A DNA stretch of 35,215 nucleotides from Candidatus Omnitrophota bacterium (GTDB lineage Bacteria; Omnitrophota; Gorgyraeia; Aquiviventales; Aquiviventaceae), in NCBI GenBank assembly GCA_023247235.1, contig JAHFGW010000013.1, forward strand, positions 1 to 35,215, read 5' to 3'. How positions within the stretch are numbered: the stretch's first letter is position 1; the number at the start of each line of letters is the position of its first letter. The notes under the pieces were generated by a model. It ran no database searches and was not told the origin of the DNA. It saw only the letters and a list, made by a program, of their open reading frames with translations. Shown in pieces: positions 1 through 35,215 of the stretch. The translations under genes and the position numbers were made by a program.

Positions 1-1
1 C

Positions 2-85
2 ATCCTCTTCGTCCAGCATCACTTGGATGAGCCACTGGAGTCCTTTGTGATGCGGACGCTGCCAAGGCATCGATTCCTGGAATGA
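2..85 (+). CDS. C-terminal end of an upstream gene (partial)
   Basis: An open frame enters from the window edge, ends with HRFLE and stops at a TGA that overlaps the ATG of the next gene (ATGA). That translational coupling is why I treat it as a real gene end. Only 27 residues are visible, so the family cannot be read. In known BatA-type operons the preceding gene is often a DUF58 protein or a MoxR ATPase, which makes DUF58 a contextual guess only. Confidence 0.4.
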   Translation: MLFVQHHLDEPLESFVMRTLPRHRFLE

Positions 86-1941
86 CGTTCTTCTCCCCCT
101 TCCAGCTCCTGTGGCTGGCGGCGATCCCGGTGCTGTTGTGGCTCTGGCGCCTAGCCGCCGCGCAGCGGACGGTCCGCATCCCCAGCCTGGTGCCCTTCGA
201 GCATTTGATGCAGCGTCTGGCCCGCCGTCGGCGACAGTTGGTCGTCAACGCGCTCTTCTGGTTGCAGGCGGCCGCCATCGTCCTGCTTGCGGCCGCGCTG
301 GCCCGGCCGGCCCTATGGCAGCGACGGGCGCGGACCGTGCTGGTTGTCCTGGACACCTCGGCCAGCATGGGGGCCGTGCAGCGAGGCTCGACCCTGTGGG
401 CGCGCGGCACGCGGCAACTCCTGGCGCGGCTGCGCGCGACTCGGGGCGACCAGGTCTTGTTCATGACGACCGCGCCGGTGCGCGCGCTGTCGCCAGAACC
501 TCTGCGCGATCCGGCGCAGATCGCCCGCCTGGTGGGGGACGCGAAGGTCAACGACCTCGCGGGGACGCTTGGCACCGCCGCACACATCGGCCGGGCGTTG
601 CTCGGCGGCGTCGTGGACCGGACCCTTGTCGTGACGGATGAGCCCCCGCCGCAGCCGCCGCCAGAGGGCGTCGAGTTCCTCTCCGTCGGCACCCCGCTGT
701 CCAATGTGGCGCTGGTCGGCCTGGACACCCAAGGCGGCTTCTGCGCGGAAGAGCCTGCGCGCCTGGTGGCCAGCGTGCAGAATTTCTCGCGGCAGCCTGC
801 GCGGGTCGAGGTCACGGCCGCGCAGCGCGGGCGCGCGTTGGCCCAGCACGAGGCGACGTTGGCCGCAGGGGAGCGAGCCAATGTGGTGCTTGCGGTGCCG
901 GAGGGCACCGAAGGCTGGCTCGAGGTGGCGCTTCGGACGCCGGATGATGCGCTGGCCGCGGATAATCGCGCCTGGGTCCCCGTGCACCGTACGGTCGCGC
1001 TGCCCGTGGTGGTCCGCAGCGAGCGGGAAGCCTTCAACGACCTGATGAGCCGATGGCTGAGCGCCTGCCAGGGGCTGACCTGGACGAGGCAGGGGCCTGC
1101 GGACGCGGCCGGCCCGTATCTGCTGGTGACGGACGGTTCGGCCCGCCCCTCGGAAATCGAGGGGCGGGGCTCGCCCGCCACGGAACTCGCGGCCGCCGCG
1201 ACCCTGCAATGGCTGGACGGACGGCCCGCGCGCGGGCCCCGCCCCTCGTCATTTGAAGGCACCCGGGCCGAGGGGCGGGGCGGGCCGGTCTTGGCGCATT
1301 GGTTGGTGGATTCCGGTCATCCTGTGGGCTCATATCTCGGCGGCATCGAAGTGGTCGCGGCGTCGCTGGAGACGGGCTTGCCGGCAGGCGTCTCCGGAGA
1401 GCCGGTCGTCTGGAGCGTGCGGAACGGGCAGAAGGTGCCGGTCGTCGTGGCCGGCGAGCAGCAGGGGCACCGCCGGGTCGCGATCCTCGTGGATCCGGTG
1501 GACAGCCCGGAAGCGATGCCCCTGGTCGTGCTGTTTTTTAACAGCCTGCAATGGCTGATGAAGCGGGCGGATGTGGGGCGCACCGGCGAGCCGTTGTGGG
1601 GGGCGCTGCCCGCCGGGCCGGTGGCCGTCGAGCGGCCGGACGGTCGGACCGACCAACTCGCTCATCCCGGCGGGACGTTCCATTATGAAGAGACGACGCG
1701 CGCGGGGTTGTATCGCGTGGCGCAGGGACGCACGGAGCGGCGCTGGGGCGTCAACTTCCTCGATCCGGTGGAATCCAATCTGCTGGAGCGGCCGTCCACG
1801 TGGCAACCCGCCGACTCGAATGACACGGCGCCCATCTCGGCGCCGCGGGCGCCTCGGCCGTTGACCGACGCGCTCACCAGGCTGCTGCTGGTGCTTGTGC
1901 TCGTGGAATGGTGGCTGTACAGCCGAAGGCGATCATCGTGA
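82..1941 (+). CDS. BatA-like VWA-domain membrane protein
   Basis: The N-terminus (about residues 1-75) looks like the aerotolerance-regulator (BatA) N-terminal domain: two hydrophobic segments around 8-24 and 55-75 separated by a basic stretch. A von Willebrand factor A domain begins with a MIDAS-type DTSAS motif at residue 91. A C-terminal membrane helix lies near 598-613. Such proteins are membrane-anchored, with most of the chain in the periplasm, in MoxR/DUF58/VWA envelope operons; their biochemistry is poorly defined. The ATG overlaps the previous stop. Two GC-rich palindromes are embedded in frame (about residues 353-400) and encode low-complexity SARPSEIEGRG and RPSSFEGTRAEGRGG, which look like insertions. 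Confidence 0.85.
   Translation: MTFFSPFQLLWLAAIPVLLWLWRLAAAQRTVRIPSLVPFEHLMQRLARRRRQLVVNALFWLQAAAIVLLAAALARPALWQRRARTVLVVLDTSASMGAVQRGSTLWARGTRQLLARLRATRGDQVLFMTTAPVRALSPEPLRDPAQIARLVGDAKVNDLAGTLGTAAHIGRALLGGVVDRTLVVTDEPPPQPPPEGVEFLSVGTPLSNVALVGLDTQGGFCAEEPARLVASVQNFSRQPARVEVTAAQRGRALAQHEATLAAGERANVVLAVPEGTEGWLEVALRTPDDALAADNRAWVPVHRTVALPVVVRSEREAFNDLMSRWLSACQGLTWTRQGPADAAGPYLLVTDGSARPSEIEGRGSPATELAAAATLQWLDGRPARGPRPSSFEGTRAEGRGGPVLAHWLVDSGHPVGSYLGGIEVVAASLETGLPAGVSGEPVVWSVRNGQKVPVVVAGEQQGHRRVAILVDPVDSPEAMPLVVLFFNSLQWLMKRADVGRTGEPLWGALPAGPVAVERPDGRTDQLAHPGGTFHYEETTRAGLYRVAQGRTERRWGVNFLDPVESNLLERPSTWQPADSNDTAPISAPRAPRPLTDALTRLLLVLVLVEWWLYSRRRSS
1142..1168. repeat. GC-rich palindrome inside the VWA gene, copy 1
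   Basis: Arms CCCGCCCCTCG (1142-1152) and CGAGGGGCGGG (1158-1168) are perfect complements around a 5-nt loop GAAAT. The sequence just beyond continues as GGCTCGCC, so that GGGGCGGGGCTCGCC (1161-1175) recurs exactly inside ygfZ. It is in frame with the coding sequence. Confidence 0.6.
1236..1281. repeat. GC-rich palindrome inside the VWA gene, copy 2
   Basis: Arms GCCCCGCCCCTCG (1236-1248) and CGAGGGGCGGGGC (1269-1281) pair perfectly over 13 bp around a 20-nt loop. The arm word GCCCCTCG is the same as in the copy about 90 nt upstream, so the gene carries two related palindromes, both in frame. Confidence 0.6.
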
Positions 1942-1950
1942 TCGCGCGGC

Positions 1951-2005
1951 GGGACGTGTCGATTGTTCGCGTGTGGATCTGCGCAGCGAACAATCGACAT
2001 GTCCC
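1951..2005. repeat. Strong 20-bp inverted repeat between the two VWA genes
   Basis: GGGACGTGTCGATTGTTCGC (1951-1970) pairs with GCGAACAATCGACATGTCCC (1986-2005); the only non-Watson-Crick position is a G-T (wobble in RNA). The loop is 15 nt. It fills most of the 73-nt gap between the stop at 1941 and the ATG at 2015. No T-run follows, so it is not a standard intrinsic terminator; an mRNA-stability hairpin or a dispersed repeat is more likely. Confidence 0.75.
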
Positions 2006-2014
2006 GAGACGTTC

Positions 2015-4561
2015 ATGAATCTCTCATCCATCACCCTGTGGCTGCTGGCCTGCACCCTGGTCCTCTGGTTTGGGCGGCGGATTCCCTTGAGCGGGCTGCG
2101 GCGTCCAGCGGTCATCGCGTTGCGGCTGGCCGCGGTCAGCTTGGTCTGCCTTGCTTCGCTGGGCTTGAGCCGGCGCAGCGTGTCCGAGCAGCCCCAGTAT
2201 GTCCTCTATCTTGTCGATGTGTCGAGCAGCATGGATGCCCGGCAGTTGGGATGGGCTGCCCGGCGGATTAGCTCGCTGGAAGCCATCCGCCCCGCCGTCA
2301 TGCCACGCGCGCTCCTTGCCTTTGGCGCCGAGGCCAAGACGTTGATCCCCTTCGGTCGCGAGCCGCTGAGCGATCCCGAAGCGATCGAGGCGGCGCTGCG
2401 CGGCGCCGACGTCTCGCGCGAGGCGACCAACCTGGAAGCCGCCATGCTCGAAGCGTTGCGGCGGCTGCCGCCGGGCCGGAGCGGGCAGGTCGTGCTCCTG
2501 AGCGATGGAGCCGAAACCGCGGGGGACATCGGGCGGCTCCTGCCGCATCTCCGGCGGCTTGGGCTTCGGATGTTTCCTGTGGCGGTCCCGGTGTTCGGCC
2601 GAGCGACCACGATCTGGGACCAACTGGTCGCGCCGCCGGTGGTGCAGCGTGGCGCGCCGGTGAGCCTCCAGCTGGTCGTCTTCAGCGGCGCGAGCGAGCC
2701 GCGCAACGGGCAACTCAGCGTCAGCGTCAGCGGCGTGACCATCAAGCGCCAGCCGGTTCGCCTGCAGCCCGGCTGGCAGGTCCTGACCAGCAGCGTGCCT
2801 GCGATCCAGCAGGGAGCGCTCGGGCTTGAAGTCCAGCTGGCCATTCCTGGGGAGGGGCTGCAGGAGCGCCGCAGCGTCTACACCCAAGTGGAAGGGCCGC
2901 CCCACCTGCTGGTCGTCGACGATGAGGGCACGGCCATGCCGCTGCTGGGGCAAGCGCTGCGGCGGCGCGGCATCGATGTGTCTCTTGCGCGCTCCGTGGA
3001 TCTGCCTGCGCAGCCACCGGGGCTTCAGGATTACGATGGGGTCCTGCTGTTCGACGTGGCGAAGTCCGCGCTGCGCGCCGAGCAGACGGAGGCCCTGCGC
3101 GCCTACGTCGAGCGCTTCGGCGGAGGGCTGCTCGTGGTTGGCCTGGGCGGCTCGCTGGCGCAAGAGCTGGCCACTCCAGCGCGGCTGGATGAGCTGCTGC
3201 CGGTGACCTATGAAGCGAAGGGCCTGGAGGAATCGCAGCGGCGGGTCTGCATGATCATGCTGATCGACCGCTCCGCGTCCATGCTCGGTGCGCGCATCGC
3301 CGCCGCCAAGCGCGGCGCGGTGGCGCTGGTCAAGCAGCTGCAACCGGAAGACCTCGTGGGGCTGTTGGCGTTTGACACCAAGCCGTATGTCGTCGTCGAG
3401 GTGCAGCCGGCCGGCGCGGTACGGCCGGAGCTGATTGACCGGTTGGCGCGCCTGCGCTCCACCGGCGGCACCGACGTCTTTCCCGCGCTGCAAGCCGCCA
3501 AGTCACGGCTGGATCAAACGGATGCCACGGTAAAGCACATCCTCCTGCTGTCCGACGGCAATACCCCGTTTGATCGCCGGGTGTACCAGGCACTCACCGC
3601 GGAGTTGCGTGCGCGCCACATCACCGTCAGCACGGTCGGAGTCGGCGCCGCGTTCATCAACACACAGTACCTGCGATGGGTCGCGGACCAGACCGGCGGT
3701 AGATTCCATCAGCTGCGCAACCTGGAAGAGTTGCCGGTGTTGATTGCCCAGGACGCGCAGCAAGAGTTGGGCAAGCTCCCGTTCACCGAAGGCGCGTTCC
3801 GCCCGATGCGGAGCCCGACCTCAGATTGGTTCGACGACGTCGCGGATTGGCCGCTGCTGCGCGGCTACCTCACGACGACGCCCAAGCCCGGGGCGCAGGT
3901 CGATGTGACCGTGAAGGCGGGCGAGACGGAGGACCCGCTCTTGGCGCGCTGGATGCGTGGCCGCGGCCGCGTGGTCGTGTTCACGTCGGATGCCAATACG
4001 CGCTGGTCACCGGATTGGATCCGCTGGCCTGGCTTTGATGCCTGGTGGGCCCATGTCGCCCGCTGGACGATGCGACGAGACACCTCGGAAGAAGTGTTTG
4101 TCTGGGTGGACGACCAGGACGGCACGCCTCGCGTGATGCTCGAGGGTCGGCTGGAGGAGCCGCGCGGCACGCTGACCTCGGCGGACGGGACGCGCACCTC
4201 CCCCGTGTCGTTTGTCCAAACGGGGCGGTGGCGCTGGCAAGCCTCCGTGGAATCGGCGGGCAGCGGCTGGTTCGAGCTCGCGCTGGACTCGGGGCACGAC
4301 GAGCCGGCGGGTTTCACGACGCGATGGATCGAAATCGGGACGGCACCCGCCGCGCAGGAATTGCCCGGGCAGTTGCCGCGCGAGGCGCGGCTGCGCCAAT
4401 TGGCGATGGCGAGTACGGCTGCATTCGACGCGCCGGATCTGGCGTTCGTGCCGCCCTCGGCGCGCACGAGCGGCCAACAGCCCTTGCTGCCGTGGTTCCT
4501 CCCCCCCGTCCTGTTACTGCTCCTGGTCGATGTCGCGCTGCGCGGCAGCTCCATGTTATGA
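2015..4561 (+). CDS. Double VWA-domain membrane protein with GATase-like domain
   Basis: I place the start at ATG 2015 (MNLSSITLWLL), not at the longer ORF start at 1895, because the extension runs through the upstream gene and a 20-bp hairpin. The 848-aa product has two N-terminal hydrophobic segments (about 5-20 and 33-50) and a first VWA domain with DVSSS at residue 68. A class-I glutamine-amidotransferase-like segment follows (about 300-400), then a second VWA domain with DRSAS near residue 418, and a C-terminal hydrophobic helix. This architecture is typical of large COG2304-type proteins beside BatA genes. No catalytic role can be read. The stop overlaps the next ATG (ATGA), so the VWA proteins and the PDZ protein are translationally coupled. 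Confidence 0.82.
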   Translation: MNLSSITLWLLACTLVLWFGRRIPLSGLRRPAVIALRLAAVSLVCLASLGLSRRSVSEQPQYVLYLVDVSSSMDARQLGWAARRISSLEAIRPAVMPRALLAFGAEAKTLIPFGREPLSDPEAIEAALRGADVSREATNLEAAMLEALRRLPPGRSGQVVLLSDGAETAGDIGRLLPHLRRLGLRMFPVAVPVFGRATTIWDQLVAPPVVQRGAPVSLQLVVFSGASEPRNGQLSVSVSGVTIKRQPVRLQPGWQVLTSSVPAIQQGALGLEVQLAIPGEGLQERRSVYTQVEGPPHLLVVDDEGTAMPLLGQALRRRGIDVSLARSVDLPAQPPGLQDYDGVLLFDVAKSALRAEQTEALRAYVERFGGGLLVVGLGGSLAQELATPARLDELLPVTYEAKGLEESQRRVCMIMLIDRSASMLGARIAAAKRGAVALVKQLQPEDLVGLLAFDTKPYVVVEVQPAGAVRPELIDRLARLRSTGGTDVFPALQAAKSRLDQTDATVKHILLLSDGNTPFDRRVYQALTAELRARHITVSTVGVGAAFINTQYLRWVADQTGGRFHQLRNLEELPVLIAQDAQQELGKLPFTEGAFRPMRSPTSDWFDDVADWPLLRGYLTTTPKPGAQVDVTVKAGETEDPLLARWMRGRGRVVVFTSDANTRWSPDWIRWPGFDAWWAHVARWTMRRDTSEEVFVWVDDQDGTPRVMLEGRLEEPRGTLTSADGTRTSPVSFVQTGRWRWQASVESAGSGWFELALDSGHDEPAGFTTRWIEIGTAPAAQELPGQLPREARLRQLAMASTAAFDAPDLAFVPPSARTSGQQPLLPWFLPPVLLLLLVDVALRGSSML

Positions 4562-5397
4562 AGGAGACAAGAGACAGGAGACGGGAGACGCGGGAAAGGG
4601 AGTTTCCACGCCACGCATCTCTTGCGGCGGAATTGCTGACGGCTCTTGGCCTCTCACTCGTCTCATGTCTCATGTCTTATGTCCCCGCGCATGGCGCGGA
4701 GCCGGCACGATGGCCGTCGCTCTTCCGCGGCGTCGTGGTCGTCGACAGCCCAATCGGCGTGCAGGTCGTCAGCGTCGAGGCCGGCTCGCAGGCTTCGCTG
4801 GGCGACCTGCGGCCTGACGATGTGATCGTGCGCATCCAGGATCAGGACATCCGCACGATCGACGAGTTCGCGACGCTCTCCCTGACCCTGAAGGGCCGCG
4901 TCCCCTCAACCAACATGGTTGTTTTCCGGCGCGGGAGGGCGCAAGAGCTCACCCTGCACCTCTATAGTTACCCAATCCTCAAGACATGGGGCATTGAGGT
5001 GATTCCGGATTATGAGCTGCGCTTCGCCGAGGCGGCGACCGGCCTTGCCTACTGGGCGCGCATGGGCCGAGGCTTTGAAGAGGCCGGCAAGCCCGAGCAG
5101 GCCCTGGAGGCGTATGTCAACGCGCTGCACAACGATCCCGCGGACGTGCCCAGCGCGCTGAACGCCTCGCGGCTGCTCTGGGAGGTCGGGCGACTGCGAT
5201 TGACCGGCCACGACCTGGCCGGCGGCATCGCGGCCCTGGAGCAAGCGGTCACCATGCTGCAGCGGCTCATGGAGCAGCCGCTCAGCGACGAGCAGCTGCA
5301 GCTGGTGAAGGAGCAACTCCAACACACGCTCGATGCGCTGAAGCGCTCTCAGCAAAGCCTAGGACCGGCGCTTGAGCTAGACGCCCGTCTCGTATAG
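4558..5397 (+). CDS. Exported PDZ/TPR protein
   Basis: The ATG overlaps the VWA gene's TGA (ATGA), so I reject the longer 4045 ORF start. The 279-aa protein has a very basic N-terminus, a hydrophobic segment at about 25-42 and either a lipobox-like LVSC (Cys37) or a signal-peptidase-I-like site after AHG (about 46). A PDZ domain follows at about 55-130 (GVQVVSVEAGSQA... RPDDVIVRIQDQDI). TPR-like helices lie at about 165-260 (YWARMGRGFEEAGKPEQALEAY). It probably acts as an envelope scaffold with the two VWA proteins. The N-terminal basic and hydrophobic regions are both encoded by a 7-nt repeat hairpin, which is unusual. Confidence 0.75.
   Translation: MKETRDRRRETREREFPRHASLAAELLTALGLSLVSCLMSYVPAHGAEPARWPSLFRGVVVVDSPIGVQVVSVEAGSQASLGDLRPDDVIVRIQDQDIRTIDEFATLSLTLKGRVPSTNMVVFRRGRAQELTLHLYSYPILKTWGIEVIPDYELRFAEAATGLAYWARMGRGFEEAGKPEQALEAYVNALHNDPADVPSALNASRLLWEVGRLRLTGHDLAGGIAALEQAVTMLQRLMEQPLSDEQLQLVKEQLQHTLDALKRSQQSLGPALELDARLV
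4563..4686. repeat. Heptanucleotide repeat hairpin (GGAGACR / TGTCTCA), coding
   Basis: Left arm has four consecutive 7-mers: GGAGACA, AGAGACA, GGAGACG, GGAGACG (4563-4590). Right arm has four: CGTCTCA, TGTCTCA, TGTCTTA, TGTCCCC (4659-4686). The right-arm word is the near reverse complement (TGAGACR) of the left-arm word. The 68-nt middle is not repetitive. Both arms are translated in the PDZ protein (KETRDRRRETR and LVSCLMSYV). Confidence 0.75.
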
Positions 5398-5404
5398 ACT
5401 GTCT
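5379..5404. promoter_or_regulatory. Two AGAC/GTCT dyads before lexA
   Basis: AGACGCCCGTCT (5379-5390) and AGACTGTCT (5396-5404) are two short inverted repeats with the same AGAC/GTCT half-site, placed 12-38 nt before the lexA ATG. LexA proteins commonly repress their own gene, and LexA sites differ between phyla, so this is a candidate autoregulatory operator. The half-site is short and could be chance. Confidence 0.25.
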
Positions 5405-5416
5405 GAAGAGGGAGCC

Positions 5417-6046
5417 ATGTCAAAGCAACTGACCAAGCGCCAGCGCACAGTGCTCGAGACCATCCGATCCTGGATCCGCGAGCAAGGCTACCCTCCGACG
5501 ATCCGCGAGTTGGGCAAGCTCTTGGGCATCCGGAGCCTGCGCGGCGTGACGACGCATTTGGATGCGATCGCCAAGAAGGGATTTCTGAAGCGCGAATCGC
5601 GGGCGCGCGGCATCCGCCTGCTGGATCTCGTGGCGCCGTTTGAGCAGGCCCTGCGCATTCCGGTCCTGGGACGGGTCAAGGCCGGCGAGCCGGTGCTGGC
5701 GCAGCAGCATGTCGAGGAGCATCTCATCGTCGACGGCCGGTGGGTAGGCACCGCCTCGCCGGATGCCGATGCCCACTTCGCGCTGAAAGTCCGCGGCGAG
5801 AGCATGATCTCGGCCGGCATCTTCGACGGAGATTACGTGATCGTCCGGCAACAGACCAACGCGGCCAATGGCGATATCGTGGTCGCCCTGCTGGGCGAGG
5901 AAGCCACGGTCAAGCGATTCTACCGGGAGGACGGCCGCGTGCGGCTTCAAGCGGAGCATCCGACCATCCCGCCGATCTTCGTGAGCGAGTCGCAGGAGCT
6001 TCAAATTCTTGGGAAAGTCGTCGCCGTGTTCCGCCAGCTTCGCTAG
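5417..6046 (+). CDS. lexA: LexA repressor
   Basis: At 209 aa this is a normal LexA length. Residues 1-70 form the winged-helix DNA-binding domain (TKRQRTVLETIRSWI, PPTIRELGKLLGIRS). The self-cleavage bond is Ala89-Gly90 in GRVKAGEP. The catalytic Ser is 129 in VRGESM and the general-base Lys is 166 in ATVKRF, so the dyad is intact. It represses SOS genes and cleaves itself with RecA-ssDNA. ATG 5417 is preceded by GAGGGAG. It lies 19 nt after the PDZ gene and 9 nt before a cupin lipoprotein; neither is a classic SOS gene, so the cluster may be positional. Confidence 0.95.
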   Translation: MSKQLTKRQRTVLETIRSWIREQGYPPTIRELGKLLGIRSLRGVTTHLDAIAKKGFLKRESRARGIRLLDLVAPFEQALRIPVLGRVKAGEPVLAQQHVEEHLIVDGRWVGTASPDADAHFALKVRGESMISAGIFDGDYVIVRQQTNAANGDIVVALLGEEATVKRFYREDGRVRLQAEHPTIPPIFVSESQELQILGKVVAVFRQLR

Positions 6047-6055
6047 GATCGCCCG

Positions 6056-6583
6056 ATGCGGCGCATGGCGTTCAGGCGGGGACTGCTCGTGGCGCTGGCC
6101 TGGGCCGCCGCCGGGTGCGCCGCGTCATCCGCCTCGCGCGGATGGGCGCGCGATCCGATGTCAGCCGAGCTGGCCCGCTGGGTCGCCGAGCATCCGCTGG
6201 CGGCCGGTGAGAATATCCGCGTCGATGAGTTGGAGCGCTCCGCGTGGACCAGCCAGCATGTCGTCCAGATCCGAGAGGTGGAGCCGCTGCACGTGCATGC
6301 TTCCCATGATCTCCAAGTCATGCTGCATCGCGGTCATGGGGTCTTCCACTTGGGCCAGGAGGTCTGGCGTGTCGAGCCCGGCAGCCTCATGCAGATTCCG
6401 CACGGGGTGCCCCACGCCTTCGTCAATTGCAGTGCGGAGCCTGCCGTCGCCTTCGTCAAGATCACGCCGCCGTTCGATGACCAAGACGTCGTGATTGTGC
6501 AGGACGTGCCGTCGCCGCGGTCTGGTCTGGGCGAGCAACCGCCCCGGTGCACGATGACGGGGTTGGCTCCGCTCCCTCCGTAA
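6056..6583 (+). CDS. Cupin-domain lipoprotein
   Basis: 175 aa. The N-terminus is a lipoprotein signal with basic residues, a hydrophobic stretch and lipobox AAGC (Cys21). A single cupin barrel follows: motif 1 as HVHASHDLQVMLHRGHG and motif 2 as PHGVPHAFVN, which supplies the usual metal-binding histidines. The substrate cannot be predicted; cupins range from enzymes to small-molecule sensors. It starts 9 nt after lexA, with only a weak AGGA upstream, and ends 6 nt from the convergent DUF819 gene. A second ATG lies three codons in. Confidence 0.78.
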   Translation: MRRMAFRRGLLVALAWAAAGCAASSASRGWARDPMSAELARWVAEHPLAAGENIRVDELERSAWTSQHVVQIREVEPLHVHASHDLQVMLHRGHGVFHLGQEVWRVEPGSLMQIPHGVPHAFVNCSAEPAVAFVKITPPFDDQDVVIVQDVPSPRSGLGEQPPRCTMTGLAPLPP

Positions 6584-6589
6584 GGCGCG

Positions 6590-7765
6590 CTAGACGAGGC
6601 GCAGCAGCGCGCGCAAGAGATACGCCGCGCCGAGTCCGCAGTAAGTTCCCAGGGCGTTGCCAATCATGGCGAGGATCAGCCCGACCGCCGCCAGCCGTTG
6701 ATGGTAGACCGCCCCGACCATGGGGGCTGAGACCACCCCTCCGACGTTCGCCTGGCTCGCCGTCGCGAGCAGGCCCATCGGCCACTTCCAGAGGCGTCCC
6801 GCAATGAGCAGCACCGCGCCGTGCACCAGGACGGTTCCGATGCCCAGCGCGATCCAGGCCGGCGCCGAGCGCAGCGAAGACAAGTCCGACTGCGCGCCGG
6901 TTGCGGCCAGCACCAGATACAGCGCCGGATACCCAAGCCGATCCGCCTGCGATGCCGCGCGCCGCGCCGCGGGGATCAGGGAAACGCCGAGCGCTCCGGT
7001 AGTCGCCAACAGTACGGTCCAAGCGCCCGGTGAGGTCATCCACGTGCCGGTGGGCAGGCGAGCGCCCAGTCCGCGTGCCAGGATGCTGATCGTCACCGCC
7101 AGGGTCGCGCTGAGCCCTAGCGCGCGCCAGGGGAGGCGCGCGGACTGGGGCGCAGGGTTCTCCGCGGCTTCAGACGTCGCGGCCAGGGGCGTGTTCGGCG
7201 CGGAAGCCCCGAGCAGCCATCGGTTGAGGGTGGCTTGCACCCCGGAGCCTGCCACCAGCAGCGCCATCCAGGCGTAGGTGACCACCGCATCCACGACAAT
7301 CAGGGGCGCGAGGACGCTCGCGGGTGCCGCGAGCAAGTTGGCCAGCGCCAACAAATTCAACGTGCCGCCGATCCAGGTGGCTGCGAGGATGCCCCCGCCC
7401 ATCCAGGGGTCCGCAGGCAGGGTCGCGCGCAGGACGATCGTCCACACGGTCACTCCCAGGACGATGCCCAGCGCCCCGCAGGCGGCGGCGCCCAAGGCCG
7501 AAGCGCCCAAGCGGAGCGTCGCGCCCACATCCGTCCCCAGCAGCAACAGCGCCAAAGCGATAGGAAAGATGATTTGAGTCAACGCCCCAAGGGCCTGAGG
7601 ATCGGCCGGCAACCAGCCGAGGCTGCGGGCGAGCAAGGGCAGCACGTAGCACCAACACGGGATCGGCGCCCAGCGCAGCAGGCGGCGGCCCCACGGCTGC
7701 CGAGCCGCGAGCAGGATGCTCGCGACGATCCCGATCACCCACGCCAGTGATCTCGCGGAGCTCAC
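6590..7765 (-). CDS. DUF819-family membrane protein
   Basis: 391 aa, almost entirely hydrophobic, with about ten or eleven membrane helices. The glycine-rich segments IALALLLLGTDVGATLRLG, GGTLNLLALANLL and ASQANVGGVVSAPMVG match the DUF819 (YjcL-like) family, believed to be transporters or permeases of unknown substrate. The start is GTG 7765, overlapping the stop of the upstream NlpC/P60 gene by 4 nt (GTGA), so the two form a bicistron. A poorly conserved loop near residues 185-205 (LLGASAPNTPLAATSEAAENPAP) probably lies outside the membrane. Confidence 0.8.
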   Translation of the reverse strand: MSSARSLAWVIGIVASILLAARQPWGRRLLRWAPIPCWCYVLPLLARSLGWLPADPQALGALTQIIFPIALALLLLGTDVGATLRLGASALGAAACGALGIVLGVTVWTIVLRATLPADPWMGGGILAATWIGGTLNLLALANLLAAPASVLAPLIVVDAVVTYAWMALLVAGSGVQATLNRWLLGASAPNTPLAATSEAAENPAPQSARLPWRALGLSATLAVTISILARGLGARLPTGTWMTSPGAWTVLLATTGALGVSLIPAARRAASQADRLGYPALYLVLAATGAQSDLSSLRSAPAWIALGIGTVLVHGAVLLIAGRLWKWPMGLLATASQANVGGVVSAPMVGAVYHQRLAAVGLILAMIGNALGTYCGLGAAYLLRALLRLV

Positions 7766-8772
7766 TCGAGATACGCCCCGTAGGAGATGGTTTGATCGTT
7801 CACGACGCGGCCGGGAGGCAACCGCTCCAGCGAGTCGCCGAGCCGCTGGGCCAGCGCGATGCGCCGCACTGCGTGGCCGGTTCCCGGGCCTTCAATGACC
7901 TCGCCGTGTCCCGCATACAGCATGACATGGACGATCCGCGCGGGGTTGCGGGCCTCGGAGAGGAAGATGAGATCCGCTGGCTGCGGCGCCGTGATGGGAC
8001 GCGCCTTCAAGTGTTGCTCATGAGCATCGCGGGGAATGGCCAGGCCCACAGTCCGGTAGGCGAGATTGACCAGCCCGGAACAGTCCACGCCGGTCACGGG
8101 CACCGCGTCCGCTTGGGGCGGACCCGGCCAGACCGGGCCTAGGGCCGGAGCCACATGGGGCGAACGGCCGCCCCAAAAGTACGGATCGCGCAGCAGCTGC
8201 TCGGCAGCCTGCACAATGAGCGCTCGCTTGCGGGCCACCGGCAGGCGCGCCAGCTCGTCAAGTGTGCGGGCCTGTCCGGCGTCAATCCATGCGCTGGAAC
8301 GATCCGGCAACTCCAGCCGCCATCGCTCACCACCCATGTCGGTCGCCCGCACCATCGCGCCCATTGGCAAGAGCAGGCCGCTCAAGTGCCGCTTGGAAGG
8401 ATCGCGCCACACCGGCGACCATTTGGCGGTGACGACGATCGTCGGATCCCAGACCCCTTTGCTCGGCACGAGCGCTTCGACCGGGATCCAGCCGGGATAA
8501 CCTTGCCACTTGCCGGCGCTGGTATACTCGAGCTGCTCCATCGCCTCGATGCGCGCCCATCCCTCCCGCGTGTCCAGGACACGGACCCGTTCGCCGAAGA
8601 GCAGTTGGGTGTCTTCCAGCAGGTCGTGGGTCGCGGCCGCGGCCTGCGTCTGCGGCTGTCGGCGCACATCCACGACCGGCCGGGAGACCACCATGACCTT
8701 TCCGGGCCCGGCGCAGCCCGCCACGCTGGCTACGATCGCCACGGCGAGCATCATCCTGCCAAGGACGCTCAT
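7762..8772 (-). CDS. NlpC/P60 peptidase lipoprotein with SH3 domains
   Basis: I choose ATG 8772 (MSVLGRMML) over the 497-aa ORF because it gives a lipoprotein signal with lipobox VAGC (Cys20) and because a promoter sits immediately upstream. Residues about 25-165 look like two bacterial SH3 units (VDVRRQPQ, WARI, GWIPVEAL). Residues about 180-336 are the NlpC/P60 domain, with nucleophile Cys231 in VDCSGLVN and His282 in IVHVMLYAG. It resembles YgiM/YkfC-type gamma-D-Glu-diamino-acid endopeptidases that trim peptidoglycan peptides, anchored to a membrane. It is coupled to the downstream DUF819 gene. Confidence 0.85.
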   Translation of the reverse strand: MSVLGRMMLAVAIVASVAGCAGPGKVMVVSRPVVDVRRQPQTQAAAATHDLLEDTQLLFGERVRVLDTREGWARIEAMEQLEYTSAGKWQGYPGWIPVEALVPSKGVWDPTIVVTAKWSPVWRDPSKRHLSGLLLPMGAMVRATDMGGERWRLELPDRSSAWIDAGQARTLDELARLPVARKRALIVQAAEQLLRDPYFWGGRSPHVAPALGPVWPGPPQADAVPVTGVDCSGLVNLAYRTVGLAIPRDAHEQHLKARPITAPQPADLIFLSEARNPARIVHVMLYAGHGEVIEGPGTGHAVRRIALAQRLGDSLERLPPGRVVNDQTISYGAYLE

Positions 8773-8779
8773 AGCCTGT

Positions 8780-8808
8780 AGGATACGCCTGCGGCCAAGA
8801 CCACGCAA
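8780..8808 (-). promoter_or_regulatory. Promoter of the NlpC/P60 gene, -10 abutting the start
   Basis: On the minus strand: TTGCGT, 17-nt spacer, TATCCT. Only 7 nt (ACAGGCT) separate the -10 from the ATG, so the expected transcription start falls within about 1 nt of the start codon. There is no Shine-Dalgarno site. Confidence 0.55.
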
Positions 8809-8916
8809 GGCTGCGAGAGGAAACACTTGGGTGCTCCTGTGCGGGGCCTGGCGCGCGAGCGATCCGCGAACGAGGCCTCCTGTCGCCTGCATATGAGGAC
8901 AGAGGCCGCGAGGCGC

Positions 8917-8945
8917 TTGTCTTGGCACAAGCGGCGGACTACAAT
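8917..8945 (+). promoter_or_regulatory. Promoter of the Lrp-domain gene
   Basis: TTGTCT (8917-8922), 17-nt spacer, TACAAT (8940-8945). The ATG is 16 nt further on, with GGAG at 8951-8954. The predicted leader is about 10 nt, so the GGAG would lie at the extreme 5' end of the mRNA. Confidence 0.5.
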
Positions 8946-8961
8946 AGGGCGGAGAATCCAG

Positions 8962-9195
8962 ATGCCCAAAGCCTTCATCATGATCGACATCGTTCCCGGC
9001 CAAGAGGCGAGCGTGGAATCGGCCGTCAGGCGGCTGGCCGGCGTCAAGATGGCGTTTCAGGTCACCGGTAGCGTCGATATGATCGCGTTTGTCGATGCGG
9101 AGCCCTACGCGGAGTTCGCCATGATCCTGTCGAGTATCCGGCATCTGCCCGGCGTGCGAGACACCGATTCTCATTTGGTCCTTGAGGCACAGTAA
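8962..9195 (+). CDS. Stand-alone Lrp/AsnC ligand-binding domain protein
   Basis: 77 aa matching only the C-terminal RAM/ligand-binding domain of Lrp/AsnC regulators: AFIMIDIVPGQEASVESAV, VTGSVDMIAFVDAEPYAEF, ILSSIRHLPGVRDTDSHLVL. It has no helix-turn-helix. Known stand-alone RAM proteins form oligomers that bind amino acids or allosterically modulate partners, so a regulator of a neighbour is possible but not shown. ATG 8962 follows GGAG by 7 nt. The longer ORF start (8827) would add a basic low-complexity extension and overlap the promoter. The gene is divergent from the NlpC/P60 gene. Confidence 0.82.
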   Translation: MPKAFIMIDIVPGQEASVESAVRRLAGVKMAFQVTGSVDMIAFVDAEPYAEFAMILSSIRHLPGVRDTDSHLVLEAQ

Positions 9196-9207
9196 GCCTG
9201 CCGTGGC

Positions 9208-9236
9208 TTGACGACGACGGGGTCCTACAGTAGAAT
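9208..9236 (+). promoter_or_regulatory. Promoter of the ferredoxin gene
   Basis: TTGACG (9208-9213), 17-nt spacer, TAGAAT (9231-9236), starting 13 nt after the Lrp-domain stop. The predicted leader is about 36 nt and contains a good GGAGG before the ATG, unlike the leaderless-looking genes nearby. Confidence 0.65.
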
Positions 9237-9278
9237 GCGCGGCAGGATCAGACACGCCAACGCAGGGAGGCGAGGCCG

Positions 9279-9593
9279 ATGTCGTATGTCATCGTCGAGA
9301 AATGCTTAGGCGAGCGGTATGCGGTGTGCGCGACCGTCTGCCCGGTGGAATGCATTCATCCTGGCGACTACCAAGGCAAGGAGTTCATGATCATCGACCC
9401 GGAGGTCTGCATCAACTGCGGCCTGTGCCTGCCTGAGTGCCCGGTGGGCGCGATCATTGCCTCCGAGGAGGAAGACCCGGCCTACGCGAAGATCAATAAA
9501 GAGCTCACCCCAAGCTTCAAGAACAACCCCCCCGCGCCGGAGCGGCCTAAGAACGATCCGCCGAAGCGTCCAGGGAATAAGCTCGTGAACTAA
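9279..9593 (+). CDS. fdxA: 7Fe-type (3Fe-4S/4Fe-4S) ferredoxin
   Basis: 104 aa. Cysteines at 9, 17, 21 and 25 (CLGERYAVCATVCPVEC) followed by 44, 47, 50 and 54 (CINCGLCLPECP) reproduce the Azotobacter FdI/FdxA pattern (C-x7-C-x3-C-P, then CxxCxxCxxxCP). This predicts one [3Fe-4S] and one [4Fe-4S] cluster. It is a soluble low-potential electron carrier and a plausible donor for siroheme-dependent reductases such as the one at 19.6 kb, though that link is inference. The tail (KNNPPAPERPKNDPPKRPG) is proline- and lysine-rich and probably disordered. The ATG is preceded by GGGAGGCGAGG. Confidence 0.9.
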   Translation: MSYVIVEKCLGERYAVCATVCPVECIHPGDYQGKEFMIIDPEVCINCGLCLPECPVGAIIASEEEDPAYAKINKELTPSFKNNPPAPERPKNDPPKRPGNKLVN

Positions 9594-9616
9594 CCCTCAG
9601 CGTTCCATAACGCGTA

Positions 9617-9645
9617 GAGGCCGCCGAAGATGATTCGGCGGCCTC
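9617..9645. terminator. Hairpin between convergent genes, possible bidirectional terminator
   Basis: GAGGCCGCCGAA (9617-9628) and TTCGGCGGCCTC (9634-9645) form a perfect 12-bp stem with loop GATGA. It lies between the ends of the ferredoxin gene and elp3. Neither side has a T-run, so termination strength is uncertain. Confidence 0.5.
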
Positions 9646-9671
9646 AGTGTGTTCGGGAGCACGCCGCGCGC

Positions 9672-11324
9672 TTAGATCAGGGCTTTCACCATGTACGTGC
9701 CCTCGAGGGCATAGCCCAGGCGCCGGTAGTACGAACGCACGCCCACTCCGGCGATGACCGCGACCCGCGGGCAGCCGAACTCTTCGCGCGCGATCCGCTC
9801 CGCCTCCGCCACCAGCCGGGCGCCGAACCCCTGATGCTGGGCGGCATCCCGGACGTGTTGATCCAGGGCCAAATGCTCTCCATAGGTGTGCAGCTCGCGG
9901 ATCAGGGCGCAGCCGGCCAGCTCCGGAAGCCACCCGCGCGCCGAGCCGCCGGCACCCGGGATGCGCAAGCGCAACAGGGAGGCGAGCCGATCCGTCACGG
10001 GGTCTTCGAAACTCAGAAAGATTTCTAACCCTCCGGCCGCGTCGTAGGCCTGCCGCGCCAGGTGCCACGAGCCGCCGGCGTCGACTCGCACCTGCCGGCA
10101 GCGGATGCACCGGCACGAGAGGCCTTGCGCGCGCATGCGCGCCAGGACCGTTTCGCGCAGGTTGGTGACGCGCGAGCCGGCCCGGATGGACGTTGAAGGA
10201 ATGTCGCGGATCACCCGCTCAATTCGGACAAAGGACGGCGCGAGCTGCTTCATGCGGATCAAGAGTTCGATGAGCGTCTGGTCGTCATACGGATGGTAGC
10301 GGCCGTCGCGCCACCACTGAAACAAGTCCGCCGTCTCAATCACGACGCAGGGATACAGCTTGATCGCATCCGGTCGATATGCCGGATCGGCGAAGAGCTG
10401 GCGCATGGTGTCCAGGTCGCCCTCGGGTGTGGCCCCGGGCAAGTTCGGCATGAGATGGTAGGCGATCTTAAAGCCCGCCTCGCGCAGCAGGCGCGTCGCC
10501 TGCCGCACTTCGGCCGTCGTATGATCGCGCACAATGAGCGCCAGCACCTGCTCATCCAGGCTCTGCACGCCCAGCTCCACGCGCGTGACCCCGAGCCGGC
10601 GCAATCGGATCAGCTCGGCCTCGTCGAGGTAGTCCGGCCGCGTCTCGATCGTGATGCCGATCAGCCGACTGCCCGCCGTCTCATTACGTCGCTGTACGTC
10701 GCTGAGGGTGAGCGACTCGGCGCTCGTGGTTCGTGGTTCGTGGTTCGTGGTCTTGCCTCGAGCCTCGAGCCTCGAACCTCCCGCGAATTCATTGGCGGCC
10801 TCGAAGCACCGTTGGACAAACCACTCCTGATAGGCGGCAGGATAGAAGGACCAGGTGCCGCCTTTGATGATGAGCTCGATCTTGTCCGTGGCGTGGCCGG
10901 TGTCTACCAGCGCCCGGAGGCGGGAGACGACCTGCTGATGCGGGTCGTAATCGCTGCGCAGCGCCCGCAGGATCGCCGGCTCATTGGGAAGATAGCTCTT
11001 GGGCGCCCGCGCCTCGGTCGGGCAATAGACGCAGCGTCCCGGGCAGGCATAGGGTGCGGTGATCACCGTCACCGTCGCCAGGCCGGATTGCGAGCGGATG
11101 TCATTCAACCGCAGCAGGCGCTCGAGGCGCCGGTCAGGCACTCGGCGGCCCGCCGCGACATCCAGGCGGTAGCGGCTGAGCAGCAGATCATTGCGCGCCA
11201 GCGGCTGGCCGAAGCGGCTTGCGAAGACGGTCTTCACCCGGCGCAGCGCCCGGCGATCGGCGGGCAGCGTGCGGGTGAGCTCATCGAGGAGCAGGCCCGG
11301 CAGATCAGACGACGCGGAAGCCAT
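9672..11324 (-). CDS. elp3: Elp3-type radical SAM/GNAT tRNA-modifying enzyme
   Basis: 550 aa. Radical SAM cysteines are at 94, 98 and 101 (CPGRCVYC), then the Elp3-typical LPNEPAILR and IKGGTWSFYP. A C-terminal GNAT acetyltransferase domain (about 460-550) contains IRELHTYGEHL, QGFGARLVAEAERIA and YYRRLGYALEG. Elp3 makes the carboxymethyl group of cm5U34 in tRNA from acetyl-CoA; bacterial single-subunit versions are known. I choose ATG 11324, not 11582, because a promoter ends 7 nt upstream and the extension overlaps the divergent GNAT gene. Residues about 183-203 (SRLEARGKTTNHEPRTTSAES) are an in-frame insertion encoded by a 7-nt repeat. Confidence 0.9.
   Translation of the reverse strand: MASASSDLPGLLLDELTRTLPADRRALRRVKTVFASRFGQPLARNDLLLSRYRLDVAAGRRVPDRRLERLLRLNDIRSQSGLATVTVITAPYACPGRCVYCPTEARAPKSYLPNEPAILRALRSDYDPHQQVVSRLRALVDTGHATDKIELIIKGGTWSFYPAAYQEWFVQRCFEAANEFAGGSRLEARGKTTNHEPRTTSAESLTLSDVQRRNETAGSRLIGITIETRPDYLDEAELIRLRRLGVTRVELGVQSLDEQVLALIVRDHTTAEVRQATRLLREAGFKIAYHLMPNLPGATPEGDLDTMRQLFADPAYRPDAIKLYPCVVIETADLFQWWRDGRYHPYDDQTLIELLIRMKQLAPSFVRIERVIRDIPSTSIRAGSRVTNLRETVLARMRAQGLSCRCIRCRQVRVDAGGSWHLARQAYDAAGGLEIFLSFEDPVTDRLASLLRLRIPGAGGSARGWLPELAGCALIRELHTYGEHLALDQHVRDAAQHQGFGARLVAEAERIAREEFGCPRVAVIAGVGVRSYYRRLGYALEGTYMVKALI
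10723..10778. repeat. Heptanucleotide repeat inside elp3 (TTCGTGG / TCGAGCC)
   Basis: Eight contiguous 7-mers: CTCGTGG, TTCGTGG three times, then TCTTGCC, TCGAGCC twice, TCGAACC. The second half is the approximate reverse complement of the first half (GGYTCGA against GGTTCGT), so the array folds back on itself with one mismatch and a possible G-U per turn. It keeps the elp3 frame because three heptamers encode seven residues. Confidence 0.78.
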
Positions 11325-11331
11325 CCGCGCT

Positions 11332-11384
11332 ATCATACGGGAAGACGACGAGGCATTGCAACGCTCCAGACCCGCCTCTATAAT
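11332..11384. promoter_or_regulatory. Divergent elp3/GNAT promoters sharing one palindromic -35
   Basis: TTGCAA (11356-11361) is its own reverse complement. Rightward: TTGCAA, 17 nt, TATAAT (11379-11384), then 9 nt to the GNAT ATG. Leftward: the same TTGCAA, 18 nt, TATGAT (11337-11332), then 7 nt to the elp3 ATG. Both transcripts would start within about 3 nt of their start codons. A shared -35 implies the two promoters cannot be occupied at once. Confidence 0.65.
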
Positions 11385-11393
11385 GAGGCGCAA

Positions 11394-11711
11394 ATGGCTA
11401 AACCGCTGACCGTGGAACACGACGTCCAGGGCCGCCGCTTCTGCGCGATGCTGGAAGGGTACGAAGCCTGCCTCATGTACCGGCTCCAAGGCCGGGACCT
11501 GGATCTCTACCATACCTACGTACCGGAAGCCTTCCGGGGCCGGGGCATCGCGGAGAAGCTCTGCCAGGCGGCGTTTGAACACGCGAAGGCCAACGGATTG
11601 ACGGTCCTCCCCTCATGTGCCTATATTGCGACGGCCTACCTGAAGCGGCACCCCGAATACGAGCCGCTCGTCAAGCGCGGGCCGGCGTCCAACCCCATTG
11701 TCTCCGGCTGA
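11394..11711 (+). CDS. Small GNAT-family N-acetyltransferase (YjdJ-like)
   Basis: 105 aa. The motif A core is VPEAFRGRGIAEKLCQAAFEHAKANGL, with the acetyl-CoA pyrophosphate loop RGRGIA. The end PSCAYIATAYLKRHPEYEPLV matches the short acetyltransferase family (PF14542 type). The substrate is unknown. I take ATG 11394 rather than the 472-aa ORF start, which runs antisense through elp3. It has a near-consensus promoter immediately upstream; GAGGCG lies between the -10 and the ATG but would be almost entirely upstream of the transcript start. Confidence 0.85.
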   Translation: MAKPLTVEHDVQGRRFCAMLEGYEACLMYRLQGRDLDLYHTYVPEAFRGRGIAEKLCQAAFEHAKANGLTVLPSCAYIATAYLKRHPEYEPLVKRGPASNPIVSG

Positions 11712-11713
11712 CC

Positions 11714-11811
11714 GTGTTCGTTGTTTATAGAAAAAGGACTTCGAGGACTGGACATGTTTCTGTACGACTCCCGGCATTTGCTACGAACACCGAACACCAA
11801 ACACCGAACAG
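11714..11811. repeat. Heptanucleotide repeat hairpin (GTGTTCG / CGAACAC)
   Basis: Right arm: CGAACAC, CGAACAC, CAAACAC, CGAACAG (11784-11811). Left arm: GTGTTCG, TTGTTTA (11714-11727), the complementary word with decay. It fills the gap between the GNAT stop and def; the right arm ends 7 nt before the def ATG, leaving no Shine-Dalgarno site. Confidence 0.7.
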
Positions 11812-11818
11812 ACCTTGA

Positions 11819-12349
11819 ATGGCCATCCTGAAAGTCTCGCGCCTCGGTCACCCGGTCCTGCGCAAGCCTGCCGAAGCGGTCCCACGCGAAAGCATCGCCT
11901 CGCCGACCATCCAGCGCCTCATCGACGACATGATCGAGACGATGCGCGAGTACGACGGCGTCGGCATCGCCGCGCCGCAGGTGCACGTCTCCAAGCAGAT
12001 CGCCGTGATCGAGGTGCAGGATAACCGCCGCTACCCGGGCGAGAACTCCATTCCTCTCACGGTGCTCATCAATCCGAAGATCCTCGCCGCGTCCAAGCAG
12101 CCGCTCGAGGATTGGGAGGGCTGCCTCAGCGTGGAGGAGTTGCGCGGACGGGTGCCGCGGGCCGAGTCCGTGGAGCTCGAGGCCTATACCCGCAAGGGAG
12201 AGAAGATCCGCCTGCACGCGCACCGGTTCTTCGCGCGAGTGATCCAGCATGAGTGCGATCACCTGGCCGGCAAGGTCTTTTTGGATCGCATGCCTGACCT
12301 GAAGACCCTGGCTCACCTCAAGGAATTTGTCCGGTACTGGCAAGATTGA
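11819..12349 (+). CDS. def: Peptide deformylase
   Basis: 176 aa. All three deformylase motifs are intact: GVGIAAPQ (47-54), EGCLSV with metal ligand Cys102, and HECDH with His144, catalytic Glu145 and His148. It removes the formyl group from nascent N-termini in the cytoplasm. The start is ATG 11819; the bases before it (CAGACCTTGA) contain no Shine-Dalgarno site because a 7-nt repeat abuts the gene. A short insertion-like segment (DNRRYPGENSIP, about 68-79) sits between strands. It follows the GNAT gene on the same strand. Confidence 0.95.
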   Translation: MAILKVSRLGHPVLRKPAEAVPRESIASPTIQRLIDDMIETMREYDGVGIAAPQVHVSKQIAVIEVQDNRRYPGENSIPLTVLINPKILAASKQPLEDWEGCLSVEELRGRVPRAESVELEAYTRKGEKIRLHAHRFFARVIQHECDHLAGKVFLDRMPDLKTLAHLKEFVRYWQD

Positions 12350-12364
12350 GTCCCGCCGACGATT

Positions 12365-12432
12365 AGCGTTCAGCGTATAGCGTTCAGCGTATAGGAGAGC
12401 CGAATCGGCGGTCTGCCTGAACGCTGAACGCT
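12365..12432. repeat. Heptanucleotide repeat hairpin (AGCGTTC / GAACGCT)
   Basis: Left arm: AGCGTTC, AGCGTAT, AGCGTTC, AGCGTAT (12365-12392). Right arm: GAACGCT, GAACGCT (12419-12432), the exact reverse complement of AGCGTTC. Between them lies a small GCCGA-A-TCGGC dyad (12399-12409). The site is between the convergent ends of def and ygfZ and might serve as a terminator, but no T-run is present. Confidence 0.75.
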
Positions 12433-12454
12433 AAGCCAGAAGATCGGCTGGCAC

Positions 12455-13603
12455 TTACTTGGCTGGCACAAATGGCCTGTTGACGACACGGGCCAGCAGA
12501 GGCGTCCCGCGGTGCAGAATGAGGAGGGGTGTGCCGGGAGCATACGCCGAGCGCTTGACGTAGCCCATCGCGATCGCCCGGCCTAGGGTGGGGGAAAAAC
12601 AGGCGCTCGTGACGCGCCCCAACGCCTCGCCCCGACCCCAGGTGGGGCGGGGCTCGCCTGGCGCCGTGGGCGCGTTCCGGTGCCCGGACGCAGCCGCGAG
12701 AAGGGACGCGCCTGGTTCCGGCACGTCGTTCCCCTCCAATTCCAGCCCCATCAGCCGCTTGCTCACTGACCCTTGCGATTGCAGGCGCGCCATGATCTCT
12801 TGGCCCACGTAACAGCCCTTCGTCTCGCTGAGGGCGACCCGCTCCAACCCGGTTTCCGGCAGCAGGGTCTCTTCATCCATGTCCTGGCCGAACCAGGGCA
12901 GGCCGCCTTCGATCCGGGCGACATTCAGCGCTTCCCACGCGACCAGGCCCAGGCCGTGCGCGCTCCCCGCGTGCTGCAGATACTCCCAGGCCGGCTGGGC
13001 CTGCTCGGCCGGAACCAGGCACAGGACACCCGCCTCGCCGGTCAGCGTGTAACGGACCAGCCGCCCCGGGATGCCTCCCAGCGACACGGACATGTGATCG
13101 CCGGGTTGGGGCAGCGACACGACGGTGCCCAGCAAGTTGGTGAGGCATTCCATGGTGCGGGGACCTTGGAGGGCCAGGACCGCCTGGCTGCGCTCCTGGT
13201 TGGTCACGACGACCCGCTCGCGAAAACAATAGTGCTCCAGCGTCTTCGCCACAGCCGCAGTACGAGTCGCGTCGCAGAGCAGCCGGATGGTCGTGGAGTC
13301 GGCAAGCACCAGCAGTTCTGCGATGAGCTTGGCCGTGGAGGTCAGCAAGGCGGCCCGGCATCCGGCGCCGGGCACCAGGCGCTTGATGTCATTGCTCAGC
13401 AGGTTGTGAAGAAAGCTCACCCGGTCCTCGCCCCCAACCGTCACGCAGCCTTGAGTCGAATAATCGATGAGGCCGACAGCTGAACGCAGCCTCGCGTACT
13501 CTGTCTCAACATCCTCGAAGCGCCACGGCACGACCCACTCGCCGAAGGGCTCATACACGGCGTTCGGATGATGGTGCGCATGCAAGAGCAGCGGGTAGGG
13601 CAT
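12455..13603 (-). CDS. ygfZ: YgfZ/GcvT-like folate-binding Fe-S maintenance protein
   Basis: 382 aa with the family signature KGCYVGQE (Lys262 to Glu269; Cys264 is the conserved cysteine). It has a GcvT-like tetrahydrofolate fold throughout (LIDYSTQGCVTVGGEDRVSFL, LLSNDIKRL) and the C-terminal barrel VTSACFSPTLGRAIAMGYV. YgfZ proteins support synthesis or repair of certain Fe-S enzymes, including radical SAM enzymes; elp3 and Complex I lie nearby. Residues about 305-328 (ASGHRNAPTAPGEPRPTWGRGEAL) are an extra low-complexity loop encoded by a GC palindrome. A promoter sits 6 nt before the ATG, predicting a leaderless mRNA. Confidence 0.9.
   Translation of the reverse strand: MPYPLLLHAHHHPNAVYEPFGEWVVPWRFEDVETEYARLRSAVGLIDYSTQGCVTVGGEDRVSFLHNLLSNDIKRLVPGAGCRAALLTSTAKLIAELLVLADSTTIRLLCDATRTAAVAKTLEHYCFRERVVVTNQERSQAVLALQGPRTMECLTNLLGTVVSLPQPGDHMSVSLGGIPGRLVRYTLTGEAGVLCLVPAEQAQPAWEYLQHAGSAHGLGLVAWEALNVARIEGGLPWFGQDMDEETLLPETGLERVALSETKGCYVGQEIMARLQSQGSVSKRLMGLELEGNDVPEPGASLLAAASGHRNAPTAPGEPRPTWGRGEALGRVTSACFSPTLGRAIAMGYVKRSAYAPGTPLLILHRGTPLLARVVNRPFVPAK
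12629..12658. repeat. GC-rich palindrome inside ygfZ
   Basis: GCCCC-GA-CCCC then AGGT then GGGG-C-GGGGC forms an imperfect hairpin, followed by TCGCC. The 15-mer GGGGCGGGGCTCGCC (12644-12658) is identical to 1161-1175 in the first VWA gene. It is in frame within ygfZ. Confidence 0.55.
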
Positions 13604-13609
13604 GGCGCC

Positions 13610-13638
13610 ACTCTAGCTGCCCGCCTCGAACGCGTCAA
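13610..13638 (-). promoter_or_regulatory. ygfZ promoter, -10 abutting the start
   Basis: Minus strand: TTGACG, 17-nt spacer, TAGAGT, then 6 nt (GGCGCC) to the ATG. The predicted transcription start coincides with the A of ATG. No Shine-Dalgarno site is possible. Confidence 0.58.
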
Positions 13639-13712
13639 GCCACCGTCCATCTCCAAGGCGTCCTCAGGTGCGGGGCCGGGCTCGCGGTAGGTTCACGACC
13701 GCTAGTCATACT

Positions 13713-13872
13713 GCGGGCGCCAGGGGGCCGCGTTCGCGGATCGCTCGCGCGCCCCGGCGTGGCGCGCTTCGCTCGGCGGATGTTGGCGCTCGTCCCTAGC
13801 CGTCAGGCCAGAGGGACTCCATGCCCGCGCCAACATCCGAACGTCCGCTCCACGCGGCCCCCTGCCACCCGC
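13713..13872. other. Nested inverted repeat, possible structured RNA or MITE-like element
   Basis: This lies in the 445-nt gap between ygfZ and tpx. Outer stem: 13713-13733 with 13852-13872 (19 of 21 complementary; core AGGGGGCCGCGT), extended by GCGGA/TCCGC (13736-13740/13844-13848). A side hairpin GCGCGCC/GGCGCGC lies at 13747-13767. An inner 13-bp perfect stem is CGGATGTTGGCGC (13777-13789) with GCGCCAACATCCG (13827-13839), capped by GTCCCT/AGGGAC. The shape is a three-way junction. I see no convincing gene in it and no target-site duplication, and I recognise no known RNA family. The rest of the gap holds the two promoters and the motif at 13932. Confidence 0.6.
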
Positions 13873-13931
13873 AAAGGAGGGACGCGACCGGAGCACGGGC
13901 AGGCTCGGTACGCACAGCACGCGAATGCCCT

Positions 13932-13946
13932 GGCAGGACCCGCCAA
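13932..13946 (+). promoter_or_regulatory. 15-nt motif shared with the nuoA upstream region, copy 1
   Basis: GGCAGGACCCGCCAA here and GGCAGGACCCGTCAA at 24896-24910 differ at one base. Both lie in intergenic DNA, 36 and 29 nt before the -35 of the tpx and nuo promoters. This could be a regulator site or the remnant of a dispersed repeat. Confidence 0.35.
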
Positions 13947-13982
13947 GCGTGACAACCAGACACTACCCGTCGCCAGGCAGCC

Positions 13983-14011
13983 TTGACGGTGCCGAGCCTT
14001 TCCGATAGCAT
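13983..14011 (+). promoter_or_regulatory. tpx promoter
   Basis: TTGACG (13983-13988), 17-nt spacer, TAGCAT (14006-14011). The leader is about 30 nt and carries AAGGAGG 5 nt before the tpx ATG, so this gene is conventionally led. Confidence 0.6.
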
Positions 14012-14048
14012 GAATGCTCGTCTCTCACCCGCCACCAAGGAGGCTTCC

Positions 14049-14594
14049 ATGGCGACGACGACAGTCAGCGCGCCCCCGGAACGCAAGGGTGCCGTGACGT
14101 TCAAAGGCAATCCGCTCACGTTGATCGGCCCGGAGATTCGCCCGGGGATGAACGCCCCAGGCTTCCAGGTCCTGGCTCAAGACCTGAGCCCGGTGACGCT
14201 CGCGAATTCTGCAGGCAAGGTGCGGCTGCTGGTCGCTGTGCCGTCGGTGGACACGCCCGTCTGTGATCAAGAGACGCGCCGCTTCAATGAGGAAGCCGCA
14301 ACACTCTCCAAGGACGTGCAGATCCTCGCGATCAGCATGGACTTGCCCTTTGCCCAGAAGCGGTGGTGCGGCGCCGCCGGCATCGACCGCGTGCAAGTCC
14401 TCTCCGACCACCGCGACGCGTCATTCGGGGCCGCCTACGGCGTCCTCATCAAGGAACTGCGCATCTTGGCGCGCGCCGTGTTCGTCGTCGATCGGGCCGG
14501 CACGGTCCGTTATGCGGAGTACGTGCCGGACATCACGTCTCATCCGCAGTACGACGCGGCCTTGGCCGCCGTTCGCCAAGCGGCCGGTTCGTAG
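14049..14594 (+). CDS. tpx: Thiol peroxidase Tpx
   Basis: 181 aa. This is an atypical 2-Cys peroxiredoxin: peroxidatic Cys72 in PSVDTPVCDQETRRFN and resolving Cys107 in KRWCGAAGI, separated as in the Tpx family. The N-terminal GNPLTLIGPEIRPGMNAPGF is also typical. It reduces hydroperoxides with electrons from thioredoxin; a thioredoxin reductase lies at 33.3 kb. I choose ATG 14049 because AAGGAGG precedes it and because the 13983 ORF extension covers the promoter and ribosome-binding site. Confidence 0.95.
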   Translation: MATTTVSAPPERKGAVTFKGNPLTLIGPEIRPGMNAPGFQVLAQDLSPVTLANSAGKVRLLVAVPSVDTPVCDQETRRFNEEAATLSKDVQILAISMDLPFAQKRWCGAAGIDRVQVLSDHRDASFGAAYGVLIKELRILARAVFVVDRAGTVRYAEYVPDITSHPQYDAALAAVRQAAGS

Positions 14595-14635
14595 TCTGCG
14601 GCCCGGCCGCCACCGCGGCACGAGGTGGGACAGAC

Positions 14636-14878
14636 ATGCTGACTTGGCTGCGCATGGCTCGCGTGGCCGTCCGACTCGCCTGGCCTGATCTGGTGACCCC
14701 ATGGCGCTCGCCCTTGCTCCGGTGGCGGGTCGAGACGTACGGCGTCACGGATGCCACGGGCCGGTTGCTGCACGCGGACTCGATCGGCCCCCGCCAGTTC
14801 GTCCAGTTTCTTCGACTGCGCCATCGCGCCCTGCGCCGCTTTCTGCGCTGGGCCGCGGACCTTCACCGGTGGCCCTGA
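14636..14878 (+). CDS. Small basic hypothetical protein
   Basis: 80 aa, not recognised. It is rich in Arg, Leu and Trp (LRMARVAVRLAWPDL, LRLRHRALRRFLRWAADLHRW), with a non-helical middle (TYGVTDATGRLLHADSIGP). It has no clear signal peptide or membrane span, though the amphipathic, strongly cationic helices might bind membrane or nucleic acid. ATG 14636 is preceded by GAGGTGGG at good spacing, which supports translation. It starts 41 nt after tpx on the same strand, so it is probably cotranscribed. The function is unknown. Confidence 0.55.
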   Translation: MLTWLRMARVAVRLAWPDLVTPWRSPLLRWRVETYGVTDATGRLLHADSIGPRQFVQFLRLRHRALRRFLRWAADLHRWP

Positions 14879-14917
14879 CCTGCGCTCCGCGCGCCTGTCG
14901 CGCAAGCGGTTGCAGTC

Positions 14918-14982
14918 TTGTTATTCCGTTGCGGCATCAGGTAGACTTAGACAGTTGGTCGGGTTAGGGCTTGTTAGGGTTT
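14918..14982 (+). promoter_or_regulatory. Promoter and tandem decamer before the hybrid kinase gene
   Basis: TTGTTA (14918-14923), 18-nt spacer, TAGACT (14942-14947) is a plausible promoter. Just downstream, GTTAGGGCTT and GTTAGGGTTT (14963-14982) are tandem 10-nt repeats. Direct repeats at one helical turn are typical of response-regulator sites, so autoregulation is possible. Confidence 0.35.
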
Positions 14983-15016
14983 GGACCAAGACGCTTAGAA
15001 CATTAGCAAGGATCAC

Positions 15017-16642
15017 ATGGCCCAGCGACCGGAAGACGAACAGACTACGCAACAGGATCTCATGCGGCATGCGCGCGGCCTCGAAGAGCGCAATGTCGAG
15101 CTGCGCCGCATCAATGAGGAGCTCCAGCGGCTCGATCAGCTTAAGTCGGATCTTGTCTCGATGGTGAGCCACGAGCTGCGCACGCCGCTGACGACGATCA
15201 AGGAGTTCACGGCCATCCTGACCGATCAGATCGCCGGCCCGATTTCCAGGGAACAGCAGGAATATCTCGGCATCATCAAGGGCAACGTCGAACGTCTGAC
15301 CCGCATCATCGATGACTTGCTCGACCTGGGCAAGATTGAAGCCGGGCGGGTCTTCCTGCACCGGGAGTTCGTCGATCTCGCCGCGCTGGTCAACACCGTG
15401 ATGCGCTCGGTGCGCCCACTGGCGGAGAGCAAGGGCATCCAGCTGGCGACCCAAATCCCCGAGACGCTGGCCAGCACCTTTGCCGACGCCGACAAGATCA
15501 TGCAGGTACTCACGAACCTGCTGAGCAACGCCCTCCAGTACACGGAGGCCGGCGGGCAGGTCACCGTACGGATCGAAGAGCAGGCCAATGAGATGCATGT
15601 GATGGTGGAGGATACCGGCAGCGGCATCACGCAGGAAGACCTCCCGCGGCTGTTCGAAAAGTTCACGCAGCTTGCCCGCCCGGCGGCCCATCGCGCCCTG
15701 CGCGGCACCGGGCTGGGCTTGGCGATCAGCAAGCGGCTCATCGAGCTGCATGGCGGCCGGATCTGGGCGGAGAGCGAGCCCGGACGCGGCAGCCGCTTCT
15801 CGTTCACGCTGCCGGTCTATCGCCTGGAGGAAGTCTTCCGTGACTATCTGCGCAATGGGATTGAGCAAGCCCGGCAGTCGCAAGGCCGGCTGTCCGTGTT
15901 TCTCTTCGTGGTGGCCGACTACCAAAATCTCAAGGTGCGCTATGGAGTCGAGAAAACCGGCCGGCTGCTGCAGGAGGTGGAGCGGCTGCTCGAGAGCGGC
16001 GTCCGGCGCCACTCAGGCGACTTCGTGGTCAGCTGGCAGCGCGGCGAAGTCGCGCTGCTGCTGTTGGATGTCAACAAGTCGGAGGCCGACTCCGCCGCCA
16101 GCCGGCTCGTGCAACTGGTCGCGGAGCAGGAATTCCCTATGGACGACGCGACCATCCGATTGACCTGCGCGGTCGCGTCGGCGACCTATCCTGATGACGC
16201 CACCACGGAACAGGAGCTGCTGGGGTGCTTGGACGAGCAGCTGGCCCGCGGCGGGCACCCCAGGAAGCGCATCCTGGTGGTTGATGATGAGCAAAAAATC
16301 CGCCAGTTCATCAAGGAAGCGCTGGAGCTGCACGATTATGACGTGCGCACGGCGGCAAGCGGGCCGGATGCCCTGGAGCAGCTCAAGGCCGACACTATTG
16401 ATCTCGTGCTCCTGGATCTGGTCATGCCGGTGATGAACGGCTATGAGGTCTACCATCTGCTCAAGGAGAACCCGAACACGAAAGAGATCCCGGTGGTCAT
16501 CGTGACGGCGACCGGCGAGCGCAAGGACCGCGCCTTGGGGCTGAATGGCGCGTCCTATAATTACGTCACCAAGCCGTTTGATGTCGAGGAGCTCTTGGCC
16601 AAGGTGCACGCGCTCTTGCAGCAGTCCAACGGACACGCCTGA
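15017..16642 (+). CDS. Soluble hybrid histidine kinase with degenerate GGDEF and receiver
   Basis: 541 aa without membrane segments. Residues 1-45 are a coiled coil. The HisKA domain has phospho-acceptor His52 in SHELRTPL, and the HATPase domain (about 155-275) contains DTGSGI and [12 protein letters not shown]. Residues about 275-405 have GGDEF-like secondary structure ([32 protein letters not shown]) but lack the GGDEF/RXXD residues. A receiver domain (about 417-535) has VVDDEQ, the Asp in LLDLVMP and KPFD. It has no N-terminal sensor domain, so input may come through partners. AAGGA precedes the ATG. It is followed at once by two receivers. Confidence 0.88.
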
Positions 16643-16644
16643 CG

Positions 16645-17067
16645 ATGCCCAAGCAGGTGTTGATTGTGGATGACGAGGCGGATCTCCGGCGGGCCCTCAC
16701 GGTCCGGCTGACCTCGGCGGGGTTTGCGTGCCAGACGGCGGCCAACGGCCGCGAGGGCTTGAGCAAGGCCCAACAGACCGCGCCGGACTTGATCATCGTC
16801 GATCTGCTCATGCCGGAGATGAACGGCTCGGCGCTGTGCCGCGAGCTGGCGCGCGATGCGCGCACCGCGACCATCCCGATCCTGGTGTTGACGGTGCTGC
16901 CGGTGACCCGGCCCGGCCAACGGGAAGACTCGGTGGAGCGGGAGCGGCGGAAACTGCCCGGCGTGGCGCGATCGATGCAGAAGCCGTTTGATTCCGACGA
17001 GCTGGTCAGGACGGTTGAGGAGCTCGTGGGGACAGATCCACAGGGAGGCGAGGGGCATGGACGCTAG
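16645..17067 (+). CDS. Single-domain response regulator 1
   Basis: 140 aa, a CheY-like receiver only: acidic pair in LIVDDEADL, phospho-acceptor Asp in LIIVDLLMPEMNG, Lys in MQKPFD. The alpha4-beta5 region carries a longer charged loop (TRPGQREDSVERERRKLPG) than typical. It has no output domain, so it acts by protein contact, presumably in phosphorelay with the upstream hybrid kinase. It starts 2 nt after that gene and overlaps the next receiver by 11 nt. Confidence 0.9.
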   Translation: MPKQVLIVDDEADLRRALTVRLTSAGFACQTAANGREGLSKAQQTAPDLIIVDLLMPEMNGSALCRELARDARTATIPILVLTVLPVTRPGQREDSVERERRKLPGVARSMQKPFDSDELVRTVEELVGTDPQGGEGHGR

Positions 17068-17482
17068 GACCATCCTGCTGGTGGATGATGAGGAACAGCT
17101 GGCGCTGGCCGTGAAAATCCGGCTCCAGGCGAAGGGCTATCACGTGCAGACCGCCACCGACGGCCAGCAGGCCCTGCAGCAGATGGAGGCGCAGCGGCCA
17201 GATCTGATCCTCCTCGACATCCGGATGCCGGTGATGGACGGCTTCACGTGCATCCGGGAGATCAACAGCCGCTATGGCCGGGGCGCGATTCCGATCATCA
17301 TCCTCACGGCCCGGGACCGCATGAAGGACCTGTTTGACGTGGAAGGAATCGAGGACTATATCGTCAAGCCGTTTGACCACGGGGATCTGCTGCTGCGCAT
17401 CGACCGCGTATTCCAGCGACGCAGCCCAGACCAACCTCAGGCCCAGCCGCCCCAGCAAACCCCGGACACCCGCACAGTCTGA
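17057..17482 (+). CDS. Single-domain response regulator 2
   Basis: 141 aa, a CheY-like receiver: LLVDDEEQ, Asp in LILLDIRMPVMDG, Thr in IILTARD and Lys in VKPFDHGD, all intact. The tail (SPDQPQAQPPQQTPDTRTV) is Gln/Pro-rich and probably disordered. I choose ATG 17057 inside the end of the previous receiver gene, since the 16988 ORF start would add residues out of the receiver fold; GGGAGGCGAGG lies just upstream. It forms a three-gene relay unit with the kinase and receiver 1. Confidence 0.88.
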   Translation: MDARTILLVDDEEQLALAVKIRLQAKGYHVQTATDGQQALQQMEAQRPDLILLDIRMPVMDGFTCIREINSRYGRGAIPIIILTARDRMKDLFDVEGIEDYIVKPFDHGDLLLRIDRVFQRRSPDQPQAQPPQQTPDTRTV

Positions 17483-17517
17483 CCCGGCTTCGCCGGAGCT
17501 CGTGCAGGAATCTGACG

Positions 17518-17609
17518 GATTCCACAGATTTGACATTCGATCCCACACATTGGACATCTGTGGAATCTGCGTTCGTCATCTGTGAAATCATGCCCCGCGC
17601 AAGCGGGGC
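17518..17609. repeat. Repetitive hairpin region (ATCTGTGGAATC words)
   Basis: GATTCCACAGAT (17518-17529) pairs perfectly with ATCTGTGGAATC (17556-17567); a further copy, CATCTGTGAAATC, follows at 17577-17589. Then GCCCCGC-GCAA-GCGGGGC (17592-17609) forms a 7-bp stem with a GCAA tetraloop. This resembles the heptamer loci in layout (iterated words with a complementary copy) but the spacing is not 7. It lies after the receiver genes and may end their transcript. Confidence 0.55.
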
Positions 17610-17612
17610 GCA

Positions 17613-17642
17613 TTGACGGCTCCGCCACGCGTCCCGTAGAAT
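17613..17642 (+). promoter_or_regulatory. Promoter of the radical SAM gene
   Basis: TTGACG (17613-17618), 18-nt spacer, TAGAAT (17637-17642), then 13 nt to the ATG. The predicted leader is about 7 nt or less and contains no Shine-Dalgarno site. Confidence 0.58.
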
Positions 17643-17655
17643 ACTCTCACCTGCC

Positions 17656-18423
17656 ATGCCCGACATCATTCCACTCCAAGACGAAATCGTCTATGGGCCG
17701 ATCCGGTCCCGGCGGCTGGGGAGCTCTCTGGGCATCAATGTGCTGCCGCTGGGCCACAAGGCGTGTTCGTCCAACTGCGTCTACTGCCAGTACGGGTGGA
17801 CGCTGCCCGGGCCCTTCACGGAGCGGTTGAAGCGCGCGCCTGAGTTGCTGCCGGAGATCGAAGCGGCCTTCCGGCAGCACGCGCACCAGGGCACTCCGGT
17901 GGACTCCATCACGCTGGCCGGCAACGGCGAGCCGACGCTGCATCCGGATCTGGACGCGCTAATCGTCGGGCTGACACGCTTGCGCGACACCTATTTTCCC
18001 TCCGCCGCGGTCAGCATCTTGAGCGACTCGACCCAGCTCGTGCGGCCACGCGTCCGCGAGGCGCTGGCGCGGCTCGATGTGCGCTACTTGAAGTTTGACG
18101 CGGGGGATGCGGCGACCTGGCAAGCCATCAACAAGCCCCTGAGCCAGCTGACGTTTCAGGACATGGTCGACGCGATGAAGCTGGTGCCGGACATCGTCCT
18201 GCAGAGCATGTTCATCCGCGGCGCCTATGACAACACCCAGCCCGCGCACCTGCGCGCCTGGATCCGGCAAGTCGGCGACATCCGTCCCCGCCTGGTGCAT
18301 GTCTACACCGTCGATCGCGGAACCGCGGCTCCGGGCATCGAGGACGTGCCGCGTGAGCAGTTGGAGGCGATCGCCAGCGCGCTCACCGGCGGCACCGGAA
18401 TTCCCGCCGACGTCTTCGATTGA
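17656..18423 (+). CDS. Radical SAM protein (COG0731-like Fe-S oxidoreductase)
   Basis: 255 aa. The opening YGPIRSRRLGSSLGINVLPLGHKACSSNCVYCQYG contains the radical SAM CxxxCxxC triad and the SRRLG signature of the COG0731 (TYW1-related) group; LAGNGEPTLHPD is the typical glycine-rich beta-strand. A [4Fe-4S] enzyme using S-adenosylmethionine is predicted; the substrate is not known for most of this group. It ends about 30 nt before a siroheme-decarboxylase-like gene. It is not the AhbC type of radical SAM haem synthase as far as the motif shows. It has a strong promoter and almost no leader. Confidence 0.82.
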   Translation: MPDIIPLQDEIVYGPIRSRRLGSSLGINVLPLGHKACSSNCVYCQYGWTLPGPFTERLKRAPELLPEIEAAFRQHAHQGTPVDSITLAGNGEPTLHPDLDALIVGLTRLRDTYFPSAAVSILSDSTQLVRPRVREALARLDVRYLKFDAGDAATWQAINKPLSQLTFQDMVDAMKLVPDIVLQSMFIRGAYDNTQPAHLRAWIRQVGDIRPRLVHVYTVDRGTAAPGIEDVPREQLEAIASALTGGTGIPADVFD

Positions 18424-18435
18424 CGGTGCGACGAT

Positions 18436-18450
18436 CGGTGCCAGGCACCG
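18436..18450. repeat. CGGTGCCAGGCACCG palindrome
   Basis: CGGTGCC-A-GGCACCG is a perfect hyphenated palindrome in the short gap before the AhbA/B-like gene. Its core GGTGCCAGGCACC occurs twice more, in inverted orientation, between nuoG and nuoH (31470-31517). A dispersed REP-like unit is likely; an operator is the alternative. Confidence 0.55.
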
Positions 18451-18451
18451 T

Positions 18452-19522
18452 ATGGACCATAGCGCGGACATGGCGACCACCCCACCCCTCGACGAGATCG
18501 ATCACGCGCTGCTGGCGGAGCTCGAGCAGCAGCTGCCCCTTGATCACCGCCCGTTCGAGCGCTTAGGCCGCAAGCTGGATCTCCCCGAGCAAGAGTGCCT
18601 CCGGCGCGTGGAGCGGCTCAAGGAGCGGCAGGCCATCCGCGAGATCCGCGCGCACTTCGATCCCACGCTGTTGGGCTACCAAACGACGCTGGTCGCGATG
18701 TGCCTGCCGGCCAGACGCCTGCAGGAAGCGGCCGCGCTCCTGGGACGTCATCCGGGCGTTGCCTTCGTGTGTGAGCGCAACGACCCGTTCAACTTGTGGT
18801 GGTCGCTCGCCCTGCCTCCCTACGAGTCCTTGGATCAAGCGATCAACGCGCTGCACGCCGCCACGAATTCCCAGGACACCGTGGTGCTGCCGGCCTTGCG
18901 CATCTACAAGCGGCCCCCTGACTCGCTCATCCAGCGCAGCGCCCATCCGGAAGAAGAGCTTGAGGAATTCGCCGGAGAAGCCGGGCGCACCACGGCCAGC
19001 CCCTCGTGGTCGGCGCAGGACGTGGCGTTCATCCGCGTGCTTCAGGAAGATCTGCCGCTGATTGAGATGCCCTTTGCGGTCCTTGCGGAGCAGAGCGGCG
19101 CGCACGAAGACGCGCTCTTCGAGTGGATGAAGCAGGCGCAGCATCGCGGGATCCTGCGCCGCTTCGCCGCGGGCGTGCCGCCGCGCGACACCCCCGCGGC
19201 CAGCACGCTGGTCGTCTGGCAGGTGCCGGCCGAGCGCGTCGACGGCGTGGCGGAAGCGATGAGCTCCGTCCGGGCGGTCGTTCGGTGCCAACGCCACCCG
19301 GTGTATGCCAGCTGGCCGTACTCGCTCTCAACCGTCATGCACGCGGGCGGCACGGCGGAGTGCGCGCAGGTCATCCGGGGGATCGAGGAGCGCATCGGCC
19401 GGCTGGCGCATAAAACGCTCATCACGATCAAAGAATACGGGCGCAAACGCCTGCGCTATTTCAGCCCGGAGCTCGCCCACTGGTGGCAGCAGGTGGAGCA
19501 GGCAGGGCCTGGGGCGGAGTAG
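18452..19522 (+). CDS. Fused AhbA/AhbB-like siroheme decarboxylase
   Basis: 356 aa with two tandem Lrp/AsnC-like halves. The N-half has a winged helix (about 15-65: LLAELEQQLPLDHRPFERLGRKL) and the motif ERNDPFNLWWSLALP. The C-half has a second helix-turn-helix (about 188-235) and the AhbB-like motif CQRHPVYASWPYSLSTVMHA, ending KEYGRKRLRYF. AhbA and AhbB (NirD/L/G/H relatives) convert siroheme to 12,18-didecarboxysiroheme, usually as a heterodimer; here both are in one chain. The next gene encodes a siroheme enzyme. Start ATG 18452 is not preceded by a Shine-Dalgarno site; ATG 18470 is an alternative. Confidence 0.8.
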   Translation: MDHSADMATTPPLDEIDHALLAELEQQLPLDHRPFERLGRKLDLPEQECLRRVERLKERQAIREIRAHFDPTLLGYQTTLVAMCLPARRLQEAAALLGRHPGVAFVCERNDPFNLWWSLALPPYESLDQAINALHAATNSQDTVVLPALRIYKRPPDSLIQRSAHPEEELEEFAGEAGRTTASPSWSAQDVAFIRVLQEDLPLIEMPFAVLAEQSGAHEDALFEWMKQAQHRGILRRFAAGVPPRDTPAASTLVVWQVPAERVDGVAEAMSSVRAVVRCQRHPVYASWPYSLSTVMHAGGTAECAQVIRGIEERIGRLAHKTLITIKEYGRKRLRYFSPELAHWWQQVEQAGPGAE

Positions 19523-19526
19523 AATA

Positions 19527-19600
19527 TACTATTGAAATAGTAATCTTAATGACTCTATTATCAGTTTGTTCTTGATCTAACAAGTCTAGTATGACATACT
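19527..19600 (+). promoter_or_regulatory. AT-rich control region of the sulfite/nitrite reductase gene
   Basis: This is a strikingly AT-rich patch. TTGAAA (19532-19537), 18-nt spacer, TATTAT (19556-19561) is one promoter, with the dyad TACTAT-TGAA-ATAGTA (19527-19542) across its -35. A second candidate is TTGATC (19572-19577), 17 nt, CATACT (19595-19600), 9 nt before the ATG, overlapped by the dyad AGTATG-A-CATACT (19588-19600). The dyads share AGTA/TACT half-sites, suggesting a dedicated regulator. Confidence 0.5.
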
Positions 19601-19609
19601 GCGAGCACG

Positions 19610-21259
19610 ATGCCGAATAAGGCCGAGAGTACCAAGCAACGCGCCGGCAATCCCTTCGACGTCTGGCAGGCCATCGAGCGAGCCGCCACGAAGGGATTTG
19701 AGAGCCTCACCGAGGACGACCTGTTTCTGTGCAAGTGGTACGGGCTCTATACCCACCGCCACGAGCAGGGCTACTTCATGATCCGCACGAAGCAGCCTAA
19801 TGGCATAATCACCCCCCAGCAGCTCAAGACCATGGCGCAGATCACCGAGAAGCAGAACAAGGGCTTCGCGGACATCACGACGCGCCAGGACATCCAGCTG
19901 CATTGGTGCCACGTCAATGACCTGGTGGAGATCTTGAATCGGCTGAAAGCCGTGGGCGTCCTCACGGTGGGCGCCTGCGGCGACGTCACCCGGAACGTCG
20001 TGGGCTGCCCGGTGGCCGGCGTGGACCGCGAGGAGCTGTTCGACGGCTCGCCCGTTGCCCAGCAGTTGAGCGAGTTTTTCACGGGCAAGGTCGAGTACGC
20101 GAACCTGCCGCGCAAGTACAAGATCAGCGTGTCCACCTGCCGCACCTGGTGCGTGCATCCGGAGATCCAGTGCGTCGCGCTGGTCGGCGCGGCGCGGACC
20201 GTCAACGGCGCCACGGAGCTCGGGTTCGACCTGCGCGTCGGCGGCGGCCTGTCCACGCAGGCGTTCATCAGCCAGCGCCTCAAGGTCTTCGTGAAGCCGG
20301 AGGAGGCTGTCGAGGTCGTCCGCCAGATCACGGAGATTTGGCGCGACACGCCGGAGTACCGCGAGAAGCGGCATCGGGCGCGCATCAAATACCTCGTCCA
20401 TGATTGGGGGGCGGCCAAACTCCGCCAGGTCCTTGAGGACCGGATGGGCCGTCACCTGGACGATGCGCCTGCGGATTACGCGGAGCCTCCGGAAGCGTAC
20501 CGGGACCATGTCGGCGTGCACGCGCAGAAACAGCCGGGCCTCTACTACATCGGCGCTCCGGTGCTCGTCGGGCGCATCACGAGCGCCCAGATGCGGCGCG
20601 TGGCGGACCTGTGCGAGCGCCACGGAGACGGCAAGAGCGTGCGGCTGACGAACCGGCAAAACATCCTGCTGCTCAATGTGCCCGAGGCGAATGTCGAGAA
20701 GGTCTTGACGGGCCTGGCCGAGGCGGGCCTGTCGATCAACGCGCATCCGGTCCGACGCAGCGTCGTGACCTGCACCGGGATGGAGTTCTGCAAGCTCGCC
20801 ATCACGGAGACCAAGGCGCGCTCGCGCCAGATTATCGAGTATCTGGAGCAGCGGGTGCCGCTGGAGGAGCCGCTGCGCCTGCACATTACAGGCTGCCCGA
20901 ACGCCTGCGCGCAGTACCAGATCGGCCACATCGGCCTCATGGGGTCGAAAACCAAGGTGGACGGCCAGATCGTCGATGCGTACGACATCCTCATCGGCGG
21001 CCGGCTGGGGCAGGGCGCGGCCTTCAACCACGCGGTGCTGCGCAAGGTGCCGGCTCAGGACTGCGCCAAGCGCCTGGAGCAGCTCTTGCTGGGCTACAAG
21101 GCGCAGCGGCGCGAGCGGGAGGCGTTCACCGACTGGGCCGGGCGGGTCGGGGACGAAGCGCTCGTGAAGCTCTTGAGCGGGGGCAACGGGCATCCGCTCG
21201 CTCCCGAAGACGATGTGCCCACACCGAGCGTGCCGGAATCAGATGGACCGGTGTACTAA
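19610..21259 (+). CDS. Siroheme/[4Fe-4S] nitrite or sulfite reductase
   Basis: 549 aa with two ferredoxin-like/siroheme half repeats. The cluster-siroheme cysteines are Cys388 and Cys394 (CTGMEFC) and Cys429 and Cys433 (CPNACAQ). The siroheme-anchoring segment TRQDIQLHWCHVND is also present. It catalyses six-electron reduction of sulfite or nitrite, most likely using ferredoxin. Sequence alone does not separate the two substrates, but DsrE-like and MoeB-rhodanese genes follow, which favours sulfite. The start is ATG 19610, without an obvious Shine-Dalgarno site. The C-terminal tail (SGGNGHPLAPEDDVPTPSVPESDG) is disordered. Confidence 0.88.
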   Translation: MPNKAESTKQRAGNPFDVWQAIERAATKGFESLTEDDLFLCKWYGLYTHRHEQGYFMIRTKQPNGIITPQQLKTMAQITEKQNKGFADITTRQDIQLHWCHVNDLVEILNRLKAVGVLTVGACGDVTRNVVGCPVAGVDREELFDGSPVAQQLSEFFTGKVEYANLPRKYKISVSTCRTWCVHPEIQCVALVGAARTVNGATELGFDLRVGGGLSTQAFISQRLKVFVKPEEAVEVVRQITEIWRDTPEYREKRHRARIKYLVHDWGAAKLRQVLEDRMGRHLDDAPADYAEPPEAYRDHVGVHAQKQPGLYYIGAPVLVGRITSAQMRRVADLCERHGDGKSVRLTNRQNILLLNVPEANVEKVLTGLAEAGLSINAHPVRRSVVTCTGMEFCKLAITETKARSRQIIEYLEQRVPLEEPLRLHITGCPNACAQYQIGHIGLMGSKTKVDGQIVDAYDILIGGRLGQGAAFNHAVLRKVPAQDCAKRLEQLLLGYKAQRREREAFTDWAGRVGDEALVKLLSGGNGHPLAPEDDVPTPSVPESDGPVY

Positions 21260-21264
21260 CTACG

Positions 21265-21338
21265 CTCGTGGCGCGTGGCTCGTGGCTCGAGGACAAGCTT
21301 GGCCTCTGCCTCCAGCCTCGAGCCTCCAGCCTCGAGCC
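21265..21338. repeat. Heptanucleotide repeat hairpin (CTCGTGG / TCGAGCC)
   Basis: Left arm: CTCGTGG, CGCGTGG, CTCGTGG, CTCGAGG (21265-21292). An 11-nt centre contains the palindrome CAAGCTTG. Right arm: CTCTGCC, TCCAGCC, TCGAGCC, TCCAGCC, TCGAGCC (21304-21338). The words and register match the array inside elp3. It fills the gap between the reductase gene and the DsrE-like gene and ends 5 nt before the next ATG, displacing any Shine-Dalgarno site. Confidence 0.78.
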
Positions 21339-21343
21339 AAGAT

Positions 21344-21757
21344 ATGAAGTCACTAGCCGTGATCGTCTCCGGCGGCAGCACGAACAACTTGATCCAAGCG
21401 CTGACGCTGCTGATGGCCGCGGTGCACGGCGAGCTGCGCGTGCGCGTGCTGTTCCGGGACGAGGCGGTCGCTCGGCTGACGCCGGCCAAGATCAACGCGA
21501 TCGAGCTCTCGCCGGCCTACAGCGGGGATGTGGCGGGGGTGACGCGGCGGTTGAAGCAGCACGAGCTGCTGGATGTGCATAAGCTCTGCCGCGACATCAA
21601 GGCCTCGGGGGACGTGAAGTATTACGTCTGCAGCTCATCGCTGGCCGTGTGGGGCCTAACGCGCGAGGACCTGCTGCCCGAGATTGACGAGATCCGCGGC
21701 CTGCCTACATTCCTGACCGAAGATGTGGCCGGAGCCGACCACGTGCTGACCTTTTGA
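21344..21757 (+). CDS. DsrE/TusD-like sulfur-relay protein
   Basis: 137 aa. The Rossmann-like start MKSLAVIVSGGSTNNLIQALTLLMAA and VRVLFRDEAVARLTPAK, with KYYVCSSSLAVWG near residue 90, fit the DsrE/DsrF/DsrH-like superfamily; the cysteine in YVCSSS is the candidate sulfur-carrying residue. Such proteins pass persulfide sulfur between enzymes. The position between a sulfite/nitrite reductase and a MoeB-rhodanese protein supports a sulfur role. ATG 21344 is preceded only by a 7-nt repeat, so translation may rely on coupling. It ends 5 nt before moeB. Confidence 0.72.
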   Translation: MKSLAVIVSGGSTNNLIQALTLLMAAVHGELRVRVLFRDEAVARLTPAKINAIELSPAYSGDVAGVTRRLKQHELLDVHKLCRDIKASGDVKYYVCSSSLAVWGLTREDLLPEIDEIRGLPTFLTEDVAGADHVLTF

Positions 21758-21762
21758 ATCGA

Positions 21763-22911
21763 ATGGCTCAATTGACTCGAGATGAAATCCTGCGCTACAG
21801 CCGGCACCTCATCATGCCGGAGGTCGGCATCCAGGGGCAGCAGAAGCTGAAGGACGCCAGCATGCTGCTCATCGGGGCCGGGGGCCTCGGCTCGCCGCTG
21901 GGCCTGTATCTGGCCGCCGCCGGCGTCGGACGGTTGGGGCTTGTGGATTTTGACGTCGTGGACTTCTCCAACCTGCAGCGGCAGATCATTCATCGCACTG
22001 AGGATGTTGGGCGGCTGAAGGTGGAGTCTGCGAAGGAGCGGATCGCCGCCGTCAACCCCCAGGTGCAGGTCCAGACGTACAACGCGCGCCTCTCGCGCGA
22101 GAATATCCTGGAGCTGATCAAGCCCTACGACATCATCATCGACGGCACCGACAATTTCCCGACGCGCTATCTCGTCAATGACGCGTGCGTCTTCCAGAAG
22201 AAGCCGAACATCTACGGCTCCATTTTCCGATTTGAAGGGCAGGCGACCGTCTTCGTGCCGTTCACAGGGCCCTGCTATCGCTGTCTCTATCCGGAGCCGC
22301 CCCCGCCCGGCCTGGTGCCCAGTTGCGCCGAGGGCGGGGTGCTCGGGGTGCTGCCGGGCGTCATCGGCCTGATCCAGGCGACGGAGGCGATCAAGCTCAT
22401 CATCGGCCAAGGCGAGCCGCTGATCGGGCGGCTGCTGCTCTACAATGCGCTGAAGATGAAGTTCCGCGAGGTCACGCTGCGCCGCAACCCCCAGTGTCCG
22501 GTCTGTGGCGATCGGCCGACGATCCGTGAGCTGGTCGATTATGAGGTGTTCTGCGGGCTGACGCGGGGTGAGGAAGCCGCGGCCGGCCACAGCCAATACG
22601 ACTTGAGCCCCGCCGAGGTGAAGGACTTGCTGGGGCGCGACAAAGAGGCCGTGCTCTTGGACGTCCGGGAGCCGCACGAGTATGAGATCGTCCGCATTGA
22701 AGGCGCGACGCTGATCCCGCTGTCCGAGCTCCACCTCCGCACGAATGAGCTCGACACGGCCCGCACCGTCGTGACGTACTGCCACCACGGCCAGCGCAGC
22801 CTCCAGGCCGTCAAGACGCTGGAGCACTTCGGCTTTCGCAAGCTGCGGCACCTGCGCGGCGGCATTGACGCCTGGGCGAGCGAGCTGGACCCGGAGATGG
22901 CCCGTTATTAA
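21763..22911 (+). CDS. moeB: MoeB/ThiF-type E1-like enzyme with C-terminal rhodanese
   Basis: 382 aa. The adenylation domain (1-250) has the ATP loop GAGGLGSPLG (38-47), DFSNLQRQIIH and zinc-binding CYRC and CPVC pairs. A rhodanese domain (about 285-380) has LLDVREPHEYE and catalytic Cys in TYCHHGQRS. Like MoeZ/Uba4-type proteins it should adenylate a ubiquitin-like sulfur carrier (MoaD/ThiS/CysO) and thiocarboxylate it. No carrier gene is in the window. I use ATG 21763 rather than TTG 21754. Upstream sulfite reductase and DsrE suggest a route from sulfite to carrier-bound sulfur. Confidence 0.9.
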   Translation: MAQLTRDEILRYSRHLIMPEVGIQGQQKLKDASMLLIGAGGLGSPLGLYLAAAGVGRLGLVDFDVVDFSNLQRQIIHRTEDVGRLKVESAKERIAAVNPQVQVQTYNARLSRENILELIKPYDIIIDGTDNFPTRYLVNDACVFQKKPNIYGSIFRFEGQATVFVPFTGPCYRCLYPEPPPPGLVPSCAEGGVLGVLPGVIGLIQATEAIKLIIGQGEPLIGRLLLYNALKMKFREVTLRRNPQCPVCGDRPTIRELVDYEVFCGLTRGEEAAAGHSQYDLSPAEVKDLLGRDKEAVLLDVREPHEYEIVRIEGATLIPLSELHLRTNELDTARTVVTYCHHGQRSLQAVKTLEHFGFRKLRHLRGGIDAWASELDPEMARY

Positions 22912-22955
22912 GAGCGCGGTGTTGACCTTTGGCGTTCGGATCAGGGATAGTTGAA

Positions 22956-22976
22956 GTGCCTCTGATCCAGAGGCAC
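22956..22976 (+). promoter_or_regulatory. Hairpin sequestering the ribosome-binding site of the REC-kinase gene
   Basis: GTGCCTCTG (22956-22964), loop ATC, CAGAGGCAC (22968-22976): a perfect 9-bp stem ending 5 nt before the ATG. The only Shine-Dalgarno-like sequence, AGAGG (22969-22973), is inside the right arm. A weak promoter TTGACC, 18 nt, GATAGT (22922-22951) would start the mRNA almost at the hairpin. Confidence 0.5.
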
Positions 22977-22981
22977 GCCGC

Positions 22982-24535
22982 ATGCGCGCGCCGTCAATCC
23001 GGGTGCTGATGATTGAGGATGACCCGAGCGACGCCCAAATCCTCCGGGCAGCGCTTGCGCAAGGTTCAGGCCTCGCCGCGACCGTCGTGCACGCGCCCCT
23101 CCTCGCCACCGCTCTGCGCCAGCTGGCCAGCCGGACCTTCGACGTCATTCTATGCGATCTTCGCCTGCCGGATAGCACCGGCGCGGACACCGTAGCCAAA
23201 GTCCGGGCCCGCGCCGGCCGGACCCCCGTCATCATTTTAACCGTCTCAGATGATGATGCGATGGCGCTACGCGCCATCCAACTTGGCGCGCAGGACTACC
23301 TGGTCAAAAGCCACGTGCAGGTCTATCCGGCGCTGCTGCGCCGCGCGGTGCGCTATGCGCTGGAGCGCAAGCAGGCCGAGCTGGAGCGGGAACGCCTCCA
23401 AGAGCAGTTGGGCCAGGCCCATCGCCTGGAGGCGGTGGGACGATTCGCCGGGGGCATCGCGCACGACTTCAATAATTTCCTCCAAATCATCCTGGGCTTC
23501 GCCAGCCTGATCCGCGCGCGGGATCCGGAGGATGCGCCGCTGCAAAGCGACATGCGGGAGATCGTGCACGCGGCCGAGAGCGCCGGGGGCATGGTTCAGC
23601 AACTGCTGGCGTTCAGCCGGCGCCGGCCGAGCCAACCACGGGTGTTCGAGCTCAATCGCCACCTGGCCAAGTTGACCCGTCTCATCCAGCAGCTGATCGG
23701 CTCCTCCGTGGCGCTGCGGCTGGCGCTGAGCCGCCAAGCGCTCATGATTCGCTGCGACCCAACCGGCTTGGAGCAGGTCGTGATGAACCTGTGCGCCAAC
23801 GCGCGCGACGCGATGCCGGACGGCGGAGCCCTGACGCTGAGTACCCGTCGCGTGGCCCTGGATGCGCCGTTCGCCCGCGCGCATTCCTGGGCGCGCCCTG
23901 GCGACTACGTGCGCCTTTCGGTGCGCGATACGGGGGCCGGTATGGATCCTGAGACCGCGGCCCGCATCTTCGAGCCCTTCTTCACGACGAAGCAGCTCGG
24001 CCGCGGCACGGGCCTGGGGCTGGCGGTCGTCTACGGGCTGGTGACCCAGCATGAGGGCCTCATCGAGATCGAGACCGCCGTCGGACGGGGCACGACGTTC
24101 CACCTGTATTTCCCGCGCTTAGGGGCTGGCGCCGCCGGGCTCGACAAGCCGCCGGAGCCCGAGGGGACGACGTCGGAGCAGACCCGGCGGAACCGGCAGA
24201 AAGTGCTGGTGGTCGATGATGATGCGGCGGTCGGGTTGCTCTGTGCGCGGATGCTGGGTGAGGAGTACGACACGGCGATGGCCACATCCGCCCAACGCGC
24301 GCTGGAATTACTGGGGGATCAGTCGTACGACGTGCTCGTGACAGACGTGCGCATGCCGGCGATGGACGGCTTTGCGCTCTCGGAGCAGGCGGTGCGCCTG
24401 CGGCCGAGCCTGAAAGTCCTGCTCATGACGGGCTCGCTGACCGGCGAGCTGGAGGAGCGGGCCCGGGCGTATCCGATACTCCGCAAGCCGTTCACCGGCT
24501 CAGGTCTTCGGGCCGCGCTGGAAGGCTGTCGCTAG
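22982..24535 (+). CDS. Receiver-histidine kinase-receiver protein
   Basis: 517 aa, soluble. The N-terminal receiver (1-120) has MIEDDPSD and the Asp in ILCDLRLPDS. A kinase core follows with His near 161 in GGIAHDFNNFLQIILGF, the HDFNN class of hybrid kinases, then HATPase with DTGAGM and GTGLGLAVVYGL. A C-terminal receiver (about 400-517) has VVDDDAAV, Asp in LVTDVRMPAMDG and RKPFTG. It has no membrane or sensory domain; input is presumably phosphotransfer to the first receiver. The stop codon TAG overlaps the convergent gene's TAG in the palindrome CTAG. Confidence 0.9.
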   Translation: MRAPSIRVLMIEDDPSDAQILRAALAQGSGLAATVVHAPLLATALRQLASRTFDVILCDLRLPDSTGADTVAKVRARAGRTPVIILTVSDDDAMALRAIQLGAQDYLVKSHVQVYPALLRRAVRYALERKQAELERERLQEQLGQAHRLEAVGRFAGGIAHDFNNFLQIILGFASLIRARDPEDAPLQSDMREIVHAAESAGGMVQQLLAFSRRRPSQPRVFELNRHLAKLTRLIQQLIGSSVALRLALSRQALMIRCDPTGLEQVVMNLCANARDAMPDGGALTLSTRRVALDAPFARAHSWARPGDYVRLSVRDTGAGMDPETAARIFEPFFTTKQLGRGTGLGLAVVYGLVTQHEGLIEIETAVGRGTTFHLYFPRLGAGAAGLDKPPEPEGTTSEQTRRNRQKVLVVDDDAAVGLLCARMLGEEYDTAMATSAQRALELLGDQSYDVLVTDVRMPAMDGFALSEQAVRLRPSLKVLLMTGSLTGELEERARAYPILRKPFTGSGLRAALEGCR

Positions 24536-24819
24536 GCGCCGCGTGGAGCGGCTGAGGAGACGGTGGGCGAGGCCGCCCGCCGTCGTTTCTTTTCCGGCAG
24601 GCCGCCCAGGAATTGTCCCGCCACGGCGGCGGCGATGTTGATCGGGATCGCCACCCACGGCAGCTTTAGCCACAGCCGCAGCACGACAATGAGCGGAATG
24701 GACGCGTGAATCCAGGCGATCCATTGCCACGAGAACTTGCGGCTGCGCTCCCGCATGCGTCCCATCGGGAGATTGACCAGCAGGCAGACCGCGGCGACCA
24801 GCACAATCTTCGGCCACAT
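24532..24819 (-). CDS. Small membrane protein, unknown
   Basis: 95 aa, not recognised. Three hydrophobic segments are visible: about 4-18 (KIVLVAAVCLLVNLP), 33-50 (WIAWIHASIPLIVVLRLW) and 54-72 (WVAIPINIAAAVAGQFLGG), with a basic tail (PEKKRRRAASP) that is probably cytoplasmic. A clear promoter lies 9 nt before ATG 24819, which supports a real gene with a leaderless mRNA. It converges on the REC-kinase gene, sharing the CTAG stop palindrome. Confidence 0.68.
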   Translation of the reverse strand: MWPKIVLVAAVCLLVNLPMGRMRERSRKFSWQWIAWIHASIPLIVVLRLWLKLPWVAIPINIAAAVAGQFLGGLPEKKRRRAASPTVSSAAPRGA

Positions 24820-24828
24820 CGTAGGGGT

Positions 24829-24857
24829 ATCTTAGGGGACCCTGGCCGCCGCGTCAA
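24829..24857 (-). promoter_or_regulatory. Promoter of the small membrane protein gene
   Basis: Minus strand: TTGACG, 17-nt spacer, TAAGAT, then 9 nt (ACCCCTACG) to the ATG. The predicted leader is about 2-3 nt. Confidence 0.58.
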
Positions 24858-24895
24858 TCCGAGTCTGGATCGATGCGCCAGCGCAAGGGACAGCC

Positions 24896-24910
24896 GGCAG
24901 GACCCGTCAA
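24896..24910 (+). promoter_or_regulatory. 15-nt motif shared with the tpx upstream region, copy 2
   Basis: GGCAGGACCCGTCAA, 14 of 15 identical to 13932-13946, 29 nt before the nuo -35. The following sequence also contains CCCTGCCAGG, whose reverse complement CCTGGCAGGG overlaps the left part of copy 1. Confidence 0.35.
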
Positions 24911-24939
24911 ATTGAGGCCCTGCCAGGCGGACACTGATC

Positions 24940-24968
24940 TGGACAGGTGTAGGTTCGGGTGGTATGCT
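24940..24968 (+). promoter_or_regulatory. Probable nuo operon promoter
   Basis: TGGACA (24940-24945), 17-nt spacer, TATGCT (24963-24968). The predicted transcription start (about 24975) is immediately followed by an intrinsic terminator. The gap 24820-25050 holds nothing else recognisable as a gene. Confidence 0.5.
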
Positions 24969-24985
24969 GACGGAAACCTCAAGCC

Positions 24986-25008
24986 GCCGCCGCTGGCGGC
25001 CGTTTTTT
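24986..25008 (+). terminator. Intrinsic terminator in the nuo leader (attenuator candidate)
   Basis: GCCGCC-GCT-GGCGGC (24986-25000) followed by CG and six T (25003-25008). No plus-strand gene ends nearby (the closest stop is at 24535), and nuoA begins 42 nt later. The terminator therefore sits between the likely promoter and the operon and should attenuate it. Confidence 0.6.
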
Positions 25009-25018
25009 ACCCTAAGAT

Positions 25019-25034
25019 TGTGAAAAAAATCACA
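25019..25034. promoter_or_regulatory. Perfect Crp-type palindrome before nuoA
   Basis: TGTGA-AAAAAA-TCACA matches the classical Crp consensus TGTGA-N6-TCACA in every fixed base. It ends 16 nt before the nuoA ATG. Crp/Fnr-family regulators often control respiratory operons. Its position, downstream of the promoter and terminator, would suit repression or an RNA hairpin better than activation of the upstream promoter. Confidence 0.5.
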
Positions 25035-25050
25035 CACCAGGTTGCTCGCT

Positions 25051-25407
25051 ATGCTTGAGTATGTTGGCCTCTTGCTGTTCGGCGTCTTGGCGGCCGGCGT
25101 CGGCGCGTTCATGCTCTTCGCCAACGCCCTCTTCGGCCCCAAGCGCCCCAACCCGGTCAAGGCGAAGCCGTTCGAGTGCGGCGTCGAACCCATCGCGATC
25201 GCCTCCGGCCGGCTGCCGGTCCATTTCTACGTCACCGCGATGCTCTTTGTCGTCTTCGATGTGGAGCTGGTGTTTTTGTTTCCCTGGGCCGTCCTGGTGC
25301 GGGAGCTGGGGTGGTTCGGCGTGCTGGAAATGGCCTTCTTCCTGCTGATCGTCCTGGCGGGATTCGTGTACGCCTGGGGGCAGGGCGCGCTGGAGGTGGA
25401 GCGGTGA
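25051..25407 (+). CDS. nuoA: NADH-quinone oxidoreductase subunit A
   Basis: 118 aa with three membrane helices (about 3-25, 60-80 and 88-110). Signatures are NPVKAKPFECGVEP and VVFDVELVFLFPWAV, which carry the cysteine loop and acidic residues of the quinone-channel region. This is a membrane subunit of Complex I. I use ATG 25051; TTG 25042 is an upstream alternative and there is no strong Shine-Dalgarno site. Its stop overlaps the nuoB GTG (GTGA). It is the first gene of nuoA-B-C-D-(EF)-G-H-I-trxB. Confidence 0.95.
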   Translation: MLEYVGLLLFGVLAAGVGAFMLFANALFGPKRPNPVKAKPFECGVEPIAIASGRLPVHFYVTAMLFVVFDVELVFLFPWAVLVRELGWFGVLEMAFFLLIVLAGFVYAWGQGALEVER

Positions 25408-26024
25408 AGCCGGCCACGCCGGATCCCGGCAAGCTGAATCCCTCGACTCGTCCCGCCGTCGGCGGGGCTCGCTCGGGATTTCGCCCCGGCCGCGTGTCTG
25501 TCGCGGAGCTCAACTGGATGACCACGCGCGTGGACGCCGCGCTGGGCTGGGCCCGCAAGTTCTCCATCTTTCAATATCCGTTCGTGACGGCCTGCTGCGG
25601 GATGGAGTACATGGCCACCGCCACCTCCCACTACGACGTCGATCGGTTCGGCGCGGGCTTCCCGCGGTTTTCCCCGCGCCAGGCCGACGTCCTGTTCGTG
25701 GTGGGGACCATCAGCCACAAGCTCGCCCCGGTGCTCAAGCGGGTCTATGACCAGATGGCCGAGCCGAAGTGGGTCGTGGCCTTCGGCGTGTGCACGTGCA
25801 CGGGCGGCTTCTACGACAACTACGCCACCGTGATGGGCATCGACACCCTCATTCCCGTGGACGTGTATATTCCCGGGTGTCCGCCCCGTCCGGAGAACGT
25901 GCTGGACGGACTGATCAAGCTGCAAGAGAAGATCCAGCATGGCGTCCGCGCCACGCTGCCGCCGGACGCCTCCGCGCGGCCCGCGGAGCTGCAGGGCGCC
26001 CACCGGCCGGACACCCACCTGTGA
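25404..26024 (+). CDS. nuoB: NADH-quinone oxidoreductase subunit B
   Basis: 206 aa. It binds the N2 [4Fe-4S] cluster: adjacent cysteines in TACCGMEYMA, then GVCTCTGGFYDNY and PGCPPRPE. It transfers electrons to quinone at the base of the peripheral arm. GTG 25404 overlaps the nuoA stop. The first 30 residues (KPATPDPGKLNPSTRPAVGGARSGFRPGR) are an atypical extension encoded partly by a palindrome (25437-25480); GTG 25494 is a possible shorter start. The C-terminal tail (LPPDASARPAELQGAHRPDTHL) is also non-conserved. The stop overlaps nuoC GTG. Confidence 0.93.
   Translation: MKPATPDPGKLNPSTRPAVGGARSGFRPGRVSVAELNWMTTRVDAALGWARKFSIFQYPFVTACCGMEYMATATSHYDVDRFGAGFPRFSPRQADVLFVVGTISHKLAPVLKRVYDQMAEPKWVVAFGVCTCTGGFYDNYATVMGIDTLIPVDVYIPGCPPRPENVLDGLIKLQEKIQHGVRATLPPDASARPAELQGAHRPDTHL
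25437..25480. repeat. Palindromic element in the nuoB 5' end
   Basis: AATCCC ... CCCGCCG-T-CGGCGGG ... GGGATT: outer arms at 25437-25442/25475-25480 and inner 7-bp stem at 25452-25466, with partly matching intervening sequence. It contains GCGGGGCTCGC, an 11-mer also present in the palindromes of the first VWA gene and ygfZ. Confidence 0.55.
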
Positions 26025-26641
26025 GTGCTCGCCCAGTGGATCAGACACGGGGCCCGGCGACGTCGCTGCGCGCGCGGCTTCACGCGAGCTTTCCGCAGCA
26101 CGTGTTGGAAACCCACGCCTATCGGGGCCAGGAAACGGTGCTCCTGAAGCGCGAGGGGTTGCTTGAGGTCGCGCGGGTCCTGAAGAGCGATCCGGTCTTC
26201 GCGTTTGATTTTCTCATGGACCTCACCTGCGTCGATTACTTAACGTTTGGCCGCGTCCTCTCCAGCCGGCCCAGCCTGGCCACCCCGTCGCCCCTGCCGT
26301 ATTACATGACGCCCAAGCCCGACCCGGAACGATGGCAGCGGGGCGTGTCCGATGCGGCGTACCGCTTCGACGTCGTCTATCACTTCTTCTCCTCGAGCCG
26401 CGTGCACCGCCTGCGCCTCAAAGTCCCCTTGAGCGCCGCCGATCCGGCCCTGGACTCATTGACCGAGCTGTGGAAGTCCGCCGACTGGTTTGAGCGGGAA
26501 GCCTGGGACCTGTTTGGCGTCGTGTTCACCGGCCACCCCAATCTGCGCCGCCTCCTCATGTACGAAGGCTTCCAAGGCCACCCGCTGCGCAAGGACTACC
26601 CGTTCAACAAGCGCCAGCCGCTCGTCGGTCCGGTGAACTGA
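26021..26641 (+). CDS. nuoC: NADH-quinone oxidoreductase subunit C
   Basis: 206 aa, the 30-kDa subunit of the peripheral arm that packs against NuoB/NuoD. Typical segments are MDLTCVDYL, FDVVYHFFSSSRVHRLRLKV, WFEREAWDLFGVVFTGHPNLRRLL and GHPLRKDYPF. GTG 26021 overlaps the nuoB stop (GTGA), and the stop shares one base with the nuoD ATG (TGATG). An insertion of about 35 residues (FGRVLSSRPSLATPSPLPYYMTPKP...) separates VDYL from the FDVVYH strand. It is not encoded by an obvious repeat and is probably a lineage-specific loop. Confidence 0.92.
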   Translation: MSARPVDQTRGPATSLRARLHASFPQHVLETHAYRGQETVLLKREGLLEVARVLKSDPVFAFDFLMDLTCVDYLTFGRVLSSRPSLATPSPLPYYMTPKPDPERWQRGVSDAAYRFDVVYHFFSSSRVHRLRLKVPLSAADPALDSLTELWKSADWFEREAWDLFGVVFTGHPNLRRLLMYEGFQGHPLRKDYPFNKRQPLVGPVN

Positions 26642-27537
26642 TGCCTGAGTCCGCGACGCTCTCGGCGCCCTCCGCAACCGAAACCCGGCACATGTTTTTG
26701 AACATCGGCCCCTCGCATCCGGCGATGCACGGCATCGTGCAGCTCATCGTCGAGCTCGACGGCGAGCGCGTGGTCAAGACCGATGTCGAGATCGGGTATC
26801 TGCATCGCGGCTTCGAGAAGATGTCGGAGCTGGGGCCCTACAACAACGTCATCCCGTACGCGGACCGGCTCAACTACGTCTCGCCGCTCATCAATAATTT
26901 CGGCTACTGCCTGGCGGTCGAGCGGCTCCTGGGTATCGAGGCCACCGAGCGCTGCCAGTTCATCCGGGTCATCATGAGCGAGCTGTCCCGGATCACGGAC
27001 CACCTCACCTGCGTCGGCGCCTCGGCTATGGAGCTCGGCGCCTTCACGGTCTTCCTCTACATGATCAAGGCGCGCGAATGGCTCTGGGAGCTTGTCGAGG
27101 CGGTCACCGGCGCCCGGCTGACGGTTTCCTATGGGCGCGTCGGGGGTGTGAAGGCCGATCTGCCCGGCCACTTTGCCGCGCGCACGCGCAAGGCGCTGGA
27201 GGATGTGCGGAAGGTCCTCTTGGAATGCGACGCGCTCCTGACCCGCAACCGGATCTTCATGGATCGCATGCAGGGAACCGGCATCATCTCGAAAGAGCAG
27301 GCCATCAGCTATGGCATCACCGGCCCGTTTCTGCGTGGCAGCGGGGTCGCGCTGGATGTGCGCAAGGCCAACCCCTACTTTGTGTATGACCGCCTCGCCT
27401 TCGACGTCCCCACGGGTGAGCACGGCGACAACTATGATCGGTATCTGGTGCGCATGGAAGAGATGGAGCAAAGCATGCGCCTGGTCGAGCAGGCGCTGGA
27501 TCGGCTGCCGGGCGGCCCGATCAACATCGATTTTTAA
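26641..27537 (+). CDS. nuoD: NADH-quinone oxidoreductase subunit D, N-terminal part (ends at in-frame TAA)
   Basis: 298 aa, the first two thirds of the 49-kDa subunit: HMFLNIGPSHPAMHG, DVEIGYLHRGFEKM, YNNVIPYADRLNYVSP and RVGGVKADLP, all well conserved and part of the quinone site. The frame stops at TAA (27535-27537) after GPINIDF. The same frame reopens at once and encodes the missing C-terminus down to the nuoEF overlap, so the gene is one nonsense codon away from intact. GAA to TAA is the simplest reading. It could be a sequencing error, a real mutation or readthrough. TAA is a normal stop in several neighbours. Confidence 0.88.
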   Translation: MPESATLSAPSATETRHMFLNIGPSHPAMHGIVQLIVELDGERVVKTDVEIGYLHRGFEKMSELGPYNNVIPYADRLNYVSPLINNFGYCLAVERLLGIEATERCQFIRVIMSELSRITDHLTCVGASAMELGAFTVFLYMIKAREWLWELVEAVTGARLTVSYGRVGGVKADLPGHFAARTRKALEDVRKVLLECDALLTRNRIFMDRMQGTGIISKEQAISYGITGPFLRGSGVALDVRKANPYFVYDRLAFDVPTGEHGDNYDRYLVRMEEMEQSMRLVEQALDRLPGGPINIDF

Positions 27538-27558
27538 GGCCACGTCCTGCCCGCCGAC

Positions 27559-27996
27559 GTGATGGTGGATGAAGCCAAGGTGGGCCGCGTGGCCGGGTTG
27601 AAGGCTGTGCACGTGAAGCCGGATCCCACACTCTGGGGCTCCACCCGCGGCTTCCATGAACGGGTGAACGCGCCGGAAAAACGGGCTGTGCTGCCGGCCA
27701 AAGAGGACACCTACGGCAACATCGAAGGGCTCATGCAGCACTTCAAGCTGGTGATGATCGGCCACGGGATTCGGCCGCCGCAGGGCGAGTACTATTCCGC
27801 CGTCGAGGGTGCGAATGGCGAGCTCGGCTTCTACGTCGTTAGCAACGGCGGCGAGGCGGCCTACCGCGTGCGTGTCCGCCCGCCCTGCTTCACGATCATG
27901 GGCGCGTTGCCCACGCTGCTGGCGGGCGACATGGTAGCTGATATCGTGCCGACCTTTGGGTCGGTCAACATGATCGGCGGGGAGCTGGACCGCTGA
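27559..27996 (+). CDS. nuoD: NADH-quinone oxidoreductase subunit D, C-terminal part
   Basis: 145 aa from GTG 27559 (ATG 27562 is next) in the same frame as the N-terminal piece. It contains LPAKEDTYGNIEGLMQHFKLVM, YYSAVEGANGELGFYVVS, YRVRVRPPCF and the universal NuoD end NMIGGELDR. No Shine-Dalgarno site precedes either start, so independent translation is doubtful. The 24 nt between the TAA and this start encode GHVLPAD in frame. Conservation up to the last residue argues that selection has acted on the whole reading frame until very recently. The stop shares TGATG with nuoEF. Confidence 0.7.
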   Translation: MMVDEAKVGRVAGLKAVHVKPDPTLWGSTRGFHERVNAPEKRAVLPAKEDTYGNIEGLMQHFKLVMIGHGIRPPQGEYYSAVEGANGELGFYVVSNGGEAAYRVRVRPPCFTIMGALPTLLAGDMVADIVPTFGSVNMIGGELDR

Positions 27997-29849
27997 TGGC
28001 CGCGCGTCCTGCGGCCTCTCCGGCCACCGGTCTGGACAGCTTGCGCGAGCCGGCCGAGGCGCTCCTCGCCCGGTACGAGCAAAAGCGGGCAGCCATGTTG
28101 CCCGTGCTGCGGCTGGTGCAGGAGCGGTTCGGGCACATCAGCGCACAGGCCGAAGACTGGGTCGGCCGCTTGCTCGAGGTCGCTCCGTCCCATGTGCATG
28201 AAGTCGTCACGTTCTACACCCTCTATCATCAGCGCCCGGTCGGCACCTACCATGTGCAGGTGTGCACGAACATCGCCTGCGCGCTGCGCGGTGGCCAGGA
28301 CCAGCTCAAGGCCATCGCTGGGAGGTTGGGCATCCAGCCGGACCAAACCTCGGCGGACGGGCGATACACGCTTTCGACCGTGGAATGTCTGTGCGCCTGC
28401 GAGGCGGCGCCCGTCATGCAGGTGAATGACCGGTATGTGGGGCCCGTCAGCGCGGAGGTCATTGACTGCCTGGTGCAGCGGCCCGAGGAGCTGCCGGAGC
28501 TGGGCCTGGTCTTCCGCGGGGCGCCCGGGCTGGTCGAGCCGGTGCTCTCGAAGCGGTTTCGTGTGAAAGATGCCGAGTCCATCGAGACCTACGTGCGCGA
28601 TGACGGCTACCAAGCGGCGCGCAAGGCCGTGACCGAGATGTCCCCGGAGGCCGTGATCGGCGAAGTGACCAAGGCCAACCTGCGCGGGCTGGGCGGGGCC
28701 GGATTTCCGACCGGCAAGAAGTGGGGATTCATCCCAAAGGACTCCTCAAAACCCAAGTACCTGGTGGTCAACGCGGATGAGGGCGAGCCCGGCACGATCA
28801 AGGACCGCTACCTCATCACGAAGGATCCTCACCGACTCTTGGAAGGGATGATCATCGCCGCGTATGCGACCGGCTGCCGCAAGGCCTACATCTACATCCG
28901 CGGGGAATACGCGACTCCGGCGCGCATCTTGGAGCAGGCGGTGGCGGAAGCCACGCGGTATGGGTTCTTGGGCCAGCGCATCTTCAACACGAGTCTGGCG
29001 CTTGAGGTGGTGGTCCATCGGGGCGCCGGCGCGTACATCTGCGGAGAAGAGAGCGCCTTGTTAGAGTCCCTCGAGGGCAAGAAAGGCTTCCCGCGGCTGC
29101 GGCCGCCCTATCCGGCCACCGCAGGACTCTTTGCCTGTCCCACCGTCATCAACAATGTGGAGACGCTGGCCTGCGTGCCCACGATCATCCAGCGCGGCGG
29201 GGGAGGGTTTGCCAAACTGGGCGCTGGGCGCAGCGGCGGCACGCGGCTGTTTAGCCTCAGTGGCCACGTGCGGCAGCCCGGCCTGTATGAAGCCTCGCAA
29301 GGCATCACGCTTCGCCAGCTCCTGGAGGCGGCGGGTGGGGTGCCGGAGGGCCGCACACTGAAGGCGGTCGTGCCCGGGGGCCTCTCCGCGAAGATCTTGC
29401 GGGCCGAGGAGATCGACGTACAAATGGATTTCGACTCGTTGCTGGCGGCCGGCACCATGGCCGGTTCGGCCGGCGTCATCGTCATGGATGACACGGCCTG
29501 CATGGTCGAGGCGCTCTGGTATGCGGCCAAGTTCTTCGCGCACGAATCGTGCGGCCAATGCTCGCCGTGCCGCGAGGGGACGGGCTGGGTCTTCAAGATC
29601 ATCGATCGCATCCGCCAGGGCCAGGGCCGCCCCGAAGATCTCGAGAACCTGCTCGCCATCGCGGGCGCGATGGAGGGCAGGACGATCTGCGTCTTCGCCG
29701 ATGCGGCCGCGTGGCCGATCCAGAGCTATATCGGCAAGTTCCGCCAAGAGTTCGAGTTCCATATCCGCGAGAAGCGATGCGATCTCCGATCAGGGGTTCG
29801 AGATCGGGCCGCACAGGCCAGGACGGAAGCCGCCGAGGCCCATGCCTGA
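27996..29849 (+). CDS. nuoEF: Fused NADH-quinone oxidoreductase subunits E and F
   Basis: 617 aa. Residues about 15-165 are NuoE: HEVVTFYTLYHQRPVG and a thioredoxin-like [2Fe-2S] site with CTNIAC and CLCACE. Residues about 185-590 are NuoF: FMN-binding GLGGAGFPTGKKW, NADH-binding GAGAYICGEESALLESLEG and N3 cluster CGQCSPC plus the cysteine in RTICVF. This is the NADH-oxidising tip of Complex I. Both parts are complete, so this is a fusion and not an artefact of a lost stop. The tail (RSGVRDRAAQARTEAAEAHA) is non-conserved. It overlaps nuoG by 8 nt. Confidence 0.93.
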   Translation: MAARPAASPATGLDSLREPAEALLARYEQKRAAMLPVLRLVQERFGHISAQAEDWVGRLLEVAPSHVHEVVTFYTLYHQRPVGTYHVQVCTNIACALRGGQDQLKAIAGRLGIQPDQTSADGRYTLSTVECLCACEAAPVMQVNDRYVGPVSAEVIDCLVQRPEELPELGLVFRGAPGLVEPVLSKRFRVKDAESIETYVRDDGYQAARKAVTEMSPEAVIGEVTKANLRGLGGAGFPTGKKWGFIPKDSSKPKYLVVNADEGEPGTIKDRYLITKDPHRLLEGMIIAAYATGCRKAYIYIRGEYATPARILEQAVAEATRYGFLGQRIFNTSLALEVVVHRGAGAYICGEESALLESLEGKKGFPRLRPPYPATAGLFACPTVINNVETLACVPTIIQRGGGGFAKLGAGRSGGTRLFSLSGHVRQPGLYEASQGITLRQLLEAAGGVPEGRTLKAVVPGGLSAKILRAEEIDVQMDFDSLLAAGTMAGSAGVIVMDDTACMVEALWYAAKFFAHESCGQCSPCREGTGWVFKIIDRIRQGQGRPEDLENLLAIAGAMEGRTICVFADAAAWPIQSYIGKFRQEFEFHIREKRCDLRSGVRDRAAQARTEAAEAHA

Positions 29850-31452
29850 GCAGCCGAAACGAGTTACGCTGACCATCGACGGCAAAGCCGTCACGGTGCC
29901 AGAAGGCACGACCGTGCTGCAGGCCTGCGAGCAGGCGGGCAGCCCGGTGCCGTTCTACTGCTACCATCCTGGCCTGTCCATTGCCGGGAACTGCCGCATC
30001 TGCGTGGTGGAGCTGACCAACTCGCCGAAGCTGCAGATCGCCTGCAACACGCAGGTGGCCGAGGGGATGGCCGTCCTGACGACCAGCGACAAGACGCTGC
30101 AAGGACGCAAGGAGGTCCTGGAGTTTCTGCTCATCAACCATCCACTGGACTGCCCGGTGTGCGATCAGGCCGGGGAGTGCTGGCTCCAGGATTACTACAT
30201 GGAGCACGGCCTCTACGATCCCAAATTCAATGAGCAGAAGGTGAAGAAGCCCAAGGCCATCCCCGTCGGGCCCACCGTGATGCTCGATGCCGAGCGCTGC
30301 ATCCTGTGCTCGCGGTGCGTCCGGTTCACCGATGAGATCACCAAGACGGGCGAGTTCGGCATCTTCAACCGTGGCGACCACTCGGAGGTCGGGTTGCACC
30401 CGGGTAAGACGCTCGAGAACAACTATGCCGGCAACGTGGTCGATATCTGCCCGGTGGGCGCGTTGACGGACCGGGATTTCCGGTTCAAATGCCGCGTATG
30501 GTACCTGGCTTCGGCCGACTCGGTGTGCCCGGGCTGCTCGCGCGGCTGCAATATCCAGATCCATTCCAATCGCGAGCGCGAATGGCGGCCGCATATCGCC
30601 AAGGGCCAGCGCGTGATGCGTTTGAAGCCCCGCTATAACCCGGAGGTGAACCAGTGGTGGATGTGCGACGTGGGCCGCTATGGCTACCGGTTCATTGACG
30701 AGGAGCGGCTTGAACGCGTGCGGTTTCGCGACAATGGCTCCAGCCGGGATGCCGGGTGGGATGAGGCGCTCGCGATGATTGCGGAGGCGCTCACAAGGGC
30801 GCGCGCCGAGCAGCGGCTTGGGCGGGTCGGCGCGATCCTCTCCAGCCATCTCACGAACGAGGACCTCTACGCGGCCAAGCGATTCTTCGGCGAGCTCGGC
30901 GTGACGCACGTGGCGTTCCAGCGGCCCAAACTCGGGGAGAGCGATGGATTTTTGCTCCAGGCGGACCGATCTCCGAACGCGCGCGGCGCACAAGCCCTGA
31001 AGATTGCCGAGGGCGCGGAACCCATCCTGGAGCGCGCGGCCAAGGGGCAGGTGGATGTGCTCTTCGTGTTCACCCAGGATCTCGTGGACCTGTTCGGTCC
31101 GCGCGCCTCGGAAGCCCTGGCCAAGGTCAAACTGGTTATCTTCATCGGGACCAACTGGAATCCGACCGCCAAACTCGCCCACATCGCCCTGCCAAGCGCC
31201 GTCTATGCGGAAAAGGACGGCACGTTTACGAATCTGAACGGGCGCGTGCAGCGGCTGCATGCGGCGCTGGCGCCTTGGGTGGATGCCAGACCGGAGTGGC
31301 AGATTCTAGCGGCCTTGGCGAGTCGGCTCGCGCTGGAACCGCCTGGCGTCGATGCCCACACCGTGTTCGCGGAGCTGGCCGCGCGCGAGCCAGCGTTTCG
31401 AGACTTGAGCTACGAGATGCTTGCGGACCAGGGAGCGCAGCTGGCGGCATGA
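29842..31452 (+). CDS. nuoG: NADH-quinone oxidoreductase subunit G
   Basis: 536 aa. The N-terminal ferredoxin domain has the [2Fe-2S] site CYHPGLSIAGNCRIC, then the His-Cys [4Fe-4S] loop (HPLDCPVCDQAGEC) and a [4Fe-4S] site (CILCSRC, with CPVGALT). A molybdopterin-like domain follows with an extra cluster motif CPGCSRGC and a later Cys in WWMCDVGRYGY, as in N7-containing NuoG. It is shorter than the roughly 800-900-aa enterobacterial form but similar to many bacterial versions. ATG 29842 lies within the end of nuoEF. A REP-like hairpin separates it from nuoH. Confidence 0.92.
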   Translation: MPEQPKRVTLTIDGKAVTVPEGTTVLQACEQAGSPVPFYCYHPGLSIAGNCRICVVELTNSPKLQIACNTQVAEGMAVLTTSDKTLQGRKEVLEFLLINHPLDCPVCDQAGECWLQDYYMEHGLYDPKFNEQKVKKPKAIPVGPTVMLDAERCILCSRCVRFTDEITKTGEFGIFNRGDHSEVGLHPGKTLENNYAGNVVDICPVGALTDRDFRFKCRVWYLASADSVCPGCSRGCNIQIHSNREREWRPHIAKGQRVMRLKPRYNPEVNQWWMCDVGRYGYRFIDEERLERVRFRDNGSSRDAGWDEALAMIAEALTRARAEQRLGRVGAILSSHLTNEDLYAAKRFFGELGVTHVAFQRPKLGESDGFLLQADRSPNARGAQALKIAEGAEPILERAAKGQVDVLFVFTQDLVDLFGPRASEALAKVKLVIFIGTNWNPTAKLAHIALPSAVYAEKDGTFTNLNGRVQRLHAALAPWVDARPEWQILAALASRLALEPPGVDAHTVFAELAAREPAFRDLSYEMLADQGAQLAA

Positions 31453-31469
31453 TCGCGGACCTTGCCATG

Positions 31470-31517
31470 AAAATGGTGCCAGGCACCAAACGGCCAATTG
31501 GTGCCTGGCACCATTTT
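31470..31517. repeat. Perfect 20-bp inverted repeat between nuoG and nuoH
   Basis: AAAATGGTGCCAGGCACCAA (31470-31489) and its exact reverse complement (31498-31517) with an 8-nt loop ACGGCCAA. Each arm contains GGTGCCAGGCACC, itself a palindrome and shared with 18436-18450. The right arm ends 5 nt before the nuoH ATG, so the start region is partly occluded in RNA. Confidence 0.8.
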
Positions 31518-31522
31518 GAGTA

Positions 31523-32647
31523 ATGATAGTCGAGCTGGCAATCAAAGGATTAGTGAGCCTGTTTGTCCTGTTCGGCGTGCTCAATTTCGCGGGCATCCAG
31601 ACATGGGTCGAGCGCAAGCAGAGCGCCCTCATTCAGGACCGCATCGGCGCCAACCGCGCCTACTTCACGCTGCCATGGCGTTGGGCCGCGCCGATCAATT
31701 GGTTCCTGCGCAAGCTGGGCGGACTCGGCTTGCTCCATCCGGTGGCGGATGTGCTGAAGCTGTTGACCAAGGAAGACATTGTCCCCGAGCGGGCCGATCG
31801 GTTGCTGCACACGCTCGCCCCCTGGTTATCCGTCTTCTTCGCGATCGTGGCCTTCTCGGCGATCCCGATCGGCCCGCCGCTGGAGCTCTTTGGCCGCACG
31901 ATTCCGCTACAGGTTGCCAATCTGAACGCCGGCCTGCTGTATGTGCTGGCCCTGGCCTCCATCGGCATCTACGGCGTCATCCTGGCCGGCTTGGCCTCGC
32001 GCAGCAACCTGGCGACGCTGGGCAGCTTGCGGGCGACGGCCCAGATGGTCGCCTACGAAATCGCCTTGGGCGTGTCGCTCATTGGCGTGATCATGTGGTT
32101 CGGCACGATGGACCTCCGCCAGCTCGTCGAGGCCCAGGGCCGCTATCTCTGGGGCTGGCTGCCGGAATGGGGGGTGGTGGTGCAGCCGCTGGCCTGCCTG
32201 ATCTTCATGACCGCGGGGTTGGCGGAGACCAAGCGCGTCCCGTTTGATCTGCCCGAGGGGGAGCCGGAGATCATCGGCTACTTCACGGAATACAGCGGCA
32301 TGAAGTTCGGGTTATTCTTCCTGACCGATTTCGTGGAAGTGGTCCTCATTGCGGCGCTGACGACCACGCTGTTCTTCGGCGGCTGGCAAGTCCCCTACTT
32401 GACGTCGGCAGGCTTCGCCTTTCCGTGGGGCGGCGCGATCCCGGTCTCGCACCTGGCCTATGTCGGCCTGTCGCTGCTCGCCTTTACCCTCAAGGTGGCG
32501 GGCTTCATCTGGCTCTTTATGCAAATCCGCTGGACGCTGCCGCGCTTCCGCTATGACCAGCTGATCCGGCTGGGCTGGAAAATGCTGTTTCCGTTGTCGC
32601 TGGCCAACATTGCCGTGACCAGCGTGGTGGTGGTCGCGTGGCGCTGA
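31523..32647 (+). CDS. nuoH: NADH-quinone oxidoreductase subunit H
   Basis: 374 aa, about eight membrane helices. Signatures are TWVERKQSALIQDRIGANRA near residue 30 and the acidic E-channel loop AETKRVPFDLPEGEPEIIGYFTEYSGMKFG near 235-265. It links the quinone site to the proton-pumping arm. ATG 31523 has only TGAG upstream, next to a 20-bp hairpin, so this is the one place in the operon where genes do not overlap. The stop shares TGATG with nuoI. Confidence 0.95.
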   Translation: MIVELAIKGLVSLFVLFGVLNFAGIQTWVERKQSALIQDRIGANRAYFTLPWRWAAPINWFLRKLGGLGLLHPVADVLKLLTKEDIVPERADRLLHTLAPWLSVFFAIVAFSAIPIGPPLELFGRTIPLQVANLNAGLLYVLALASIGIYGVILAGLASRSNLATLGSLRATAQMVAYEIALGVSLIGVIMWFGTMDLRQLVEAQGRYLWGWLPEWGVVVQPLACLIFMTAGLAETKRVPFDLPEGEPEIIGYFTEYSGMKFGLFFLTDFVEVVLIAALTTTLFFGGWQVPYLTSAGFAFPWGGAIPVSHLAYVGLSLLAFTLKVAGFIWLFMQIRWTLPRFRYDQLIRLGWKMLFPLSLANIAVTSVVVVAWR

Positions 32648-33315
32648 TGGCCTCCTCCACCTTGGGCGAGCAGTTGCTCCACCGCATCCGCGAGGCGCAC
32701 AAACGCCGGGACCTGAATTGGGCCGAGCGGATCTACCTGCCGGCGATCGCGCAGGGACTCTGGGTCACCTCGCGCCACTTCTGGCGCAATCTGTTCCTGC
32801 ACGTGGCGCATCGGGTCGGGCTCTTTCGCGATCGGGCGGCGGCGGTCACGATCCAATACCCGGAGGAGCGGCGGCAGACGGCGCCGCGGCTGCGCACGCG
32901 CCATCGTCTCACCAAACGGGCCGACGGCACGCCGCGCTGCGTCGCCTGCATGATGTGCGAGACGGTGTGCCCGGCGCGCTGCATCTACATTGTCGCCGCG
33001 GAGCACCCGGATCCCAACGTGGAAAAGTACCCCAAGAGCTTCGACCTGGACCTTGGCAAGTGCGTGTATTGCGGCTACTGCGTCGAGGTGTGCCCGGAGG
33101 ACGCGATCCGGATGGATACCCAGCGCCATGACATCGCCGCGTTTTCTCGCGATGGCATGTGGCTCGATGTCCGGGAGCTCTTGAACCCAGGCAGCCGCCA
33201 GCCCACCGAGCCGCCGAATAAATTCGAGCAGCTGACGCTCGAGGAGTTCCGGCGGTTGCCTGCAACGCCCCCGCCGCCAGAACCGACGCCGGAGACGGCC
33301 CCCACGGAGGCGTAA
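32647..33315 (+). CDS. nuoI: NADH-quinone oxidoreductase subunit I
   Basis: 222 aa. Two [4Fe-4S] motifs of the 8Fe ferredoxin domain: CVACMMCETVCP and CVYCGYCVEVCP, carrying clusters N6a and N6b between NuoG and NuoB. The N-terminal region has the usual amphipathic membrane-contact segment (GLWVTSRHFWRNLFLHV). The C-terminal 40 residues are Pro/Thr/Glu-rich and probably disordered. I use ATG 32647 (TGATG with nuoH) rather than GTG 32638. The expected nuoJ does not follow; trxB does, 3 nt later. Confidence 0.95.
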   Translation: MASSTLGEQLLHRIREAHKRRDLNWAERIYLPAIAQGLWVTSRHFWRNLFLHVAHRVGLFRDRAAAVTIQYPEERRQTAPRLRTRHRLTKRADGTPRCVACMMCETVCPARCIYIVAAEHPDPNVEKYPKSFDLDLGKCVYCGYCVEVCPEDAIRMDTQRHDIAAFSRDGMWLDVRELLNPGSRQPTEPPNKFEQLTLEEFRRLPATPPPPEPTPETAPTEA

Positions 33316-33318
33316 GCC

Positions 33319-34272
33319 ATGGCGCAGGCGGAATCGGTCGTCATTATTGGCTCCGGGCCGGCCGGCCATACGGCCGCGCTCTACACGGCGCGCGCCGCGC
33401 TCAAGCCGGTCATGTTCGAAGGCTACAGCGCCGGCGGCACCCCGGGCGGGCAGCTCATGACGACCACCGAGGTGGAAAATTACCCGGGCTTCGCCGAGGG
33501 CATTCAGGGGCCGGAGCTGATGATGGCGATGCGCAAGCAGTCGCTGCGCTTTGCGACGCGCATCGTCACCGAAGACGTGACGAAGGTCGATCTCTCGAAG
33601 CGGCCATTCACCGTCGCATCCTTCGAGCAGCAGCTGGCGACCCGCGCCCTCATCATCGCGACGGGCGCGACGGCGAAGCGGCTGAACCTGCCCGGTGAGC
33701 AGAAGCTCTGGAACAAAGGCATGTCGGCGTGTGCGGTGTGCGATGGGGCCTTGCCGGTGTTCCGGAACAAAGAGCTCGTAGTGATCGGCGGGGGCGACTC
33801 GGCCGTAGAGGAGTCCACGTTCCTGACCAAGTACGCCTCGAAGGTCTACCTCATCCATCGACGCGAACAGCTGCGCGCCTCCAAAGTCATGCAGCAGCGC
33901 GCCTTGGACAACAAGAAGATCGAGATCATGTGGGACACGGTGGTCGAGGACGTGCTGGGAGAGGAGCTCGTGCGCGCGGTGCGGATTCGCAACGTCAAGA
34001 CGAAGGCCTCGCGCGAACTGCCCTGCGGCGGCGTGTTCTACGCGATCGGTTTTACGCCGAATACCGCCCTGTTCAAAGGGCAGCTCAAGCTGGATGAGTA
34101 CGGCTACGTCGTGACCAACCCGGGCTCCACAGCGACCTCAGTCGCCGGAGTATTCGCGTGTGGGGACGTGCAGGACAAGCGCTATCGCCAGGCGGTCACG
34201 GCCGCGGGCAGCGGCTGCATGGCGGCGATGGACTGCGAGCGCTGGCTCGCTGAGCAAGGGCATTCCGCGTAA
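33319..34272 (+). CDS. trxB: Thioredoxin reductase
   Basis: 317 aa. FAD-binding GSGPAGHTAALYTARA, GGQLMTTTEVENYPGF, redox-active CAVC in SACAVCDGALP, NADPH-binding GGGDSAVEE and the C-terminal FAD motif GVFACGDVQDKRYRQAVTAAGSG are all intact. It reduces thioredoxin with NADPH in the cytoplasm, supplying for example Tpx. It starts 3 nt after nuoI with GGAGG upstream, so it is the last gene of the nuo operon; this is an unusual partner for Complex I. Confidence 0.95.
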   Translation: MAQAESVVIIGSGPAGHTAALYTARAALKPVMFEGYSAGGTPGGQLMTTTEVENYPGFAEGIQGPELMMAMRKQSLRFATRIVTEDVTKVDLSKRPFTVASFEQQLATRALIIATGATAKRLNLPGEQKLWNKGMSACAVCDGALPVFRNKELVVIGGGDSAVEESTFLTKYASKVYLIHRREQLRASKVMQQRALDNKKIEIMWDTVVEDVLGEELVRAVRIRNVKTKASRELPCGGVFYAIGFTPNTALFKGQLKLDEYGYVVTNPGSTATSVAGVFACGDVQDKRYRQAVTAAGSGCMAAMDCERWLAEQGHSA

Positions 34273-34346
34273 TACGCTCGGGAATCGTACGGGGATCGTT
34301 CGAGGACTGGCGCTGCCGGACGTGCCGACCCGTCACCGCGCGGGAC

Positions 34347-35215
34347 TTATTCGACACCGACGACCGTCACCGCGCACCGAGCCTTCCCCGTCGGGCTGGC
34401 CACTTCAAGAATCAGCTCAGCTGGCTCTGGGCGAACGAGCCAGAGACCGGGGACCGGCGACGGCCGTTCCGGTGAAGTCCTGACGTCTCCAGTCGCAAGG
34501 GCGGCGCATGTCGGCAGCGCGGCCGTATCGTCACAACCCACCGCGGCGTCCTGCCGCGGACCTTTCCAGCCAAGCGACGTGATCGTGCGCACGTCCTCGC
34601 TGTGGCTCCAGACTACCGTAAACCGCTCCTTCACCGCAGCCTGAGCGGGTGCGTCGAGCAGGCACGACGGATAATCCTCCGGATTGATCAAGATCTGCAG
34701 ACGGCGCTCGCCGAACGCCCCGGTCGCATCAGTGACCTGCACGGTGAATTGGACCGCCATCGGTTCCTTGACTACGGGCCGCACGCGCCCGGCGATGATG
34801 CCAGTGGTCGGGTTCAGCACCAGGCCATCGGGCAGCGTCCCGTCGATGACGCGCCAATTCCGGTAGGTCGGCATGCCGCCAGCGGCCGCCAGCGGCGCGT
34901 AGTAGAAAGCGCCCGAGGTGGCATCGGTCAGCACCGACGTGGCGATGATCAAGCCGTTGGGGATCGGCAGCGGCGGCTCCTCCACCGGCGGAGGCTCGGT
35001 CGGCGGCAGCTCGACCTTTGGCGTCGTGACGGACACTGCGCGGCTCCGCTCGCTCTCATTGCCTGCCGCATCCAGCGCGGTAATCCGATACACGTAGGTG
35101 GTGCCTTCGCTGAGGCCGCTATCGATGTGCGAGGTATCGAGATCCGTTCCTTCCAGCGCGCTGTCCCGGTAGACCCGGTAGCTCGCAATGCCCACATTGT
35201 CCTTCGCCGGCTGCC
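34347..35215 (-). CDS. Partial FnIII/Ig-like surface protein (5' end outside window)
   Basis: The frame stays open to the window edge, so the GTG at 35195 is an internal Val in a DNVGIASYRVYRD motif, a typical opening of a fibronectin type III domain (about the first 65 visible residues, ending SVTTPK). A proline/glutamate linker (PPTEPPPVEEPPLPIP) follows. Next comes a putative-Ig cadherin-like domain (GTLPDGLVLNPTTGIIAG, FTVQVTDATG), then a C-terminal beta-rich part with paired cysteines. This is an extracellular or cell-surface adhesive-type protein; the N-terminal portion is unseen. It converges on trxB with a 74-nt gap in which I see no clear terminator. Confidence 0.75.
   Translation of the reverse strand, partial: QPAKDNVGIASYRVYRDSALEGTDLDTSHIDSGLSEGTTYVYRITALDAAGNESERSRAVSVTTPKVELPPTEPPPVEEPPLPIPNGLIIATSVLTDATSGAFYYAPLAAAGGMPTYRNWRVIDGTLPDGLVLNPTTGIIAGRVRPVVKEPMAVQFTVQVTDATGAFGERRLQILINPEDYPSCLLDAPAQAAVKERFTVVWSHSEDVRTITSLGWKGPRQDAAVGCDDTAALPTCAALATGDVRTSPERPSPVPGLWLVRPEPAELILEVASPTGKARCAVTVVGVE

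Follow-up and report, generated by a model that had tools for sequence, protein, structure and literature searches.

Candidate Rex operators at a constrained distance behind intrinsic terminators in nuoA leaders suggest an NADH-responsive attenuator in two bacterial phyla

Introduction

Between the promoter of the nuo operon and its first gene, nuoA, a contig from a Candidatus Omnitrophota bacterium carries an intrinsic terminator and a palindrome. This raises the question of how polymerase would pass the former, and whether the latter has a part in it. The contig was analysed over its whole length of 35,215 nt (the window) and belongs to a 91% complete genome of 1.34 Mb. The original prediction took these elements as layered controls of complex I synthesis, with the palindrome as a Crp-type site.

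Results

Architecture of the nuo leader

Direct reading and scanning recovered the promoter, the GCCGCC/GGCGGC stem with six T and the palindrome before nuoA, each at exactly the predicted place (Table 1). The promoter boxes (-35 TGGACA, 24940–24945; -10 TATGCT, 24963–24968) match the consensus at 9 of 12 positions, and the form T[AG]GACA-17/18-TATNNT is conserved upstream of nuoA across the family. Transcription is predicted to start at ~24975. The hairpin has a folding energy of -11.9 kcal/mol and is separated from the T-tract by CG, thus satisfying the form of an intrinsic terminator, a GC-rich hairpin directly followed by a T-tract. The perfect palindrome TGTGA-N6-TCACA (TGTGAAAAAAATCACA, 25019–25034) lies 16 nt upstream of the nuoA ATG, with the operator containing it beginning 49 nt past the -10 box, ~45 nt into the predicted leader. 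It is thereby placed in the transcribed region beyond the promoter contacts, as roadblock repression requires, and polymerase would be expected to stall there.

Table 1 Positions of the control elements and of nuoA in the window
Feature	Positions	Strand	Basis
nuo promoter TGGACA-17-TATGCT, extended TG at 24960–24961	24940–24968	+	direct reading and scan; family conservation
Terminator hairpin GCCGCC-GCCGCT-GGCGGC in the nuo leader	24983–25000	+	scan and folding; relatives have other stems in this position
T6 tract of the intrinsic terminator	25003–25008	+	direct reading and scan; ends 9 nt before the operator
Candidate Rex operator TTGTGAAAAAAATCACAC	25018–25035	.	one mismatch to TTGTGA-N6-TCACAA; conserved in relatives; genome has a Rex gene at another locus
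nuoA, with which the controlled operon opens, running on to nuoI	25051–25407	+	PF00507, 3.7e-35

Promoter-like sites number 2 in the 2-kb region against 0.3 expected, and terminator-like sites 4 against 1.3. Of 200 shuffles of the spacer between promoter and operator, 2 produced a hairpin with T-run as good as this one. The palindrome alone is unremarkable, since, with up to one mismatch allowed, the window contains it once and 0.4 are expected by chance; across the 1.34-Mb genome the pattern has 12 sites, three of them perfect, and the reversed control pattern 2. The decisive evidence for the palindrome is its conservation before nuoA, often letter for letter, in most family members.

It had been predicted that the short leader holds neither a leader peptide nor a large aptamer. 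This is borne out: no RNA family matched in an Rfam search of the window at gathering thresholds, and the ~34-nt leader folds only as the terminator, with no sign of an aptamer, a leader peptide or a different RNA fold. The palindrome was also considered as an RNA element and rejected; its orientation is reversed in L009 and its centre differs elsewhere, which fits a DNA site.

Three further features of the locus were recorded. On the minus strand, a divergent 95-aa open reading frame (24532–24819) gave no match in a Pfam search and is preceded by a promoter-like TTGACG-17-TAAGAT (24857–24829). The nuo operon (25051–34272) apparently ends at nuoI, with thioredoxin reductase next. Within nuoD (26641–27996, plus strand) an in-frame TAA at 27535–27537 splits the gene into two open reading frames, in the same frame, that match NuoD positions 2–281 and 278–386; a real nonsense change and an assembly error are both possible.

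The palindrome resembles a Rex operator

Homology of the regulator and the make-up of the putative regulon mark the palindrome as a Rex operator, not a Crp site. The window site TTGTGAAAAAAATCACAC is close to the Rex consensus TTGTGAANNNNTTCACAA (PMC5355995), as are sites of relatives such as TTGTGAAAATATTCACAA. The genome encodes one Rex, at another location, with PF06971 and CoA_binding domains; it scores above cutoff for the NCBIfam Rex equivalog, and its closest solved structures are Rex proteins (PDB match 6e-43). The putative regulon likewise matches that of Rex; in Streptomyces avermitilis, nuoA1-N1 and the atp operon are both under Rex repression (PMC5355995). On another contig, the nuoJK operon has a promoter TAGACA-17-TATAAT closely followed by TGTGATTCTTTTCACG, and a perfect Rex-like site precedes the ATP synthase delta gene (G000:C6:20451-20468). 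Another Rex-like site was seen before a cyclodeaminase-like gene (G000:C11:49183-49198).

The nuoA and nuoJ sites are conserved in relatives, and among the more complete relatives without Rex they are missing or decayed, such that site and regulator were lost together. G014, G016, G019 and G026 have neither a Rex match nor the nuoJ site, the first three also lacking the nuoA site, and G013, without a Rex match at 96% completeness, has a decayed nuoJ site. The exceptions are G008, G024 and G017 (66–73% complete), which carry the site yet no Rex match, and G015 and G001, which carry Rex yet a weak or no nuoA site.

A Crp/Fnr site, as originally predicted, is very improbable. TGTGA-N6-TCACA is also the Crp consensus, and the genome encodes two cNMP-binding domains, one in a protein cut by a contig end. 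However, the search for Crp/Fnr homologues and further sites, which did find the other palindromes, detected no Crp-type helix-turn-helix (PF13545) above cutoff in the 91% complete genome, the weak match being a ROK repressor. Furthermore, the palindrome comes after the predicted start instead of at an activating position, and across relatives it tracks the occurrence of Rex.

Two leader layouts in Omnitrophota

The nuoA leaders of Omnitrophota fall into two layouts. In Layout I (nine leaders), which lacks a terminator, the operator lies 2–16 nt past the -10 box. In Layout II it lies 39–60 nt past the -10 box, with a hairpin and T5–7 between, the T-tract ending 9–12 nt before the operator. Layout II is found in the window genome, L010, L012, L014 and L020, plus L022 from another family; the L010 hairpin reaches only -5.4 kcal/mol. 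In the nuoA leader of G013 the hairpin is still there and the T-tract and operator are decayed, while its nearest relative in the NuoA-NuoB tree has Rex and both elements intact. The Omnitrophota-only tree is too poorly resolved for counting layout gains.

A class-wide scan of Omnitrophota returned, outside the order, mostly AT-rich matches without a hairpin and one clear case, before moeA. The latter (L212, ~1450–1560, in G267 of another Omnitrophota family) consists of a promoter, a strong hairpin, T5, 12 nt and a Rex site ahead of a moeA-like gene. A hemA-like gene of G015 (L189, G015:C7:73971), a genome with a degenerate operator at nuoA, is preceded by T8 and a Rex site, but the hairpin there is only weak.

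The same arrangement in Planctomycetia

We scanned ~85,000 public genomes for T5, 6–14 nt and an A7-type Rex site. Most of the 55 matches were AT-rich or lay behind upstream genes (e.g. in Paenibacillus). A Gemmatales contig (L110, Planctomycetota) showed the full layout of promoter, hairpin, T7, 10 nt, Rex operator and nuoA, and the planctomycetes were therefore tested; Rex is present in this genome, the one planctomycete genome checked for it. The pattern matched in 72 of 398 Planctomycetia genomes, its reverse in only a handful, with the majority of loci before nuoA and a few before nqrA, the product of which belongs to the other ion-pumping NADH dehydrogenase of bacteria. In five of the planctomycete loci (L287, L290, L291, L280 and L120) the T-tract and Rex site precede an NqrA-like N-terminus assigned by eye.

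Selection on the T-tract pattern had to be avoided, and hence a NuoA profile search of 199 Planctomycetia genomes was used to collect 135 nuoA leaders regardless of T-tract. A strict Rex-like site was found in 82 of these, with T5+ runs ending 8 (24 leaders), 9 (11), 10 (10), 11 (7), 12 (3) or 13 nt (5) before it. No T5+ run in this set ends 0–7 or 14–71 nt before a strict site, only two occur downstream of one, and A-runs taken as a control show no comparable spacing peak. The mean energy of the hairpins before the T-tracts is -10.5 kcal/mol, compared with -5.6 in shuffled sequences; 45 of the 60 T-tract leaders reach -8 kcal/mol or better, and about a quarter have a weak hairpin or none. Nine more leaders, whose site is of the TCGTGA type or weaker in some other way, likewise contain the terminator-operator unit, and in the leaders without a strict site an unrelated terminator was found in three only.

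In seven nuoA leaders (L329, L332, L333, L334, L379, L381 and L386) the operator reads TCGTGA-N6-TCACGA at unchanged terminator spacing, a likely variant Rex site. In Verrucomicrobia, a letter-identical TTGTGAAAAAAATCACA stands before nuoB at seven loci (L080, L084, L092, L094, L095, L103 and L130); a short T-run lies upstream of the site, the promoter arrangement differs, and mostly no promoter precedes the T-run.

Spacing is kept while sequence is not

Pooling both phyla gave 74 leaders with a T-tract ending 8–13 nt before the operator. The mean distance to the operator is 9.6 nt (sd 1.5) from the T-tract end, 16.0 nt from the first T and 16.8 nt (sd 1.35) from the hairpin end. These 74 leaders have 68 different spacer sequences, and the 58 hairpins of at least -8 kcal/mol strength before T5+ tracts in the two phyla have 41 different outer stems. 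Structure and spacing are thus kept and sequence is not: terminator and operator form one unit, instead of the separate layers originally proposed. While one such palindrome per window is not unusual, chance can scarcely be entertained for the arrangement: it is refuted by the reappearance of one spacing, with differing sequences, in both phyla.

An operator no more than ~20 nt from the -10 box is close enough to keep polymerase from binding or escaping, and one much further downstream can affect only the elongating polymerase. Among Planctomycetia leaders with a recognised promoter, the T-tract is present in 38 of 39 whose operator is 35 nt or more from the -10 box (G364 being the sole far operator without one) and in none of 10 with the operator within 20 nt (Fisher p=1.3e-9, optimistic owing to relatedness). 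The corresponding Omnitrophota counts are 4/4 far and 0/9 near (p=0.0014, again optimistic owing to relatedness). Comparative alignment of nuo leaders, proposed at the outset as a check, supports both elements: conservation extends widely for the operator and, for the terminator, to the leaders in which the operator is far from the promoter.

The nuoA leaders changed layout several times. In the NuoA tree, a long branch with full support separates Omnitrophota from Planctomycetia, and ~12 layout changes are implied, with many forks weakly supported. G343 and G379 (Layout I) are placed among Layout II relatives; compared with L221 and L225 they have a nearly identical promoter and the identical operator TTGTGAAATCCTTCACAA. 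The terminator segment is absent, and it is for this reason that their operator lies 12 nt from the -10 box.

Such joint changes make it unlikely that terminator and operator are independent, with a constitutive or otherwise regulated attenuator tuning basal complex I and Rex separately blocking elongation. Attenuator and Rex block are each a known control by themselves, and cydA1 and wblE are examples of genes with a Rex site past the start (PMC5355995); independent elements, however, should neither hold an 8–13 nt spacing nor come and go together.

The terminator might also belong to an upstream gene or serve as insulation, with nuo transcription starting downstream of it. In several relatives a plus-strand gene does end shortly upstream of the leader, and some matches of the general scan are terminators of upstream genes. 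In the window, as the original prediction had pointed out, there is no plus-strand gene end in the 450 nt upstream, and the terminator lies within the nuo leader. Moreover, promoter-like sites occur upstream in 34 of 60 terminator leaders against 1.0 expected, while the interval between operator and gene holds none above chance in these 60. We thus regard this explanation as quite improbable.

A model for termination at a Rex roadblock

Taken together, the region is probably a redox switch in which NADH-sensing Rex acts through the intrinsic terminator. Transcription from ~24975 would yield a ~34-nt leader ending in the hairpin and U-tract. At low NADH, Rex on the operator just past the U-tract would hold polymerase, allowing the hairpin to complete and the RNA to be released. 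At high NADH, Rex would leave the DNA and a good part of the polymerases, no longer held, would read through to nuoA-nuoI. The direction of this response is modelled on Rex in other bacteria, and the scheme supposes both that Rex stalls polymerase here and that stalling raises termination. Protein-mediated release, one of the options originally offered, fits best.

The geometry is consistent with this model. As the operator is fixed just past the U-tract, a Rex-held polymerase would sit on or next to that tract. Polymerase stalls ~14 nt before a tight DNA roadblock, a distance that falls in the T-tract, the first T being on average 16.0 nt and the tract end 9.6 nt from the operator. Rex footprints of 27–29 nt (PMC5355995) would shift the stall a few bases upstream, to the start of the U-tract rather than its end, leaving the register uncertain.

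Alternatively, hairpin and U-tract could act as a pause and not for release, with Rex holding a hairpin-locked, non-backtracking polymerase that resumes once NADH removes Rex. This would account equally well for the fixed spacing and suits the weak hairpins in some leaders. A GC-rich stem with T5–T9 right behind it is, however, the standard release signal, and a pause hairpin requires no T-tract. Although nascent hairpins are reported to restrict backtracking (Toulme 2005, as cited in PMC10310618), we consider a pause improbable and favour release.

Discussion

The recurrence of a fixed-spacing pair of Rex site and terminator in two phyla suggests a so far undescribed switch. With more reserve than for the window itself, we lean towards a new class of attenuator in at least two phyla, in which DNA-bound Rex 8–13 bp behind a terminator would convert a roadblock into intrinsic termination, making synthesis of NADH dehydrogenase (nuo and probably nqr as well) follow the NADH level. 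Repressors that block elongation are believed to depend on helper factors for removal of the stalled complexes. If the model is true, a repressor with a built-in terminator shows how a roadblock can repress cleanly, a T-tract ending 8–13 nt before an operator is a simple rule for finding more cases, and the unit is a switch small enough for use in synthetic circuits. For two phyla that have been little studied, the model also points to a way in which complex I synthesis may track NADH. A literature search, reaching few subscription papers, found no natural conserved coupling of Rex or another repressor to an intrinsic terminator, and an earlier description is possible.

Taken one by one, the ingredients are familiar: Rex regulons, repression by roadblock, and attenuators in leaders. 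With the Rex regulon of S. avermitilis the window genome shares repressor family, operator consensus and the nuo and atp targets; the S. avermitilis nuoA1 operator overlaps the -35 box, whereas that of the window lies ~45 nt into the leader, behind a terminator (PMC5355995). Leader attenuators, whether riboswitches, T-boxes or those controlled by ribosomes or RNA-binding proteins, likewise gate an operon by a promoter-proximal intrinsic terminator. They sense via RNA, whereas the sensor proposed here binds DNA. H-NS filaments (PMC4337669) are a DNA-bound protein that raises termination by pausing polymerase, as proposed here, but that termination is Rho-dependent and involves neither a single operator nor a fixed terminator-operator geometry. 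The roadblock repressors LacI, PurR, CcpA, CodY and C.Kpn2I likewise hinder elongation from a DNA site downstream of the start (PMC4132739, PMC6237814 and PMC10310618). The roadblock section of a 2023 review (PMC10310618) assigns release to Mfd, possibly Rho, and leaves intrinsic terminators unmentioned, whereas in the leaders described here an intrinsic terminator stands at a fixed distance before the roadblock.
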